Origin: Desulfomonile tiedjei DSM 6799
GTDB taxonomy: Bacteria; Desulfobacterota; Desulfomonilia; Desulfomonilales; Desulfomonilaceae
DNA length: 64,000 nt
Direction: 5' to 3'
Assembly: GCF_000266945.1 (NCBI RefSeq)
Contig: NC_018025.1
Coordinates: 4,530,001-4,594,000 of the forward strand
A model generated the notes under the pieces. It did no database searches, was not told the origin of the DNA, and was given only the letters and a program-made list of their open reading frames with translations. Shown here one piece after another: positions 1 through 64,000 of this stretch. Positions within the stretch are counted from its first letter, which is position 1; each line of letters starts with the position of its first letter. Both the position numbers and the translations under genes were made by a program.

Positions 1-16
1 TCCCATGCTCCAACAC

Positions 17-350
17 AAGATACTAGTGGGGACCGGCGTCTCAGCGTCTCGAGACCGTCTCAAAAATCAAAATTTGTTCCAGATCGTGGCACGAATTTCT
101 CATCATCTTCCCGGCCTGATTGTAGGAGCGCCCCTCGTGGGTGCCCGGTAGTGACCGGCCTCAGTGCCGGTCATTCCTGGAAGGGCAGGCACGAGACCTG
201 CCCCTACGAGGATGGTGGATCGTGGCACGATATGTTGTGTATTCGAGAGTTTTGAGACAGTCTCTCCGTGCTGGCACATATTCAATATAATCAATGATAT
301 CGATAGAATGTGCCGGCACGGAGGCACGGCACCCACCAATATCTCTCATT
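17..350 (+). repeat. Family-2 GC-rich palindromic repeat, interrupted by a family-1 element (composite A)
   Basis: The left half (about 17-45) carries ACTAGTGGGGACCGGCGTC and the right half (about 265-350) carries the hairpin arm GTGCCGGCACGGAGG and the end GGCACCCACCAATAT. An uninterrupted relative lies at 61325-61450, where the two halves are joined. The interruption at 51-264 is a separate element. A further family-2 end (GTCCGATTGAGGGTAGGAG) lies at about 399-418, just before the mtaB stop. Confidence 0.75.
51..264 (+). mobile_element. Family-1 MITE-like element, copy A
   Basis: About 214 bp bounded by inverted ends: GAGACCGTCTCAAAA at the left and TTTTGAGACAGTCTC at the right, each followed inwards by a TCGTGGCACGA block. 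The core is palindromic (GTAGGAGCGCCCCTCGTGGG ... ACGAGACCTGCCCCTACGAG). It has no coding capacity. The architecture suggests a non-autonomous transposable element; no transposase of matching ends is visible in the window. Confidence 0.65.
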
Positions 351-441
351 TCAATCGGACACTAATTTTGGCGCGTAGAACGATTGCCAGAGCTGATGTC
401 CGATTGAGGGTAGGAGTATTGGAGATTGCGGAGCATCCTGT

Positions 442-1758
442 TCATCCTCCGGAAACGACAGATCCTCGAACTTCAATGCCCGAGATTTCTTCGATCTTCA
501 CTCTTACAATCCCCTGGACAGCAGTACCGCTCACCTGCACGGGGATGTAATTGTCGGTTCGCATGATGAAATTACCGGTTTCCGCATCAGGAAGCGACTC
601 AGCTACTGCAGGCCGAATAGTGCCGTCAAATCGCGCATAAAACGAGCATTTCAGATCGTTGGACAGGGAACGGAGTTCTTCGACTCTCCTCAGCGCCTCG
701 GGTCCCGGGACACGGGGACGAAACTTGGCTGCAGGGGTGCTGGGCCGCGGTGAAAACGGAAATACATGGAGATACGAGGCACCGGATTGTTCAATGAGCG
801 CCCTGGTCCTCGCGAAAGAAGCGTCATCTTCTCCGGGAAATCCCACCATCACGTCAAGCCCTATGCATGCGTCCGGAACACCTGCAGCAATATTTCGGAA
901 AAGATCCAGCAGCAGCGCCGTCCGATAAGGCCGTCCCATGCGTTGCAGGATGTAATCGTCACCACTCTGTATGGGAATATGCAGGTGTTTGCATATTCTT
1001 GGATGCCGACTCATAAGCTCGAGCAATCGCGGAGTTATTTCCTGCGGTTCAAGAGAGCTCATTCTGAACCGGGTGTTCTGGCACTCGGACAGAAGATCTT
1101 CAAGCAACTGCTCTAAAGAGATTTGAGGAGTGAGATCACGGCCGTACAGCCCGAGATGTATGCCGGTGAGTACTATTTCCGCATACCCGGCCTCTTCCAG
1201 GGTAACTGCGCGTTCCTGTACCAGGAGCGGCTCCATGCTGCGGGAAGGCCCGCGTGCTGTCGGCACAATGCAATAGGTGCAATGCTGAGAACATCCGTCC
1301 TGGATTTTCAGGAAAGTCCTGGATCGGCCCCGGATGGCGGGCGACCCCAGGTCACCGAATGTGAGGCAATGTGCGGCTCCCTTTTTTACGATGGACGGTT
1401 CGGTGCCGACGATTGAATCCAGGTATTCGGAAAGATGGTCTTTTTCGTACGTTCCCAGCACGGTGGTTCTTGAACCGCGTGCCCCGGAAGCATTTACTTC
1501 TGCAAGACAACCCGTCACAACAAGGTGTGCAGTAGGAAATTCTTCAGCCAGGCGATTCACCGTGCGTCGCGATTTTCCTTCAGCTCTGGCTGTGACACAA
1601 CACGTATTCACCAGGACCAGATCGGGCTCTTTCGCCTCGGAATCTACGCTGTATCCTTTTTGTTCCAGCAGAGCGGTCATAGCTGCCGCCTCGGCCTGGT
1701 TCACTTTGCACCCGAGCACGCGGACTATCGCTGTTTTATTTTTCCTGGAGTTTTCCAT
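442..1758 (-). CDS. mtaB: tRNA (N6-threonylcarbamoyladenosine-C2)-methylthiotransferase, MtaB type
   Basis: A radical-SAM methylthiotransferase that would convert t6A37 to ms2t6A37 in tRNAs reading ANN codons, in the cytoplasm. The N-terminal UPF0004 domain has the expected cysteines at about 17 (VLGCKVNQAE), 53/54 (NTCCVT) and 84 (TGCLAE) for one Fe-S cluster. The radical-SAM motif CSQHCTYC lies at about 156-163, and a TRAM-like tail closes the protein. The VLGCKVNQAEA opening favours MtaB over MiaB or RimO. I place the start at the ATG at 1758 (438 residues). The longer frame to 1800 begins with TTG and adds a non-conserved leader. It is transcribed divergently from the lipoprotein-like gene at 1848. 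Confidence 0.9.
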   Translation of the reverse strand: MENSRKNKTAIVRVLGCKVNQAEAAAMTALLEQKGYSVDSEAKEPDLVLVNTCCVTARAEGKSRRTVNRLAEEFPTAHLVVTGCLAEVNASGARGSRTTVLGTYEKDHLSEYLDSIVGTEPSIVKKGAAHCLTFGDLGSPAIRGRSRTFLKIQDGCSQHCTYCIVPTARGPSRSMEPLLVQERAVTLEEAGYAEIVLTGIHLGLYGRDLTPQISLEQLLEDLLSECQNTRFRMSSLEPQEITPRLLELMSRHPRICKHLHIPIQSGDDYILQRMGRPYRTALLLDLFRNIAAGVPDACIGLDVMVGFPGEDDASFARTRALIEQSGASYLHVFPFSPRPSTPAAKFRPRVPGPEALRRVEELRSLSNDLKCSFYARFDGTIRPAVAESLPDAETGNFIMRTDNYIPVQVSGTAVQGIVRVKIEEISGIEVRGSVVSGG

Positions 1759-1847
1759 TTCTTCTGCGTTTTTGACATAGTAAATTATACATGCTATCAA
1801 TCCGTTGAATAGCGGTCAATGGCTCTGATCGTAAGGAGGCGCTCCCC

Positions 1848-2351
1848 TTGAAATATCGCATATTCTTTGTTCTCTTATTGGCCGGCCTTCTGGGATGCTC
1901 TGCGGCAGCAGCTTTGGAAAGCCCGGCAGAAGAAAGTGCACTGCAGCATCCCGACCGTATCTTCGATATGAAAATACCGGAAGGATTCAGTTCGGAGGCT
2001 GTTGACGAGCCGGGAATCCTGAAATGGCGGAAAGATTCGGGCGAAATTTATCTTATTGTTGGTGATTTGTTTGGTGAATCCAGTGAGTCGCTTTTCAAAG
2101 TGCTCAAGACGGCCGCGGAGAAGAACAAATCTCTCAGCGAACACAAGGTACTGAAGATAAAAGGTGCTCGAGCTCTCATGTACAAGGAGACTATGCCCGA
2201 AGATAAATCACGCCTTACCTCATGGCACCTGATCGTGGTAACGAATAAGAAAATCGTTTACGTCGATTTCACTGCGCCCGCCGGAGAATTCAGCACATAT
2301 GCCCCGGATTTCCAGGCAGCCATCAATTCATTCAAATTGAAAGCATCTTGA
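1848..2351 (+). CDS. Small exported protein, possible lipoprotein with DcrB/PsbP-like fold
   Basis: 167 residues from a TTG start with a good GGAGG about ten bases upstream. A hydrophobic signal segment ends in LLGC-S near residue 17, which fits a lipobox, so an envelope lipoprotein is likely. The mature part has the pattern of DcrB/PsbP-like proteins: 'FDMKIPEGF' near the start, several beta strands, and a closing 'F...AINSFK'. That fold assignment is tentative and no function follows from it. The gene ends 13 bases before selA and may share its transcript. Confidence 0.75.
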   Translation: MKYRIFFVLLLAGLLGCSAAAALESPAEESALQHPDRIFDMKIPEGFSSEAVDEPGILKWRKDSGEIYLIVGDLFGESSESLFKVLKTAAEKNKSLSEHKVLKIKGARALMYKETMPEDKSRLTSWHLIVVTNKKIVYVDFTAPAGEFSTYAPDFQAAINSFKLKAS

Positions 2352-2364
2352 TCCAGGTGGTCCC

Positions 2365-3783
2365 GTGGAAAATTCCTCTCGACACCATAAGCTGCGTCTC
2401 ATTCCTTCGGTTGACAAGCTGCTCTCAGAGCCGCTGTTCGTTTTGCTTCAGAAAAAATATTCGGATGAGATGCTCAAACGTACAATCAGAATAGCGCTTG
2501 ACAATCTCCGCAAGGAAGTACTTGCCGGTTCTGCCTCAGAAGAGGACTTCACTACAGAATCTCTTGCCCACAGGACTGAAGCCGTCCTGAACGCACGAAT
2601 CGGCAGGCGCTTGACCACCGTAATCAATGCTACAGGAGTGGTGGTTCATACGAATCTCGGGAGATCGCCATTATCGCAGAGAGTGGCAGAAAGAATCGTG
2701 CAAGCTGCGGTTTCCTATTCGAATCTGGAGTACAACCTTGACCTTGGTCGACGCGGAGAGAGGAATTCGCACCTGCGTCAAATCATGCTTGAATTGACGG
2801 GAGCCGAATCCGTCCTTGCGGTAAACAATAATGCTGCGGCTGTATTGCTCGCATTGGACGCTCTCGCCAAAGGCCGCGAAGTAATCGTATCCCGCGGCGA
2901 ATTGATCGAGATCGGCGGCTCCTTCAGAATTCCCGATGTGATGGCCAGATCCGGCGCAATTCTCAGAGAAGTGGGAACTACGAATCGCACGCATCCCAGG
3001 GATTACGAGGATGCTATCAATGAAAATACCGCTCTAATCCTGAAGGTACATACGAGCAACTACCGGATAGTGGGATTTACGAAAGAAGTTGAACTGGACG
3101 AGATGGTTGCAATAGGACGCGATCACGGTATCCCGTCCATGATAGATTTGGGTAGCGGTTGCCTGATGGACCTCTCTCCGTACGGTTTGACCGATGAACC
3201 CACTGTTCAGCAAATCCTTGCATCCGGTGTAGATGTTGTGAGCTTCTCAGGTGACAAACTTCTTGGAGGCCCCCAGGCCGGTATACTTGCCGGCCGATTT
3301 GAGTACATCGAGAAAATGCGTACAAACCCGCTCGCCCGTGCCTTGCGCATGGACAAGCTGACCCTCGCTGCTCTGGAAGCCACTCTCGAAGAATACGTCA
3401 CTGCAGCAGGCCCTGCTGAGGGAATTCCTACTCTGGCCATGATCGCGAAGTCGCCTGAAGCGCTTCACCAGGCTGCCGAAGCGCTGGCACGGTCTCTTGC
3501 CGAGACTCTGGGACAGGAAGCTGTAATCAGCATAGAATCCGGTGTCGGTCGAGTGGGCGGAGGTGCTTTGCCTCTTGGCGATCTGCCCGGTCCCAGAGTG
3601 GCCATCCATCCCCGGGACATTTCCGCCGCGCGATTGGAAAAGGAGCTCAGGTCTGGAAAACCTCCCGTCATAGCACTAGTAAAGGAGGATTCTGTGCTGC
3701 TGGATCCTCGCACACTTCTCCATGACCAACACTTCCTGATTCCCGACCTCGTTCACGAGGCACTGAAGCGGGCAAGGCATTAG
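2365..3783 (+). CDS. selA: L-seryl-tRNA(Sec) selenium transferase
   Basis: A PLP enzyme that converts Ser-tRNA(Sec) to selenocysteinyl-tRNA(Sec) using selenophosphate. The 472-residue length fits bacterial SelA. It has the N-terminal 'RLIPSVDKLL' region, the 'VINATGVVVHTNLGRSPL' block at about 89-106, and the PLP-lysine motif SFSGDKLLGGPQAG with K at about 298. The start is a GTG at 2365, 13 bases after the previous stop. selB usually follows selA in this phylum, but here the gene is followed by repeats and an unrelated gene. selB, selC and selD are not in the window. The organism therefore likely makes selenoproteins; I found no in-frame TGA gene here that I can defend. Confidence 0.95.
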   Translation: MENSSRHHKLRLIPSVDKLLSEPLFVLLQKKYSDEMLKRTIRIALDNLRKEVLAGSASEEDFTTESLAHRTEAVLNARIGRRLTTVINATGVVVHTNLGRSPLSQRVAERIVQAAVSYSNLEYNLDLGRRGERNSHLRQIMLELTGAESVLAVNNNAAAVLLALDALAKGREVIVSRGELIEIGGSFRIPDVMARSGAILREVGTTNRTHPRDYEDAINENTALILKVHTSNYRIVGFTKEVELDEMVAIGRDHGIPSMIDLGSGCLMDLSPYGLTDEPTVQQILASGVDVVSFSGDKLLGGPQAGILAGRFEYIEKMRTNPLARALRMDKLTLAALEATLEEYVTAAGPAEGIPTLAMIAKSPEALHQAAEALARSLAETLGQEAVISIESGVGRVGGGALPLGDLPGPRVAIHPRDISAARLEKELRSGKPPVIALVKEDSVLLDPRTLLHDQHFLIPDLVHEALKRARH

Positions 3784-3810
3784 AAACCCGGTGCACTTTC
3801 AAAGCAGAAA

Positions 3811-3915
3811 GACTTGGGCAACCTCTTTGTAAATGGCTTTTTACCGTTAGCTCAATCCAAGTTGAATGTATTTTCTTGTCAACTGACACATGTGAGTTAG
3901 AAAGACAGCCGCTTG
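3811..3915 (+). repeat. Diverged relative of the family-7 repeat downstream of selA
   Basis: The sequence from CTCTTTGTAAATGG to GACAGCCGCTTGCGAG aligns, with many changes, to 5708-5815 downstream of the gene at 4500. Shared blocks are (T)TTTG(C/T)AAATGG, TCA(A/G)CTGACA and the end GCAGCCGC/ACAGCCGC. It may be a decayed copy. Confidence 0.45.
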
Positions 3916-3940
3916 CGAGACTTCTGACTGTAACAATTGC

Positions 3941-4290
3941 CCAAAATTAATGTCCGATTAAGGATAGGAGTATTGGTGGGTGCCTGCATCCGTGCCGGCA
4001 CATCTTCAAATATGATAAATGATACCAATCGAATGGACCGGCAGGGAGAAAGTGTCTCAAAAATTCAGAATTTATCCCAGATCGTGGCACGAAGTTTTCA
4101 TGATCTTCACGGCCTGATTGTAGGGGCGCCCCTCGTGGGTGCCCGGTAGTGACCGGCCTCCGTGCCGGTCATTGCAGGAGGGCAGGCACGAGACCTGCCC
4201 CTACAAGGACGATGAATCGTGGCACGTTTTTTGTGTATTCGAGAATTTTGAGACAGTCTCGGGACGCCGGTCCCCACTGATATCTTGAAT
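3941..4290 (-). repeat. Family-2 repeat interrupted by a family-1 element (composite B)
   Basis: The left half runs from ATTAATGTCCGATTAAGG through TATTGGTGGGTGCC and GACCGGCAGGGA. The right half (4261-4290) continues with GGGACGCCGGTCCCCACTGA. Joined, they match the intact copy at 61325-61450 in reverse orientation. The interruption is the family-1 element at about 4046-4260. Nothing coding is seen in the rest of the 3784-4499 gap. Confidence 0.75.
4046..4260 (+). mobile_element. Family-1 MITE-like element, copy B
   Basis: About 215 bp, very similar to copy A and in the same orientation. It runs from GAGAAAGTGTCTCAAAAATT to TTTTGAGACAGTCTC, with a TCGTGGCACG block inside each end and a GTAGGGGCGCCCCTCGTGGG / GAGACCTGCCCCTAC core. 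GGGA flanks it on both sides, which could be a 4-bp target duplication or just the repeated target. Confidence 0.65.
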
Positions 4291-4499
4291 TTGAGCGTAA
4301 GGTAAGACGTCAGAATTTTTGACAATCAGTCTAAATCCTATCTGAACTGAAGAAATAGTCTGTATGCGAGAAGAAGTCTCCGCTTCTCATTCTTCGATTG
4401 CGAATCAGACTCGGCCACCGCTCTCAATCCTGGCTCTTGCACCACATCAATTTTCCGGGTTACACTTTGTAGAATAAAATTGTTAGGAGGGGAGCAGTC

Positions 4500-5696
4500 A
4501 TGCCAACAAATTTTTTTGCGATATTCGTTCTCATGGCAATTATTTCTGTGTTCGCCTTATCAGTCTCAGCGCAATCTCAATCCATGCCAAAGGGTTGCAA
4601 AACGGAATTGAAAGATATCCCTGCCACGAAGACGGTTGGAAATCCCGAACCTGTGGCCTGCTTTTACGGACCCATGCCCACTGGGGTCACCGTTTCCCGT
4701 GAAGGCCGTATTTTCGTGAATTTTCCGCGATGGGGCGACGACGTTCGATTTACGGTTGCAGAGCTTAGAAACGGCCAGCCTATCCCGTTTCCCAACGAGG
4801 AGATCCACACACCGAACCGTGAAAAAGCGGCAGAAACCCTGCTTTCCGTCCAGAGCGTGGTTATCGATCCAAAGAATCGGTTGTGGATATTGGATACAGG
4901 ACGAGTTGAATGGGCTCCTACCGTGGAACGCGGTGCAAAGCTCATTGGAGTAGATCTCCAGACAAACAAGATATTCAAAGCAATTATCTTTCCACCCACC
5001 GTGGCTTTGCCTCAAACCTATCTGAACGACGTCCGATTCGACCTGCGCAAAGGAGAAGAGGGAACCGCGTATATAACGGATTCATCCGGAGAGAATCCCG
5101 GAATCATCGTGGTAGATCTGAAAACCGGGAATAGCATGCGCAGGCTCACGAATCACGAATCGACCAAACCTCTGCCGGATTTCGTATCATTGGTGGAAGG
5201 AAGGCCTCTGATGGTTCGGCCTCCAAAGGGAACACCTCAGCCTATTCAAGTAGGAGCAGACGGCATAGCGATAAGCAGCGACGGTAAACGGCTCTACTAT
5301 TGCCCTCTCTCAAGCTGGAGCCTTTACAGCGTAAGCACCGACGCTCTTGCGGAACCGAATCTGCCTGATCGGGAAGTGGAGAAAACGGTGAAGGACGAAG
5401 GTGCCAAGGTCGCGTCTGACGGCCTTGAATCCGATTCCGAAAACAACCTTTACGTCACCTCATACGATCACAATGCCATACTCCGGCGTAAACCGGACAA
5501 TTCCTACGAGACCCTGGTGTTCGATCCGAGAATCCTCTGGCCCGACACCCTGTCCCTCGCTCATGACGGTTATCTCTATTTCACGGCCAATCAGCTCCAT
5601 AGAATGCCGAGATTTCACGAAGGAAAAGACCTGCGGGAAAAACCATACATGCTTTTCAGAATCCGAGTTGACGCGAAGCCCGTTTTGCTGAAATAA
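4500..5696 (+). CDS. Secreted major royal jelly/yellow-type beta-propeller protein
   Basis: 398 residues with a signal peptide (about 1-24, cut near SVSA-QS), so periplasmic or secreted. The family signatures are 'FVNFPRWGDDV' near 79-89, 'IDPKNRLWILDTGR' near 122-135, 'TAYITDSSG' and 'GADGIAISSDGKRLYYCPLSS'. These are typical of bacterial members of the MRJP/yellow family, a six-bladed propeller related to SMP-30/gluconolactonase. The substrate is unknown; bacterial members are sometimes annotated as L-dopachrome tautomerase-like without proof. A strong AGGAGG sits nine bases before the ATG. It appears monocistronic, with repeats on both sides. Confidence 0.85.
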   Translation: MPTNFFAIFVLMAIISVFALSVSAQSQSMPKGCKTELKDIPATKTVGNPEPVACFYGPMPTGVTVSREGRIFVNFPRWGDDVRFTVAELRNGQPIPFPNEEIHTPNREKAAETLLSVQSVVIDPKNRLWILDTGRVEWAPTVERGAKLIGVDLQTNKIFKAIIFPPTVALPQTYLNDVRFDLRKGEEGTAYITDSSGENPGIIVVDLKTGNSMRRLTNHESTKPLPDFVSLVEGRPLMVRPPKGTPQPIQVGADGIAISSDGKRLYYCPLSSWSLYSVSTDALAEPNLPDREVEKTVKDEGAKVASDGLESDSENNLYVTSYDHNAILRRKPDNSYETLVFDPRILWPDTLSLAHDGYLYFTANQLHRMPRFHEGKDLREKPYMLFRIRVDAKPVLLK

Positions 5697-5707
5697 AGAT
5701 GTAATCG

Positions 5708-5990
5708 GGGAGACTTTTTGCAAATGGATTATGCCCTTGGCCCAGGTCCGAACTGAACGCATTGCCTTCATCAGCTGACAAATATGATCTGGCATTGCGA
5801 GCGCAGCCGCTGTAGGGGCAGATCTCGTGCCTGCCCTTCCCGGAATGACAGGCACGAAGGCCGATCTCCACCGGGCACCCACAAGGGGCGCCCCTACCAA
5901 GCTGCATTGGCCTTGATTCGCGACACAGGAACATCCGACTGCCTCCCAGCTTAAGTAAGAAAATAATCATCTGCAAAAAGGTTCTCCAAA
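5708..5990. repeat. Family-7 repeat with inverted ends and a GTAGGGGC-type core
   Basis: The left end GGGGAGACTTTTTGCAAATG and the right end (5960-5990, TCATCTGCAAAAAGGTTCTCC) are imperfect inverted repeats. Between them lies a palindromic core related to family 1 (TGTAGGGGCAGATCTCGTGC ... GGGGCGCCCCTACCA). No gene is visible in 5697-6027. Confidence 0.5.
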
Positions 5991-6027
5991 TCTTACTGCT
6001 TCGATAGCGAATCGCTATTGTGAAAAT

Positions 6028-6999
6028 ATGCCTGAATCCGTCAAACTGATTATTCCAACGGATGCCCCTTCGGACAGAGCCGATAAGGTCCTTGCTGTGT
6101 GTCTGAAGGGCACGCATTCGCGCTCGGCTCTGGCAAAATTGATCAGGCTTGGGCTGGTTCGCGTTCATGGCACTGCAGTCAAGCCATCGACCGTTCTGAA
6201 CCCAGGGGACTGCGTCGAACTGCTAGCCGAAGAGATTTCCCCAAGTCCCGCGATATCCGGAATCCCGGATTTTTCGATTCTGTTCGAGGACTCCCATATT
6301 ATCGTCGTGAACAAACCCCCCGGCCTGGTAGTTCATCCCGGAGCGGGACGACCCGGCAACACGCTCATGGATGCTCTCGTTGCGGACAGGCCGCAGATGC
6401 TGCAGGTGGGAGAGGAAGGTCGATGGGGAGTGGTGCACCGCCTGGATCGCGACACTTCTGGAGTGATGGTTTTGGCGAAGACGTCGCTGGCTCACGAGTC
6501 GCTTTCGGCTCAGTTCAGGGCTCATTCGGTGCACAGAATCTACCTGGCTCTCGTACGGGGTAATCCCGGGCAGGACAGCGGCAGAATAGAGGTAGCAATA
6601 GGAAGGCATCCCAAAGACCGAAAGAGAATCTCCACAGTGACAACAAAGGCTCGGCACGCCGCGACAAAGTGGCGGGTGCTCACACGTCTGGGGCCGCTGA
6701 CTCTGCTGGAAGTAATGCCGGAAACCGGGAGAACGCATCAGATCAGGGTTCACCTTGCCTCGATAGGATTGCCGGTTGCCGGAGATCCTGTGTATGGCAA
6801 GATACGTAAGAAGGGCGGAATCGACGACCCGAAGCTCAAAGCTGCTCTTCGGACTCTTCACCGGCAGGCCCTCCATGCAGCGGTTCTGGGATTGAAGCAT
6901 CCTGAGGACAAACAGTACGTGGAGTTCTCGTCGCCCCTGCCGGACGATATTCAAGCTATTCTGGATTTGCAGTTTTCCCATGAAGAATGTCCCGGATAG
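6028..6999 (+). CDS. RluA/RluD-family pseudouridine synthase
   Basis: 323 residues. An N-terminal S4 RNA-binding domain (about 20-75, 'SRSALAKLIRLGLVRVHG') precedes the RluA catalytic domain. The signature HRLDRDTSGVMVLAKT at about 138-153 carries the catalytic aspartate, and 'GRTHQIRVHLASIG' supplies the C-terminal family motif. The enzyme isomerises uridine in rRNA or tRNA. The S4 plus RluA layout fits RluD (23S rRNA helix 69), but RluC-like specificity cannot be excluded from sequence alone. It is a single-gene unit, and a solo end of a family-1 element begins about 30 bases after the stop. Confidence 0.9.
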   Translation: MPESVKLIIPTDAPSDRADKVLAVCLKGTHSRSALAKLIRLGLVRVHGTAVKPSTVLNPGDCVELLAEEISPSPAISGIPDFSILFEDSHIIVVNKPPGLVVHPGAGRPGNTLMDALVADRPQMLQVGEEGRWGVVHRLDRDTSGVMVLAKTSLAHESLSAQFRAHSVHRIYLALVRGNPGQDSGRIEVAIGRHPKDRKRISTVTTKARHAATKWRVLTRLGPLTLLEVMPETGRTHQIRVHLASIGLPVAGDPVYGKIRKKGGIDDPKLKAALRTLHRQALHAAVLGLKHPEDKQYVEFSSPLPDDIQAILDLQFSHEECPG

Positions 7000-7029
7000 T
7001 CTTGGCATCAAATGCGAATGCAGAGTCAG

Positions 7030-7094
7030 GTCGGGAAGATGATGAGAAATACGTGCCAGGGTCTGAGATAGAACTCGATTTTTGAGACAGTCTC
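7030..7094 (-). repeat. Solo terminal part of a family-1 element
   Basis: The sequence GATGATGAGAAATACGTGCC ... TTTTTGAGACAGTCTCGG matches the right arm of copy C (48700-48774). The other arm and the core are missing, so this is a truncated copy. Confidence 0.5.
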
Positions 7095-7157
7095 GGTTCA
7101 TTTCATTCTCGATGCTCCTCTCAGCAACCTATTTGATTATAGGTCTCGCAAGACCGG

Positions 7158-7300
7158 ATACTTATACAGATTCGCTTTTCTTTTCATAATCCGGGAGGCT
7201 GGAGTATCCTTCGCTCCGGACGACGCAAAGCCGTCTAATCACTCCGCTCAGAACACCCCAGCCTTCACTATCTTATATGCATAACTGCGAAACGGTATTA
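7158..7300 (+). repeat. Family-5 repeat, copy 1
   Basis: About 140 bp from CTTATACAGATTCGCTTTTC through TCCTTCGCTCCGGACGACGC and TCTAATCACTCCGCTCAGAA to ATATGCATAACTGCGAAA. A close inverted copy lies at 36457-36595. It contains no start codon followed by a credible frame. It fills most of the 7000-7360 gap. Confidence 0.75.
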
Positions 7301-7360
7301 CACATCGTTCGATGTAAAGTCTTGACCGGTGAGGGAATTCTCGATAAATAAGCTTCTACT

Positions 7361-8257
7361 TTGTCAACAAACTCCCCTCGATTCGGAGGCAATCCGCAGT
7401 ACATGCATAACGTTCAGTTTCTCGCCTCATCCGCTCGGGAAGTGCTTCCGGGCCGACCTGCCATTCTCGGATGTCCGCTCGATGTGACGTCCACATATCG
7501 GAGCGGCTCGGATATTGCTCCGAATGCCATACGAAGGGCTTCAGATTCCATTGAGACCTATTCCCCTTTTCTTGACATGGATCTGGAAGATCGGCCTTTC
7601 AGCGATCTCGGGGACCTCGACATTGCCGGTCAATTACTCGATTCTTCACTCGATTTAATGGAGCAGGCGGCGTCGACTATCCACGCGAAAGGTGGACGAC
7701 TATTGGCGTTGGGGGGGGAACACACGATTACACTTCCTCTTGTGAAGTCTTTGCACGCGAGCTTTCCCGATCTCGTGCTCATTCATGCTGACGCGCATTC
7801 GGACTTGAGAGACGAGTACGAGGGGCGGCCCATTAACCATGCAACAGTCATTAAGAGAATATCCGAGATAATCGGAGCCGACCGGTTAATTCAGCTCGGA
7901 ATCAGATCCGGTACGCGCGAAGAATTCGCATGGATGCACGAAAACGGAACCCTGCTCACGTGGGACGCGTCAAGTGCAAAAGAGCTGGCAAAGCGTGTCG
8001 CTGGACGGCCGGTGTACTTCACCCTGGATCTCGATGTGCTCGATCCTTCTTGCTTGCATGCAACGGGAAATCCCGAACCCGGGGGATGGTTTTACAGCGA
8101 TATGGAGCGCTTATTTCAGGCGCTCCGCAAAATGCGATTGATTGCCGCAGATGTGGTGGAGTTAAATCCGCAGTTGGACCCATCTCAAGTGGGCACTATA
8201 ACGGCATCCAAAATCGTACGCGAGCTGTTGCTGATTCTCGGTACTACCGGGATATAA
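7361..8257 (+). CDS. Agmatinase/arginase-family ureohydrolase
   Basis: 298 residues. The binuclear manganese site is intact: GGEH at about 125-128, the DAHSD block (HADAHSDLRDEY) at about 145-156, and LDLDVLDPS at about 225-233. 'GNPEPGGW' after the last motif is agmatinase-like, so hydrolysis of agmatine to putrescine plus urea is the most likely reaction. Other guanidino substrates (arginine, guanidinobutyrate) remain possible. The start is uncertain: the long form uses TTG at 7361, and an ATG at 7403 has a GGAGG 13 bases upstream. The long form keeps an 'RFGG' segment that family members often have near the N-terminus. No speA-type decarboxylase is nearby. Confidence 0.85.
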   Translation: MSTNSPRFGGNPQYMHNVQFLASSAREVLPGRPAILGCPLDVTSTYRSGSDIAPNAIRRASDSIETYSPFLDMDLEDRPFSDLGDLDIAGQLLDSSLDLMEQAASTIHAKGGRLLALGGEHTITLPLVKSLHASFPDLVLIHADAHSDLRDEYEGRPINHATVIKRISEIIGADRLIQLGIRSGTREEFAWMHENGTLLTWDASSAKELAKRVAGRPVYFTLDLDVLDPSCLHATGNPEPGGWFYSDMERLFQALRKMRLIAADVVELNPQLDPSQVGTITASKIVRELLLILGTTGI

Positions 8258-8348
8258 ACGTGAACTCCCTCCAGAAGTGGCTGTTGACTCCCATTCATAC
8301 GGCTGATAGACTCCGGATCAGCAACAGTCCGGGACATAGAAATTGAAC

Positions 8349-9449
8349 ATGATTTCATTTCTTACCCATTGGCCCGCCCGAATTTCTTTCTCTCTCCTAG
8401 CGCTGTTTCTTTGTACGATCTCTGTATGCGTTGCTCAAGAGCAGTCATCCAAGACTGTGCCGCGCGGGGGGTGCCCGGATCTCATCGAGCTCATAAAAGA
8501 ATTAACGCCCGCGGTTGTGAATATTTCCATCGAACGTCACATGCTGCAGCACAGTTCGACTGAACCCCCTCCCCTGTTTCGTTCCAAGCCGGGCGCTTTA
8601 GAAGACCAGTCCAGAACGAAGGATCGATTTCAAGCGGACAGCGTAGGCAGCGGATTCTTCTGTGACACTCAGGGGCACATCGTAACCAACGCTCACGTAG
8701 TGGAAGGTGCAGGGAAAATTCTCGTTACCCTTTCCACAGGAAGAGTCACAACTGCACGACTCGTCGCAGTCCACCCCAAGGTGGATCTGGCGATGCTCAA
8801 GATTGCGTCTTCGTCTCCGCTTCAGAAAGCGAAGATCGGAGATTCGGCCGGTATTCAGGTAGGTGAATGGGTGGTTGCAGTAGGCAATCCCTTCGGATTA
8901 GGAAGAACCGTGACCGTCGGGATTGTCAGCGGAAAGGGAAGATTCCTGGGGCTCGGACCGGACGACAATTTCATCCAGACCGATGCTTCGATAAATCCCG
9001 GTAACTCAGGCGGACCGTTGTTCAATATGGCTGGAGAAGTCATAGGAGTGAACACTGCAATCATTGCTTCCGGGAAAGGAATCGGCTTTGCCATCCCATC
9101 CAATTATCTTCACGAACTTATCAAATTACCGACGAACGGCGAATTTGCCGTCCGAGGGTGGCTTGGAATTTATGTGGAGGACGTCACTCCGGAGCAGGCC
9201 AAAAAACTGGGGATGGGCACTCCCCGCGGAACATGGGTGGATGAGGTACTCACGTCCACTCCTGCCCAAAATGCAGGCCTGAAAAAAGGCGACCTCATTG
9301 TGGATGCGGACGGCAAGCAGATTAAAAACGGGAGACATCTTTCGAAGGTTATTTCCTCTTTCAAACCCGGGGATATCCTCAAGATGAAAGTCATCAGAGG
9401 GCGCCAACAACAGGCGGTCGATATCGTTCTCGGTAAATCTCCCGAATAA
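8349..9449 (+). CDS. HtrA/DegQ-type periplasmic serine protease with one PDZ domain
   Basis: 366 residues from the ATG at 8349 (a TTG two codons earlier is possible). A signal peptide ends near 'SVCVAQE'. The trypsin-like domain has the catalytic triad in TNAHVV (His, about 115), VDLAML (Asp, about 145) and GNSGGPL (Ser, about 220). A single PDZ domain (about 270-360, 'GWLGIYVEDVTPEQAKKLG') follows, where DegP and DegQ have two; this is the DegS/short-HtrA layout, but with a cleavable signal. It would degrade or sense misfolded envelope proteins. It converges on gmk with only three bases between the stops. Confidence 0.9.
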   Translation: MISFLTHWPARISFSLLALFLCTISVCVAQEQSSKTVPRGGCPDLIELIKELTPAVVNISIERHMLQHSSTEPPPLFRSKPGALEDQSRTKDRFQADSVGSGFFCDTQGHIVTNAHVVEGAGKILVTLSTGRVTTARLVAVHPKVDLAMLKIASSSPLQKAKIGDSAGIQVGEWVVAVGNPFGLGRTVTVGIVSGKGRFLGLGPDDNFIQTDASINPGNSGGPLFNMAGEVIGVNTAIIASGKGIGFAIPSNYLHELIKLPTNGEFAVRGWLGIYVEDVTPEQAKKLGMGTPRGTWVDEVLTSTPAQNAGLKKGDLIVDADGKQIKNGRHLSKVISSFKPGDILKMKVIRGRQQQAVDIVLGKSPE

Positions 9450-9452
9450 TCC

Positions 9453-10019
9453 CTATTTACAGCAAGTTTGTTTCCTCAGGATGGAAGCGAGACACTGTAC
9501 TGCCTCCTCCAGATCGTCATTTACCACTACATGTCTGAACATTGGGGCCAGAGCGAGTTCGCCGGTGGCATTCATCATTCTGATCCGGATCGATGCGTCG
9601 GAATCCGTGCCTCGCGCCCTCAGACGTTGTTCCAATATGGATATCTCCGGAACGGTGATAAATATCCCGATTGCCTGACCGAATTTCCGGAATACTTCCC
9701 GCGCCCCTTCCACATCTATATCGAGAATGACACTACGACCCACTTCAACGGCGTCAGTGACGAACCGTGCAGGTGTCCCATAGAGATTGCCATGCACTTC
9801 CTTCCATTCAAGGAATTCGTTGTTCTTGATCATGGATTTGAATTGTTCTCTGCTTACGAAATAGTAGTGAGTGCCATCGATCTCGCCGATTCTCGGGGGT
9901 CTGGTCGTGCACGATATGGAATATAGCATATCCGGAAATTCCGGCCGAATTCTGTTGATCAGTGTGGATTTTCCTGCCCCTGAGGGGGCGGAAATGACAA
10001 AAAGACAGCCCTTGCTCAT
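9453..10019 (-). CDS. gmk: Guanylate kinase
   Basis: 188 residues. It phosphorylates GMP to GDP with ATP. The P-loop SAPSGAGKSTLI lies at about 9-20, and the GMP-binding region 'SCTTRPPRIGEIDGTHYYFV' at about 35-54 is canonical. The C-terminus is slightly short (it ends KQTCCK), which is still within the family range. rpoZ and yicC, often beside gmk in this group, are not adjacent; the gene stands alone facing htrA. Confidence 0.95.
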   Translation of the reverse strand: MSKGCLFVISAPSGAGKSTLINRIRPEFPDMLYSISCTTRPPRIGEIDGTHYYFVSREQFKSMIKNNEFLEWKEVHGNLYGTPARFVTDAVEVGRSVILDIDVEGAREVFRKFGQAIGIFITVPEISILEQRLRARGTDSDASIRIRMMNATGELALAPMFRHVVVNDDLEEAVQCLASILRKQTCCK

Positions 10020-10215
10020 TGTGCCCTCTTTCTCTAGTACGTACCGTTCAATCCTTCATGCCCCACGGAACATGTCGGGATTGATTGTCAAAAAATGTCG
10101 TTCCCGTCATGACATGGATCGTGTGGCAGGTCAATCGGATTTCGGCTATAATAAAAAATCCCGTAGCTCGAGCACTGCCGAGCGTACCGCATGTGTCCTG
10201 TGAGGCTGATCCCCT

Positions 10216-10533
10216 ATGGTCAGAAAAGCATTCTGGTTCGTTCTCCTCATCATGAGTGTCTTTGCCGTTGCATATGGTGGTTTTTACCGCAAACTGCTGG
10301 TATTCGACAACCTTGAGAAATTCGACAAACTGAAAAGTGTCGGCATAACCATAAAAATACCCGGGTATGAAGAAAAGCAGGAAGAATTCAAAGTTCAGTC
10401 CCAGCTCTTTTCCGAACCTGAAGCAGTGAATGCCGCTACCTTCGAAGGACTCGGCAGGTACAAGGACGGGAGGCTCATGTCCAACTACCCGGACCTAAGA
10501 ATGCTCAAGGGCCGGCGTCCGTGTCCCACATGA
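10216..10533 (+). CDS. Hypothetical membrane-anchored protein, probably frameshifted near its 3' end
   Basis: 105 residues with one N-terminal hydrophobic helix (about 5-21), then a soluble basic region. I do not recognise the family. The last ten residues (GRRPCPT) look non-native. If the reading frame is shifted by one base in the AAGGGCC run at 10508-10513, translation continues to a TAG at 10639 as AGVRVPHEFDPEPQVVWFKV followed by about 20 more residues, which has normal composition and codon use. The intact product would be about 140 residues. The gene precedes the NapH-like ferredoxin and may belong with it. Confidence 0.6.
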   Translation: MVRKAFWFVLLIMSVFAVAYGGFYRKLLVFDNLEKFDKLKSVGITIKIPGYEEKQEEFKVQSQLFSEPEAVNAATFEGLGRYKDGRLMSNYPDLRMLKGRRPCPT

Positions 10534-10690
10534 ATTTGATCCTGAACCACAGGTCGTGTGGTTCAAAGTCCCCCTTTCAGCTACAACCCATTTGAGACTA
10601 CTTGGCCAGGGGATATCCGGAATGGAAATGCCGTCATAGGCAAGAACATCGTGCACTATTGAGACAATACACGGAACGATAGGATCTGAC

Positions 10691-11458
10691 GTGGAACGTT
10701 TAAGATTTAAAATTCAGCTCGCTTTTGCAGCTCTGTTTAATATCGGGTTATTTCAATGGCATTCGGTCTGCTTCCCTGTTCTGAATTGCCATTCTTGTCC
10801 GACCTCGATATTTGCATGCCCCATCGGCGTCATAGGCCAGTTCTCGGCCATCGGCGTTTTTCCTCTGAGCGTCATTGGAATCATTGCAGTTGCAGGCCTT
10901 GTGGCAGGACGATTCCTCTGCGGATGGGCTTGTCCTTTCGGACTCGTTCAGGATCTTCTCTATCGTGTGCCGTACGTGAAGTTCTCATTGCCTGCGTGGA
11001 CCAGGTTCATAAAATACGGGGTTCTGGCACTATTGGTGATAGCGGTGCCCTATTTCCTCAGTCCGGCCTTCCCGCTCTATTTCTGCCGTCTTTGTCCTGT
11101 GGCTACCGTGGAATCAGCGGTCCCATGGGCAATCATCAATGGAACGGCCGATGTTCTCACGCTTTCGTTCCGACTTGGTTTGCTCTTCCTCATCATTGTC
11201 CTCGCAATGGGACACAAGCGATTCTTCTGCAAAGTACTTTGCCCTCTCGGAGCAAGTCTATCGCTGTTCAACAGATTCGCAGCAATATTTCCTCAACGAA
11301 ACGATAAGTGCATAGACTGCAAGACCTGTAATAAGACCTGTCCCATGGAGACCAAGTCAGCGCGATTCGGAGTGTTCGACGATCGCGCAGAGGAATGTAT
11401 CGCGTGCCTTGACTGTCAGAAGAAATGCCCGACAGACGCAATCCGTCTCTGGGGATAA
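10691..11458 (+). CDS. NapH-like membrane polyferredoxin (4Fe-4S, multi-pass)
   Basis: 255 residues from a GTG start. There are about five hydrophobic segments, with two cytoplasmic-type CGWACPFG and CKVLCPLG motifs (about 77 and 179) characteristic of the NapH/NosR/RdxA-type membrane ferredoxins. The C-terminus has two [4Fe-4S] motifs, CIDCKTCNKTCP and CIACLDCQKKCP. It probably passes electrons between the quinone pool and another redox partner. An extra Cys cluster at about 27-43 ('CFPVLNCHSCPTSIFACP') is unusual and resembles YccM/NapH-like proteins of anaerobes. The partner enzyme is not in the window. Confidence 0.85.
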   Translation: MERLRFKIQLAFAALFNIGLFQWHSVCFPVLNCHSCPTSIFACPIGVIGQFSAIGVFPLSVIGIIAVAGLVAGRFLCGWACPFGLVQDLLYRVPYVKFSLPAWTRFIKYGVLALLVIAVPYFLSPAFPLYFCRLCPVATVESAVPWAIINGTADVLTLSFRLGLLFLIIVLAMGHKRFFCKVLCPLGASLSLFNRFAAIFPQRNDKCIDCKTCNKTCPMETKSARFGVFDDRAEECIACLDCQKKCPTDAIRLWG

Positions 11459-11560
11459 GCTGTAATTCGCTGAATTGATGAGCCCCAAATCAGGAAGAGC
11501 TATAGTTTTTGCCAAGATAAATGACCGAAACTCAGTGCAGATATTTATCGAAGAATCCCC

Positions 11561-11776
11561 TAACCCCATAGGCACTAACTTATGGCGTTTTTTGGTTGTT
11601 TGTTCCGGAGGAACAACCGAAAATAGGCTGGCGATTCATCGCCGGTTAAGGTAAAAACCTAATGATTCTCGAGTCCCGGAGGGACGGCTGGTACGCAGAT
11701 TCCCGGCAATAAATTACCGGGCTATTTTCTTTAGTCCCTGCGGGACAAAGAATTACAGCAAAGTCACCGCCTATGC
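11561..11776 (+). repeat. Family-3 multi-hairpin element, copy 1
   Basis: A string of palindromes: GTTCCGGAGGAAC, GGCGATTCATCGCC, GTCCCGGAGGGAC, CCCGGCAATAAATTACCGGG and GTCCCTGCGGGAC. It starts with CCATAGGCACTAACTTATGG. It is nearly identical to the reverse complement of 25288-25495. Confidence 0.8.
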
Positions 11777-11835
11777 CATCCACCCCCTTACAGAGGGGGG
11801 AATGCTGGGGATTCTGAATGCAAATTGGTCTAACA
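11777..11835 (+). repeat. Family-4 CCCCCTT/AAGGGGG repeat
   Basis: CACCCCCTTACAGAGGGGGG followed by AATGCTGGGGATTCTGAATG, attached directly to the family-3 copy as at 25496. Nothing else is seen between here and 11997. Confidence 0.7.
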
Positions 11836-11997
11836 GGCGAGCAGAGAGCAATTCGCGCGCAAAATCCACGTCATCGGTGCAATTTTTGCGGGAATTGCTC
11901 CTGAACCTGTCTTGATTGTGATTCCCGATAGTGAGTGCGGGTGAGGGGCGCTCCGTCGAGGTCGAGCTCGATTAGCTCCCTCTTACGGACTGCGTGC

Positions 11998-12180
11998 CTA
12001 GACTCTCATGGAAAGATCTATGACGTGACCGGATGGATTGATCCAGACCATAAAACTGGAAGGCTTCTTCTTTTTTGCTATTGTTCTGATTTCATCGAGG
12101 CGTCTGATGGGAAGGTCTACGGGGGTGGTCTTAAGAAAGCGATTCAGGTCGCGGAGGTTCTTAAAGTACTGAATGGTCAT
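11998..12180 (-). CDS. Small hypothetical protein
   Basis: 60 residues, unrecognised. I chose the ATG at 12180 because a clear GGAGAAG lies eight bases upstream on the minus strand. The product begins with a helix-rich stretch ('YFKNLRDLNRFLKTTP') and ends 'SSFMVWINPSGHVIDLSMRV'. The frame also stays open upstream to 12264, but that part lacks a ribosome site. The opposite strand is open as well, though its product looks less natural. The bases between this gene and 12430 hold nothing I can name. Confidence 0.5.
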   Translation of the reverse strand: MTIQYFKNLRDLNRFLKTTPVDLPIRRLDEIRTIAKKKKPSSFMVWINPSGHVIDLSMRV

Positions 12181-12429
12181 GAGAGTGCTTCTCCTATAGG
12201 TACTGGTGAGCCGGCGCCCAGGTCGGCGAAAGTGGGGCAGAAGGTAATCCTTTATTTTTACCATAAAGAAATTCGTGAGACAACCCCCACGTTTCGACGC
12301 TTCACATAAATAATAGTACTTGTGAGATTATTCTGAGAAGGACATGATTCCAGTGTTATCGGTGACGAGTTCCATCCCCTTGCCGGTCCCCCCAATTCGG
12401 AGGATCTGCTACGTTGCCCGCGCAGGTGC

Positions 12430-14043
12430 TCATTTTCGATCGTTGCGAAAAATGACGACACGCAATTTCGATTCAAACGGTACTCTCTTGAATCTGGGAT
12501 CAGCCTCAATCCTCTTTAGTGTGGGAAGACTCACTTGATTGAGAAAATCGGGAGGATTCGGCTGGGCCTGTTCTTCGGTAGAAATATAGAAGAGGGGGTT
12601 CGCCGCGTTCATGTCGGTCCACGCCTTCTCTGTATCGAATTCTATGAACCCGAGCGGTCTGTAAAAACATTCGATCCCATTCTGCATTCTCGCTTTGGCA
12701 GCACAGAAAGAAACCGAACAATTATTCAGCCAAAGGAGATCCATACCGATGTAGTTTATCCTTCCCCGAGTCTCGGAAGTGCACGTAGCCTGCACAATGT
12801 GCTCGAGTTCTCTCCTGCCCGCGGTGTCACGGTTAGGAGCCGTGACCCAAACTGTCATACTGGGATTCTGATGGATAAAGCCGAGTGCCTGGGCTTGTAC
12901 GAATCCCCATTGAACTGCGAGTACCAGAGCAATGACAGGAGCAGTACGCGGAACAAACCACACGAGACGAAGGAACACGATAAAAAACGCGGAGAGTGTA
13001 GGAAGTATGTAGCGAACGTCTTCATTGACGTTGAGAGAAAAGACCGTCAACACGATGGCGGCCTGAGCCAATCCAACAAGGGTCAACAGATTGAGACGAT
13101 CCAAAGCTCCAAGCTCTATCTTCCCTCTGAGAAGAGCGAGCCCGATGGAAATTGTCAATATTGCTGCAATGATTCCCAATCCTTCCGGAGTTGTCAGTGT
13201 GACGGATGCCACGGAAAGCCAATGCCACAGCTTTGCCGGAAACTGACCCTGATGCCCGTAAAAGGAAGCCACCCTTCCTGACCCGACCTCTGCCAAGAAG
13301 ACGAGAAGATTCTGATAATTGTGAGCGTACCAGGAAACAGTCGCAAACGTCAGGACCAAACCCAGGAAGACAAGAAATCCTATGCGGATAAGGGTCCGGG
13401 CGGATGTGTCCGGCAACCATTTCCTTGCCCGCACGGCATCCCACAAAACGACTATTCCCGGCAGAAAACAGTACATTGGAGAAGATACCTTGGCCAGCAT
13501 AGCAAGATTTGTCGCAATGAGCAGGAATGCTGCTGTCTCGATTCGGGCCATCCTTTGCGATTTAATCGCAATCCAATAAAATGAAAGGACTGTAAAAAGC
13601 TGAAATGCCTCGACAAGAAACGTATGAGTCATCCCCACAAAGAGGGGTGCTGAGGCGAATAGCAGGATCCCGCAAAGCTGTATGTCCAAGCGGTCCGGGA
13701 AGAATTCACGAGCTATCGAGTACGCGAGGAGGAGCGTTCCGACTTGAATGCTCAAGATAAGCAGTAAAAGGCCGAATTCAACAGAATGAACTGCGGCTCC
13801 CAGAGGAACGAAGAACTGACCGATCCAGGGCAGTCCTGGAGCCTTGTTGCCCGATACTCCTTTCATGACCTGCCACCACATTGACGGGGCATGTCTCAGG
13901 GAACACCAGAGGTCTGTAGATCCCCAGGCATATCCTGCACAGTCCCAACCCCAAACTGAACGATCCACGTATACCCAGTAAAGACTGGGAATCAACAAAA
14001 CGATAATAATTACAAACATACTTAGCCTAAATCTGGATTCCAT
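12430..14043 (-). CDS. GT39/ArnT-like polytopic glycosyltransferase
   Basis: About 537 residues with about ten hydrophobic segments, an inner-membrane protein. The first periplasmic loop after helix 1 holds acidic residues ('SVWGWDCAGYAWGSTDLW') and a following 'GNKAPGLPWIGQFFVPLG', the pattern seen in the PMT/ArnT/RgtA superfamily that uses polyprenyl-phosphate sugars as donors. The acceptor is unknown. A GTG at 14055 could add four residues (MSEN); I chose the ATG at 14043. It has no glycan-synthesis neighbours. A second, unrelated-looking member of the superfamily is at 25559. Confidence 0.7.
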   Translation of the reverse strand: MESRFRLSMFVIIIVLLIPSLYWVYVDRSVWGWDCAGYAWGSTDLWCSLRHAPSMWWQVMKGVSGNKAPGLPWIGQFFVPLGAAVHSVEFGLLLLILSIQVGTLLLAYSIAREFFPDRLDIQLCGILLFASAPLFVGMTHTFLVEAFQLFTVLSFYWIAIKSQRMARIETAAFLLIATNLAMLAKVSSPMYCFLPGIVVLWDAVRARKWLPDTSARTLIRIGFLVFLGLVLTFATVSWYAHNYQNLLVFLAEVGSGRVASFYGHQGQFPAKLWHWLSVASVTLTTPEGLGIIAAILTISIGLALLRGKIELGALDRLNLLTLVGLAQAAIVLTVFSLNVNEDVRYILPTLSAFFIVFLRLVWFVPRTAPVIALVLAVQWGFVQAQALGFIHQNPSMTVWVTAPNRDTAGRRELEHIVQATCTSETRGRINYIGMDLLWLNNCSVSFCAAKARMQNGIECFYRPLGFIEFDTEKAWTDMNAANPLFYISTEEQAQPNPPDFLNQVSLPTLKRIEADPRFKRVPFESKLRVVIFRNDRK

Positions 14044-14055
14044 GTTTTCACTCAC

Positions 14056-14585
14056 AAGTGATTGCGGAGTTGGTATTGACTTAAAGGTGTGTGCACAATG
14101 TCAAAGGACAGATTCTTTCCTGCACGCACACAATTGAACTGGCTTCCGCATTAGGTAATTCCGAAGGTTCAACAAATTGTTTGATTCTTATTTTTCACAA
14201 GTGCTTTACGCAAACAAAACCCACTTTGGAGTGCGGTTATTATTTTCCAAAAAACAGCGAATGGCAAGCGCGCACCAAACGCGCTGCCCTGATTGTTCAA
14301 TCCCGCGTAAAAGGACTGTGGTGGATCGCCACAGTGGCGTGGTATTTCGCTACACTCAATTTTCATTGTTTATTCGCAAGCTTAGTCCTATCCATATCCA
14401 ACCGTCTCAACTGTTGTAGTTTTCTACATCTATCAAATCACCTCACCTGTCGTCGCAACACCTTGTTTTTGCAGTTTTTATTCGCTTGGCACATCCTATG
14501 CAGTTCATATGGGCAAGACCGATCATCGAGAGATCGAAACTGAATGCTCCCGATTTTGAAGAGAATACTCAAAAGGAGGCCCGCC
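14056..14585. other. Intergenic region without a recognisable gene
   Basis: About 530 bases, AT-richer than its surroundings. Both strands have open frames, but none has a ribosome site, normal composition or a recognisable motif. It should hold the promoters of the two flanking divergent units. Confidence 0.5.
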
Positions 14586-14783
14586 ATGACAAGCAACCAA
14601 ATCAGAAGGCTCATGGAAGTGAACGCAAAGCAGTTGAAATGCAATCATGCGCTCACAGGAGCAGCTCCGGCGAACAAGATGTGCCCGTATTGCTATCAAT
14701 GCGCCACCTGTCCATACGACCAGATGCTTGAAGATACGGTTCACATCTACAGAGGCCTCACACCGGTGCCTGCCCGAGCATAG
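14586..14783 (+). CDS. Small four-cysteine-module protein
   Basis: 65 residues from an ATG with AAAGGAGG nine bases upstream. Five cysteines: C19, C33, C36, C39, C42, followed by PYDQMLED. The spacing C-x13-C-x5-C-x2-C then (P)(Y)D matches both N-terminal modules of the larger protein at 14922; C36 is extra. A metal or Fe-S site is likely but unproven. The N-terminus is a basic helix (MTSNQIRRLMEVNAKQLK). The gene is followed by a strong hairpin and then its larger relative, so the two probably form one operon. Confidence 0.8.
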   Translation: MTSNQIRRLMEVNAKQLKCNHALTGAAPANKMCPYCYQCATCPYDQMLEDTVHIYRGLTPVPARA

Positions 14784-14844
14784 GGCCTCTCCGAAACGCA
14801 CACGGCATTTCATTCATCAGATAACGTCGGGCTCTGGGACATAA

Positions 14845-14876
14845 GCGGTCGAAACCCAGCGGACGGTTTCGACCGC
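14845..14876 (+). other. Perfect 12-bp hairpin between two co-oriented genes
   Basis: GCGGTCGAAACC, an eight-base loop, then GGTTTCGACCGC. There is no T-run directly after it, so it is not a classical terminator. It may be an mRNA-processing or stability hairpin, or an attenuator for the gene at 14922. Confidence 0.6.
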
Positions 14877-14921
14877 ACACCTGCTTAGGGAATAACGAGG
14901 TTTTTTCGAAAGGAGTAGCCA

Positions 14922-15821
14922 ATGGCCGTCAAAGAGAAAAAGAAGAGTGGGGTGACGGTGTTCAACCTGGCCGACAAGGAATGCGTGTGGATGCGGGCGC
15001 GAATTGTCGGCGTAAAGTACTGCGATAATGCATTCGATTGCACGAGCTGTACTTTCGACAAAGCGATGACCCGCAAAATGTCCAAAGATTCCCGGGACGC
15101 CAAGTGGAACACGAAAATGTCCAAAATGCTCGGCAGCAACGATCTGCGTTGTCGTCATGCCGCCACGGGAGGCGCTCCGCCCTCGAAGAAGTGTGCAAAC
15201 AGTTATGATTGTGCACGCTGTCCGTACGATCAGATGCTGGACGATATGATCCAGACTGACCACACGCTCTTCGGACCGCCCCAGTATATGAATGCTCACG
15301 GATATCTCGTTCCCAGAGATTACTATATCCACAAGGGCCATGGCTGGGCTCGGGTCGAGTACGGCGGCAGGATCAGAATAGGCCTGGATGATTTCGGCAA
15401 TCGTCTCGTGGGCAGGCTTGACGGTTTTCGGCTGCCGTCACTGGGAACGCGGTTCAAAGTCGAGGACGAATCGTTCATAGCCGAGCGCGAAGGTCACGAG
15501 GTCGGCATCCGGGCTCCCCTCACGGGAGTGGTCACGGCTGTGAATCATAAACTTCTGGACCATCCGGATTCCCCCAATGCAGATCCGTACGGCTCAGGAT
15601 GGGTCATGTTGATCGATCCTATGGAGCTGAAACACGATCTGGAGGGGTTGGCATTCGGTCTGGAAAGCGTGAAATTCATCGAAGCCGAAGCAGAACGGCT
15701 ACTCTCCATGATTACCGACGATCCGTCTGCTGCAGCCGCTTTGGGTGGTGAGCCGATCAAAGATGTTTACGGTGCGTTTCGAGACGTGGGATGGGATGGC
15801 CTTGTGAAGAAATTCCTGTGA
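14922..15821 (+). CDS. Glycine-cleavage-H-like protein with two four-Cys modules, no lipoyl lysine
   Basis: 299 residues. Residues 1-110 hold two cysteine modules, C21-x12-C34-x5-C40-x2-C43 and C77-x13-C91-x5-C97-x2-C100, each followed by a (TF/PY)D(K/Q) turn. Residues about 130-260 align with the H-protein/biotinyl-lipoyl fold ('YYIHKGHGWARVEYGGRIRI', 'GLDDFGNRLVG', 'RAPLTGVVTAVN'). The lipoylated lysine of H-protein falls at G191 here (ERE-G-HEVGIRAPLTG), and no other lysine is near, so it cannot work as a normal H-protein. No gcvT, gcvP or lipoate ligase is nearby. Function unknown; a cytoplasmic scaffold or metal/redox carrier is my inference. A good AAAGGAG precedes the ATG. Confidence 0.85.
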   Translation: MAVKEKKKSGVTVFNLADKECVWMRARIVGVKYCDNAFDCTSCTFDKAMTRKMSKDSRDAKWNTKMSKMLGSNDLRCRHAATGGAPPSKKCANSYDCARCPYDQMLDDMIQTDHTLFGPPQYMNAHGYLVPRDYYIHKGHGWARVEYGGRIRIGLDDFGNRLVGRLDGFRLPSLGTRFKVEDESFIAEREGHEVGIRAPLTGVVTAVNHKLLDHPDSPNADPYGSGWVMLIDPMELKHDLEGLAFGLESVKFIEAEAERLLSMITDDPSAAAALGGEPIKDVYGAFRDVGWDGLVKKFL

Positions 15822-15884
15822 TCGCAGAGTAGTTCTTTCTCGAATGCCAGGCTTCTCGGACGAGGTTCGGGGAAATACCGTATA

Positions 15885-15945
15885 CAAGGGATTTCCCCGC
15901 CCCCCTTTTTATAAAGGAGGTGGACAGGGGGATTTTTCCCACGAA
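15885..15945 (+). repeat. Family-4 CCCCCTT/AAGGGGG repeat
   Basis: TTTCCCCGCCCCCCTTTTTA then TAAAGGAGGTGGACAGGGGG and ATTTTTCCC. Similar units are at 27219, 50435 and 54605. The remainder of 15822-16193 holds no gene; a TTGACA at 16075 has no good -10 partner. Confidence 0.65.
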
Positions 15946-16193
15946 TACCTGAATGGATACCCCTCCGATTATCTTACTCCGTCGAAAATTCCAAAAAAAC
16001 GTATCTCTTTAGGGCTTTTTTCTTGCCAGAAACGAAAGCCGTGAACTACTTTGGGCGTGAGAGGCATAGTGCATTTGACAGGTACATTTTGTGAACTGTG
16101 AGAGGACGCCCCTGGTTTGCACTTTTCTCTTTCATGTGCCTTATTCGTCTGCCAAGACGGGAATTCGGGTCTCTTTCAGAAGAGGAATCACGT

Positions 16194-17516
16194 GTGACAT
16201 CACCAAATAAGACGGTTTTTTCCCTGACGGTTCAGGTAAATCCGGCTTTTTTGCCGGTAGTTACCGCGTTTATAGAAAAATCCTCCCGTGCTTTCGGCCT
16301 GGGAGAATCGGAAGCACTTTCCCTGACACTGGCTGCGGAAGAAATTTTTTCCTATTTGTGCTCCACAGGCCGGTTGAATGAGGCACTTTCCGTAACATGC
16401 ACCGGCGGTGGTTACTATGTTCAGGAGGAGTTCCGATTCCGAGCAGAGCACTTCAACGTGAAAGCTTTCAACCTGACTGCTTCAGCCTCGCCTGACGAAG
16501 ACGCGGACTGGCTGCAGACAGGTCTTCTCATAGCCTCAAGGATGGTGGACCGCTTCCAGTTCTTCCAGGAAGACGGCACGTCAAGGCTCCTGCTGCGAAA
16601 AGAAAAGTATTACCCGGAACCGGACGATTCGCCCGTTGCCTCTGCACAGCCCCTTCGGAATATCGCGATCAGGCCTCCCGATCCTGAAGAGTTAAAGGTT
16701 GCTTCTCACCTGATAGCCGGCAATTATCCGCTGCATTGGATTCCGCAAAGGTTGCGGTTTCCGGGTAAGCTCGTCGATATGGTGCAATCGGGAGATTTTG
16801 GGGCTGCCGTTGCAGCGGACACCTCGGGTCACCTGGGCGGACTTGTTGTGTGGCACATGCATGAAAACAAGCTGATCGGGCTCTATGGTCCGTATGTCTT
16901 TGACCGCACCAAGAGCTCTGACATTTCCCGGGAGCTCATAGAATCTTTTATAGGAATCGTAGCCAAATCAGGAGCAATCGGAATTCTGAATCGATATCCT
17001 ACTCCGGAAATTCCCACGGAATACTTTGAGGTTTTGGGGTCTTTCACCGTACGTGCGCCCTCAGGGGATTTGGTACAGAGTGAGGCTTACTACCGCCACC
17101 TGGAAGAAGACCTTGGCATGGCTGTCTGGTCACACCCGCTTCTGGAAGGTTTTTTGAGAGAACAGTATGAAAAGCTCTTTTTTGCTCGGGATATTCAACT
17201 CATTACTAGTGAAGGCGAAACATCTTCGCCCTTTTCTGTTCTGTCCGCACACGTGGATCGGAAAGTAGGAAGGGTGACGCTCCGTCCGGTGTGGTGGGGA
17301 AACGACGCAGAAGAAAATCTTGCGGACCATGTACGTATTCTGAAACAGGAGAATATTCCGCAGATCTTCTTCGAGATGGACCTGGGAAGATCCTGGCACA
17401 GTCGATTTACTCCGGGACTGTTCAGCACCGGCTTTGAACCGCGGCTGGTACTCCCGTATGCAGGAACGGGCGATCTGGTCATGTTTCAGCTCAGAGATGA
17501 CGAGGCACAAGTATGA
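16194..17516 (+). CDS. Degenerate RsbW-like ATPase domain fused to an acetyltransferase-like region
   Basis: 440 residues from a GTG at 16194 with AGAGGAA upstream; the frame stays open to an ATG at 16098. Residues about 1-145 resemble the HATPase_c_2 fold of anti-sigma kinases: 'VVTAFIEKSSRAFGLGESEALSLTLAAEEIF' and, at the end, 'LQTGLLIASRMVDRFQF..DGTSRLLLRK'. The N-box Asn is Tyr and the glycine-rich ATP lid is not recognisable, so kinase activity is doubtful. The rest looks like GNAT-type folds in this phylum ('AAVAADTSGHLGGLVVWHMHENKLIGLYGPYV'). It overlaps the aminotransferase by four bases (ATGA), so the two are translationally coupled. Probably a regulatory protein of the partner-switching cluster. 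Confidence 0.65.
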   Translation: MTSPNKTVFSLTVQVNPAFLPVVTAFIEKSSRAFGLGESEALSLTLAAEEIFSYLCSTGRLNEALSVTCTGGGYYVQEEFRFRAEHFNVKAFNLTASASPDEDADWLQTGLLIASRMVDRFQFFQEDGTSRLLLRKEKYYPEPDDSPVASAQPLRNIAIRPPDPEELKVASHLIAGNYPLHWIPQRLRFPGKLVDMVQSGDFGAAVAADTSGHLGGLVVWHMHENKLIGLYGPYVFDRTKSSDISRELIESFIGIVAKSGAIGILNRYPTPEIPTEYFEVLGSFTVRAPSGDLVQSEAYYRHLEEDLGMAVWSHPLLEGFLREQYEKLFFARDIQLITSEGETSSPFSVLSAHVDRKVGRVTLRPVWWGNDAEENLADHVRILKQENIPQIFFEMDLGRSWHSRFTPGLFSTGFEPRLVLPYAGTGDLVMFQLRDDEAQV

Positions 17517-18661
17517 CCTGTCTGAACCTGGACCATCTTCTCCCGGATTATATCAAGCACTTTGAAGCGTACATTCCGAGCAAACCTGACCCGGAACTTA
17601 TGCGCTTGTACGGTTGTTCCCGGCTCTATAGGCTTAACAATAACGAAAATCCTCTCGGTCCGCCCGAAGCCGCGCAGGAGGCAATCCGCAATTTTCCTCC
17701 CCCCAGTGCGGCCGTGTATCCCAGTGGAGATGCCTATTATCTGCGAACCAAACTGGCACAAAGATTCGGTATGGATCCGGACCAGTTCCTCGTAGGAAAC
17801 GGCGCCAATGAAGTTATCAGCTTCGTGATGAAAGCCTTCTGTGAAAAAGGAGACAACATTATCACGGCTGATAAAACCTTTGCAGTGTACGAATGGATCG
17901 CGGAATTCTCCGGTTTCGAGGCCAGGCTGGTCCCGCTCAAAGACTATGCATTCGACGATCGGGCAATGCTGGATCGCATAGATGAGGGGACCAAAATCCT
18001 GTTCGTCTGCAATCCGAACAACCCCACAGGCACGTACTGGAATCGCGACAAGCTTTCCAGGTTTCTGGATGCAATAGGTGGCCGTCGCATTGTAGTCGTT
18101 GATGAAGCATATTTCGAGTTCGTGGAAGCGGAAGATTTCCCGAATGGAATGGATTATATTCGCGATCACCCGAATCTGGTGGTCTTCCGCACATTTTCAA
18201 AGATGTACGGACTGGCGGGGCTGAGGATCGGCTATCTGGCAGGATCGCTGGAGGTTGTCCAAGCCATCAGACGCACGTGTATCGTGTACTCGGTGAATGC
18301 ACTCGCTCAGATCGCGGCGGCAGCGGCACTGGATCAGGACGATCACGTACTGCGAAGCCGTGCCTTGGTAAGAGAAGGCAAGCTTTATCTCAAAAGAGAA
18401 CTCGCCAGGCTGGGTCTTTCATCTCAGGTGGGTGAAGGTAATTTCATTATGATAAGGCTTCCTATGAGCGACACCCTCGCGTATCGGAAACTGATGACCT
18501 ACGGAGTAATGGTTCGTGCCATGACCGGGTTTCGTTTTCCCAACCACATCAGAGTGACCGTTTCTCATATGGAAGCATTGCAGGCATTCATCGAAGCTTT
18601 GGAAAAAATTTTGCCTCATCGTCCGAGACTTCTCCATTCAATACCAAAGGAAACCGGATGA
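17513..18661 (+). CDS. HisC-like class I/II PLP aminotransferase
   Basis: 382 residues. The family motifs are 'RLNNNENPLGPPEAAQEAI' at about 40-58, 'NPNNPTGTYW' at about 164-173, and the PLP-lysine motif RTFSKMYGLAGLRIGY at about 225-240. This is the histidinol-phosphate aminotransferase/threonine-phosphate decarboxylase (CobD) group. The sequence is closest to HisC in my reading, transferring amino groups between histidinol phosphate or an aromatic amino acid and 2-oxoglutarate. It has no his or cob neighbours; instead it lies inside a signalling cluster, coupled by ATGA to the gene before it. A moonlighting or non-histidine substrate is therefore possible. Confidence 0.85.
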   Translation: MTCLNLDHLLPDYIKHFEAYIPSKPDPELMRLYGCSRLYRLNNNENPLGPPEAAQEAIRNFPPPSAAVYPSGDAYYLRTKLAQRFGMDPDQFLVGNGANEVISFVMKAFCEKGDNIITADKTFAVYEWIAEFSGFEARLVPLKDYAFDDRAMLDRIDEGTKILFVCNPNNPTGTYWNRDKLSRFLDAIGGRRIVVVDEAYFEFVEAEDFPNGMDYIRDHPNLVVFRTFSKMYGLAGLRIGYLAGSLEVVQAIRRTCIVYSVNALAQIAAAAALDQDDHVLRSRALVREGKLYLKRELARLGLSSQVGEGNFIMIRLPMSDTLAYRKLMTYGVMVRAMTGFRFPNHIRVTVSHMEALQAFIEALEKILPHRPRLLHSIPKETG

Positions 18662-18706
18662 ACAACACCACCGGGGAAACGGAGACCCGTTCTGCTCAAG
18701 CCGAAG

Positions 18707-18862
18707 ATGGCCAGGCGTTACGACCTGTCTATAGCAGCCTATGGCGAAGATTACTCTATCAAAATCTTCTCGCGATCCCGAGACCACCCACTCGGGCAAA
18801 CAATCAGGGTGATTATTGTTCCACTGAGCGGAGAATGGAATGAACATACAGTTTGCAAATGA
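18707..18862 (+). CDS. Small uncertain ORF between the aminotransferase and STAS genes
   Basis: Two frames compete here. A 61-codon frame from 18658 to 18843 has ATGA overlaps with both neighbours but an unnatural composition. A second frame, given here (51 residues, MARRYDLSIAAYGEDYSIKI...), has normal codon use and composition and is open from the aminotransferase stop, but its ATG lacks a ribosome site and it overlaps the STAS gene by 23 bases. A single frameshift would join the start of the first to the body of the second. No family is recognised. Confidence 0.35.
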   Translation: MARRYDLSIAAYGEDYSIKIFSRSRDHPLGQTIRVIIVPLSGEWNEHTVCK

Positions 18863-19169
18863 AGGCGATTGGATCGTTGTGGGGCTTGAGGGCAGAATGG
18901 ATGCCGTCACCGCACCGGAGTTCGAGAAACGAATGCTGGAGCATATACGTCAGGGTTCGGCCAAGCTCATTCTGGATTTCAGCAAATTGGAATATATCAG
19001 CAGTGCCGGACTCCGCAGCGTACTTGTAACGGGCAGAAGTTCAAAAGCCAGGGGTGGTGACATGGCCTGTTGCGGATTGCAAGGTGTGGTCAAGCAAGTA
19101 TTTGAAATTTCGGGTTTTCAGAAGATTGTGCCGATTTTCGATTGCTTGAACGATGCACTTAAGAAATAG
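18840..19169 (+). CDS. STAS-domain anti-sigma-factor antagonist
   Basis: 109 residues, a complete single STAS domain of the SpoIIAA/RsbV type. The conserved 'DFSKLEYISSAGLRSVLV' at about 46-63 contains the serine that is phosphorylated by an RsbW-like kinase in this family. Typical role: unphosphorylated form binds the anti-sigma or switch kinase; an RsbU-type phosphatase resets it. That phosphatase is encoded 26 bases downstream. GGAGA lies close upstream of the ATG. The only kinase-like protein nearby (16194) appears degenerate, so the real kinase may be elsewhere. Confidence 0.9.
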   Translation: MNIQFANEGDWIVVGLEGRMDAVTAPEFEKRMLEHIRQGSAKLILDFSKLEYISSAGLRSVLVTGRSSKARGGDMACCGLQGVVKQVFEISGFQKIVPIFDCLNDALKK

Positions 19170-19194
19170 CGGTTTTTGATCGAGGACGTAGATC

Positions 19195-21129
19195 ATGAAA
19201 ACCAGGTGGTTTTACAGCCTTGCAACCAAGACGACTGTTTTGGTGGCGTTGGGAACCTCGCTGGTTTTGGCTGCCGTACTCACGTACGGTTACAGGTCTT
19301 CACGGGACATTATCGAATATCAGGCAGGCCAGAGTCTCCTGAATCTTGCAAAATCCACCGCGGTCCGAATGGAGTTGGAACTAAGATCCGTAGCGGAAGT
19401 GGCAGGAAATCTTGCCGCAGTTCTGGAAACCGACCGACTCGACGCGGTCACCCTAGACGCACTCATCCGAAGGAACGTCCAAGACCATCCCGCTGTATTC
19501 GGGTCCGCTGTCGCTTTCGAGCCTTTCAGCTTCGTATCTGGAGTCAAAGCGTATGCCCCGTATTTTTTTCAACAGCAAAATGGCATTTCTTTCATCGATC
19601 TTGCCACTGAGTCGTACGATTATTTCCACCGCGACTGGTACTCGGTTCCGAGAGAAATCGGAAAGCCCATGTGGAGTCCTCCGTATTTTGACGAGGGTGG
19701 CGGCAACGTGGTCATGACCACGTACTCTCAGCCTTTTTTTCGGCCTCACTCCTCAGCCGAGAGACAGATCTGGGGAATAGTCACTGCTGACGTATCCGTT
19801 GAGTGGCTCACGAAGGAACTTTCAACTGTACAGGCCGGAAAAACCGGCTATTGCTTCTTGATTTCGGAGACGGGTGTTTTCCTCGCACATCCCGAGAAGA
19901 ATTTTATCATGCAAGAATCGGTCTTCAGTCTTGCAGAAGAGAATAATTTACCCGGTTTGCGGGAAACCGGAAAGCGAATGCTCTCCAGTGACTCGGGATT
20001 CATCGATATGGGTGAATCAATTGACAAAAAGCAATTGTTTCTCGGATTTGCACGCTTACCCTCCACGGGATGGTCCCTGGGTGTTATCTATCCCAGAGAC
20101 GAGCTCTTTTCGGAAATATCAATGCTGTACCGGACTAATGTGATGCTTGCGGTAGCCGGTCTCTTTGCGCTGTTAGCCGTAAGCGTGCTTCTTGCGAGGT
20201 CCGTGACATCTCCACTCAGGAAAATTGCCGAAGCTGCTTCGCGGGTCGCAGCCGGCGATCTGAACTACGATCTTCCGGCGACTCACGGACGAGACGAGGT
20301 CGGTGAGCTTGCACGTGCTTTCAAGAACATGACCGTGGACCTGAAGAAATATATCCAGGATCTCACGGTTACTACTGCAGCAAAAGAGAGAATAGAAAGC
20401 GAACTCGGGGTCGCTGCATCTATCCAGAAGAGTATGTTGCCGTCGAAATTTCCCGACCGCGAAGATTTCGACATCTATGCAGTCATGGACCCGGCAAAAG
20501 AGGTGGGTGGCGATTTTTACCAGTTTCTTCTGGTGGATAGCGATCGTTTGTTCGTGGCCATAGGAGACGTTTCAGGCAAAGGGGTCCCCGCTGCACTCCT
20601 CATGACGGTCGCCACATCCCTGATCCGGAGCGCCGCGGCTGAAGGACAAGCTCCGCATTCGGTCCTCGAACACTTGAACAATCATCTGGTGCCGGGAAAC
20701 GACAGTTGCATGTTCGTAACGGTTTTCTGCGGGATGCTGGATCTCAAAACCGGAGCATTGACGTACGCGAATGGAGGACACGAACGACCTCTCATCGTAA
20801 GAGCAGATGGGCACATTGCCTCATTGAGCCCCCCTGGAGGGCCGGTTTTGGGCATTATGGATGGAATGGAATTCGCGGAAGAACAAATCGTTTTGGAACC
20901 GGGCGATTGTCTGATTTCATTCACAGATGGAGTCACGGAAGCAATGAATACGAACGATGAACTGTACTCACGAGACCGGCTGATAAGCTGTCTTGACGGA
21001 TCAAAGGGCGTTACCGCTCATTTTGTCACAGCTAAGGTCTTGGATTCCGTTTCCACTTTTGCGACCGGTGCACCCCAAGCAGACGATATCACTGTCCTTG
21101 CGGTAAAGTTTAATGGGCGACGGCACTGA
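19195..21129 (+). CDS. Membrane RsbU-type PP2C phosphatase with Cache sensor and HAMP
   Basis: 644 residues. TM1 at about 11-33, a periplasmic Cache-type sensor (about 35-310, with 'DYFHRDWYSVPREIGKPMWSPPYFDEGGG'), TM2 at about 315-335, HAMP at about 336-390, then a SpoIIE/PP2C phosphatase domain (about 420-640). The metal-binding motifs are 'EVGGDFYQFL', 'AIGDVSGKGVPAAL' and 'DCLISFTDGVTEAM'. It would dephosphorylate the STAS protein encoded just upstream in response to an extracellular ligand. The final gene of the cluster; the multi-hairpin repeat follows. Confidence 0.92.
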   Translation: MKTRWFYSLATKTTVLVALGTSLVLAAVLTYGYRSSRDIIEYQAGQSLLNLAKSTAVRMELELRSVAEVAGNLAAVLETDRLDAVTLDALIRRNVQDHPAVFGSAVAFEPFSFVSGVKAYAPYFFQQQNGISFIDLATESYDYFHRDWYSVPREIGKPMWSPPYFDEGGGNVVMTTYSQPFFRPHSSAERQIWGIVTADVSVEWLTKELSTVQAGKTGYCFLISETGVFLAHPEKNFIMQESVFSLAEENNLPGLRETGKRMLSSDSGFIDMGESIDKKQLFLGFARLPSTGWSLGVIYPRDELFSEISMLYRTNVMLAVAGLFALLAVSVLLARSVTSPLRKIAEAASRVAAGDLNYDLPATHGRDEVGELARAFKNMTVDLKKYIQDLTVTTAAKERIESELGVAASIQKSMLPSKFPDREDFDIYAVMDPAKEVGGDFYQFLLVDSDRLFVAIGDVSGKGVPAALLMTVATSLIRSAAAEGQAPHSVLEHLNNHLVPGNDSCMFVTVFCGMLDLKTGALTYANGGHERPLIVRADGHIASLSPPGGPVLGIMDGMEFAEEQIVLEPGDCLISFTDGVTEAMNTNDELYSRDRLISCLDGSKGVTAHFVTAKVLDSVSTFATGAPQADDITVLAVKFNGRRH

Positions 21130-21167
21130 AACCGAGGAAGACTTCCTGTAACCCCGCTTTTCGCCCT

Positions 21168-21405
21168 CCCATAGACGTTAACTTGGTCGTCGCTTGTCTT
21201 TTGTTCTGGAGGAACAACTGATAATAGACCGGTGATTTATCGCCGGTTGACGAGCATTTATGGCGATTTTGAGTCCCGTAAGGGACGGCTGATTCTTTAC
21301 AGGACAACCGACCTAGCAATCGTCCCTGCAGGACTACGAAGTATGCTTGATTGGCTTTTCCGGCGATGAATCGCCGGCCTATTTTCTTTTGTTTCTACGG
21401 GACAA
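21168..21405 (+). repeat. Family-3 multi-hairpin element, copy 2
   Basis: A more diverged copy: CCATAGACGTTAACTTGG at the left, then GTTCTGGAGGAAC, GGTGATTTATCGCC, GTCCCGTAAGGGAC, GTCCCTGCAGGAC and GGCGATGAATCGCC. It overlaps the spurious upstream extension of the frame of the next gene, which argues for the later start at 21591. Confidence 0.7.
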
Positions 21406-21590
21406 AGAGCTTGAAAAGTAAATTAACACATCTGACCCCATCATTTCACAGGAAAGGCGCAAGAATGATGCGGTCATCTTCGCTCGCCGGTATTACGCTC
21501 CGATCGTCATTAGGCTGGACATTCTTTACAAAAAAGCTACCCGAATGTTACTCTGTTCGTCGTGAAAAGCCATCTCCCAACGAGGCTCCT

Positions 21591-22130
21591 ATGCTGATCG
21601 AAACGTATAATCTCGACATCACGGTGTCCAATCACAGTGCCGAAGAATTCGAATACGAAGCCATAGCGCATCTCCCCGTGGATATAACTCAAGCGCTTCC
21701 TTATCTGAACGCCACTTTGAGGAATGGAGAATACCTTCCTCACGTTCCTGCGTTTTCATGGAAAAAAGACGATCACAAGATCGGTTTTTGGCCGGACAAA
21801 ATCGCTGTGGATCATCTGGAATCACGAGAACAGGCTGAGGCAGTAGTCAGACAGCTCGTCGACATGGTCAACGATACCTGGGAACGTCGCGGTGAAATAG
21901 AGCCCGACTCTACGTCACGCGAGAATCTCCAGCCCCTGGAACTTTACCGACTACTCCCTAAGACCAATTGTAAAATATGCGGAGAAAGTTCCTGTTTCAG
22001 TTTCGCCTTGAAACTTGCCGCCGGACAGGTGCAGATCCGGCAATGCACACCGCTCCATACCGAATCCGAGCACGAGGAGAAGAAAACTCAGTTGGAAACA
22101 TTGTTGGCAGCAAAACGAACGTTGCTGTGA
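21591..22130 (+). CDS. Small [4Fe-4S]-binding protein (putative Fe-S domain)
   Basis: 179 residues from the ATG at 21591 with GAGG five bases upstream; the open frame further upstream runs through a repeat and is rejected. The C-terminal domain has C127, C130, C135 and C152 in 'TNCKICGESSCFSFALKLAAG', the CxxCGxxxC pattern of the putative Fe-S cluster domain found in corrinoid iron-sulfur protein and RnfB-type subunits. The N-terminal 110 residues are unlike those proteins. Its stop abuts the stop of the convergent kinase gene. Function unknown; an electron or cluster carrier is plausible. Confidence 0.8.
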   Translation: MLIETYNLDITVSNHSAEEFEYEAIAHLPVDITQALPYLNATLRNGEYLPHVPAFSWKKDDHKIGFWPDKIAVDHLESREQAEAVVRQLVDMVNDTWERRGEIEPDSTSRENLQPLELYRLLPKTNCKICGESSCFSFALKLAAGQVQIRQCTPLHTESEHEEKKTQLETLLAAKRTLL

Positions 22131-23642
22131 CTATTTCGCGGTACGAACATCCGGATTTTCGTCAATCGTGCCAGCCACGGGCTCGTCATCGTTTGCTGCA
22201 CGATACCCCTTGCCGGTTGGATCATTCACGCCGGTCAGGGACTCTTTCTCGCTATCCTGAGCGTCTGTAGCTACAACGGTTGATTGCTCCTGAACCGGCT
22301 CCTGTTTGGCTTTCTGCCGAATAGGCGCGTACTGCTCGCTCAGGCGCTTGGTCGTGTGCTCCAGGCGCTGGATAAGCGTCTCTATGAAAACTTGATAAAT
22401 CTTCAACTTCAGAGCTGGGCTGTGCCTCTCCAGCACTTTCAGGTCGAGTTTGAGCACGACACATGGCTGCCTTGCAATGACGTGCGCGGTCCTGGCGGTT
22501 TTGGTGAACGCACCCATTTCCCCGAAGCACGCGCCTTTTGTTAAATCGGTTATTTTTCTCTTGTTCTTTATTACTCTCACCGAGCCTGCCAGAAGTACAA
22601 AAAACGTTGTGTCCACATCTCCTTCGCGAACGATTACCTGTCCGGGTTCATAGCGAATGAATGTTCCGTATTGCGTGACTTCCTCGATTTCCCGGCGGTC
22701 GAACGATCGAAAGAATTCAACGGATTTCAGCAGCGCGGCTTTCTTCGCACCTTTGATATCATGAACCGTGAGCGGGTGGCCTTTCATCGCCCGGTCGATT
22801 TCTTCAGCGAATTGTTTCCCAGATCTGTACCGGAGTTCAGGCTCCTTATCCAGGGCCCGCTGGATCACCTGGTCTATTGCCGGGGGAAGTTTGGCGTTGT
22901 ACCCGAGAACAGATGGCGCAGGTGAGTAGCGAATGTTGTCCATAAGCTCGTACAGGGTGCGGCCCTGAAACGGGCGTCTTCCTGTAAGCAGTTCGAAAAA
23001 GACTACCCCGAGGGAGAAGAAATCCGTTCGCTCCGTGAGCTTCAGTCCCTTAGTCTGCTCTGGAGACATATAGCTCGGAGTGCCCATCACCTGAAAATCA
23101 TTCGTATTGTCACCGCGGGTCATCATGGCGATCCCGAAATCGGTCATTTTAATCCTGCGATCTCGAGTGAACATGAGATTTGCCGGTTTTATGTCGCGAT
23201 GAATCACACCATGCGAATGCGCGTGATCCAACGCGAGACAAACCCGTTTCACAAGATCTGCTACGCGTTCTTGCGGGAGGAGAGTCCCCTCTTTATTGAA
23301 GGCTGTAAGATTTTCTCCTTCCAGCAATTCCATTGCTATGAAGCAGTAATCTCCGTCCTGCCCTACGTCGTACACGGTGACAATATTCGGGTGGACAAGA
23401 TTGCCCGCTATCCGAGCCTCTTCGAAGAACTTATCTATTACGAATTGCAGGTCTTTTTGTTCGTATACAAGGTCGAATCGGCGGGTTTTGAGCGCCACCA
23501 TGCGGCCGATAACAGGATCGCGGGCGCGAAAAACTTCGCCCATATTGCCTCGGCCGAGGCTGCCCAATATCTGATAACGACCGATATTGGGCATGGTCGG
23601 ATTCTGAATGATGTTTCTGAGGGTGTCGTCCGTTTCGGTCAC
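22131..23642 (-). CDS. Ser/Thr protein kinase with C-terminal cyclic-nucleotide-binding domain
   Basis: 503 residues, cytoplasmic (no membrane helix). Hanks-type kinase at about 21-285: glycine loop 'LGRGNMGEVFRA', catalytic K52, HRDIKPAN with D150, and DFGIA with D168. All catalytic residues are present. A cNMP-binding domain follows at about 305-430 ('FIRYEPGQVIVREGDVDTTFFVLLAGSVRVI', 'GACFGEMG'), then a charged disordered tail. The layout suggests kinase output gated by cyclic nucleotide. Bacterial kinases of this form are less common than PASTA or membrane-bound ones. No cognate phosphatase lies adjacent; the RsbU-type phosphatase at 19195 is a different fold. Confidence 0.9.
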   Translation of the reverse strand: MTETDDTLRNIIQNPTMPNIGRYQILGSLGRGNMGEVFRARDPVIGRMVALKTRRFDLVYEQKDLQFVIDKFFEEARIAGNLVHPNIVTVYDVGQDGDYCFIAMELLEGENLTAFNKEGTLLPQERVADLVKRVCLALDHAHSHGVIHRDIKPANLMFTRDRRIKMTDFGIAMMTRGDNTNDFQVMGTPSYMSPEQTKGLKLTERTDFFSLGVVFFELLTGRRPFQGRTLYELMDNIRYSPAPSVLGYNAKLPPAIDQVIQRALDKEPELRYRSGKQFAEEIDRAMKGHPLTVHDIKGAKKAALLKSVEFFRSFDRREIEEVTQYGTFIRYEPGQVIVREGDVDTTFFVLLAGSVRVIKNKRKITDLTKGACFGEMGAFTKTARTAHVIARQPCVVLKLDLKVLERHSPALKLKIYQVFIETLIQRLEHTTKRLSEQYAPIRQKAKQEPVQEQSTVVATDAQDSEKESLTGVNDPTGKGYRAANDDEPVAGTIDENPDVRTAK

Positions 23643-23825
23643 AGTCTGTTTCTAATGAGAATTTGGCGGTATTATATATCCGAAATCGGTCGCGCTTACA
23701 AAGCTTTTCCATTCGCACCGGCAAGAAGATTGTACGGCAAGGTCAGGACCCGTTACAATCAGAGTCTTTCAATTTTGACCCTGAACATCTATTATTTGGA
23801 AAATACTCATTTCGGATGTGACAAA

Positions 23826-24014
23826 ATGTGTGAATCAAAAGCGTACCTCGTCAAGGACGGAGTCGAAGAACTTATTATGGAAAGTGTCGATTTCCTTAAG
23901 CCGCAGGGAGAAGAAATCCTGCTTCGCAGCATTTTTGGGGAACAGACCACTATCAAAGCCAGATTGTTAGAAATGGATTTGACGGGACACAGAATCGTGC
24001 TCGAGACCCCGTGA
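23826..24014 (+). CDS. CooT-family nickel-binding protein
   Basis: 62 residues, starting MCESKAYLVKDGVEELIMES and ending 'MDLTGHRIVLE', which is the complete CooT pattern. In CooT, Cys2 coordinates Ni(II) at the dimer interface and the protein helps mature nickel carbon monoxide dehydrogenase. Cys2 is present here. The ribosome site is weak (GGATGTG). No CODH genes are in the window, so this is an orphan copy, as is often seen in anaerobes. A longer open frame upstream is only an antisense reading of the kinase gene. Confidence 0.88.
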   Translation: MCESKAYLVKDGVEELIMESVDFLKPQGEEILLRSIFGEQTTIKARLLEMDLTGHRIVLETP

Positions 24015-24051
24015 CGAGCAGAAAAGCGTAAAAAAAGGCGCCTCTTTCTTC

Positions 24052-24080
24052 TTGACACCGATTCAATGGCTTTGCTAAAC
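24052..24080 (+). promoter_or_regulatory. Possible sigma70-type promoter for the HNH gene
   Basis: A consensus TTGACA at 24052-24057, a 17-base spacer, and CTAAAC at 24075-24080 as a weak -10. It lies about 60 bases before the HNH start. Confidence 0.35.
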
Positions 24081-24136
24081 GTTAGCTGTGCCAAGCAGAA
24101 AATCCAGTAATATCCCGCAAAAGAGGCTTGGAACCG

Positions 24137-24652
24137 ATGATATCCACGGAGGCAGTGATCGTACTCAATGCAGGCTATGAGTTCCTCGGCTTAGTCTCAT
24201 GGCAACGCGCTATGGGACTCCTGTTCAGTGGAAAAGTTGAGGTTATCAAGGAATCCACTCGGGTTATCAGAACTGTTACCCGCACATTCAGGATTCCGGC
24301 AGTCATACGCCTGGTCAAGTTCATCCGCCAGATCTACCGGCGAGAAGTACCTTTTTCCCGTAAAAATATTCTGACCCGAGACGCGTTCGTGTGCCAGTAC
24401 TGCGGTCGCGAGTTTCCCTCTGGAGACCTCACCATAGACCACATCATCCCCAAGGTGCAGGGCGGCGATAATAAATGGACCAACGTTGTCGCATGCTGCA
24501 GAGCCTGCAACATCAAGAAGGGCGGCAGAACGCCCCGGCAAGCCGGAATGCAACTTGTCCGTAAGCCCTTTAAACCCACCATTATGGAATTCATAAACCT
24601 GTACCTGGAGAGAAAATTCGGCATGGGCCTATCCGAATTGCTTGAGTTTTAA
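24137..24652 (+). CDS. HNH endonuclease-family protein
   Basis: 171 residues from the ATG at 24137, with AAGAGG ten bases upstream; a TTG three codons earlier is possible. The N-terminal 75 residues ('VLNAGYEFLGLVSWQRAMGLLFSGKVEVI') are the helper region common to this housekeeping-like HNH group. The HNH core has CQYCG, 'LTIDHIIPKVQGG' and 'NVVACCRACN', that is two CxxC zinc pairs around the His-Asn/His catalytic loop. Proteins of this type are widespread singletons with unknown biological role, not linked to phages or introns here. Confidence 0.88.
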   Translation: MISTEAVIVLNAGYEFLGLVSWQRAMGLLFSGKVEVIKESTRVIRTVTRTFRIPAVIRLVKFIRQIYRREVPFSRKNILTRDAFVCQYCGREFPSGDLTIDHIIPKVQGGDNKWTNVVACCRACNIKKGGRTPRQAGMQLVRKPFKPTIMEFINLYLERKFGMGLSELLEF

Positions 24653-24785
24653 GAGCGGAATTCTCAGGTACCAGATCTCAGCGTTCATTCACAGGAATCG
24701 ATGAATTTTTGCGTGCCCAGTAAGCCGGAATAATTCGTTTTTTGTTCGAAAATAAAAAACAGGGAAAGCGAAAGGCATTTTTTGG

Positions 24786-24895
24786 TTGACACCTTCGCCC
24801 CCTGTGATAGAAGTCGTTCCACTTCTCAACATACTTTTCCATCCCAGTGGAACGCACGCAAACGGCCATTTAGATGCCGTTTTCGTGTTTTTAGG
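24786..24895 (+). ncRNA. Candidate small RNA with promoter and terminator-like end
   Basis: TTGACA at 24786 is followed at promoter-like distance by TGTGATAGAAG. Downstream come inverted GTTCCA/TGGAAC arms and a hairpin AAACGGC-loop-GCCGTTT (24860-24882) followed by a T-rich run. There is no credible ORF in 24653-25287. This is a weak, unverified candidate; a decayed intergenic region is the alternative. Confidence 0.25.
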
Positions 24896-25287
24896 CCCAG
24901 TGTTTTTGACTCCCCTCCCGGAATTCTCTGAAGAGGCACCGAGGAGCGGCGGAGATGGCACGTTCACCGGCGGGAATGAATTCCCATATCCAACCTCGAT
25001 CAGGACTTAAACACCCACACGATTCCATTGTCAAGCAAATTATGTCTTTTTTTTTATAGTTGTGTTATTTTTCCAGAATAAGAATTAGCAAAGTTAAACC
25101 ATTCTTTGAAACTTGGGCAGACAAGCCCTCAGAGCGCGTTACATGAAGGTTTAACAGTAAGAAACGGAAGACTTCCTATATTCACTATGAAAAATTCTCG
25201 ATTGCAGGCAGGCAGAACAAGAATAACGCGTACGCGTTGTGAATACCAATTTGCTTTCAAAGTCAGACGAAAGATCCCCTCTACCCC

Positions 25288-25495
25288 CATAGGCGCTAAC
25301 TTTGCTGTAATTCTTTGTCCCGCAGGGACTGAAGAAAATAGCCCGGTAATTTATTGCCGGGAATCTGTGTACCAGCCGTCCCTCCGGGACTCTAAAATCA
25401 TTAGGGTTTTACCTTAACCGGCGATGAATCGCCGGCCTATTTTCAGTTGTTCCTCCGGAACAAACGACCAAAAACGCCATAAGTTAGCGCCTATG
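25288..25495 (-). repeat. Family-3 multi-hairpin element, copy 3, with 15-bp inverted ends
   Basis: Bounded by CATAGGCGCTAACTT (25288-25302) and AAGTTAGCGCCTATG (25481-25495), a perfect terminal inverted repeat. Inside are the same five hairpins as copy 1, in reverse orientation and almost identical in sequence. Confidence 0.8.
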
Positions 25496-25553
25496 CCCTC
25501 TACTCCCCTCTATTAAAGGGGGGAATGGGGGATTTTGAAGGCAAATTGATATG
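25496..25553 (+). repeat. Family-4 repeat attached to family-3 copy 3
   Basis: CCCCTCTATTAAAGGGGGGA then ATGGGGGATTTTGAAGGC. The same order, family 3 then family 4, is found at 11561-11835. Confidence 0.7.
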
Positions 25554-25558
25554 AGAAG

Positions 25559-27151
25559 TTACTCACGCGAACGTTTTTCGGTCAGCGGCACAATGCGGAA
25601 AAGCAGATATCGTTCCGAGGATGCTTCAGGCACCTTTTCGACGCCCCATCCGAGAGAGTTCAGGCCGCGTATGACGGTGTCATGATATTTCAGATCTTTT
25701 GCATCGGAGTACAGGAAATCCGGGGCATTGGATTCCGTCACCCGTCTGAGCCGATCCAGGGTATCCAGATAAATTTCGTGATCGGGGACTCCGGACCTCA
25801 CCAACGAGATTGTCTTGCACCCGGACAAGTAATGAATGATACGAGGACGGCCTGTCAGCACAATTGCATCCGGGGCATTCGCCTTGAGCCACCGCGCTGC
25901 CGAAAAGAAAGCGGAACTCCGGTCGTTCTGTGCCCCGCCTTTTTCCAGAGCATGTCTTGCTTCCCAGACTACTCCGACATTGTGGCCCAGATTCAACGCT
26001 CCAAGTACCAGAAATGCTATGACTAAAACCTTTTCCGGTGTGGGAAATCCGTGCCGGTTGCGCACCAGCTTTATCGTTTCGAAAATTCCCAGAGCAAGGA
26101 AGAGGTACAATCCGGGTAACAGGAAGATGATGTACCTGGTTCCCGCGCTGGTCAGCACAAGACCGCAGAACTGGAGAACTGTCAGCGGGACGAAAAGGCG
26201 CTCGCCCTTCCGACATGCCTGGACCATCCCGAACAGAGTCAACAAGGGTACTGGAACCTCGAGGATTCCCGTCTTCACGGAAATTCCGGTAAGTGCCAGA
26301 TTGCTCTCAGGAAAATACTCCAGGACGGCAGTGGCTATCACGCGTACCTGATCGCTCCAGTGCCTTCCTGCCACAGCATTCAGGTACGTGCCTTCGGATT
26401 CCGAGATTGGAAACGAAGCCTTCCAGTATTGCCACAAAACAAACGGGATAATTGAAATAATGAGAAAAAAAAGTGTCTTAATCAGACGCTCGGTCTTTGA
26501 AAGATTTCTCCACGCACTGAAGAAGAATACGGCTGCAGCAAAAGGAATAGCTATGCCGTTTATTCGAATCAGACACGGCATTGCCATGAGCGCGCCAGAA
26601 ACTGCCAACCACGCGTATGTCGGGGTATCCTTGGCTGACAAAACGCCGTGAAGAGCGATAAATGTGAACAATGCAAAAGGCACATCCGCTAGGACGAAAG
26701 TAGCGTTGTAGAGAAGCACGTAATTCAGCACAAAGACTCCTCCGACCAACACCGCAATGTCCCTGCCCGCGACCCTCGCAATCAGCAGAAACCCGAAAAC
26801 CGCTGCCAGGAATCCGGTAACGGCCATTAGGGCACGATAGCTGAAGAAATCGGAACCGAACAGCCGGGCAGTTCCAGCGAGAATCAGGGGAAGACCGGGA
26901 GGCACAAAAGTGTGGGGCTCCCCATTGAAAACATACCCTTCCCCTCGAGCAATGGATTCTCCGAGTGACAGATAAAGAGCGCTGTCCGGGGTGGCATTCC
27001 ATGAGCTGTTCACAATCAAGCAGAACCCGACCAGGGCCAAAACCAAAATAACCGTCAAACGCCCACGGGTGTAAAGACCCTTGAGCGATTGGGCCATTTC
27101 CGCGAAAGCCGGTTCCGACCGAACAGAATTGCTCTGATCAGAGAAGTGCAT
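25559..27151 (-). CDS. GT39-like polytopic glycosyltransferase
   Basis: 530 residues from the ATG at 27151, preceded by AAGGAA; the frame upstream runs through a repeat and is rejected. About eleven hydrophobic helices. After helix 1 the loop 'NATPDSALYLSLGESIARGEGYVF' and 'PPGLPLILAGTARLFG' match the ArnT/PMT_2 group, with the acidic residue pattern needed for the polyprenyl-phosphate sugar donor. The C-terminal soluble part ('WLKANAPDAIVLTGRPRIIHYLSG') is typical of family members. The acceptor is unknown. A methyltransferase follows on the same strand upstream but with a 319-base gap. Confidence 0.75.
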   Translation of the reverse strand: MHFSDQSNSVRSEPAFAEMAQSLKGLYTRGRLTVILVLALVGFCLIVNSSWNATPDSALYLSLGESIARGEGYVFNGEPHTFVPPGLPLILAGTARLFGSDFFSYRALMAVTGFLAAVFGFLLIARVAGRDIAVLVGGVFVLNYVLLYNATFVLADVPFALFTFIALHGVLSAKDTPTYAWLAVSGALMAMPCLIRINGIAIPFAAAVFFFSAWRNLSKTERLIKTLFFLIISIIPFVLWQYWKASFPISESEGTYLNAVAGRHWSDQVRVIATAVLEYFPESNLALTGISVKTGILEVPVPLLTLFGMVQACRKGERLFVPLTVLQFCGLVLTSAGTRYIIFLLPGLYLFLALGIFETIKLVRNRHGFPTPEKVLVIAFLVLGALNLGHNVGVVWEARHALEKGGAQNDRSSAFFSAARWLKANAPDAIVLTGRPRIIHYLSGCKTISLVRSGVPDHEIYLDTLDRLRRVTESNAPDFLYSDAKDLKYHDTVIRGLNSLGWGVEKVPEASSERYLLFRIVPLTEKRSRE

Positions 27152-27218
27152 GAATTTCCTTGAATATGGCGTAACAAGAGGGACGCATATAGTGTCTGCC
27201 AAAAGTCTTGTCCGATTC

Positions 27219-27306
27219 AAATCCCCCAAGCCCCCTTTATGAAAGGGGGGTAAGAGGCAACATCTAAATTCCCCCCTTATTAAAGGGGGGCCAGGGGGGA
27301 TTTTTC
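27219..27306 (-). repeat. Tandem pair of family-4 repeats
   Basis: AAGCCCCCTTTATGAAAGGG ... then CCCCCCTTATTAAAGGGGGG and CCAGGGGGGATTTTTC. Two units in tandem lie directly upstream of the gene at 27151. Nothing else is seen in 27152-27470. Confidence 0.7.
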
Positions 27307-27470
27307 GACTCACATCCGCATTGAGCTTCGGTCATTTATCTTGGCAATGACTATAAGGAATCTTTCTGGAGAGAAATGTCCCTCGGAGTCTTACTGTCAT
27401 ATAGGGTCCGATTCTAGTCCGACTGAAGTTTTATTTCAAATTGAGGTAGCACGATTCCGTGCTCCCGGAA

Positions 27471-28238
27471 TTACACTTTCTTCAGTATCCAAATGTACGT
27501 GGGACAAATGAAATAGGCCATCCGAACGAGCAATAAGGCCGCCTTTTGAGTCCAAGATCCAGGCGTCACCAGTTCCGTGGCAGAATATTTCACCGGATCT
27601 TGTATCACTTCGAGCGTGTAATCGTGACATTGAAACGCTGCGGTGAGTTTTCTCAAACCGGGCAAGGTAAGCAGATTCTCGTAGTAAATGTCGCCTTTTC
27701 CGAACATGCGGCAGTACAGGTTCGCAATCGGCTTCGGGAATACCGACAGGAGAGGCAATCCGTAATGAGGTTCGATCAAGCAGAGTCTATTATGCGCTGC
27801 AAAATAGCAGATCCCGCCTCTTTTGAGGACCCGATAAATCTCATGCATGAGCTGTGTAGAATCCGGCACGTGCTCGTAAATATGGGTACACGTCACTACG
27901 TCGAAAGATTCGGCTTCAAGGCCGGTGTCGATAGCGTCTGCCACCGTAAACCGAAGGGCGTCGCTGGAAAAATGCTCTGTGGCATGTTCCACGGCAGGCC
28001 GGTCGATATCTATCCCCAGGGTGAATTTAAAGCTTCTGCTGTACAACCGGGTCATCAGTCCCGCAGAGCACCCCATGTCAAGCAGACGCAATTCAGCCAA
28101 AGACCCGGGGCCGCCACAGTAGTCTTCCAGGACTGCCACGGTTTTCATAGCTTTTTGGTTCTGGCGTTCATCGTCGAACTGGTACTCTGCGAATCGCTCC
28201 GAAAACCCGTACTGATACACGTGTTTATTCTCAGACAT
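27471..28238 (-). CDS. Class I SAM-dependent methyltransferase
   Basis: 255 residues. SAM motif I 'LRLLDMGCSAGLMTRLYS' at about 49-66, an acidic residue in 'GIDIDRPAVEHA', and 'DVVTCTHIYEHVPDSTQLMHEIYRVLKRGGICYFA' at about 113-147 place it in the Methyltransf_11/UbiE-like group. The substrate cannot be told. The C-terminal hydrophobic stretch (about 230-250, 'KAALLLVRMAYFICPTYIW') suggests membrane association, as in enzymes acting on lipids or cell-surface glycans. Confidence 0.85.
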   Translation of the reverse strand: MSENKHVYQYGFSERFAEYQFDDERQNQKAMKTVAVLEDYCGGPGSLAELRLLDMGCSAGLMTRLYSRSFKFTLGIDIDRPAVEHATEHFSSDALRFTVADAIDTGLEAESFDVVTCTHIYEHVPDSTQLMHEIYRVLKRGGICYFAAHNRLCLIEPHYGLPLLSVFPKPIANLYCRMFGKGDIYYENLLTLPGLRKLTAAFQCHDYTLEVIQDPVKYSATELVTPGSWTQKAALLLVRMAYFICPTYIWILKKV

Positions 28239-28566
28239 GCAGCCCGTCCCTTATTTTCTGAAGAGAATCCGGGCACGCACATATCACGGGATCATTGTCG
28301 AAGCAAACGGAATTTTGCTTGGAGAAAACTTGATTTGGCTTCTGCATTGAAACGTTGACAAGAGATGGCTGTCTGAGTACTGTGAAATAGTGAGGTAGAT
28401 AATTCTGCCCCAATTCGAGTACATCACGGAATTAAGCCCATTTGGACTCGTCCGGGAAGCGTACTCACAAGAAGTCCATGCTGCGCGGACATGAGTGCCG
28501 CCTACCGTGCCTGAGGGCCGAGAACATGCGCATGGACTTTTCTCGTTCAGGAGACGGGATAAAAGT
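28239..28566. other. Intergenic region with a long inverted repeat
   Basis: AAGTCCATGC (28472-28481) and GCATGGACTT (28530-28539) are perfect inverted arms around a 48-base GC-rich loop, with T-runs outside on the plus strand. It may end transcription from the small basic gene at 28567. No gene is seen in the rest. Confidence 0.4.
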
Positions 28567-28788
28567 TTACGAGTTTGTGACCGTAGAGCCCAGGCGCGAC
28601 TTCACCATTGTCTTCAATCCAGACGAAGAATTTTCCTTGCCGGTCTTCTTGCCAGGTTCCTTCTTGACCTTTTTCGGCTTACTTGCAAGCGCGGCGTCCA
28701 GCACTTCATCAAAAGTGAAGGGGTATAACGAGATCATCTCTGGTTTAGGGCCAGGGCGCTTCTTAGATTTATCCGCAGTCTTGCTTAT
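28567..28788 (-). CDS. Small basic Lys/Pro-rich protein, apparent ATA start
   Basis: The frame ISKTADKSKKRPGPKPEMIS followed by LYPFTFDEVLDAALASKP and a long Lys-rich tail is strongly protein-like and resembles small proteins with an 'xSLxPLTxEEALxALLxxKP' core found beside many toxin-like genes. The codon at the expected start (28788-28786) is ATA, with AGGAAG nine bases upstream. There is no ATG, GTG or TTG in frame before an upstream stop; the first ATG is at 28737 and would give 56 residues without the basic N-terminus. Either ATA is used or the start codon was lost by mutation. It starts 13 bases after the PIN-like gene, in the same operon. Confidence 0.6.
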   Translation of the reverse strand: MSKTADKSKKRPGPKPEMISLYPFTFDEVLDAALASKPKKVKKEPGKKTGKENSSSGLKTMVKSRLGSTVTNS

Positions 28789-28801
28789 GTGAAAATTCTT
28801 C

Positions 28802-29296
28802 CTAGAATCTGATATTCAGTTCTCGCAGCATCCCAAAGGTGTTGACAGACTTCACCCCGAACTTCTGACAAACGTTTGGGATGGGCACTCTGTTTTTTCT
28901 TTGCAGGTCCAACACTTCTTGCGTCACTATTGTGTGTCCATTGTGCTTAGCATAAGCTATTAGCCATCCATCGGCACCAGCGGCGAATTCTCTTTTGGCA
29001 AGATCATGGTACTGGTTCTCACTCTGGACCCAAGCCATAATGTCGCTATAGTTTCCGATTACCGAGGCATCGTCTGTTGATGAAAAAGCACTTGCGAAAT
29101 CGTTCCTTACCCAGGCAGCTAAGTCATCATTGCCCCGCAACAATTCATCTTGAACGCGATCAATACTTTCAATTTGTCTATTATTGGCAAGACTAATGAG
29201 CATGTTCCAGAAAGCAGGGACCAAATCAAAAGCGTAGTAACGCCGAGCTGCTTCTATAAAGACGTTGGCGTCAAGCAAATATCTAGCCCCTTTCAT
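28802..29296 (-). CDS. DUF4411 PIN-like domain protein, probable toxin
   Basis: 164 residues. The N-terminus 'RYLLDANVFIEAARRYYAFD' has the first PIN aspartate (D9), and 'FAAGADGWLIAYAKHNGHTIVTQEV' at about 105-129 supplies the second acidic cluster, which is the DUF4411 pattern. PIN-like proteins are Mg-dependent RNases; DUF4411 genes are typically paired with an XRE-ImmA/IrrE gene, as here (two bases upstream). I infer a type II toxin-antitoxin-like or defence pair. It lies in an island flanked by a transposase remnant. Confidence 0.85.
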   Translation of the reverse strand: MKGARYLLDANVFIEAARRYYAFDLVPAFWNMLISLANNRQIESIDRVQDELLRGNDDLAAWVRNDFASAFSSTDDASVIGNYSDIMAWVQSENQYHDLAKREFAAGADGWLIAYAKHNGHTIVTQEVLDLQRKNRVPIPNVCQKFGVKSVNTFGMLRELNIRF

Positions 29297-29298
29297 AA

Positions 29299-30462
29299 CT
29301 AAACCCCGATGAAGCCAAGAGACTCAGCGTAACGGTCAAAAGTTTTGCCATAAAGCCCGGTTAGATGATATGCTTCATCGTAAAGTAGTCTATCCGATTT
29401 CACAGCCAGTATCACATTCGTGGCAAATGTGCGACCTACGCGCATATTCTGAGTAGCATAGAAATCGCCTCCAGGCCGCCTGTCAGCTTTCTTTAGATAC
29501 ACACGTTTTCGATACCCCTCATAAAAACTCAGGAAGCTCTCTTTTGATATTAGGTCGAGATCGAGCGCCCGCCGTGCTACTACGATTTCGCTTGCCTTGA
29601 ACAAACGAGCAAGATACCTAAATGGTTCGTCTTCATCTTTAGCCGTTTGCCACTCTCTGGCCATCAGTTCAGATGGCACCAAGAATTCTGCTGCTGCTTG
29701 ATCGCACTTCTTTTCTATAGGATCATCTGCTACATGAATTTGTCTTAGATCAAAAGCTGCGCTGCTGCCAAAGCAAATATGAGCTAGTTCGTGAGCCAGA
29801 GTAAACATCTGGGCAGCCTTTACGTCTGCTCCATTAATGAAAGCCAATGGAGCGTATTCATCTACTAGGACGAATCCCCTAAATTCTGTAACGTCCAAAG
29901 GTCGATGTGTGTTGTTTCCAACAACCCCATTGACTATTACGATGATTCCTGCCCGCTCCATTGTCTCTTGCAGGAATTGCAGCGCTTCTGCCCATGTTTT
30001 CAAATCCGATGCCCAATTCTGGTCTACCCGAAGTATTTCTCTCATACATTGGACAACCGATTGGACAGGCTTATCTACTTTGACAGATTGCACGAATGAC
30101 AGTGAATCATGGCCTTGCTGGATGAGATACTCCCTCATCCAAACCTGTCTTTTTTGCATTTCGTAAATTGTGTCAAGCAACTCGGGACTGATGCGTGTCG
30201 GGGGTGCTTTTTCAAAAGTCCTAAAATATGGGATAGGCAATTCTTCAGTTGGTGGTTTTTCGAGAAACAAATAACCGAATGGGGTTGCAGTCTGTTTTGC
30301 CAACTCTTCTAACTGCCGTAGCGTAGGCTGTTGTTGCCCGGTAAGCCATTGCATTAGTTTAGGAAATTTAGCTTCTAGTTCAGGTATAGATTTCCTAGAG
30401 CGCGACAAAGCCCACTTAAGAACGTTTAGGTTAGCTGCTACCTTTGTCATCGCCATCTCCAC
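29299..30462 (-). CDS. XRE-family/ImmA-IrrE metallopeptidase-domain protein
   Basis: 387 residues. The N-terminal 60 residues are a HTH-like region ('LKWALSRSRKSIPELEAKFPKLMQWLTGQQQPTLRQLEELAK'), and the middle 'TPFGYLFLEKPPTEELPIPYFRTF' is the usual linker. The ImmA/IrrE zinc peptidase domain has HELAH ('TLAHELAHICFGSS') near 227-236 and a later glutamate-rich 'KKCDQAAAEFLVP'. Partner of the DUF4411 gene two bases downstream, so it would be the antitoxin/regulator that binds the operon promoter. Three Met codons open the frame (MEMAMTK); I keep the first. Confidence 0.88.
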   Translation of the reverse strand: MEMAMTKVAANLNVLKWALSRSRKSIPELEAKFPKLMQWLTGQQQPTLRQLEELAKQTATPFGYLFLEKPPTEELPIPYFRTFEKAPPTRISPELLDTIYEMQKRQVWMREYLIQQGHDSLSFVQSVKVDKPVQSVVQCMREILRVDQNWASDLKTWAEALQFLQETMERAGIIVIVNGVVGNNTHRPLDVTEFRGFVLVDEYAPLAFINGADVKAAQMFTLAHELAHICFGSSAAFDLRQIHVADDPIEKKCDQAAAEFLVPSELMAREWQTAKDEDEPFRYLARLFKASEIVVARRALDLDLISKESFLSFYEGYRKRVYLKKADRRPGGDFYATQNMRVGRTFATNVILAVKSDRLLYDEAYHLTGLYGKTFDRYAESLGFIGV

Positions 30463-30634
30463 GGCACCTTTTGATTCTTCCCTGAGTCCTGTCTATCAGA
30501 ATGCTTGTCCCTTTTTTTAGTTCCTTGATATCCCATCCGATCTGTACATCAACCGCTCCCCTTCCGTTCCTTTGATAGCCGCAATCATTCTCCCACCATC
30601 AGAAACTTTTCTCAATTTCCAGCGGAAAGCAAAC

Positions 30635-30763
30635 TCATTGCTAGAATATGTGAACAGGGATCGAGAGCACGTCAATACGGCTGAGAGCTTCTTTGCTCTC
30701 TTGAAGCGTTGTCACTATGGGATCTTCCACAGCCTATCCAAACTGCACCTTTTTCGATACTAA
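30635..30763 (+). pseudogene. IS1595-type (ISXO2-like) transposase remnant
   Basis: The frame ends with YVNRDREHVNTAESFFALLK followed by RCHYGIFHSLSKLHLFRY, which matches the C-terminal DDE end of IS1595 transposases (typical '...HTNTIEGFWSLLKRGVYGTFHSVSKKHLHRY'). The stop after RY removes the usual tail, and upstream in-frame sequence (from 30572) no longer matches. So it is a short fragment, the trace of an insertion beside the PIN/IrrE island. Confidence 0.75.
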
Positions 30764-31068
30764 TCAGCAATATTTGGGTGAGTCAAGTATAATATTCCGA
30801 AACCTTTCACCATAGGGTTCCCAAAGCAGGTGACTTCCACGTATGGATTTGCCCCACGGCTTTCTGCCCGCCACTCGCCAATAAACTTGTAAGCGGACGA
30901 AATAGTCGTGGCGACTTTTTCGGGAGGTATGATCACCCTTCCAAATTCCGCATTCATCGAGCCTATTGGGTAGGGGAATACGAGGCACCTGTACATCGGG
31001 CTAAAATACCGAAGAGCATATTGGACCGCAACGTTTTCCCGCCGTAACAAGCTCTTAACATATTTCAC
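30760..31068 (-). CDS. Hypothetical protein
   Basis: 102 residues from a GTG. I do not recognise it. The composition is natural, with a mixed helix/strand pattern ('VIIPPEKVATTISSAYKFIGEWRAESRG') and a hydrophobic end 'GFGILYLTHPNIAD'. The ribosome site is weak. Its 3' end touches the transposase remnant, so it may be truncated. It could be a decayed island gene. Confidence 0.4.
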   Translation of the reverse strand: MKYVKSLLRRENVAVQYALRYFSPMYRCLVFPYPIGSMNAEFGRVIIPPEKVATTISSAYKFIGEWRAESRGANPYVEVTCFGNPMVKGFGILYLTHPNIAD

Positions 31069-31182
31069 GCTTTAGCCGGCTCTTTTCCTTGAGTTAACGG
31101 AGATCCCCTTCCCTCTTCCTTGCCTCTAGCTGCGCTGCATGTTAGGAATGTCTGATTCTCGTTCAGACTGGAAAGCAGGTTT

Positions 31183-31914
31183 ATGGAAGCCCGTTTCAAT
31201 CGGATCTGGCTGCGCCTCAATGCGGAGACCGTCGGACGCGACGATCACTGGTGGATTGCATTGCAAAACAGGGCATTCTTTGAGGATATGGCACCGGTGA
31301 TTCGGAAATGGGTGCGAGGGAGAGTGCTCGATCTGGGAGCCGGGCGTCTCGCCTGGGAAAGCCTGATACGAGAACAAACTGATGACTGCTTGAGCGTGGA
31401 TTTGACGCTCCATCATCCTGACCTCGATGCCCTGGTGGATGCCACTGCAGTGCTTCCATTTCGGGATGCCAGCTTCGATGTGGTTTTCTGTTGCTCGGTC
31501 CTGGAGCACGCTCCGGAACCCTGGAACGCGTTTTCGGAAATCTTTCGAGTGCTTAAACCCGGTGGCACTGCCATAATATCTTTGCCTTTCGTGCTACATT
31601 TGCATGACGCTCCTCTGGATTTTTACAGATTTACCAGGTTCGGCATTGAGCGGCTGGCTCTAGCTTCGGGATTTCGCGTCGAGGAAATCGTGGTGAACGG
31701 AGGTCTCTTCCATCTGTTCCTGAACGTGCCTTCTGTTGTAATGTCTGTCTCGTTAGAGGCCGTGGGGTTGCGATCTCTCATGCGGACATCGACGCGCGTG
31801 TGGTTGCAGGCCGCTCGTTTCTTCGATCGAGTCTTTCGGCTCCATGAACCATTCGCCTCCAATCACATAGCCGTGCTTCGGAAGGCGGACAATGTAGGCG
31901 AAAAATCCGGATGA
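31183..31914 (+). CDS. Class I SAM-dependent methyltransferase
   Basis: 243 residues. 'GRVLDLGAGRLAWESLI' at about 46-62 is motif I, 'DLTLHHPDLDALVDATAVLPFRDASFDVVFCCSVLEHAPEP' at about 72-112 is the Methyltransf_11 core, and 'EIFRVLKPGGTAIISLPF' follows. The end has a 'DFYRFTRFGIERLALASGF' motif often seen in O-methyltransferases working on sugars or lipids. The start ATG has a moderate site upstream. Substrate unknown. Confidence 0.87.
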   Translation: MEARFNRIWLRLNAETVGRDDHWWIALQNRAFFEDMAPVIRKWVRGRVLDLGAGRLAWESLIREQTDDCLSVDLTLHHPDLDALVDATAVLPFRDASFDVVFCCSVLEHAPEPWNAFSEIFRVLKPGGTAIISLPFVLHLHDAPLDFYRFTRFGIERLALASGFRVEEIVVNGGLFHLFLNVPSVVMSVSLEAVGLRSLMRTSTRVWLQAARFFDRVFRLHEPFASNHIAVLRKADNVGEKSG

Positions 31915-31984
31915 AGCCCGTTACGGATTGAGAGTAAAACTTGTTCAGATATGGATTGTTCCTTTAAGCTCAGTTATTACCGCC

Positions 31985-32235
31985 AGTATGGCTGAGACGT
32001 GTCATCGGAGCCCCAGCGGGGCGATCCAAATGGTAGCCATGGGTGCAACCCATGGAAAGATTTATAGCAAAAGAGGAAAGCGAGGTCCCTGGCGGGGTCC
32101 ACCATCAACTCAGATGGACCGATTGTGGACCCTTTCAGGGTCCAAGCCTCTATAATGTGGGCGCCTCTTCCCACGGGTTTGCACCCGTGGCTACTCATGG
32201 TTCGTCCCTCCAGGACGTCAGAGCTCTGAGGCCCA
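31985..32235. repeat. Family-6 multi-hairpin element
   Basis: A series of palindromes: CCCCAGCGGGG, ATGGGTGCAACCCAT, GGTCCCTGGCGGGGTCC, GGACCCTTTCAGGGTCC and CCACGGGTTTGCACCCGTGG, plus GTAGCCATGGG and its inverted partner CCCGTGGCTAC near the ends. It resembles family 3 in design but not in sequence. One copy here, filling most of 31915-32333. Confidence 0.65.
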
Positions 32236-32333
32236 GTAGCGCCCAAACGAAAGGCCAGGAAATCACCTGAGCCAAGAGCATGATCCATTGCGTTCGCATG
32301 TCATTTCAGATGCAATAGAAGGAGAATCCATTC

Positions 32334-33356
32334 TTGAAGCTTGACGTAATCGGCTTCGGATCGCTGAATCTTGACGAAATATGGGAAGTGCCCAGGGAAT
32401 TCTTACGAGTTCACGATCTCCCCCTCGGTGAGGAATACGTGCGCGACGTGAACTGGTTCGCACGGTTCTATCCCGAGTTGCGCAAACACGGAATCATGAT
32501 GGACACGACACCTGGAGGTTCCGCTGCAAACACCATAGCGGCATTACGAAAACTGGGGTTTTCCACGGGATTCTATGGCTGTGCCGGTGAGTCCGATCTG
32601 ACTGCGTTGAAGCTGGAAGACCTTGGAAGGCCGAAGGATCTGAGAATTCATACAGTTCCGGTTGCAGCGGGAAGATGCCTGGCTCTCATAGACGCTGAAG
32701 ACTCCCTAAAAGACAGGGTGCTGCTTATTTTGCCGAACGCCAACGATATGGCAGGGTCCGAAGATCTGGACACGGCATACTTCCTGAATGCGTCATGGCT
32801 CCATTTAACGTCCTTTGTCGCACGAGATCCTCTGGATGCCCAGATGAATCTTGCTGCAAGCGTGCACGGGAACACCCAAATCAGCTTCGATCCCGGAGCG
32901 ATCTACAGTTGCCTCGGCATGAGCACACTCGAGCCTCTTCTCAGAAGAACCGATGTACTCTTCTCAAGCGTAGAGGAATTGGAGCAACTGACTTCAGTGA
33001 ACGGAGTTGAAAATGCCGTCGACACGCTTATGAAATTGGGGATTGAAATTATTGTCGTAAAAATGGGTGAAAAAGGACTGAAAGCTTTTTCACGAGATCG
33101 TGCAGTATCTCAGCCCCCAATTCCGGCACGTACGATCAAAGACCGGACAGGGGCAGGAGATGTCGCTGCTGCGGGTTTCTTGGCGGGGATGTTGCTGTCT
33201 CTCAATATTGAGGAATGTGCTGAATTGGCTGCGATTACAGCATCCAGGAGTATTGAAGGATTTGGCCGCAACGCGTATCCTGATCGATCCGTTCTCGAAA
33301 CAATGTTGTCCCGGGGGCAAGCAGCCGGGAGCAAGCACGTACAGCAAGATGCTTAG
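32334..33356 (+). CDS. PfkB-family carbohydrate/nucleoside kinase
   Basis: 340 residues from a TTG start with AGAAGGAGA 7-8 bases upstream. N-terminal 'IGFGSLNLDEIWEV' and 'TPGGSAANTIAALRKLGFSTGFYGCAGESD' form the substrate site, and 'DRTGAGDVAAAGFLAG' near 260-275 carries the catalytic aspartate of the anion hole. The middle holds 'FSSVEELEQLT' and 'IIVVKMGEKGLKAF', as in the archaeal-type PfkB sugar kinases. The substrate is unclear. It is followed after 12 bases by a HAD phosphatase, so kinase and phosphatase act in one pathway or oppose each other. Confidence 0.87.
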   Translation: MKLDVIGFGSLNLDEIWEVPREFLRVHDLPLGEEYVRDVNWFARFYPELRKHGIMMDTTPGGSAANTIAALRKLGFSTGFYGCAGESDLTALKLEDLGRPKDLRIHTVPVAAGRCLALIDAEDSLKDRVLLILPNANDMAGSEDLDTAYFLNASWLHLTSFVARDPLDAQMNLAASVHGNTQISFDPGAIYSCLGMSTLEPLLRRTDVLFSSVEELEQLTSVNGVENAVDTLMKLGIEIIVVKMGEKGLKAFSRDRAVSQPPIPARTIKDRTGAGDVAAAGFLAGMLLSLNIEECAELAAITASRSIEGFGRNAYPDRSVLETMLSRGQAAGSKHVQQDA

Positions 33357-33368
33357 TGGAGGAATGCA

Positions 33369-34367
33369 GTGGAGCCAGCCCGAAAAGTTTTCATAAGCGA
33401 TTGCGAAGGTCCCATTACCAAAAACGACAATGCGGCCGAACTCTCTGATGCCTTCATTCCCAAAGGAGACCGGTTTTTCAGCAAAATCAGTTTGTACGAC
33501 GATTATCTCGCGGAGATCGTGCACCGGCCGAACTATAAAGCGGGAGACACTCTCAGACTCATACTGCCGTTCTTCAAGGCTTTCGGCCTCGATAATCGCA
33601 GCATGGTGAAGTTTTCCCGAAGAAATATCCAGATCATTCCTCAAGCCGACGACATGCTCCGGGACATTTCTGAAAGGCTGCCCTCTTACATTATCAGTAC
33701 CAGCTATTCGCAATATATTGTGGCAGTATGTGAAGTGCTGGGATTTCCGTTTCAAAACACCTATTCTACTGCAGTAAATCTCGATGATTATTCCATCACG
33801 GAAGGGGAAAAAAAGATCCTGAAAGATCTTCACGCGCGAATCCTTGCCCTTCCGGATTTCGTGATTCCAAAGGGAGCGCTTTCCCTTGCAGATTTTACCG
33901 ATGAAGGTCAGCAAACCCTTGCAGAACTGGATGAAATCTTCTGGAGCATTTTGCCCGAGATGAAAGTTTACCGGCTCATAGATGAGGTTTGCCCGATTGG
34001 AGGCAGAGAAAAAGCGGCTGCAGTACGGAAAATTGTTGAATTAGAAGAAACCGACTTAGACCACGTCTTTTATGTAGGTGACAGCATCACCGATATCGAC
34101 GCGTTTCGCACGGTCAGAGATGCAGGAGGATTCGCGCTTTCTTTCAATGGCAACGACTGGGCGGTTCGAGAAGCGACGTTTGCTGTGACTGCTCAGACTG
34201 CCCTGCCCATCGGGTGGCTCGCATCGGCATTCGCTAATCTTGGCATGGAAGGGCTGAGGGACCTCACCATGAGCCGAGTTACTCCTGAGAACAGGGAATC
34301 CATAACAGAGCTGAGTTGCAGGGTGAGAAAAACGGTGCGTACAGAGAAGATAGGCAGCCTTGGCTAG
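33369..34367 (+). CDS. HAD-superfamily phosphatase of the EhaR-like group
   Basis: 332 residues from a GTG with GGAGGA seven bases upstream. N-terminal 'VFISDCEGPITKNDNAAEL' is the nucleophile motif, with Asp followed two positions on by Glu instead of the usual Asp; 'DCEGP' is typical of archaeal-type EhaR-like HAD proteins. Motif II is 'IISTSYSQY', and motif IV 'VFYVGDSITDIDAF' is intact. A helical cap lies between. A phosphomonoester substrate is likely; its coupling with the PfkB gene suggests a sugar-phosphate or nucleotide. It converges on the gene at 34377. Confidence 0.75.
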   Translation: MEPARKVFISDCEGPITKNDNAAELSDAFIPKGDRFFSKISLYDDYLAEIVHRPNYKAGDTLRLILPFFKAFGLDNRSMVKFSRRNIQIIPQADDMLRDISERLPSYIISTSYSQYIVAVCEVLGFPFQNTYSTAVNLDDYSITEGEKKILKDLHARILALPDFVIPKGALSLADFTDEGQQTLAELDEIFWSILPEMKVYRLIDEVCPIGGREKAAAVRKIVELEETDLDHVFYVGDSITDIDAFRTVRDAGGFALSFNGNDWAVREATFAVTAQTALPIGWLASAFANLGMEGLRDLTMSRVTPENRESITELSCRVRKTVRTEKIGSLG

Positions 34368-34376
34368 AGAGAGACT

Positions 34377-35624
34377 TCAAAGCACGTACGGTATGAACAT
34401 CCAGGTGCGTTTCCGGTATTCCTCGTACTCCGGATAATGAGCCTGCAACAGTTGCTCTTCCTTAAATCCTTTGATCAGGTAGAGCAACGCACAACCGAAC
34501 CAAAACGGCGCAGCATAGATGCTCCCGAACGCGAGCACGTATCCGCCCAAAGCTGTCACCACTGCAGTGTACATGGGATGCCGTACTCTCTTGTAAATCC
34601 CCGTGGTAATCAGTTTCCCGCTTCTTCGAGGAGCAGCAAAGACACGAAAATTCCTTCCCAACGCCTGATAGCTGAGAATCCCGATTCCCAATCCCAGTAA
34701 GCCGATAATACCGCCCGCAATCTGCAGGGCCACTATGGCATGTGAAGACGAGGGCGTGCTGTACAAAGGAGCAACAATGAGAGTCAGTACCGCGAAGGTG
34801 ATATATCCGATAGATATTCCGCGGAAATCTTTCCCCCGCATGTTTGCTTCACGTTTCGACCTGGTCAGACTGAAAGGACCCTCTGCCTTGCGGCCTCGTT
34901 CGATAAGCGCCAGGTAGAGTATTCCCCAGTTCAGATTGTACACTGTCGTGAATCCCATACGACGCAGCATGATAGTGAAAGGCGGAGATCGATGACCGGA
35001 CAAGCACGTCACGAGAACCGGCCGGTCTTTCGGTCGTGATGCGGCAGCTTCCATCAATCCCGCTCCCCAGGGATAATTCTCTGCGCATTGAATGCGATTC
35101 CATTTGAATTCCGGCTTGGTGCGTATGTCTACGACCCAGGTATCACTCGGGAGTGTGTTCAACCGCCAAGGAGGTAACGGCTTTGAGCCTGCAGCCATTG
35201 TCAGCAACTCGCCTCCCAGGACAAGACCGAGCAATAACAAGAACGTGTTTGAGTTCCCCGTGAGCCCATTATTGGCCAACTCTGCTCGGAGTCGTGCCAT
35301 CATAAAACCGGTCTGCACCACATATACTACCAGGAGCACGATCCATACACACAGTCCCGGCAAACTTCCGGTATGTATGCACAACCCGAGGAGCCCAACA
35401 AGCAGCGCTGTCGTGAGCGGATGGAGAAGTTGCCCGCCGTGAACCTGTGCAAAAATGTGAGCATTGCGCGATAGAGACGGTATAAAGATGAAATATGAGG
35501 CGAGACCGATGACTGAAAAGAAAAAGAGGAATCCTGCAGGAATCAAAAACAGGAGAGATAGGATGAGTTGCCCCATTCCGGGGTCTTCAGAAAATCCGGT
35601 TGTCAGCCCGATGGTCAGGACCAC
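34377..35624 (-). CDS. Membrane protein: rhodanese domain fused to an ICMT/PEMT-like methyltransferase
   Basis: 415 residues from a GTG at 35624. Several N-terminal helices (about 20-145), then a rhodanese-like domain (about 155-235) with an active-site cysteine at 207 in 'LVTCLSGHRS'. Then further helices and a C-terminal isoprenylcysteine carboxyl methyltransferase/phospholipid methyltransferase-like domain (about 325-415): 'TTGIYKRVRHPMYTAVV', 'KEEQLLQAHYPEYEEYRKRT'. The fusion could link sulfur transfer with methylation in the membrane. The start is doubtful: the frame stays open about 100 bases further upstream and encodes a hydrophobic 'ILTIVSYAAAAAVVLTIG' that the GTG start cuts in two, yet no standard start codon is found there. 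Confidence 0.72.
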   Translation of the reverse strand: MVLTIGLTTGFSEDPGMGQLILSLLFLIPAGFLFFFSVIGLASYFIFIPSLSRNAHIFAQVHGGQLLHPLTTALLVGLLGLCIHTGSLPGLCVWIVLLVVYVVQTGFMMARLRAELANNGLTGNSNTFLLLLGLVLGGELLTMAAGSKPLPPWRLNTLPSDTWVVDIRTKPEFKWNRIQCAENYPWGAGLMEAAASRPKDRPVLVTCLSGHRSPPFTIMLRRMGFTTVYNLNWGILYLALIERGRKAEGPFSLTRSKREANMRGKDFRGISIGYITFAVLTLIVAPLYSTPSSSHAIVALQIAGGIIGLLGLGIGILSYQALGRNFRVFAAPRRSGKLITTGIYKRVRHPMYTAVVTALGGYVLAFGSIYAAPFWFGCALLYLIKGFKEEQLLQAHYPEYEEYRKRTWMFIPYVL

Positions 35625-35815
35625 AGCCGCTGCCGCAGCGTACGATACTATCGTAAGAATACGGCTGTCAGCTATTCGGTCCTGCCATCGGATAGAGTTG
35701 AGAGATGACGCAGAAATTGAGCCCGTCCTCCACTACCATTCTGAAGAACAACGGATACCGCGAATACGGTCGTTTTTCAACAATGACTCAAAAGAGCAAC
35801 GGACCAATCAACAGA

Positions 35816-36016
35816 TTATCTGGATTTCATCCGTCTCAATTTTTTCAAGAGTCTTTTGCGAGCGGCCATAGCTTTTCTCTTGCGCTTTACACTCGGTTTT
35901 TCATAGGCACGTCGCTTTTTTGTCTCGGTAAGAACTCCTGATTTTTGCACCTGTTTCTTAAAACGTCGCAATGCATTTTCAAACGGTTCGTCTTCTTTTA
36001 CATAAACTCCCGGCAT
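35816..36016 (-). CDS. rpsU: 30S ribosomal protein bS21
   Basis: 66 residues, starting [20 protein letters not shown] and ending in a long basic helix '[23 protein letters not shown]', the full bS21 pattern. It binds the small subunit near the anti-Shine-Dalgarno region and helps initiation. AAGGAGA lies nine bases upstream of the ATG. In many bacteria rpsU precedes dnaG or a GatB/YqeY gene; here it stands alone. Confidence 0.97.
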
Positions 36017-36456
36017 ACAGATGAATCTCCTTTCGCGTACTTCTTTTTATAGAAATGGATCGGAGTACCTCGGCGCTGCCCATGATTTTTGGTTTCATGC
36101 GCGGAGCACCCGTAAGTACCCCAAAACTTGTCTACGATTTGTATTTATGTGTTTTTCGGAATTTTTCCGCACCTCACCCTTGGGTGAAATGGGAACACAA
36201 AGACCGGATTTTAACGATAGGAGGTATCAAATCCCTTCTACTGGACGTCTCGGACATGTCAGTCGCTAGATGAAACGCCCATCAGAATAAAGGGAGGATG
36301 GTCCGAGTCAAACTTACCCGGCTCCAACCCATCAAATAAATATACGTGACCAACAGGAATTCGTCAAGAAATTCTGAGACAAAAAACGATCGGAAGAAAA
36401 AATAAAAAAGAATTGTTCCGTGTCACCAAGCAGTAGGAAAGGAATACCATTTCGCA

Positions 36457-36595
36457 ATTATGCATATAAGATGGCGCAGGCTGAGGTGTTCTGAGCGGAG
36501 TGATTAGACGGCTTTGCGTCGTCCGGAGCGAAGGATACCTCCAGCCTGCCAGATTATAAAAAGAAAAGCGAATCGGTATAAGGACTGGAAATCAA
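36457..36595 (-). repeat. Family-5 repeat, copy 2 (inverted relative to copy 1)
   Basis: The reverse complement matches 7158-7300 with only scattered differences, including TCCTTCGCTCCGGACGACGC and TCTAATCACTCCGCTCAGAA. The 440 bases between rpsU and this repeat hold the rpsU promoter region and no gene. Confidence 0.75.
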
Positions 36596-36636
36596 GCTAC
36601 AGGAATACCCCGGGTGAATGCAGTTCCGGAAAACAA

Positions 36637-37278
36637 TTATACGCCTCGTGTTTCATGGGGCCAAATGTACTTATGTATCTGTAGTTGAAACCTCACTGGC
36701 AGTTTGTCTTCCAGCAACCACGCGACCACATTACGGCTGGGAATTTCCCCGAAAACCGTTGAAATGAGCACTTTCACCTTTTTATTTCCGAAATTTTCCC
36801 GAATGATGCCTCTGGCCCATTCATAATCATGTCTGTCCGAGATAACGAACTTCACCTCGTCCGTAGGTTTTAATTTCCAGATATTTTCCCATCTGGTGTT
36901 GTGGCTTTCTCCGCTGGAAGGACATTTTATGTCCATGATTGTGACTACTTTTTCGGGCAGCACCGAGATATCTTGAGTTCCATTCGTCTCCACGAGCACC
37001 TGATGACCGCGTTCGATAAGTGCATTCGCTAATATCGGGGTCTCTTGCTGCAGTAACGGCTCGCCTCCGGTGATCTCGACCAGATTGGTGCCGTAATTTT
37101 GGATACGCTCCAAAATTGACTCGAGGGACATATTTTCACCTGCTGTTTGCGCGTAACTGGTGTCGCAATATCGGCATCGCAAATTACACCCTGCGAGTCT
37201 CACGAAAGCGCAGGGATATCCCACAAAGGAAGACTCTCCTTGTATGCTCCTGAACAGCTCGGAAACGTTTAAGATCAT
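36637..37278 (-). CDS. queE: 7-carboxy-7-deazaguanine synthase
   Basis: 213 residues, a radical-SAM enzyme of queuosine/7-deazaguanine synthesis converting 6-carboxytetrahydropterin to 7-carboxy-7-deazaguanine. N-terminal 'SELFRSIQGESSFVGYPCAFVRLAGCNLRCRYCDT' has the CxxxCxxC cluster motif at about 31-38, and 'ITGGEPLLQQ' is the GGE motif. The length and the 'SIQGE' start are typical of QueE. queC, queD and queF are not adjacent. Confidence 0.93.
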   Translation of the reverse strand: MILNVSELFRSIQGESSFVGYPCAFVRLAGCNLRCRYCDTSYAQTAGENMSLESILERIQNYGTNLVEITGGEPLLQQETPILANALIERGHQVLVETNGTQDISVLPEKVVTIMDIKCPSSGESHNTRWENIWKLKPTDEVKFVISDRHDYEWARGIIRENFGNKKVKVLISTVFGEIPSRNVVAWLLEDKLPVRFQLQIHKYIWPHETRGV

Positions 37279-37381
37279 GGGTACCCCTTTTCAGGATTGA
37301 AAAACTCGTTCCCAGTGATAAGATATCATGTCTTAATCATTGAGGCCAGCGGGCCCTGTACCGAGATTGTTGGAGGCTACG

Positions 37382-39313
37382 TTGAAGACAGTACTAGTCC
37401 GATTCCTCCCGGACGATGTAACAATCGAAGCTGAAATAGGAAAACTGCTGCTTGACGTTGCTCTGGAGGCGGGTGTTTTCATTCCTGCGGGTTGCGGTGG
37501 ATCGGGGACCTGCGGTCAGTGCAAAGTTCGTGTCGTGAACGGCTCGGTAGATGCGCAAAAGCTCGAAAAAGTCCACGCGGCCGCCCGAGCTGCCGGATAC
37601 GTTTTGGCGTGTCAGTCTCGCATTACGGAAGAAGTCACGATCGATGTCCCGAAAGCGAAACTTGGAAGAAAGGTAATTCCTCGGGATGAAGCCGACCGGA
37701 TGCGCCAGACTGCGACTCCTATGGAATCCCCGATCGTTCCTGAAATCAGGCCGATGACCCTGCGGGTATTCATGGAGCCTCCTTCCCCTTCTATAGACGA
37801 CAACCTCAGCGACTACGAACGACTGACAAGGATACTCAAGGTCGATCACGATCTCCATCCTGTGAAATGCAGCCTGGACGTTTTGAGGGAAATGCCTCAG
37901 CAGTTGAGAAAAGACCAGTGGAAGATCACTGCGTGTTTCAAAATTGACGACTGCGGAGAGGGCTCGGCCGCAGCTCGCACATACTCCTTGAGCAGAATTG
38001 TCCCGGGGCATCTAAAGACTGGACCCATGGCAGTCGCTATCGATATTGGAACCACGTCTCTGTGGGGCGAGTTGATCGACCTGGATTCCGGAAAAGTATT
38101 GGCGAGGTCTTCCCGATACAATCCCCAAATCTCCATGGGAGATGACGTTATCAGCCGAATAGTTTTCGGACTCAAGAAGGACGGTCTTGAAAAGCTTCAA
38201 CAGCACGTTTCAAGAGGACTCAACGAAATTGTAGCGGAACTCGTCGAGAAGAGCGGAACCTCCATTGACGAAATTGACTACATGGTTGCTGCCGGAAACA
38301 CGGTAATGACCCACTTGTTCCTCGGTCTCTTTCCGAAATACCTTCGTGAAGCTCCGTATGTGCCGGCAGCTCAGAATATTGACACAGTCCCTGCTCAGGA
38401 GCTGGGATTAATGCTCAGTCGTCATGCATTTGTGAACGTAATTCCCGGTGTGGCTTCATATGTAGGGGGGGATATTGTCAGCGGAGTCCTGGCAAATGGT
38501 ATGTGGGATTCCGAATTGATGACCCTGTTCATAGATATAGGGACAAATGGAGAAATCGTTGCCGGTAACAAAGATCTCCTCATGACGGCTTCCTGCTCCG
38601 CAGGGCCGGCTTTCGAAGGAGGCGGGCTGGAATACGGCATGCGAGCCGCTCCGGGCGCCATTGAAGGCGTGCTCATAGATCCTGAAACGTACGAACCCAT
38701 GATCAAAACGATTGATGCAAAGCCTGCTGTAGGAATTTGCGGTTCAGGGATCATCAACATTATCTCTCAAATGCTCAAAATAGGAATTCTCAACCAGAAC
38801 GGGAAATATGCCGATAATCTGGACACTCCGAGAATTCGGGTAGGAAGAAGCGGAAGAGAATATGTTGTCTGCCGTGCCGCTGAAAGCGGACTTGAAGAAG
38901 ACATCATCCTCACTGAAGTGGATCTCGATAACATACTCAGGGCAAAAGGCGCGATGTTTTCAGGTTACACCTGCCTCCTTGACAAGATCGGCTTGACGGT
39001 GGACGCTCTGGATCGAGTCATCATTGCGGGGGCTTTCGGCAGTTTCATCAATCTCGATCATGCCATCACCATCGGGCTTTTGCCTGATATTCCCAGAGAA
39101 AAATTCTCATTTATCGGTAATTCATCGTTGAAGGGTGCTCGACTGGCGGCTCTGGACCGGAACCTTTTCGCGAAATCCCGGGAGATTGCCAGAGCAATGA
39201 CGAATGTCGAGCTTTCTGAAGATCCTTCATACATGGACAATTTTATGGCTGCACTCTTTCTCCCTCACACGAGAGGCGAATTGTTTCCATCAGTACGCTT
39301 CTACAAAACGTGA
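37382..39313 (+). CDS. RACo-like ASKHA-domain [2Fe-2S] protein, corrinoid activation
   Basis: 643 residues from a TTG at 37382 with GGAGG five bases upstream; a TTG at 37340 is less likely. N-terminal ferredoxin domain with CGGSGTCGQCKVRV and a later C ('LACQSRI') binding [2Fe-2S]. The rest is the DUF4445/ASKHA ATPase-like domain ('AVAIDIGTTSLWGELIDLDSG', 'LMTASCSAGPAFEGGG', 'VIIAGAFGSFINLDHAI'). In characterised relatives this protein reduces Co(II) of a corrinoid protein to Co(I), using ATP. The partner would be a corrinoid Fe-S protein or O-demethylase, neither of which is in the window. Confidence 0.9.
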   Translation: MKTVLVRFLPDDVTIEAEIGKLLLDVALEAGVFIPAGCGGSGTCGQCKVRVVNGSVDAQKLEKVHAAARAAGYVLACQSRITEEVTIDVPKAKLGRKVIPRDEADRMRQTATPMESPIVPEIRPMTLRVFMEPPSPSIDDNLSDYERLTRILKVDHDLHPVKCSLDVLREMPQQLRKDQWKITACFKIDDCGEGSAAARTYSLSRIVPGHLKTGPMAVAIDIGTTSLWGELIDLDSGKVLARSSRYNPQISMGDDVISRIVFGLKKDGLEKLQQHVSRGLNEIVAELVEKSGTSIDEIDYMVAAGNTVMTHLFLGLFPKYLREAPYVPAAQNIDTVPAQELGLMLSRHAFVNVIPGVASYVGGDIVSGVLANGMWDSELMTLFIDIGTNGEIVAGNKDLLMTASCSAGPAFEGGGLEYGMRAAPGAIEGVLIDPETYEPMIKTIDAKPAVGICGSGIINIISQMLKIGILNQNGKYADNLDTPRIRVGRSGREYVVCRAAESGLEEDIILTEVDLDNILRAKGAMFSGYTCLLDKIGLTVDALDRVIIAGAFGSFINLDHAITIGLLPDIPREKFSFIGNSSLKGARLAALDRNLFAKSREIARAMTNVELSEDPSYMDNFMAALFLPHTRGELFPSVRFYKT

Positions 39314-39369
39314 GCTCCATCCTTCCCCGCGGAAGAGCCGATATCTATTCGCTTTCAAAGAAGTGAAGC

Positions 39370-39401
39370 TTGAGGGACCTTTTTGTAGAAAGGTTCCTCA
39401 A
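39370..39401 (+). terminator. Hairpin downstream of the RACo-like gene
   Basis: TTGAGGGACCTTT, loop TTGTAG, AAAGGTTCCTCAA: a 13-bp stem with one G-U pair, 56 bases after the stop. It has no T-run, so it ends transcription weakly or protects the 3' end. A related string is part of the family-7 end. Confidence 0.5.
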
Positions 39402-39543
39402 ACTCCCATATGCGCTTACTCGTGTTTTTGGAAATCGGCATTCTCAGATTCTGCATTTGCTTCATGGATTACAGTGGTTACACTCATAAGTACGATAGAT
39501 CGTAGAAGTCACCAGATTTGGCGAAAATGTTCTGGAGGTCACC

Positions 39544-39750
39544 ATGGACGAGAGAGACTTGAATGTAAGGAAATTGGCCGAGGAAAATTTCGTAGAAGCT
39601 CCGGCCAATCTTGGAGACTGCGTATGTGACGACGAACGCAAATTACGTATGGCATTGTCAGAGCTGAGATTCCGTCCGGAAATATTCTCAACTGACCATA
39701 TCGGCATAAAAGGCGCTTACTGTGCAACACATGATCGGTGCAAGCATTAA
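39544..39750 (+). CDS. Small hypothetical protein
   Basis: 68 residues from an ATG with a perfect GGAGG seven bases upstream. I do not recognise it. It is acidic at the N-terminus, has C26 and C28 ('GDCVCDD') and two more cysteines at 60 and 66 in 'GIKGAYCATHDRCKH'; the four may bind metal. A strong terminator follows, so this is a free-standing expressed gene. Confidence 0.75.
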   Translation: MDERDLNVRKLAEENFVEAPANLGDCVCDDERKLRMALSELRFRPEIFSTDHIGIKGAYCATHDRCKH

Positions 39751-39770
39751 TCTTCCATAAAAATAACGAC

Positions 39771-39810
39771 ACCAGGAGCTTCTTGACAAAGAAGACTCCT
39801 GGTTTTTTTT
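39771..39810 (+). terminator. Rho-independent terminator
   Basis: ACCAGGAG(ct)TCTT-loop-AGAA(ga)CTCCTGGT followed by TTTTTTT. It ends the gene at 39544. Confidence 0.88.
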
Positions 39811-39824
39811 ATTGGTGAATTGGG

Positions 39825-40030
39825 AAACACGGAGTTTGTTCATCAAAGCGATTATAGCAGATAAGGTGATTTCTGACCTTTTGAACACATTGTGCTTTAA
39901 ATTGAACGGTAGGGGGCGGCGTCTCTGCCGGCCCGAGCCGGTTGATTTGCATTTGAAAAATGTGCCGGCGCGGAGGCACGGCACCTACCAATTGCCGAGA
40001 AGTGCTTTTCGCAATTGGACACTGTTTTAT
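39825..40030. repeat. Family-2 repeat (type with AATTGCG ends)
   Basis: ACGGTAGGGGGCGGCGTCTC, GAGCCGGTTGATTTGC, ATGTGCCGGCGCGGAGGCAC and ACCAATTGCCGAGAAGTGC to TCGCAATTGGACACTG. The last two arms pair with each other. Close relatives are at 42850 and 51838. Confidence 0.7.
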
Positions 40031-40186
40031 ACACTTGCTATAGAACCTTCTCCATACTAGGTGTCGAAATACTGGAATTAAAGCCGGAAGTTGATCACAA
40101 AACAGAAAGGATTCTCACCCGTGACACCATTGCAGAAGAAGTGATGGCGTCTTTGTAGCGATCAGTGAACAAACAAGGACAAGCAC

Positions 40187-40522
40187 ATGAAAGTTCTCAC
40201 CTTTATTTTCGCGAGGCTGATTCAGAAAGGTCGATACGCTCGGGCTTTGGCCCTGCTGCCGCTCCTGTGGAAGACGAGCCTGAGAGAACTGGGCTCCGGA
40301 ATTCTCAGGGTGCTGCAATTCCTGGTTTCGGGAAGAGCCGGACTCAAAGAATTTGCCGCATTGTTTGCAGGAATTCTTTACATATTTCTTCCGACAGATT
40401 TCCTTCCCGATTTTATTCCGGGAGTCGGCTGGTTAGACGATGCTGCAATATTCACGCTTCTGACAGGGTATCTTTACAAAAAAGCGAACGACTTCAGAGA
40501 GAAGCAGAAATCGGCGGCATAG
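40187..40522 (+). CDS. YkvA/DUF1232-family membrane protein
   Basis: 111 residues. The DUF1232 signature 'ALFAGILYIFLPTDFLPDFIPGVGWLDDAAIF' lies at about 60-91, with a hydrophobic helix and the conserved 'PxDxxPDxIPxxGxxDD' pattern. Found across bacteria as a small inner-membrane protein of unknown role. A weak AAGGAC precedes the ATG. It converges on the lipid kinase gene. Confidence 0.88.
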   Translation: MKVLTFIFARLIQKGRYARALALLPLLWKTSLRELGSGILRVLQFLVSGRAGLKEFAALFAGILYIFLPTDFLPDFIPGVGWLDDAAIFTLLTGYLYKKANDFREKQKSAA

Positions 40523-40535
40523 ATTCCGGCTGAAA

Positions 40536-41408
40536 TCAGCCGGAGGTGATCAACGGCACTACTGATGGTTCCAGTCGAACAGTAACGGGCGTGGTTCCAT
40601 AATGATCCCCATCAGCTTCCACGGGAACGCAATTATCCGATTCGATGCGCACGCTTCGCGCCCTGAACCGCATAATGTCTGTATGATAGGAAGATGTTCG
40701 TGTTAAGCCGGCAAGGGCATAGGAGACAATACGGCTCACAGATCCTTCCCGAAAGACGCACACGTGAAAACAGCCTGAATTGAGGCGTGCGTCCTCTGCA
40801 AAGACCAGGAATCCACCATAAAGTCTTACTTTCAGGAGCATTACCGTTGCTCCGGTTACCTCAGTGTGTTCGTCAAGGATTACCTTCAGCCGCACGGGTT
40901 TGTGGTACGCAATCGTCTTTACAATAGGAATGACGTACCCGATGTATCCCAAGCCTCCATTGCGGTGTCTCTTCACTTCTTCGGTGACTGCTGCATCGAA
41001 ACCTGCAGTCAAGAGCATCAGAAATCGTCGATCTCCTGCCAACCCCAGATCTGCCTTTAAAATTTTGCCTTTTTCCAGAGCATTGGCCAGCAATTCCATC
41101 TCCGATGGAAGCCCAAGGGACAGAGCAAGCTGATTGGCGGTCCCGACAGGGAAATGAAACAAGGGAACACGTGAAGGATCCGGAATCCCGTTCAGCACTT
41201 CGTTTACCGTACCATCTCCCCCTGCTATGACTAGTCTATCCAGAGAAGAATCGATAGTACGAGCACGTTCCGCTGCGCTTCCTGCTCCAGAAGTCAGAAA
41301 GATTTCTGTCCGGTGGCCTCTGCGTTCCAGTACCTGCGCAAATTCTTCAATGCGTGAAATCGCTTTCCCCGTTCCAGCTATGGGATTTCCAATAATGAGT
41401 ACTCTCAT
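40536..41408 (-). CDS. Diacylglycerol-kinase-family lipid kinase (YegS/DgkB type)
   Basis: 290 residues. 'VLIIGNPIAGTGKA' opens the protein, 'LVIAGGDGTVNEVLNGI' at about 59-75 is the nucleotide-binding GGDGT motif, and 'FPVGTANQLALSLGLP' at about 85-100 follows; these place it in the DAGK_cat family. Lipid substrates such as diacylglycerol or phosphatidylglycerol are typical, at the inner membrane. There is no neighbour that narrows the substrate. Confidence 0.9.
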   Translation of the reverse strand: MRVLIIGNPIAGTGKAISRIEEFAQVLERRGHRTEIFLTSGAGSAAERARTIDSSLDRLVIAGGDGTVNEVLNGIPDPSRVPLFHFPVGTANQLALSLGLPSEMELLANALEKGKILKADLGLAGDRRFLMLLTAGFDAAVTEEVKRHRNGGLGYIGYVIPIVKTIAYHKPVRLKVILDEHTEVTGATVMLLKVRLYGGFLVFAEDARLNSGCFHVCVFREGSVSRIVSYALAGLTRTSSYHTDIMRFRARSVRIESDNCVPVEADGDHYGTTPVTVRLEPSVVPLITSG

Positions 41409-41494
41409 GCGAACGGTTTCACTCTGCGATGAATTTCGGTTGCGGCTTGCATGACTGGGCAGCCCGCACTTAGATCAATCAAAATCTTCGCTAG

Positions 41495-42001
41495 TCAACC
41501 AGATTTGATCAGCTTATCGAATTTCCCCTTTTCCATAAGCAAATACGAACCTGTAGCACTGGTACATACGTTTCCATCCTGAACGATCTCTGCTTCGAGG
41601 AAAACTCGGCTGCCATTGCGGGACGCGATCCTGCATCGTGCTTCAATATCCTGATCGACATATACCGGTCTGAGGAACTTCACCTGAAGATCGATAGTTA
41701 CTCCTACCTGTTGCATGAAGTGGATCGTGGCCCATCCCATGATTTCGTCAAAAATGCCGCTTTGTATGCCGCCGTGGAGAATATTTCCAAAACCCCGGAA
41801 TTTGGATGATGCATGCCAGTTGAGAACAACTTCACGCGGCTCGGTTTCTGACTCGAAAAAATCCAGTTTAAGCCCGATGGGATTGTTCAGTCCGCAAAAA
41901 AAGCATTCACCTGTTCTATATGGATTCGGAATCGGTTTCATTCGTACTCCTGGTATTGGGATGATTTCTCTTGTCCGAAGTACATTTACAACGGAAGACA
42001 T
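41495..42001 (-). CDS. PaaI/4HBT-type hotdog thioesterase
   Basis: 168 residues from the ATG at 42001 (a TTG three codons upstream is possible). 'ECFFCGLNNPIGLKLDFFE' near 32-50 is the header typical of the PaaI-like group, and 'SSKFRGFGNILHGGIQSGIFDEIMGWA' carries the HGG active-site motif at the start of the long helix. It would hydrolyse an acyl-CoA. Next to the MBL hydrolase, with only 28 bases between, so both may work on thioesters. Confidence 0.88.
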   Translation of the reverse strand: MSSVVNVLRTREIIPIPGVRMKPIPNPYRTGECFFCGLNNPIGLKLDFFESETEPREVVLNWHASSKFRGFGNILHGGIQSGIFDEIMGWATIHFMQQVGVTIDLQVKFLRPVYVDQDIEARCRIASRNGSRVFLEAEIVQDGNVCTSATGSYLLMEKGKFDKLIKSG

Positions 42002-42029
42002 GCTTGTCAATTCCTGTCGGCAGCTCGGT

Positions 42030-42839
42030 TTATTTCGAGCTGTCCTCGATATACGATCTCACGAGGTTTTTTCCACTAAAGTTCCCCAATGTGTAATAGG
42101 CAATGGACATTTCCGGACCGAAAAGCTTTCTTCGTATGCGATGGCGACTCCAACCGCGACTGTGCAACTCTTTGATTTTCCGTCCTGTTTCTTCAAGGTA
42201 ATGCACCTTTTTCAGGAGTTCTTCTCTGGGATTGTCCCGCGTCGTTCCACTGCCGGGGAACAGGAGAGTGGAATCCACAGAAGCGAGATTTCTTAAAGAT
42301 TCAATGATTTGCCAGATATTGTAATCCGCTCGTAATGCCTTATCCTTGCCGCCGACATACGTGTCTCCGGAAAAGATCCATCCTCTATCCGGTTCATACA
42401 GAGTAATATGGTCCGGGCTGTGTCCGGGAGTATGGATAACGCGGAATTTGTGATGCTCTGTTTCCAGTTCTTCTCCGATGACAGTTGCTGTGGATGACTG
42501 CGGATAGCCCCACATGACTATCTGATACGGCCGAAGTCTCTTGGTAGATGGATCTGCAAGAATAGGAACTGCTTCGGAATGTGCGAGTATTTGTGCTCCG
42601 AACTTCGTTTGAACTGCTTTGTTCGCGCCAATATGATCTTCATGGGAATGGGTATTCACGATGAAGCGTACGTACCTGCTTCCGAGCGTGTTCATGAATT
42701 CCGAAACCGTGTGAGCGCAACCGGTGTCGATCAACAGTCCGTCCACAAAATATGCAGCAGTAAAATACAAACCACGTCCCATGAAGGTTCGGGCCATGCG
42801 AAATTTTGTCACCTCTCCGACTTGTTCCACGTAAATCAT
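42030..42839 (-). CDS. Metallo-beta-lactamase-fold hydrolase
   Basis: 269 residues. The zinc ligands are visible: 'NTHSHEDHIGANKAV' at about 61-75 (HxHxDH), 'VIHTPGHSPDHITLY' at about 134-148, and 'WIFSGDTYVGG' (Asp) at about 154-164. A further metal-site His is less clear. The layout suits a glyoxalase II-like or LACTB2-like enzyme. The C-terminal helical tail ('KKVHYLEETGRKIKELHSRGWSRHRIRRKLFG') is like LACTB2/RNase-type members. The substrate is unknown; likely in one unit with the thioesterase. Confidence 0.88.
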   Translation of the reverse strand: MIYVEQVGEVTKFRMARTFMGRGLYFTAAYFVDGLLIDTGCAHTVSEFMNTLGSRYVRFIVNTHSHEDHIGANKAVQTKFGAQILAHSEAVPILADPSTKRLRPYQIVMWGYPQSSTATVIGEELETEHHKFRVIHTPGHSPDHITLYEPDRGWIFSGDTYVGGKDKALRADYNIWQIIESLRNLASVDSTLLFPGSGTTRDNPREELLKKVHYLEETGRKIKELHSRGWSRHRIRRKLFGPEMSIAYYTLGNFSGKNLVRSYIEDSSK

Positions 42840-42849
42840 GATGTCTCCG

Positions 42850-43030
42850 TCTTATATGGCAGTTGACATAATTTCTGACTTTTGAACATCCTACCCTTTG
42901 TGAGGAACGGTAGGGGCCGGCGTCCCTGCCGGACCGAACTGGTTGATTTGTTTTGAAAAATGTGCCGGCACGGAGGCCGGCACCCACCAATTTTTAGGAA
43001 GCGCTTTTCGCAATCTGACAAAAATTCTGT
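42850..43030. repeat. Family-2 repeat
   Basis: CAGTTGACATAATTTCTGAC, GAACGGTAGGGGCCGGCGTC, ATGTGCCGGCACGGAGGCCG and CACCCACCAATTTTTAGG to TTCGCAATCTGAC. Near-identical in layout to 39825-40030. It fills the gap before corA's 3' side. Confidence 0.72.
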
Positions 43031-43142
43031 CATCTGCTTCAATCCTATAACAAGATTCAAATGCGGTTTAGTACGATTTGACAATCTACAAGGAAAATCT
43101 GGGGAACCTTCTTCACAAGGATGATTCTTCAAATTACCTTTG

Positions 43143-44243
43143 TTAGATCCATTCGTTACGCCTGAACAGGTAGAGTAAGAGGCTGACTATGGTGAGGGCT
43201 ACGACGATCACCATGGGATAGCCCCATTTCCAGCTCAGTTCGGGCATGTATTTGAAATTCATGCCGTACCATCCGGATAAAAAAGTCAGGGGAATGAAAA
43301 TGGTGGAGATAATCGTCAACACCTTCATGATTTGATTTAATCGGTTACTGATACTGGATAAATAGATGTCCAACATCCCCGACACAATATCCCGGTAGGT
43401 CTCCATGGTTTCTATGACATGGATCGTGTGGTCGTACACATCCATCAAGTAAGGGATCGTTTCTTTTTGAACGAGAGGGGCATCCCCCTTTGAAAGCCTA
43501 TTGAGTACTTCCCGCAGCGGCCACACGGACCGGCGTAATACGATCATATCCACCTTCAGTTTGTGAATTTCCCTCAGCATTTGCGGATCCGCCCTGGTCG
43601 CCAGATCTTCTTCCAGAACTTCAATGCCCTCGGCAAGTTTCTCCAGTACGGAAAAATAATCGTCCACCACAGCATCTATCAGAGCATATGCCAGGTAGTC
43701 CGGCCCTGAGGTTCTGAGACGGCCTACACTGGAACGGATTCGATTCCTGACCAGATCGAATGGATCTCCCGCGGTTTCTTGAAACGTTATGAGGCAGTGC
43801 TCTCCAAGGACAAGGCTGACGTGTTCCGAAACGATTTCAGAAGTAGTCTCGTCGAAAGTCAGAGTCTTGAATACGATAAATGTATAATCATCTGTGACCT
43901 CAATTTTCGGCCTTTGGGTGGTGTCCACGATATCTTCGAGCACAAGTGGATGAATATTCAACTGCTTGCCGATTGTTTCAACCGCGTGGATATTCTGTAA
44001 TCCGTCTACATTTATCCATGTTATTAGATGATCTTTCGGGATTTGTCCTACCTTTTCGGGATCCAATACCGGGAATTCGGTCACGCCTGAACGATCGTAT
44101 GTCATGGCCGTTATGTGCACCGGTCCTTCCCGTTCAGGACCAATATAAACCAGTGTACCGGGCGGGAGTCCGGACGTCCGAGACCGCTTGCGGCTCTTCG
44201 GTTTTCCCTGAGATTTTTCTGGCTTCGGACGGCGAGTTGTCAT
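43143..44243 (-). CDS. corA: CorA-family Mg2+/Co2+ transporter
   Basis: 366 residues. A long cytoplasmic alpha/beta domain and stalk helices are followed by two C-terminal membrane helices. The selectivity motif 'GMNF' is present in 'FLSGWYGMNFKYMPE' near 327-341. The extended N-terminus (about 50 residues, basic: 'RRPKPEKSQGKPKSRKRSRT') is longer than in typical CorA. It forms a pentameric Mg2+ (also Co2+/Ni2+) channel in the inner membrane. No regulator or riboswitch-like leader is evident. Confidence 0.93.
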   Translation of the reverse strand: MTTRRPKPEKSQGKPKSRKRSRTSGLPPGTLVYIGPEREGPVHITAMTYDRSGVTEFPVLDPEKVGQIPKDHLITWINVDGLQNIHAVETIGKQLNIHPLVLEDIVDTTQRPKIEVTDDYTFIVFKTLTFDETTSEIVSEHVSLVLGEHCLITFQETAGDPFDLVRNRIRSSVGRLRTSGPDYLAYALIDAVVDDYFSVLEKLAEGIEVLEEDLATRADPQMLREIHKLKVDMIVLRRSVWPLREVLNRLSKGDAPLVQKETIPYLMDVYDHTIHVIETMETYRDIVSGMLDIYLSSISNRLNQIMKVLTIISTIFIPLTFLSGWYGMNFKYMPELSWKWGYPMVIVVALTIVSLLLYLFRRNEWI

Positions 44244-44610
44244 ACATGTACTCCGTAATAATCCGAATTACATGACATTGTTTCAGGCTAACAGATGCTA
44301 TGTTGCCATAACTCAACACGTACACCAAATACATTCATAATCGGTCAGGTATTGGAGCTTGCTTGACCGTTATCTGTTCCGCATGGTAACTTTTGAGGAA
44401 TGGATTTTAGAGAATATTTGGCCACACTTAGTATTGCAGAGTCTATGTATAGAGTTGAGACATACGAATTCCATAGAATTTTTGTATAAAAAAGGAACGT
44501 CGATTTTGCAGAGTCAAACATCGATCCGGTGAAATTTAGATAAGTGAAGAGAATAATTCAACTAAATTCCTGATCCGACGGACCCTTCGATAGCTTGCTG
44601 GGAGGAAGAC
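44244..44610. other. Intergenic region between divergent corA and the oxidoreductase operon
   Basis: About 370 bases, AT-rich, no ORF of natural composition. It must hold the promoters for both directions. I see no clear -10/-35 pair or riboswitch-like structure. Confidence 0.5.
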
Positions 44611-45237
44611 ATGGACGACACGTTGGAGAAAAAGACATGCACGTGCAAAACTGGTCTTTCCCGACGGAGCTTTTTCACTTCGGTTGGAATGGGCGCAGTT
44701 GCATTGGCTGCGGCCAAGCCCGTACATTCTCAAGAAAAACCCCAGGTAATGGAACCGGATTCCACGGAGAAGATCCGACTTATAGTGAACGGGCGGGAGC
44801 ATCGCATACTTGTGGAACCTCGATGGACACTGCTCTTCGTGCTCAGGGAAAAGCTCGGGTTGACAGGTACGAAGATGGGTTGTGAACGCGGGGAATGCGG
44901 GGCGTGCACGGTGCTCATCAATGACATTCCGCAATATTCATGCCTCAAGCTTGCAGTGGAAGCTGAAGGGTACGAGATTACCACCCTCGAAGGTCTGATG
45001 AACGGGGAGAATCTCGGGCCTGTTCAACAGGCTTTCCTGGAAAAGGACGCGTATCAGTGCGGATACTGCACTCCCGGCCAAATAATGGCTGTGGAAGGCC
45101 TATTGCGGCAGAATGCCAGTCCAACCATGGATCAAATCAAACGGGGCGTCAGTGGGAATCTGTGCAGATGCGGCGCGTATAAGAACATTTTCGATGCTGC
45201 CAATCTCGCTGCCAAACTCAAGGCCGGAGGGGGCTGA
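44611..45237 (+). CDS. Tat-exported [2Fe-2S] subunit of a PaoA-like aldehyde oxidoreductase
   Basis: 208 residues with GGAGG five bases before the ATG. The N-terminus has a Tat signal, 'LSRRSFFTSVGMGAVALAAA' near 16-35, so the complex is exported folded. Two ferredoxin-type domains follow: 'CERGECGACTVLI' (first cluster, with a later 'SCLKLA') and 'CGYCTPGQIMAVEGLLRQN' with 'NLCRCGAYKNIFDAA' (second). The arrangement is that of the xanthine-oxidase-family small subunit. The Tat signal and the order of partners resemble periplasmic PaoABC of Enterobacteria. It overlaps nothing; the next gene begins one base after its stop. Confidence 0.93.
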   Translation: MDDTLEKKTCTCKTGLSRRSFFTSVGMGAVALAAAKPVHSQEKPQVMEPDSTEKIRLIVNGREHRILVEPRWTLLFVLREKLGLTGTKMGCERGECGACTVLINDIPQYSCLKLAVEAEGYEITTLEGLMNGENLGPVQQAFLEKDAYQCGYCTPGQIMAVEGLLRQNASPTMDQIKRGVSGNLCRCGAYKNIFDAANLAAKLKAGGG

Positions 45238-45238
45238 T

Positions 45239-47566
45239 ATGAAACCTACGGACGACAAGCCATACTTCCTGAAAGGGGTTCCAGTTCCTGAAACGCCTCT
45301 GCCCGGCGAAGATCCCAAACCCTGGAAACAGACTTCGGTAGTGGGAAAGCCTCTCCCGAGAACCGACGGATACGAACGAGTCAGCGGAGCTGCGGTATAT
45401 CCCTCCGATGTGCTGTTGCCCGACATGTTGTACGGTGCGATTCTTCGCTGCCCCTATCCCAATGCTCGCGTAAAAAGCATCGACATTTCCGTTGCGGAAA
45501 GATTGCCCGGAGTGCGTGCCGTCATTACAGGATCGACTCCCGGTGCCGATCTCAAATGGTCCTACGGAGACGGGGTCAGTGCGAAACTTTTCGATCCACA
45601 TTGTCGTTTCGAGGGCGAAGCCGTGGCCGCGGTTGCCGCCGAGACTCCTTACCAGGCGAGTGATGCGTTGCAGGCAATAGAAGTCAAGTACGACGTCCTC
45701 CCGTTTGTCGTCGATGAACGAAAAGCAGCAGAATCCGGTGCTCCAGCAGTACATCAAAAGGGAAATCGTGTTGCCGCCCCGACAAAATACGAACGCGGCG
45801 ATGTGGAGAAGGGGTTTGCCGAAGCCGATGTTGTCCTGGAGGAAGAGTACAGGACCGAATGCGAATTGCATACGCCCCTGGAACTCCATGGGTGTGTTGC
45901 AAAATGGGACCATAATCAGCTTACCATCTGGGAGTCCACTCAAGGTGTGTACGCGGTTCAAAGCAAAGTTGCGGAGGTTCTCGGGCTCCCACTCGCCAAA
46001 GTTCGCGTGATCGGGCATTACGTGGGCGGGGGATTCGGTTCTAAGCTTCGGGCCGGCAAGTACACCGTGATAGCAGCATTGCTGGCAGCAAAAGCAGCGC
46101 GACCTGTGAAGCTGTTTTTGTCCAGAGAAGAAACCTTTGTCACGTGCGGAAACAGACCTCCGACTAATATGAAGCTCAAAGCCGGGGTGAAAAAAGACGG
46201 CACGCTCACTGCTTTACAACTGACGGTTACGGGCACTGGCGGAGCTTTCCCTGCCGGAGGAGTCAGTCTTGTAGATTGGCAGGTGCGGGATCTGTACACC
46301 TGTCCCAACGTTCGTACGGAAGCTACGGACTTTTACACCCATACAGGGCCTGCTCGACCGTTCCGTGCTCCGGGGCATCCTCAGGGATCCTGGGCATTGG
46401 AGCAAATGCTCGATGCATTGGCCGAGAAGATTGACATGGACCCTGTGGAGTTGCGGCTCAAGAATATCCCTCTGTTTAGTCAGGCACGGGACGGGAAGCC
46501 CAAGTATTCGTCTACAGGCCTCAAGGAGTGTCTCGAGACCGGAGCAAAGGCTTTTGGGTGGGCGGATGCCCGAAAGAACCGAAGCGCAAGTCAGCCCGGC
46601 CATTTGAGACGCGGAGTGGGAATGGCTGCCTGTCTCTGGTTTGTGGGAGGAGGAGGTCCGCCTTCTACCATCGTGCTGAAGCTGTTTGCAGATGGCAGTG
46701 CCAATCTCAACATGGGAGCCAGCGATATAGGTACCGGCACTAAAACCATTATGGCCATGGTAGTCTCCGAAGAATTGGGAGTCGATCCGAGCAAGATCTT
46801 CATAGAAAACGCGGACACCGGAACCACTCAATTTGCGACCCCCAGCGGTGGAAGTAAGACAATCCCCACGGAATCGCCCGCAGTGAGAGCAGCAGCGATA
46901 GAAGTCAAGAGGCAACTTCTCGCGATGGCTGCACAGGATTTGAAAGTCGATGCCTCACGACTCGCGATGAAAGAAGGATCGATTTATATTTCCAACGAAC
47001 CCTCCCGCACTGTCAAAATTTCAGACGTCGCGGGTTTGAAAAAACGCGGGGTTATCGTTGGGGTAGGTTATCGGGGACCTAACCCTGCGAATCTGGTCGT
47101 GAATCCTTTTGGAGCACAATTCTGTGAAGTTCAAGTCGATGTGAGAACCGGCGAAATCGAAATCTTGCGATTCGTTGCAGCTCACGAGAGCGGGAGAGTA
47201 ATGAATCGGCTCACCTTCGACAGTCAGGTCATTGGTGGTATCACCATGGGCATAGGACTGGCATCAACGGAATTTCGGGTACTCGACGCCAACGAAACCG
47301 GAAAACTCTGCAACAGGAACTGGCATGATTACAAGTTGCCTACATCACTGGACATTACGGAAAACATCACCAGCGTTCCTGTCGAGATCCTCGATAATGA
47401 GGCAAACTCTACCGGCGCAAAAGGACTCGGGGAACCGGTAACCATACCGACAGCCGCTGCCATTGCCAATGCAGTTTACAATGCCACGGGTATTCGAATT
47501 ACGCACACACCTATCAACCCTGTTCAGCTCAGCCTTCTTTTTTCAGAAAAACCGGTCAAGGGGTGA
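45239..47566 (+). CDS. Molybdopterin-binding catalytic subunit of a PaoC-like aldehyde oxidoreductase
   Basis: 775 residues from the ATG at 45239, with GGAGGGGG upstream. It has the aldehyde oxidase/xanthine dehydrogenase a/b hammerhead domain (about 46-155) and the two Moco domains ('GHYVGGGFGSKL' near 260, 'GPARPFRAPGHPQGSWALEQMLDALA' near 370, 'ASDIGTGTKTIMAMV'). The catalytic glutamate is in 'GAKGLGEPVTIPTAAAIANAV' near the C-terminus. It hydroxylates an aldehyde or N-heterocycle at the Mo centre. The gene order S-L-M with Tat signal on S differs from the PaoA-B-C order but uses the same three subunits. Confidence 0.93.
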   Translation: MKPTDDKPYFLKGVPVPETPLPGEDPKPWKQTSVVGKPLPRTDGYERVSGAAVYPSDVLLPDMLYGAILRCPYPNARVKSIDISVAERLPGVRAVITGSTPGADLKWSYGDGVSAKLFDPHCRFEGEAVAAVAAETPYQASDALQAIEVKYDVLPFVVDERKAAESGAPAVHQKGNRVAAPTKYERGDVEKGFAEADVVLEEEYRTECELHTPLELHGCVAKWDHNQLTIWESTQGVYAVQSKVAEVLGLPLAKVRVIGHYVGGGFGSKLRAGKYTVIAALLAAKAARPVKLFLSREETFVTCGNRPPTNMKLKAGVKKDGTLTALQLTVTGTGGAFPAGGVSLVDWQVRDLYTCPNVRTEATDFYTHTGPARPFRAPGHPQGSWALEQMLDALAEKIDMDPVELRLKNIPLFSQARDGKPKYSSTGLKECLETGAKAFGWADARKNRSASQPGHLRRGVGMAACLWFVGGGGPPSTIVLKLFADGSANLNMGASDIGTGTKTIMAMVVSEELGVDPSKIFIENADTGTTQFATPSGGSKTIPTESPAVRAAAIEVKRQLLAMAAQDLKVDASRLAMKEGSIYISNEPSRTVKISDVAGLKKRGVIVGVGYRGPNPANLVVNPFGAQFCEVQVDVRTGEIEILRFVAAHESGRVMNRLTFDSQVIGGITMGIGLASTEFRVLDANETGKLCNRNWHDYKLPTSLDITENITSVPVEILDNEANSTGAKGLGEPVTIPTAAAIANAVYNATGIRITHTPINPVQLSLLFSEKPVKG

Positions 47567-47569
47567 ACC

Positions 47570-48550
47570 ATGCTCCCGAATTTTGCATACGTACGTCCAG
47601 TTTCTGTCGAAGGCGCAGTGGATCATCTGCATTCCGAGAATTCCCGGGTTCATGCAGGCGGGACCGATCTCCTGGGGTGTCTGAGGGACAATATCTTTCC
47701 GGCTGACAAGCTGGTGAGTCTCAGTGCACTCAGCGACCTGCGCGGAATCCGTCGTGCTGCAGATGGTGGACTCCGAATAGGAGCGATGAACACCATCACC
47801 GAAATTGCCACAAACGAGTCGATCCAAGATCGGTACCGGGCATTAGCGATGGGCGCATCGGAAGTTGCCAGCCCTCAACTGCGGAATCAGGGAACCATTG
47901 GAGGCAATATCTGCCAAAAACCGCGCTGCTGGTACTATCGCGGTGAGTTTCACTGCCTGAGAAAAGGGGGGACAATCTGTTACGCGTTTGGCGGAGAAAA
48001 CCAATTCCACTGTATTTTCGGCTCAGACGATCGTTGTGCGATCGTACATCCGTCGGATACCGCACCGGCGCTTGTAGCCTTTAATGCCCAGGTGCGCATC
48101 GCCGGACCTAAAGGGGACAGGTTGGTTCCTGCAGAGCAATTCTTTGTGCGACCTGCTGAAAACGTCGAGAAAGAAACTATACTGCAGCCCGATGAACTCG
48201 TTACGGAGATAATGCTTCCTCCGATCCCTCAGGGCACACGTAGCTCATACAGAAAAGTGCGAACGAGACGCTCCTGGGATTTCGCACTCGCCGGAGTCGC
48301 GCTCGCCATTGTCTTCAAAGGGGATACGGTGGAGTCCGCTCGAGTCGTGCTCAGTGGGGCGGCTCCTGTCCCATGGCGCTCGATGGAGGTTGAGAAAGCG
48401 ATAATCGGCAAGAAACTGGATGCCGCTGTCGTAAGCAGTGCTGCAGAAGCAGCCGTGAAGCAGGCGCAACCGCTCTCGAAAAACAGGTACAAAATTCCTC
48501 TTTTCAAGGCGGTAATTCAGCAGGAACTCGAGAAGATTGCGCAGGTTTGA
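47570..48550 (+). CDS. FAD-binding subunit with likely [4Fe-4S] insert, PaoB-like
   Basis: 326 residues, three bases after the large subunit. The FAD site has 'SRVHAGGTDLLGCLRDN' near 22-38 and 'SPQLRNQGTIGGNICQKPRC' near 100-119. Between the FAD halves is a Cys-rich loop, with PRC, FHC, TIC, FHC and DRC over about 45 residues. In 4-hydroxybenzoyl-CoA reductase and PaoB such a loop binds an extra [4Fe-4S] cluster; that is the likely role here. No PaoD/XdhC-type chaperone gene follows within the window. It completes the three-subunit enzyme. Confidence 0.92.
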   Translation: MLPNFAYVRPVSVEGAVDHLHSENSRVHAGGTDLLGCLRDNIFPADKLVSLSALSDLRGIRRAADGGLRIGAMNTITEIATNESIQDRYRALAMGASEVASPQLRNQGTIGGNICQKPRCWYYRGEFHCLRKGGTICYAFGGENQFHCIFGSDDRCAIVHPSDTAPALVAFNAQVRIAGPKGDRLVPAEQFFVRPAENVEKETILQPDELVTEIMLPPIPQGTRSSYRKVRTRRSWDFALAGVALAIVFKGDTVESARVVLSGAAPVPWRSMEVEKAIIGKKLDAAVVSSAAEAAVKQAQPLSKNRYKIPLFKAVIQQELEKIAQV

Positions 48551-48589
48551 TTCACAGCGAACGTGGGATGGTGGTGAGCAGACCTAACC

Positions 48590-48774
48590 GAGACTGTCCC
48601 AAAATTCTCGAATGCACAACAAATCGTGCCACGATTCTCATCCGAGTAGGGGCAGACCTGTGTGTCTGCCCTCATTTGGGCGGACTCGCAGATCCGCCCC
48701 TACAATAAGGCCGGAAAGCTGATGAGAACATCGTGCCACGATCTGGAATGAATTTCGACTTTTGAGACAGTTTC
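48590..48774 (-). mobile_element. Family-1 MITE-like element, copy C
   Basis: About 185 bp, GAGACTGTCCCAAAATTC at the left and TTTTGAGACAGTTTCG at the right, with ATCGTGCCACGAT and TCGTGCCACGAT blocks inside. Its core (GTAGGGGCAGACCTG / GATCCGCCCCTAC) differs from copies A and B while the ends are conserved. Intact and not nested. The remainder of 48551-49012 shows nothing else. Confidence 0.65.
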
Positions 48775-49012
48775 GAACCGCATCGTTCGCGAACCGCCGT
48801 GAATAATGCGGTTCCTGCTTGTCTCCGCATCCTACTCCGGTCCGTGGCAAGCCTTAATTTGCGGTGTCGCTGACCTGGTTTCGGGTCAGTGCCCGTATAA
48901 GGAATCCTCCGGTTTGGACGGAGGGATCAGGAGAAGAACCGGGAATATCATCAGAACAAACTATAATGTCCTGCGGAGAACACTCAGGTAAAATGGTACG
49001 GAAAATTTTGTC

Positions 49013-49693
49013 CTATTCGTATATCTTCCTCGTGTTCTCGCGGTGATCGACCATGTAGAGCATTTTTGCCTTGGATTTCAGTTCAGCTTCCAGCTCGGCC
49101 ACTTTCTCCCGCTCCACATCAAATGCTCTTATATAAACGTTCCTGAATCCTTGGGGCGCTTTCTCGTACGAACTGAGAATGCTGCAGAGACGCGCACCGT
49201 ACTTTCGTATGATATCAGTGACAACCTTGATGGAACCGGGGTGGTCCTCCAGAAGAAATCCGAATTGAAAGCCCCGATGACTCAAACCGCTCAATGCTAT
49301 GAGGGCTTTGAATAGATCGCTTTTTGTGATGAGTCCCCGTATCTCGCCTTTTTCATCTATCACGGGACATCCTGAGATTTTGTTCGTCATCAGGATTTCC
49401 GCAGCTTCTTCAACAGTCCAGTTTAAAGGAACCGTTATGGGGTAGCGGCTCATAATTGCGCCGACTTCAACCCTGGATACATGATAGATGATCTGCTGAA
49501 TGTCGAGGCGAGCCATATCCGAAGGAGATGCACGTTTCAGATCCCTATCGGTAACGATTCCCACCAGCTTGCCTTCTTCCAAAACGGGAAACATGCTGAC
49601 GTGGTCTTCCATCATCAGATTGATAGCATGCTGAAGAGAATCTGTGACTTCAAGCGTGACAACTTTCTTAGTCATCCAGTCTTTGACCAGCAT
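49013..49693 (-). CDS. CBS-domain pair with C-terminal ACT-like domain
   Basis: 226 residues. Two CBS domains, about 1-60 ('MLVKDWMTKKVVTLEVTDSL', 'MFPVLEEGKLVGIVTDRDLKRA') and 70-135 ('VGAIMSRYPITVPLNWTVEEAAEILMTNKISGCPVIDEKG'), would bind adenosine nucleotides. The end (about 145-215, 'FGFLLEDHPGSIKVVTDIIRKYGA') resembles an ACT fold, which senses small ligands. Such CBS-ACT proteins act as energy or metabolite sensors. Its target is not indicated by neighbours, although a response regulator follows upstream on the same strand. Confidence 0.87.
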   Translation of the reverse strand: MLVKDWMTKKVVTLEVTDSLQHAINLMMEDHVSMFPVLEEGKLVGIVTDRDLKRASPSDMARLDIQQIIYHVSRVEVGAIMSRYPITVPLNWTVEEAAEILMTNKISGCPVIDEKGEIRGLITKSDLFKALIALSGLSHRGFQFGFLLEDHPGSIKVVTDIIRKYGARLCSILSSYEKAPQGFRNVYIRAFDVEREKVAELEAELKSKAKMLYMVDHRENTRKIYE

Positions 49694-49777
49694 GGTAACT
49701 TCTCCTTGGCAGGAACTTCTTTGGACTATACTCCAAAAATTGCCCTACTAAACGAAAATTGTAGTGCCAGGCTAGAA

Positions 49778-50209
49778 TTATCTGGTCTCCTCGAAATACT
49801 GCTGCTCCAATACCGGAGAGAGGCAGCCGGGAGGACGTCTTCTGCGAGCGGCTGCTTGGAGAACTTTCGTAACAAGCTCTTCGAAATCGCAGGGTTTTAT
49901 GAGATAAGCGAATGCACCCAGATTAGTAACTTCAAGTGCTGCTTCGAAAGAGGGATGAGCGGTCAAGACTATAACCTGCGTTTGAGGCGAGATCTTCTTT
50001 ATCTCTTTCAACACCTGTATTCCATCGAGTCCGGGCATTCGCACGTCCAGAATCACCACATCGAAATCCCGTGTTTCGGTTATTTCTGTAATGGCTTCCT
50101 CTCCTGATTTTGCAAGAGAAACGTCGATTCCTCTTCTCGAGAGACGCTTTTGCATAACGGAAAGAAATGCCTGCTCATCGTCCACAACGAGTAGCTTTGA
50201 ATAACCCAT
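49778..50209 (-). CDS. Stand-alone response regulator (REC domain)
   Basis: 143 residues from the ATG at 50209. The acidic pocket 'VVDDE' at 8-12, the phospho-acceptor D55 ('VVILDVRMPG') and K105 ('AYLIKPCDF') are all present. The C-terminal tail has no DNA-binding domain. It probably acts through protein contacts. No histidine kinase is adjacent. 85 bases separate it from the CBS-ACT gene on the same strand. Confidence 0.9.
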   Translation of the reverse strand: MGYSKLLVVDDEQAFLSVMQKRLSRRGIDVSLAKSGEEAITEITETRDFDVVILDVRMPGLDGIQVLKEIKKISPQTQVIVLTAHPSFEAALEVTNLGAFAYLIKPCDFEELVTKVLQAAARRRRPPGCLSPVLEQQYFEETR

Positions 50210-50434
50210 GTAGATAATCCAATCCGTTATTGACACTTCACCCCGGAAACAGAATAAGCAAAGCATGTGCCAATGTTCATGATTTGGCAGCCCCTCAAAA
50301 AACCATGACTTTACGTTAGCTTATCTCGGCTTCATGTCAGGAGCTAATGTTTCTCTATGGTTCTTCGTCTGATAGTCTATTGTCGTTAACCCATACCGAA
50401 AATGGGCAAACGTACGCATTCGTCTAACACCAAT

Positions 50435-50515
50435 TTGCATTCAAAATCCCCCCATTCCACCCCTTTGATAAAGTGGGGTTATAGGGGATTCTCGTCTAGC
50501 TTTGAACGCAAATCG
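50435..50515 (-). repeat. Family-4 repeat
   Basis: TTTGCATTCAAAATCCCCCC, CACCCCTTTGATAAAGTGGGG and AGGGGATTCTCGTC, with AACGCAAATCGGTAT at the right end matching the 'CAAATTGGT' tails of other copies. No gene in 50210-50675. Confidence 0.65.
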
Positions 50516-50675
50516 GTATAAAATCCGCATTTCCGCATGTCATCGGTTGCTTTACAGGATGTAAAGGTTGCCGACAGTGTTCCGACTCAATGCGTTCGGG
50601 CCGAATCGTTTTGTGGTAAACTCTTCTGCACTGAATGAACGTTCAACTGTAAATCACATATAATCAGGAGCTTAC

Positions 50676-51809
50676 ATGTCGGGAATAGAGGTTCGCAAAG
50701 TGTCCGACAAAACTGATATGGATCAATTCATCAATCTTCCCTGGAGATTGTATGCCGGCGACACTGTCTGGGCACCGCCCCTCAAGAAGCAGGTCCGGCG
50801 GCTTTTGGACACCGCGATCCATCCATTTTGGCAGTTTTCGGAGCGTGAGCTGTTTGTGGCATTTCGAGGTGATAGGCCGGTAGGGCGAATCGCAGCAATC
50901 GTTGACTCCAATTACAATCGTTTTCACGAGGAAAAAATGGGGGCCTGGGGTTTTTTCGAATGCGAAAACGATGTGGAGGCTGCAAGCGCATTGTTCCGGG
51001 CCGTTGAAAGCTGGACATCCGAGAAGGGTATGACATTCGTACGAGGGCCTTTGAATCCTTCCACAAACTATGAAGTGGGGCTGCTCATAGAAGGATTCGA
51101 AACCACCCCTTCCATCATGATGCCGTACAATCCGCCTTACTATTTGCCCTTGATTGAATCATGCGGGTATCAAAAAGAAAAAGATCTCGTGGCAATACTG
51201 GTGGTTCCATCTGACAGAGCACGGGATCGAGTGGAGAGGCTCGCTGCCCGAGTAATGCGGAATCAAAATCTCAGAGTCCGTACAGCGGAGAAGAAGAATT
51301 TCAACTCAGAAATGGAAATTGTCAAAGAAATCTACAACGAGGCATGGAGCCGAAATTGGGGTTTCGTTCCCATGACTGAAGATGAAATGACCTTTATGGG
51401 CAAGGAACTTCTGAGTGTCATGGACCCGGATTTCATATTCTTTATTTACTATGAAGACCGACCGGCCGGCGTGTGCTTCATCTTGCCGGATATAACTCCT
51501 CTTCTGAAGCGGCTGAACGGAAAGATCGGCCTGAGCGGACTCCTGAAAATCCTGTTTTACAAACGTGAAATCACAGGATTGCGGGGTCTGGTCCTGGGAT
51601 TCAAGAAGCAATATCAGAGACTCGGGCTACCACTGGTTGCCTTCAATCATATCAATCATGTTGCCAGAGCAAAAGGATACCAGTACCTGGAGCTAGGTTG
51701 GAATCTCGAAGACAATCACGACATCAATAAATTCGAAATAGAGGTCGGCGGAAGAATTCACCGGAAGTATCGAATGTTCAGGAAAGACCTTCCCACTCCG
51801 TCACGGTAA
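50676..51809 (+). CDS. GNAT-like N-acyltransferase-fold protein
   Basis: 377 residues with CAGGAG upstream. The opening 'VRKVSDKTDMDQFINLPWRLY' and 'WAPPLKKQVRRLLD' followed by 'PVGRIAAIVDSNYNRFH' and 'RGPLNPSTNYEVGLLIEGFE' are typical of a large uncharacterised group of deltaproteobacterial proteins with an acyl-CoA N-acyltransferase fold. The acyl-CoA motif is not sharp. No function can be given; no neighbours help. Confidence 0.8.
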   Translation: MSGIEVRKVSDKTDMDQFINLPWRLYAGDTVWAPPLKKQVRRLLDTAIHPFWQFSERELFVAFRGDRPVGRIAAIVDSNYNRFHEEKMGAWGFFECENDVEAASALFRAVESWTSEKGMTFVRGPLNPSTNYEVGLLIEGFETTPSIMMPYNPPYYLPLIESCGYQKEKDLVAILVVPSDRARDRVERLAARVMRNQNLRVRTAEKKNFNSEMEIVKEIYNEAWSRNWGFVPMTEDEMTFMGKELLSVMDPDFIFFIYYEDRPAGVCFILPDITPLLKRLNGKIGLSGLLKILFYKREITGLRGLVLGFKKQYQRLGLPLVAFNHINHVARAKGYQYLELGWNLEDNHDINKFEIEVGGRIHRKYRMFRKDLPTPSR

Positions 51810-51837
51810 AAGTGATTAGAGCAAGTGAATAAGACAG

Positions 51838-51995
51838 CGTCCAATTGCGAAAAGCACTTCTCGGCAATTGGTAGGTGCCGTGCCTCCGTGCCGGCACATT
51901 TTTCTAATTACATATCAACGAGTTCGGGCCGGCAGAGACGCCAGCCCCTACCGGTCATTTAAGGCACAATGTGTTCAAAAGGTTAGATTATGTCA
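51838..51995. repeat. Family-2 repeat
   Basis: CCAATTGCGAAAAGCACTTC, AATTGGTAGGTGCCGTGCC, GTGCCGGCACATTTTTCT, TCGGGCCGGCAGAGACGCC and AGCCCCTACCGG. It is the reverse-oriented counterpart of the copies at 39825 and 42850. Confidence 0.7.
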
Positions 51996-52001
51996 TCGGT
52001 T

Positions 52002-52868
52002 CTAGTTACGGACCATTAACCGGAGTGCGCTGATTCCTTCTTTGGCTTTGAGATGCTTTACCAGATCGTCTGCCTGTTTTTCCGATGGGAAATTACCCAG
52101 GTATAAGCGGTAGATTATTCCCGTATTCGGTCTTGCCACCGGCCTGAGGATAACCTCATAGCCTCGAGTCTTCCACTTGTTTGCCCATTCCTGAGCAATT
52201 GATGGATGTGTGAACGCTCCAACTTGCACGGTGTACCGGCCTGGTGTCGAAACCAGCGGTAGCAGAGGCCGAAGATCCTCCGAACTGTTCAGCTTGGCTT
52301 GGGCCTTGTTTTTGGGATCTTCCCTTTTCTGAGGCATAACAGCGGAATCTCCGGTCTTGTGTCCTTGGAGTTCGGTCTCCTGGATTGTCGGAGAATCTTG
52401 AGCTGCCTTCTGTTCGTCCTGGGCCGTGAGCTGCTGATAAAAGGTGACCTCAGGAGGTTTGTGAGGGCCGTTGTTTGCCACAATTCCTTCTCCCGGCACA
52501 CATCCTTGAATCGCACCGTGCTCATCCACCTGGAGAGATTCTTTGGGTTGAAAAGCTTTTCCGGAAATCGAGGGATCCGAAATCAAACGGTAATTGATGA
52601 TTGCCAAAACTACGAGAGCCAAACCTGAAGCCAGAACCGCGACAGCAAGCCACCCGTTCTTGGGGCCTGAACGTTCATCCGAACGATGGATTTGAGCAGT
52701 GATGCCGGAACGTCTGAACTTCAGTTTGAACGAAGACCACCACCCGGAAAAGGAGATCTTTTTCCGGGCAGGTTTGGGATTGGCCAGCTTGATAGCCGCA
52801 TTCCGCGCGGCCGCACTTATTTTCACCGACCCGGATCTTCGAGAAAATATTCTTGATAACAGTTTCAC
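52002..52868 (-). CDS. SPOR-domain protein with one membrane helix
   Basis: 288 residues from a GTG. A basic cytoplasmic N-terminus (about 1-70), one membrane helix ('WLAVAVLASGLALVVLAI' near 73-90), a long low-complexity linker, and a C-terminal SPOR domain (about 210-288, 'GRYTVQVGAFTHPSIAQEWANKW'). SPOR binds denuded glycan strands of peptidoglycan at division septa. The gene overlaps argS by four bases (GTGA) and is likely translated with it, an arrangement often seen in this phylum. Confidence 0.9.
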   Translation of the reverse strand: MKLLSRIFSRRSGSVKISAAARNAAIKLANPKPARKKISFSGWWSSFKLKFRRSGITAQIHRSDERSGPKNGWLAVAVLASGLALVVLAIINYRLISDPSISGKAFQPKESLQVDEHGAIQGCVPGEGIVANNGPHKPPEVTFYQQLTAQDEQKAAQDSPTIQETELQGHKTGDSAVMPQKREDPKNKAQAKLNSSEDLRPLLPLVSTPGRYTVQVGAFTHPSIAQEWANKWKTRGYEVILRPVARPNTGIIYRLYLGNFPSEKQADDLVKHLKAKEGISALRLMVRN

Positions 52869-54535
52869 ATGCGCTCCGGAGCAGTCACGCCAAGGATATC
52901 GAGCCCATTGGCAACCACCTGGCGAACCGCTTCCGCAAGGAACAGTCTTGCTTTCTTGAGATCCGAATCTTCGGTCAAGACTCGATTATCGTGATAGTAA
53001 GCGTGAAACATGTCTGCCAGTTCCATCAAATAGAACGTCACCCGGTGAGGTTCCAAAGCTTCTGCGGCTTCTCGCAACATATCCGGGAAGTCAGCCAGAT
53101 GCTTCATCAACCTCTGTTCTTCAGGCAGTGCAAGCACGCTCAGATCCGGATCGGTCATATCCGTATCGATATTACGCTCCTGGCCGATTCTAAAGATGCT
53201 CGCGATACGTGCATGCATGTACTGCACGTAGTAAACCGGATTCTCCCGGGACTGCTTTTTTGCAAGATCGAGATCGAAATCCAGATGACTGTCAGAGCGT
53301 TTGGTCAGAAAGAAGAATCGCGCTGCGTCCGGCCCGACTTCATCCAGTACGTCACGTAACGTGATGAATTCGCCCGATCGGGTAGACATGGAGATCTTCT
53401 GCCCCTCTCTCACCAGATTCACAAACTGGACGAGCATAACCTTCAGTGAGTCCGGCGAATAACCGAGGGCTTCAACTGCAGCGCGTACCCGAGGCACGTA
53501 TCCATGATGATCCGAGCCCCAGATGTCCACAAGCAACCCGTAGCCGCGTTGCAGTTTGTTCAGGTGATACGCTGCATCAGCCGCAAAATATGTCGGCTCG
53601 CCTGTGGCTCGTACCAGGACCCTGTCCTTCTCGTCCTGCTGCTCGTTCATGGCGAACCACACTGCTCCATCGTGCTCTTCTGCTTTGCCCTTTTCCTGGA
53701 GCTCACGAACGGTGGCAGTCACCATTCCGCTTTCGTGAAGTGTTCGTTCACTGAAATAGCCGTCGTATTCCACTCCGAAATAACGCAGGTCTTCTTGAAT
53801 TCCGTCCAGAATGCGGCTGCAGGCATAACGGGAAGCTTTTTCCACTGCTTCATCTTCGGGCAATTCCAGTAATTCTGCCCCAAGCTGAGTGCCTTTCAGT
53901 TCTTTGGCCAATTCCAGAATATAATCTCCGCGATAATGATTCTCGGGAAATTCGATCTGTTCCCCCATCATTTGTTTGTACCGTACGTACAAAGACCGTC
54001 CGAGAATCCTCATCTGATTCCCGGCATCGTTCACATAGTATTCAGTGTGCAGATTGTATCCGTTCTTCCTGAGAAGTCGCGCCAGCGTATCACCCACTGC
54101 AGCGCCTCTGCCGTGACCCACATGTAAAGGACCGGTAGGGTTTGCACTGACGAATTCAAGGAGGACGCGTGGAGAATCAGGCTTCTCGGAAGCGCCGTAA
54201 ACCTCCTTCTCCTCATGAATTGTTGCGAGTACTTTGTGCCACACTTCCGTAGCAAGGAAAAAATTGATGAACCCCGGTCCGGCGATTTCAGCTTTGGCCA
54301 ACACGGAAGGGTCCATGTTCAGGTTTTGCACAACGATTTCCGCGAGCTGCCGAGGTTTGAGCTTCGCGGGTCCGGAAAGAACGAGCGCTATATTGGTAGC
54401 GTAATCACCAAAACGAGGATCTTTGGATCGTGAAACTTCTACAAGCACGGATTCAGGTTCCCGAATGTCCACCTGCCCTTCTGTGACGGCCTTTTTCAGA
54501 GCATCCAGGACCAGACTTCTTACCACTTCTTTCAT
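52865..54535 (-). CDS. argS: Arginyl-tRNA synthetase
   Basis: 556 residues, class I synthetase. 'SANPTGPLHVGHGRGAAVGDTLARLL' near 126-151 contains the HIGH-type motif (HVGH), and 'GQKISMSTRSGEFI' near 366-379 stands for the KMSKS region, which ArgS often lacks in canonical form. The N-terminal Add1 domain and the C-terminal anticodon-binding domain ('ALEPHRVTFYLMELADMFHAYYHDNRVL') are complete. It overlaps the SPOR gene downstream. Confidence 0.97.
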   Translation of the reverse strand: MKEVVRSLVLDALKKAVTEGQVDIREPESVLVEVSRSKDPRFGDYATNIALVLSGPAKLKPRQLAEIVVQNLNMDPSVLAKAEIAGPGFINFFLATEVWHKVLATIHEEKEVYGASEKPDSPRVLLEFVSANPTGPLHVGHGRGAAVGDTLARLLRKNGYNLHTEYYVNDAGNQMRILGRSLYVRYKQMMGEQIEFPENHYRGDYILELAKELKGTQLGAELLELPEDEAVEKASRYACSRILDGIQEDLRYFGVEYDGYFSERTLHESGMVTATVRELQEKGKAEEHDGAVWFAMNEQQDEKDRVLVRATGEPTYFAADAAYHLNKLQRGYGLLVDIWGSDHHGYVPRVRAAVEALGYSPDSLKVMLVQFVNLVREGQKISMSTRSGEFITLRDVLDEVGPDAARFFFLTKRSDSHLDFDLDLAKKQSRENPVYYVQYMHARIASIFRIGQERNIDTDMTDPDLSVLALPEEQRLMKHLADFPDMLREAAEALEPHRVTFYLMELADMFHAYYHDNRVLTEDSDLKKARLFLAEAVRQVVANGLDILGVTAPERM

Positions 54536-54604
54536 AAAACGTTTACCTCTGGGGGGCTGTCAGCTTGAGAGCGATTCTGCAAACGGGGGAGAAATTGCAC
54601 GTGC

Positions 54605-54665
54605 CCTTTTTACCCCCCTTTTATAAAGGGGGGTTGGGGGGATTTTTCCCATGAATAACTGATGG
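54605..54665 (-). repeat. Family-4 repeat
   Basis: TTTTTACCCCCCTTTTATAA, AGGGGGGTTGGGGGGATTTT and TCCCATGAATAACTGATGG. It matches the copy at 15885, including the CCCA(T/C)GAATA tail. Confidence 0.68.
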
Positions 54666-54677
54666 ATACGCTCTCGC

Positions 54678-54836
54678 TTATTTTTCCTCTTCTTTTCGAT
54701 CGGGCGGAACCTCAGGCAAGGTCACATCCCTGGTATATTCCGGACATCGCGTAGATGTTGCTCCATCCATGGAGAACTTTTTATTACAGGTTTGTCTCCA
54801 GGCGCATAGGACGCAAATGGTTCGTCCGTCTTCCAT
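54678..54836 (-). CDS. Small Cys-rich protein
   Basis: 52 residues from the ATG at 54836, with GGAGG four bases upstream. Cysteines in 'CVLCAWRQTCNKKF' (C8, C11, C17) and 'RCPEYTRDV' (C31) resemble a small zinc-ribbon- or Fe-S-like protein seen in related genomes. The acidic Lys/Glu tail 'RKEEEK' is typical. Function unknown. It is on the same strand as argS, upstream of it by about 140 bases including a family-4 repeat. Confidence 0.7.
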   Translation of the reverse strand: MEDGRTICVLCAWRQTCNKKFSMDGATSTRCPEYTRDVTLPEVPPDRKEEEK

Positions 54837-54979
54837 GGTGCCTCCATAAGCTGCAGAATGCATTAGCATTTCTGGTGCTTATAATCAAGTGCTTTCATAT
54901 TGGTTGAGAAATGATTTCCGAGATTTGAGTTGTCTGCGTGAGATCACCTGTTGTCCCATCATAGGAATTATATCAAATG

Positions 54980-55062
54980 TGAGAATTTTTGTCCGATTGA
55001 GAAAAGCGCTTCTCGAAAATCGGCAGGCGCCGTGCCTCCGTGCCGGCACCCACCAATACTCT
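54980..55062 (-). repeat. Partial family-2 repeat
   Basis: GTCCGATTGAGAAAAGCGCT, AATCGGCAGGCGCCGTGCC and CCGTGCCGGCACCCACCAAT. One half only: the partner arm seen in complete copies is missing. Confidence 0.55.
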
Positions 55063-55160
55063 TTTTTCTGAGTCAGACATTAGCTTTGGCACTTACTATT
55101 TACTATAGAAGATCAGAAAAACGTACTTCCCGTCCTTGGCCCCATGGTGGGAACAAAGGC

Positions 55161-55194
55161 AAAAAAAAGGGGAGACACTCTGAGAGTGCTCCCC
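55161..55194 (-). terminator. Rho-independent terminator of the PilY1-like gene
   Basis: On the minus strand: GGGGAGCACTCT-loop-AGAGTGTCTCCCC followed by eight T. It lies about 45 bases past the stop of the gene at 55238. Confidence 0.9.
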
Positions 55195-55237
55195 AGTCGA
55201 AAGGAATAGGAGAGTTCGGGTCAGATGACCGGTCTGG

Positions 55238-58200
55238 TTACCTCGAGCGCCAGCCTCTGAACTGGAGCGGTTTCTTATCACCCAGATCTATTTTGGTTCT
55301 TTTCAATGTGCCGTCACTCATCTGTACGATAACGTTCTCACCTCTGGAATCGATAACTGCCCTACTGGGGACACCCGGAGTAGGAGCTCCAGAAACGTAC
55401 CCTGCCGGATTACTCGTACCTCCGGGCCCAGGTACGATCATCGTATCCTCCGTATCGAACGGATTGCTCTGCATTACTTCACACATGTAGTTGAAGGCGT
55501 AGAGTATACCCTGTCCGCCGGTACCGCACATGTCGAAAGGTGGAGTATACGTCGTAACGAATACGATTCCTCCTGCTATCAACGGTTTTCCAAGGACTCG
55601 TTCCCCCGGTTTATCGGAAGCAGGCAACCACTGCGTCTCGGTTATGGGGAAAATGCATCCATTATCGCCACTTTCGCATGGATGTCTGAAATCGTAAATA
55701 CATTTGTAACACGATGTAGCACAGTCAGACTGACAGCAATCCGCATCTGTAGCATTCTTCATCCAGTTGCATGACGTGTTGAATGAGTCGATGCTATTTG
55801 GCAGTCCGCACTTGGGAGTAAATTTAACTCTGAAATTTGTCGAGTGCGTGGAGTCGTACACCATGTAAGAGCTTCCCGGATCGATTATAGGCAAACCATA
55901 GGTTAGTCCTCCGATTTCTTTCACGACGGGATCGCGTAGGTTATACAAAGCCATTCTCGTCGTATCCGCTTTATCGTCATCGGAACCTACGAGATCGTCA
56001 TACTTGCCCGTACCGAAAATGACTCTCAAAGCCGGCATAGTACTGGATCCATCATATTCTTCGAAGCTCGCAGCAGGCGACACGGTGATCGGCTGCAAAC
56101 CGGATCGGAAATAGTTTGTGTCCCGATCGTCTCTTGAAATCGGTTTTGTGGGCCAGACTTCCACTTCCACACCGAAATTGGAGTTCGCAGTTGCGGCATT
56201 CGGGAAAAACTCGTCGAGATTGAACTTCAATCCGTAGAAATATCCATTCATGTCTCCGACGTATACCCGGTCAATGTAGCCGTCATCTCCTATGGCATCG
56301 TTCTCCTGGTCCCAGACGTCCAGACAGAGAGGATCGGACATTGCGTAGGGAATCGTGTTTGTGCCGGCCGTTTTCACCGGAAACGTAGTCAAATTTTTGT
56401 TGTGGACAATGGGCCACACATATTCAAAAAGATTCTGTCCTGTTTCTATGTCCATCATCAGAAGGAACGGCCAGAAAAGCGCTAACTTGAATCGGGTATC
56501 TATAGCTGGATTCGTATCGAAAGTCTTGTCATAGATGTGAATTCCTCCACCCATGAAGACTACCGATCTCTTGTTGTTATCGGGATCGGAGGCCGTACTG
56601 AATTGAACAAAGCTGTTCGGCTGGCCGCCTCCCACCAAGGGATTAGGATCGCCAACGTAGAATTTGACCGAAGTCGGTATTTTCAGTCTACCAAGGTAAG
56701 GCTGAGACCATGTCATGGGAAGCAACTTGATGCTGTCGTATGCGTCACGGAATGGCACGTAGCATTTGTAGTCACCAAGAGTGGTACATTTCGAGGCACA
56801 CCCTGCTTCGCAGTCTGGTTCGCAGACATTATCCCGGGTGTTTGCGCAATCGCTCTTACAAGCCTTTCGTTGCTTGCTGGTCGGAAGCGAGTTACATGGT
56901 ACGATGCAAGTATTATATTCTTGCTCACATGTGTCCTGGCAATCACTCCTACACTGGTTCACACAGTTGGGATCTGTTGTACTGCTAGCTGCTTCCACGA
57001 CCACACGATTCTTGAGAATTGAATATTCCCAAAGCACTTTGGGTCCCTTGGTCGAATCGGTTGGATCGGGTATAGGATTGGTAATATCTATGCCGAAATA
57101 GACGTCACCACCACCCCGCTCGCCGCCTACAATGACCGTTCGCCAGCATCGACCTTTGGCATCCGCTTCCGCTCCGCAGTACGGAGATTTGATGTATACC
57201 TCCCAGGATCGAGAAGAGAGGTCTACCATCGATCTATGTTTACAGCCGGTGGAGCCGTACGTCTCGTTTGCGAGGACTTTCAATTCTGTTAACAAATTGC
57301 TCGGGATATATGCCCAGAGCTCTTTTCCGATATCCGGGTCTTCACTACGGTCCACACGCCAATCGATTCCATCCGGGGTTGTGGACATAAGGAATGCATG
57401 GAGCATTCCATCATTTCCTCCCACGTATACAACTTTGGGCCGCGTTTTTTGATCGTCCCTATACTGAAGGAATTGCTTCACATTGGGATCGTGACGTGAG
57501 ACATCTCCGAGCCTGGGAGGTCCGACTATTACCGGTGTAGAATAGACGATGTCACCGAGCTTCCAGACTTCAGTGCCGCCAACCCCAGGTGTCAGCGGAT
57601 CGCGGTCGCGCAAACCCGTCAGATCCTCTCCTCGAACCCAGTTGATCAAATTGTCGCGATCCGTGTCAGTTGAAACGCCTAATTCCGTGCGACTGATGTA
57701 ATCTTTATGAAAGAGTTTCTGGGTCTTCGTTGTCGGATCCCAGGTAAAGATGACTCTCTGTGATGGAGTCACGTGAATATTCTTCTCCAGAAAATAGCCG
57801 GAATCCCAGCAATGGCGTCCCGTACCCAAATCGGTACAGAGATCTTCATTGTCTCCAAAACGTTCAAAATCGTACACCGTTTCGCCATTGTCGTCGAACG
57901 GATAATAAGCCTCGAGGTGACCTCTCCACAAGAAAGTGTCGATGGTGTCCTGACTTACAACATTTGGGTCTTTCTTTAACGAATTCTCAACTACCCCTCG
58001 GACAATGATATCTGAAGATCGGACCTCCTGTGACACCGTCGCCACTGCACTTGCGGCTGAGGTTCGGGACGTAACTGCTGCCATGACTGCCAGGAGCGCT
58101 TCCTCAAGTTTTTTCCCGTCACTCGCTTCATAGTAATTGTCCGGAGTTCCTTTCTGGTCTCCAATTGCATCTCTGTCCCAGACCCTATCCCATTCCTTAC

Positions 58201-60325
58201 AGCAATCATTATATGTTCCATTAGGATTGCATGAGGATCGAGGCCAGGTCATGCTCAAGCTGTTGGGAAAACCGCTTTCGGGGTAGGGAAAATTGGCGGA
58301 TCCACAGTTCTCATCGGTGAATCCCCCGTACATAGCCACGGCTTTCATTGAATTTGTGCCCGCCACTGACTGGCTAAATGCGAAAATGGAATACACATCA
58401 CAATTTTGCTTGCCAGGCAGGTCGGGAAAATTGCTGTCCGGCCGCAAATCCTGCACGTGTATAGCCTGAGCTCCCTTTATAGGATCTTGACCGGCATTCC
58501 ATTCACCATCCGAGAGAAGCAAAACGAAACTCTTTCGACACGGAACAGCCCGCGCCGTCCCCGACGCGTCTGCTCCATAAAAAGGATCCTTGAGCGTTGC
58601 TTTGCCGAGGAATAATGAATTGTCCGCATTGTCGCTATTGCTATGTTGATTGTAATAGTCGTATGCCTCCAGCATTGCTTCACCGGTAGGAGTACCGGAG
58701 TAAGGGAAACATTTTGTGAAATCAAGACCGTCCGAGGACCAGTTGTCCACACCTTCAAGAGCATTGATAAGCTTGCTCATCTCGGTATTTTCGCATCCAA
58801 TGAGCTGCTTTCCTTCGGTTTGTTTGGAAGTTCCGTTGTAATACATAAAGCCGAATCGCACGTACGACCAGGAACGCTGAATGACTCCTTTTCGGGTATC
58901 TTTTACGTTGCCTTCCGGTTCGAGCCTGACCCGGACTCTGGCCCAGGGAATGGCGCCTATCTTACTCTCCATAATCCCGTTGTTTGTAAATCCGCTCACT
59001 TGATAAGGTGTTATGTGAACGTTGGAGTACAGTGTATATGGTTTCTGGTAATCGACACCTAAACCGTCAGTTGCGTACGTAGCTCGAACGTAGTATGTTC
59101 CGGCATCAAGATAAGTCGATATGGTTGCCGGACTGCTATTATCATCGTACGCGACACGATTCGTATTGTTATTCCCCTGATGAGCAATCGGCTGGGTATA
59201 GATGGCTATATAATCGTTTCCCGGCCACGTTCCGTTCAAGTTCATTTCCACTTTTGTTCGTTTGGTCAGAGTGAATGTCCATTCTTCAAAATACTTATTA
59301 TAGTAGACGGGACTGGTTGTGCTTAGCCTGCCGGAGTATTTTCCGCTTACAGATATGACAACATCGCGATGATGATTTTCCTCATCATAGTAATATGAAC
59401 CTCTATCGTAGTCATCGGGATAAGCGGGATTGTTGGGATATGCAGTGGTGGCCTCTATGCTCGTCGGTCTGACGTAAAATTCGGCTTGCAGGCTATGTGT
59501 GGCCGCTGCATCAGTATCTTTGAGTAGACGCCTGGAACCCTGGGATCGAAGATAACAGTAATTGTCTCCGCTCGGGCATATTGCCTTGCCGCCAATGAGT
59601 GCTTTAAGCGCAGCGTCTATTCGAGTGGTTGAAACGAAGTTCAGGACGTTCCCACTTACTCCCGGAATGGTGCCCGAGGCATCCGGGACAAGCGATCCGT
59701 AGACTCTCTTGATCGCGTATCCTGCCGCTTTGTCAGCCTTACCATTCCAGGGCTTCGCAATCTTGAACCGATCTCCACTCACACTCGTTACGGGAAAGGC
59801 ATTTCCGTTGAGGGTTTTATGGCTGGTCAGATCGTAAAGAGCCACTAAGTCGCCTACCTGGAAATTATGCCCCGCAGCCGTGAATTCAATGGAGGTGCCA
59901 CCACCGCCATCCTGGGATTCGGCACTAAAAACGTACTGATTGACAGGTTGCGGCGATGCCACGCGAAAATATTCGGTGCTGTTGGAAGCATTTGTTTCGT
60001 ATACGTAATACCTGTCGGATTCAAACGTTCCATAATACGAATACGTGGGATCGTATGTCTTGTATACGTTCGTGTCATGGCAGTCGGCGACGTCAGAACC
60101 ATAATAGTTGCCGAAGTGATCGTCAAAATATGCCGGGAACTGCATGCTTCCGGAATAGTCCATGACGATAAGGACATTAGGCCTCGTAGCGCTGCCTATG
60201 ACAGGAGGCATGTTGCACGGCTGATAGACACCGCCCCACGAACTGACCTGAATACATGCCAGCAGGATGCAAACGGCTGACAGTACAAACAATGCTTTTC
60301 CGGTGAAGTTGGCAGCTTTACGCAT
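55238..60325 (-). CDS. PilY1/PilC-like type IV pilus adhesin with VWA domain
   Basis: 1695 residues from an ATG with AGGAG nine bases upstream. A signal peptide (about 1-30) is followed by a von Willebrand A domain with the MIDAS start DYSGSM (D55, S57, S59). A long middle part with beta-rich repeats follows, and the C-terminal PilC-type beta-propeller starts near 985 ('GDIVYSTPVIVGPPR', 'VVYVGGNDGMLHAFL', 'ELWAYIPSNLL'). The family caps type IV pili and promotes pilus extension and adhesion. Two Cys-rich insertions (about 1119-1187 and 1506-1556) are unusual. No pilus genes are next to it apart from the small gene overlapping at the 5' side. Confidence 0.92.
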   Translation of the reverse strand: MRKAANFTGKALFVLSAVCILLACIQVSSWGGVYQPCNMPPVIGSATRPNVLIVMDYSGSMQFPAYFDDHFGNYYGSDVADCHDTNVYKTYDPTYSYYGTFESDRYYVYETNASNSTEYFRVASPQPVNQYVFSAESQDGGGGTSIEFTAAGHNFQVGDLVALYDLTSHKTLNGNAFPVTSVSGDRFKIAKPWNGKADKAAGYAIKRVYGSLVPDASGTIPGVSGNVLNFVSTTRIDAALKALIGGKAICPSGDNYCYLRSQGSRRLLKDTDAAATHSLQAEFYVRPTSIEATTAYPNNPAYPDDYDRGSYYYDEENHHRDVVISVSGKYSGRLSTTSPVYYNKYFEEWTFTLTKRTKVEMNLNGTWPGNDYIAIYTQPIAHQGNNNTNRVAYDDNSSPATISTYLDAGTYYVRATYATDGLGVDYQKPYTLYSNVHITPYQVSGFTNNGIMESKIGAIPWARVRVRLEPEGNVKDTRKGVIQRSWSYVRFGFMYYNGTSKQTEGKQLIGCENTEMSKLINALEGVDNWSSDGLDFTKCFPYSGTPTGEAMLEAYDYYNQHSNSDNADNSLFLGKATLKDPFYGADASGTARAVPCRKSFVLLLSDGEWNAGQDPIKGAQAIHVQDLRPDSNFPDLPGKQNCDVYSIFAFSQSVAGTNSMKAVAMYGGFTDENCGSANFPYPESGFPNSLSMTWPRSSCNPNGTYNDCCKEWDRVWDRDAIGDQKGTPDNYYEASDGKKLEEALLAVMAAVTSRTSAASAVATVSQEVRSSDIIVRGVVENSLKKDPNVVSQDTIDTFLWRGHLEAYYPFDDNGETVYDFERFGDNEDLCTDLGTGRHCWDSGYFLEKNIHVTPSQRVIFTWDPTTKTQKLFHKDYISRTELGVSTDTDRDNLINWVRGEDLTGLRDRDPLTPGVGGTEVWKLGDIVYSTPVIVGPPRLGDVSRHDPNVKQFLQYRDDQKTRPKVVYVGGNDGMLHAFLMSTTPDGIDWRVDRSEDPDIGKELWAYIPSNLLTELKVLANETYGSTGCKHRSMVDLSSRSWEVYIKSPYCGAEADAKGRCWRTVIVGGERGGGDVYFGIDITNPIPDPTDSTKGPKVLWEYSILKNRVVVEAASSTTDPNCVNQCRSDCQDTCEQEYNTCIVPCNSLPTSKQRKACKSDCANTRDNVCEPDCEAGCASKCTTLGDYKCYVPFRDAYDSIKLLPMTWSQPYLGRLKIPTSVKFYVGDPNPLVGGGQPNSFVQFSTASDPDNNKRSVVFMGGGIHIYDKTFDTNPAIDTRFKLALFWPFLLMMDIETGQNLFEYVWPIVHNKNLTTFPVKTAGTNTIPYAMSDPLCLDVWDQENDAIGDDGYIDRVYVGDMNGYFYGLKFNLDEFFPNAATANSNFGVEVEVWPTKPISRDDRDTNYFRSGLQPITVSPAASFEEYDGSSTMPALRVIFGTGKYDDLVGSDDDKADTTRMALYNLRDPVVKEIGGLTYGLPIIDPGSSYMVYDSTHSTNFRVKFTPKCGLPNSIDSFNTSCNWMKNATDADCCQSDCATSCYKCIYDFRHPCESGDNGCIFPITETQWLPASDKPGERVLGKPLIAGGIVFVTTYTPPFDMCGTGGQGILYAFNYMCEVMQSNPFDTEDTMIVPGPGGTSNPAGYVSGAPTPGVPSRAVIDSRGENVIVQMSDGTLKRTKIDLGDKKPLQFRGWRSR

Positions 60326-60773
60326 TTTTATTCTCCTTCGCGGGAAGTACGAGAATGATCACTTCATTTCCCTTGCGACAGATATAAATCTTAGAAAATT
60401 GCTGTATTTCGCTCAGAAGCAGATCTTTATTTTCAGAATTCTTTATTGCCAGTTGCTTTCCATTCAGATCGAGTACATCGGGTTCTTTTTTTAGAGTGAA
60501 GAGAGAGAGGGAATTTGACTCAATCTTGATTACCTGAACCGGTCCCACTATGCCGTACCCCTTTTTCGACAGAAGTGCCAGTGTGGTCATGAATAGTGGC
60601 GGTACCTTAGAAATCTCTGGAGGTTTCGGAGGCGTACGTTCGCCAGGGCCGGGTTCACTATCCAGCAGCGGACTCGCTGCCCCTGAGAAAGTCACCAAGA
60701 ACCAAAGAGCAAGAAAAATAGTGAGCCAGACCCTCACAAACGTGGAGATTCGCAGCGCCTTTATTCCCTTCAT
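60318..60773 (-). CDS. Small exported protein coupled to the PilY1-like gene
   Basis: 151 residues from the ATG at 60773 with AGGAGG six bases upstream; the frame further upstream is rejected because it has no ribosome site. An N-terminal hydrophobic helix (about 10-34, 'VWLTIFLALWFLVTFSGAAS') acts as a signal. The C-terminal part, 'IVGPVQVIKIESNSLSLFTLKK' onward, has a compact beta-rich look. I do not recognise it. Its stop overlaps the PilY1-like start by eight bases, so the two are translationally linked and it may be a pilus assembly accessory. Confidence 0.7.
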   Translation of the reverse strand: MKGIKALRISTFVRVWLTIFLALWFLVTFSGAASPLLDSEPGPGERTPPKPPEISKVPPLFMTTLALLSKKGYGIVGPVQVIKIESNSLSLFTLKKEPDVLDLNGKQLAIKNSENKDLLLSEIQQFSKIYICRKGNEVIILVLPAKENKNA

Positions 60774-61300
60774 TGTTTCCTCCTGTCGAAATCGCTCGGC
60801 GCGAAGTATTTCTGCAAAAAATCGGATTGGCGGGTACCGTCCGGGATAACCGCGTGTGACCCCACACATCACTCCAAAAAATCTTCCGGTAAGCTGTAGT
60901 TTCGCTGAGAACGCGTAGTTGGATCGAATACTTTCACAGAACAGCCCCTCAGATACCGTCTGCAGGCATCCCATATCGTTGTCCATGCAAGGCGGCATAC
61001 ATTCCTTCCAGTCGATCCTGACGGGTCGGCACGCGCTTACTGCAGCAAAATATATGCCATCAATAACGAGAGACTCGTATTAGCGGCTCTACATACAGAT
61101 TTTCTCAATAACTGACGATAGGATGGGGGAGTTCCCCAAAAATAGCCTATTAAATTTCTTGCATAGCCCCAAAGTAATTACCTGTAATCACGTGAATAAT
61201 TTTTATGTCTATAAATTGGTCGTATGTCCAGACAGTTTACACTTCTCCGGTCACCGGAATCCAAGTCACTGATCTCCGATGGAGCGATTGCTAAAAATTC
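60774..61300. other. Intergenic region, no gene recognised
   Basis: Open frames exist but have no ribosome site or natural composition. It presumably contains the promoter of the PilY1-like operon, which I could not place. Confidence 0.45.
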
Positions 61301-61324
61301 TGACGTTTATCCCACGCTCGAATA

Positions 61325-61450
61325 CAAGATATTAGTGGAGACCGGCGTCCCTGCCGGTCTATTCTATCGATATCATTGATCACATTGAAGATGTGCCGGC
61401 ACGGAGGCCGGCACCCACCAATATGCCTATCCTCAATCGGACATTAATTT
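61325..61450 (+). repeat. Intact family-2 repeat
   Basis: TATTAGTGGAGACCGGCGTC, CCTGCCGGTCTATTCTATCG, ATGTGCCGGCACGGAGGCCG, then CACCCACCAATATGCCTATC and TCAATCGGACATTAATTTTG. It serves as the uninterrupted reference for composites A and B. Confidence 0.75.
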
Positions 61451-61545
61451 TGACAATTCCCACAATCATCAGGCACAGAACAAACTTCGATCTACAACGC
61501 ACGAGCGCGACCCATGCACAAAATGGAGGTTTCTCTATTTGTCGT

Positions 61546-63219
61546 TTACAAATTCAACTTGAGGAACGAGGCCAAATTCTGTCTTGAATTTCCGAGAGAA
61601 AGCTTTTTTCTGATGTTCTTGCGATGAACAAGGACTGTCTGTGGCGATATGGACATAACTTTGGCTATTTGTTTGGAGGACAGCCCCGAACGAATCATCT
61701 CGCAGATGCGAATTTCCCTGGGAGTCAGCACATGACCGTCCTTTACCATGTTGAAACCAAAAGAGGAGAACATATTTGTGAGGTTGAATTCCAAAGATTT
61801 TATGAGGAAATGTACCGTGTCCGGAACATTTTGTGATTTCAACTGATCCAGTATCGGGCTTATGGTCAAATTCAGATTGTGGGAGATTTTCTTCTCCACT
61901 TCCCGCTTCTGTTCCTCGATTCCCTCAATAATAATCTTCAGGGCTTCATTCGTCTTCTCAAGACTTTCCGAATAACGTTTCAGTTCGGCCCTTGAATTTT
62001 CCAGGTCTATCGTTCTTTCCTCAACTTTGGCGGCAAGGGAAGAGGAATACTCGGCCAATGCCTCGTGACTGGCTCTCAGAGAGAGTTCGGTAGCTTTTAT
62101 CGCTGTTATGTCTTGAACAGTGGTGATTATGCCGATTACTTCACCTGTCTCACTTTTCAGAACATTATTGTGCATCAGACAAGGAAATAGCGTGCCGTCC
62201 TTCCGTCGATTCCAGCATTCGCCTCCAGTGCACTCTTTTGTGGTCAACTCATTCAGCATTTCAGCAATATTGGGAAATTCATCGGGCGAGTTCAGTGACT
62301 CCAGGCTCCTGTTCATGAGTTCTTCACACGTATACCCATGCACTTCGGCAAAAGCTTTGTTCGCGAAGACAATCGTGTGATCCAACTTCAGGAAAGCTAT
62401 CCCTTCCGAACTCTGCTGAACCATTTCGGAAAGCAATCGCAAATGCTTCTCATTCCGGAGTCGCTCGGAAATATCGCGAAAAACGACAACCAAACCGATT
62501 ATGCGGTTTTCCATATTCCGGATAGGAGCCACCCTGACCTCCAGGGGAATCGTGCTGCCATTCCGGGCATTGAGAGTAACATTCTCCAGGCACACAGCCG
62601 AACTTCGCTTCTGAAACGATTCCAGGGAAAGATCGTCCATCGATTCCTTTGTAGTCCCGCCCGCCAGGGACAGAACAGTCCCAAGTGCTCTTCCCGTGGC
62701 CTCGCAACATGTCCATCCAGTCAGAGATTCGGCGACAGCGTTCATAAATCTGATGGAGCCCTTCTGGTCGGTCGCGATAAGAGCATCAGCTATACTGCTG
62801 AGCGTCACTGAAAGCCATTCTTCGCTCTCCATCAACTTGCGTTGATAATCATATTTGCAGAGCGCCATTTCTATGGTGGAATTGAGTTCCACATCGCGGA
62901 ATGGTTTCGTGAGATATCCGAAGGGTTCTGTGATTTTTGCGCGCTCGAGTATTGTGTTGTCCGCGTACGCCGTCAGATATACTATGGGGATTCTTAGAGT
63001 GGAGTTGATCTGGTGTGCGGCTTCTATGCCGTCCATGGAGCCCTGCAATACGACGTCCATGAGAACGAGGTCCGGCCTCAACAATTGCGCCATGGCTACA
63101 GCATCTTCCCCGGTAGCTGCAATTGCGCACACTTCATAACCGAAATCCTGCAGGCTCATCTGAATGTCTTCAGCAATTATGCCTTCATCTTCGACGAGCA
63201 AAATACGAGCCCTTTGCAT
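61546..63219 (-). CDS. REC-PAS-PAS-LuxR response regulator
   Basis: 557 residues. REC domain at 1-120 with D10/D11 ('VEDEG'), D55 ('LVLMDVVLQG') and K105 ('GYLTKPFRD'). Two PAS domains follow (about 130-255, 'TDQKGSIRFMNAVAESLTGW', and 265-380, 'LDHTIVFANKAFAEVHGY'), each with a PAC-like end. A coiled coil follows (about 385-450). The C-terminal LuxR-type HTH ('LTPREIRICEMIRSGLSSKQIAKVMSISPQTVLVHRKNIRKKL') binds DNA. There is no histidine kinase domain. It would integrate phosphorylation and a PAS-sensed signal. No kinase is adjacent. Confidence 0.92.
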   Translation of the reverse strand: MQRARILLVEDEGIIAEDIQMSLQDFGYEVCAIAATGEDAVAMAQLLRPDLVLMDVVLQGSMDGIEAAHQINSTLRIPIVYLTAYADNTILERAKITEPFGYLTKPFRDVELNSTIEMALCKYDYQRKLMESEEWLSVTLSSIADALIATDQKGSIRFMNAVAESLTGWTCCEATGRALGTVLSLAGGTTKESMDDLSLESFQKRSSAVCLENVTLNARNGSTIPLEVRVAPIRNMENRIIGLVVVFRDISERLRNEKHLRLLSEMVQQSSEGIAFLKLDHTIVFANKAFAEVHGYTCEELMNRSLESLNSPDEFPNIAEMLNELTTKECTGGECWNRRKDGTLFPCLMHNNVLKSETGEVIGIITTVQDITAIKATELSLRASHEALAEYSSSLAAKVEERTIDLENSRAELKRYSESLEKTNEALKIIIEGIEEQKREVEKKISHNLNLTISPILDQLKSQNVPDTVHFLIKSLEFNLTNMFSSFGFNMVKDGHVLTPREIRICEMIRSGLSSKQIAKVMSISPQTVLVHRKNIRKKLSLGNSRQNLASFLKLNL

Positions 63220-63554
63220 TGAAGCGCCCCCTCATCTTGTCAGATGAATCATCAAAATTTTACGACAATGAGTATGAACAATACAAGACGCAATACAAGA
63301 AGTAAGTCGTCAGTCCGAGATTCCTTTGTGGATGTGCACAGTACTATGAAGAATGTATTGAAGCATAGTCATTCACATTGTGGGATAATTTCATCCGCTT
63401 GTTTCGGAATTATCCCTTAGCACCAGGAATTGCTTAAATCCTTGAAATTGGTCGGTACGAATGAGGTAATTTTCTCGAGTTATTCAGGGGATTTTCAAAT
63501 CGATTGGTCCGGTTGGTTTTTCTGAATCTTTCGGTAAGATTCTGACAGATCTTG

Positions 63555-63584
63555 TACGGGACCTTACTCAAGGAAGGTCCCGTA
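63555..63584. terminator. Hairpin in the gap after the SH3-domain gene
   Basis: TACGGGACCTT, an eight-base loop, AAGGTCCCGTA: an 11-bp perfect stem. It has no clear T-run on either side. It lies just beyond the stop of the minus-strand gene at 63597 and may end it. The rest of 63220-63596 holds no gene. Confidence 0.5.
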
Positions 63585-63596
63585 TTGTTCAAAAGG

Positions 63597-64000
63597 CTAC
63601 ATATTTCCTTCGAGCTTAAGGTAGCGGACGTCAACCCAGCCGGCTTTGCCTCCGGGAGTAACGATCCTGAACCAGACCTGTTCGTTTGAGGCGCGTTTTT
63701 CCGTGACTTTGACTTCCTGTCCTACGGAAAGCTGATCTATGATCGGCGAATCTGCTTGAGGCTGTTTTCGAACGCGAAGACTATCCGTAGTTGCACGTCC
63801 TGTTCGCGACAAGCGCATGGAATAGACCTTGGTGTCTTCAGTCTTCTCAGGAGCCGGCTCGAGCGGTTTTGGTGCTGAGTATGCTCTTGCTTCGTTGGCA
63901 AATCGGTCTTTTGGGGCCAGCGCGGCAGAGGGTCCCCTCATGCTCATCAATGGGTCTTTTTCCGCATTTGCCGAGGCCATCTTCGTAGTTCCGCTGGCCT
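63597..64000 (-). CDS. SH3-domain (SH3_3-like) exported protein, 5' end outside the window
   Basis: At least 127 residues from an internal ATG at 63980, but the frame remains open to the window edge with 'ASGTTKMASANA', which looks like the end of a longer leader. The C-terminal bacterial SH3 domain (about 62-122 of the visible part) reads 'SLRVRKQPQADSPIIDQLSVGQEVKVTEKR' and 'WFRIVTPGGKAGWVDVRYL'. The linker before it is Pro/Ala-rich. Such domains bind peptidoglycan or partner proteins in the envelope. The start and signal cannot be judged. Confidence 0.75.
   Translation of the reverse strand, partial: ASGTTKMASANAEKDPLMSMRGPSAALAPKDRFANEARAYSAPKPLEPAPEKTEDTKVYSMRLSRTGRATTDSLRVRKQPQADSPIIDQLSVGQEVKVTEKRASNEQVWFRIVTPGGKAGWVDVRYLKLEGNM

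Follow-up and report, generated by a model that had tools for sequence, protein, structure and literature searches.

Two adjacent genes of Desulfomonile tiedjei DSM 6799, i.e., P0001 and P0002, encode members of a five-gene Desulfobacterota cassette that is recurrent and conserved (with high confidence) and that apparently represents an undescribed genetic system. In this system, which looks like an undescribed redox-linked one and not like a part of glycine metabolism, the H-protein fold of P0002 is re-used without lipoylation, again with high confidence. Both genes are located in the window, i.e., the whole stretch of 64,000 nucleotides that was analysed (4.530–4.594 Mb of the 6,500,104-base chromosome; the genome has one small second contig), where the following features were delineated:

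14487..14502 (+), sigma-54 (–24/–12) type promoter TGGCACATCCTATGCA, near-consensus, 83 bases 5′ of the first start codon
14573..14582 (+), ribosome-binding sequence AAGGAGGCCC of the small gene (P0001), present in 6/6 relatives bar one leading base
14586..14783 (+), P0001, open reading frame of a 65-aa protein with a single four-cysteine module; no Pfam family matched
14640..14711 (+), P0001 module, C19-x13-C33-x5-C39-x2-C42-P-Y-D, with C19, C33, C39, C42 and D45 invariant
14922..15821 (+), P0002 (HL8C), open reading frame of a 299-aa eight-cysteine H-like protein
14982..15050 (+), first P0002 module, C21-x12-C34-x5-C40-x2-C43-T-F-D, invariant in 80/80 homologues
15150..15221 (+), second P0002 module, C77-x13-C91-x5-C97-x2-C100-P-Y-D, invariant in 80/80 homologues
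15327..15680 (+), H-protein fold domain, residues 136–253 (GCV_H 8.8e-16; TM 0.93 to 3a8j_E, rmsd 1.2 Å)
15492..15494 (+), codon of Gly191, in the column of the lipoylated lysine of true H-proteins (by alignment anchored on the invariant P199)
15681..15818 (+), C-terminal helical extension, residues 254–299, beyond the GCV_H match and common to the H-like family

An earlier note on this DNA had described a four-cysteine module that occurs once in the 65-residue protein and twice at the N-terminus of its larger neighbour, and both open reading frames and all three copies were recovered as described. The copies follow the consensus C-x12/13-C-x5-C-x2-C-x-aromatic-Asp, and the P0001 module most resembles the second module of P0002 (59% identity). 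The first P0002 module had the x12 spacing in 83/83 copies counted, while the second has x13 in D. tiedjei and x12 or x13 among relatives. When a profile of the module (A3) was run against the 6.5 Mb genome, it returned exactly these three (E-values of 7e-23, 6e-17 and 8e-13) and no other significant copy (next best E-value 0.3), and a chance origin of the motif was rejected because the profile finds only these copies genome-wide. Moreover, all eight P0002 cysteines were invariant in 30, and then in 80, aligned homologues (35–87% identity, from Desulfobacterota and related MAGs), as were the Asp after each module, W23, R78, G127, H137 and H140; the lack of conservation in orthologues that the note had named as a ground for abandoning its proposal was thus not observed. 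Across the wider family, zero, one or two module copies precede the H-like domain and the free small protein carries one, and this varying copy number marks the cysteine module as a separable unit. The cysteine region was predicted with moderate confidence in the P0002 model (pLDDT about 60–80) and with low confidence as an isolated module (pLDDT 58).

The C-terminal part of P0002 scored 58.4 bits against GCV_H (cut-off 22.2) and shared 28–30% identity with the H-proteins of E. coli, M. tuberculosis and T. thermophilus. The structure of P0002, predicted by AlphaFold2 with the 80 homologues (mean pLDDT of 81, and above 90 over most of the H domain), matched several H-protein structures, including that of E. 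coli, with TM 0.90–0.93 and rmsd 1.2–1.7 Å, the fold being common over about 120 residues. G191 forms the tip of a predicted beta hairpin (strands 183–189 and 192–197), so that the H-protein fold with glycine at the lipoyl site, as claimed in the note, is borne out by the model. Alignment and sequence revealed no lysine in residues 184–199, i.e., no modifiable lysine in the lipoyl loop of the kind that would have undone the note's claim. Among the 80 homologues this column holds mostly G, D, S, E or N (K in 4/80), and the canonical H-proteins of the D. tiedjei genome have K. The domain is followed by the helical extension ending in ...DVYGAF..GWDGLVKKFL, in which G275, G276, D281, W291 and F298 are conserved (A2 alignment). 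The fold match, the glycine at the site and the absence of a lysine conserved throughout the family together indicate that the H scaffold is re-used without lipoate.

A role in glycine cleavage was rejected for P0002, since the lipoyl lysine is missing, the equivalog scores are too low (TIGR00527, 53.9 vs. a cut-off of 115.85; NF002270, 59.7 vs. 117) and gcvT is distant. The only GCV_T gene of the genome adjoins a canonical gcvH at 1.73 Mb, 2.8 Mb off, in line with the earlier statement that no glycine cleavage genes are near. A plasmid search yielded, among the matches listed, ordinary gcvH only. The D. tiedjei chromosome encodes, at about 2.50 Mb, another H-like protein that is non-canonical (L139:10786-11310, a true member of NF045810 GcvH_rel_desulf with 197 bits). 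In addition to four lysine-bearing GcvH-like proteins, the genome thus has two distinct non-GCS H-like types.

P0002 might nevertheless still be an acyl- or lipoyl-type carrier like LbpA, with either the modified lysine or the attached group being a different one. In favour of this, the H-like protein LbpA has an obligate link to an Hdr-like complex (PMC6067878), and 43/80 homologues have some lysine within residues 186–198, but the P0002 loop is devoid of lysine, the site column is mostly G/D/S/E and the neighbouring lysines are not conserved; such a carrier role is very improbable.

Both genes are under purifying selection when compared with their closest relative, L057 (dN/dS of 0.078/1.79 for P0002 and 0.118/1.18 for P0001), and a pseudogene was rejected on this ground. 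That P0002 is a decaying, functionless gcvH duplicate might be proposed from its lost glycine-cleavage residue and from the canonical gcvH genes remaining in the genome, yet the cysteines are invariant, the promoter is conserved, the distribution is wide and purifying selection is strong, all of which already contradicts this idea and leaves it scarcely credible. A total of 43/297 sampled genomes of the phylum contain a full-length P0002 homologue, the closest named relatives of the host being Desulfomonile MAGs. At 19/78 loci, the gene immediately 5′ of the H-like one encodes a small four-cysteine protein.

Upstream of P0001, a GG-N10-GC element, as looked for in sigma-54-dependent operons, was present and conserved. 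Two sigma-54-type elements were observed in the window vs. 0.16 expected, and at homologous loci a site scoring at least 10 of the 12 consensus positions occurred in 59/77 cases, compared to 21/733 control genes taken from the same contigs. Alignment of six Desulfomonile-group sequences revealed the (T)TGGCAC and TGC blocks and AAGGAGGCCC as conserved islands, and this conservation of AAGGAGGCCC speaks for a start of P0001 at 14586 instead of 14544. Shine-Dalgarno sequences precede both open reading frames (AAGGAGG at 14573–14579 for P0001 and AAAGGAG before 14922 for P0002). As part of the best explanation, P0001 and P0002 probably constitute a sigma-54-dependent operon. Further upstream, a partly conserved block at 14415–14428 contains an inverted repeat (TGTAG-TTTT-CTACA) that is a possible activator site, the repeat not being exact in relatives. 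The second sigma-54-like element, TGGCACATGCTTTGCT at 50257–50272 (–), adjoins the start of a receiver-domain-like protein at 49778–50266 (–).

The survey for conserved neighbours that the earlier note had recommended was carried out by clustering all ORFs of 80 named loci and typing the recurrent neighbours with Pfam. It uncovered three such neighbours, i.e., an archaemetzincin (Peptidase_M54), a response regulator with a sigma-54-activation domain (NtrC-type) and a PAS histidine kinase, which 59, 59 and 44 of 78 loci, respectively, encode at a distance of up to 6 kb from the H-like gene (many contigs being truncated). In two Desulfomonile relatives (L059 and L060) the order kinase, regulator, M54, small protein and HL8C is contiguous on one strand. 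Across the 297 genomes, M54 was present in 42/43 with HL8C vs. 68/254 others (Fisher 6e-20, uncorrected for phylogeny), and M54 lay within 6 kb at 43/55 HL8C loci spanning about 17 sampled families.

In D. tiedjei itself, neither the kinase set nor Hdr genes are found beside the P0001/P0002 operon. The kinase-regulator-M54 trio is intact at about 0.582–0.586 Mb, 4 Mb away, and with cluster members of other loci its regulator shares 75% identity and its protease 66%; the cassette is thus invisible within the window because this genome has separated its genes. From their adjacency at other loci, we infer that the sigma-54 regulator of the cassette acts on the operon promoter. The kinase usually has a Rossmann-like N-terminus, with a GxG motif in 31/63 clustered members (among which are some other kinases), and the D. 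tiedjei copy is degenerate at this GxG region. The M54 partners keep HExxHx5HC...C..C in 60/60 cases, with the active-site motif intact. When compared with HEXXHXXGXXHC-X4-C-X-M-X17-C-X2-C, the His, Glu and Cys ligands were present in 60/60, while many have N, D or S in place of the Gly. The D. tiedjei copy passes the cut-off for Zn-dependent archaemetzincins (NF033823; 153.6 bits vs. 145) and does not reach the non-proteolytic one. No description of the cassette was found in the open-access literature on H-like proteins and Hdr, on archaemetzincins and two-component systems, or on this organism.

The genes at 16098–21129, 3′ of the operon in D. tiedjei and L057, form a partner-switching-like set, i.e., a 472-aa protein that matches HATPase_c_2 weakly, an aminotransferase that is HisC-like by sequence reading alone, a STAS protein and a Cache-HAMP-SpoIIE phosphatase. 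These STAS/SpoIIE genes were set aside as partners, since they accompany the operon only in this closest relative.

At other loci, H-like domains without the lipoyl lysine were fused to redox proteins, namely an HdrA-like protein, an MvhD-like protein and a NuoG-type ferredoxin. Specifically, one chain (L112:8184-9509) combines [2Fe-2S] and [4Fe-4S] domains (Fer2 and Fer4), a cysteine module and GCV_H, and is encoded inside a NuoEFG-like/HdrA cluster, immediately 5′ of an HL8C gene. Two further fusions join GCV_H to an HdrA-like protein (L140:2705-6109) or to Fer4 and FlpD/MvhD (L039:4136-7102). In L126, the order HL8C-HdrC-HdrB-HdrA is found with the M54-regulator-kinase set on the other flank, and 22/78 loci have Hdr/Nuo-type genes no more than 6 kb away (a raw count with no control rate). 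The earlier note had suggested a metal- or Fe–S-based system re-using the H-protein scaffold. Of this suggestion, the re-use holds, in the form of re-use without lipoate, and the redox or Fe–S link is supported by genomic context (i.e., the fusions and the Hdr-type neighbours), with nothing from the window contributing to it.

Two loci (L037:5123-8920 and L146:6153-9112) carry three or four tandem lysine-less H-like genes. In L037, these are preceded by HdrA/MvhD and FrhB/FdhB-like genes and have M54, regulator and kinase genes next to them. H-like proteins without cysteine modules, some apparently with N-terminal transmembrane segments, were seen in L141, L142, L143, L144, L145 and L155. In L143, the kinase, M54, regulator and H-like proteins are encoded together with an NrfD membrane protein, and the module-less proteins beside these partners suggest an older, membrane-linked version of the system.

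The explanation that we prefer, with a probability of about 45%, is that P0002 is a non-lipoylated H-fold adaptor of Hdr-type complexes that carries metal-thiolate modules, is induced through the kinase and sigma-54 regulator, and is processed or removed by M54; confidence in the exact mechanism is moderate to low. The H fold would dock onto Hdr/Mvh/NuoG-type flavin-iron-sulfur oxidoreductases, a class to which relatives without the lipoyl lysine are directly fused. The two P0002 modules and that of the small protein would hold metal-thiolate sites (Zn or Fe–S) making the adaptor redox-responsive, the kinase would sense a redox or nucleotide state and switch the operon on through the sigma-54 regulator, and the archaemetzincin may mature or remove the adaptor. 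More tentatively, at somewhat less than even odds, the Desulfobacterota may have converted the H fold from a lipoate carrier into a family of metal-thiolate redox adaptors for HdrA/MvhD/NuoG-type complexes, the amount of which is controlled by a dedicated kinase, sigma-54 regulator and archaemetzincin.

The main rival is a regulatory or stress system based on zinc or thiols, in which the cysteine modules would serve as Zn sites with a structural or sensory function, the H-like protein would be the adaptor, substrate or inhibitor of the archaemetzincin, the kinase/regulator pair would set its amount, and the Hdr link of the relatives would be incidental. Three points speak for it, i.e., M54 and the two-component genes are more tightly associated (59/78) than Hdr (22/78), the cysteine region has weak, below cut-off Pfam matches to zinc fingers (zf-CHY, 0.012; Elf1, 0.18), and the archaemetzincin relative CarG works in transcriptional control (PMC3427221). 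However, HdrA-like, MvhD-like and ferredoxin proteins with a directly fused H-like domain that lacks the lysine are difficult to account for as incidental, and the cassette M54 keeps the catalytic Glu absent in CarG, with the D. tiedjei copy passing the Zn-dependent cut-off only. On balance, this rival appears rather unlikely.

Less probable still, and clearly doubtful, is that the modules are [4Fe-4S] electron-transfer sites and HL8C a ferredoxin-like subunit of Hdr/Nuo-type complexes, with the H fold as a mere assembly platform. While the module in L112 comes right after the [2Fe-2S] and [4Fe-4S] ferredoxin domains of one chain, the hosts are strictly anaerobic and each module has four invariant cysteines, the motif is unlike recognised [4Fe-4S] ferredoxin motifs, and profile searches found neither an Fe–S profile match nor a solved structure sharing it. 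Moreover, many H-like relatives in the same complexes do without the module, so that electron flow there does not depend on it.

Should the reading as a redox adaptor family be true, bacterial archaemetzincins would gain their first physiological role, together with a candidate substrate. The role of a non-lipoylated H-like protein, the targets of bacterial archaemetzincins and the regulation of Hdr-type bifurcating complexes in sulfate reducers become testable questions, and many 'glycine cleavage system protein H' annotations in these genomes concern proteins incapable of glycine cleavage.

When compared with known systems, P0002 shares the fold of GcvH (PF01597/TIGR00527; TM 0.93), but differs from it by the missing lipoyl lysine, a score below the equivalog cut-off, the additional N-terminal cysteine modules and C-terminal helices, and the absence of a nearby gcvT. 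The annotated non-canonical H-like families NF045810 (GcvH-related, Desulfobacterota) and TIGR03077 (not_gcvH) match P0002 weakly (0.0015 and 2.3e-6, respectively), which lies far under both cut-offs (18.3 vs. 150 bits for NF045810). LbpA, a lipoylated H-like protein that is essential for and obligately tied to the Hdr-like sulfur-oxidation (sHdr) pathway (PMC6067878), is genetically tied to heterodisulfide-reductase-like proteins, a setting of which that of P0002 is reminiscent. In contrast to LbpA, which is lipoylated with dedicated ligases, the P0002 family lacks the lysine and has added cysteines, the loop of P0002 itself offering no acceptor lysine for the lipoylation that defines LbpA; LbpA hosts are sulfur oxidisers, whereas those of the P0002 family are, by record titles, mostly sulfate reducers and relatives.

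Archaemetzincins are described as scantily characterised, the archaeal enzymes being without an established substrate, and their relative CarG is non-proteolytic (PMC3427221). The cassette protease keeps the zinc-binding and Cys4 motif of the family (M54; NF033823), which elsewhere is an isolated gene of unknown role or the inactive CarG, from which the cassette proteins differ by their catalytic Glu. Searches of the open-access literature yielded no report of M54 being paired with kinase, sigma-54 regulator and H-like protein. Finally, HdrABC/MvhD complexes are linked to this family through the lysine-less H-like domains of relatives that are fused or adjacent to HdrA, HdrB, HdrC or MvhD, while P0002 itself lacks flavin and ferredoxin domains and is not encoded beside Hdr genes. 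What is new here is apparently a variant of the known H fold within a regulated system without prior description.
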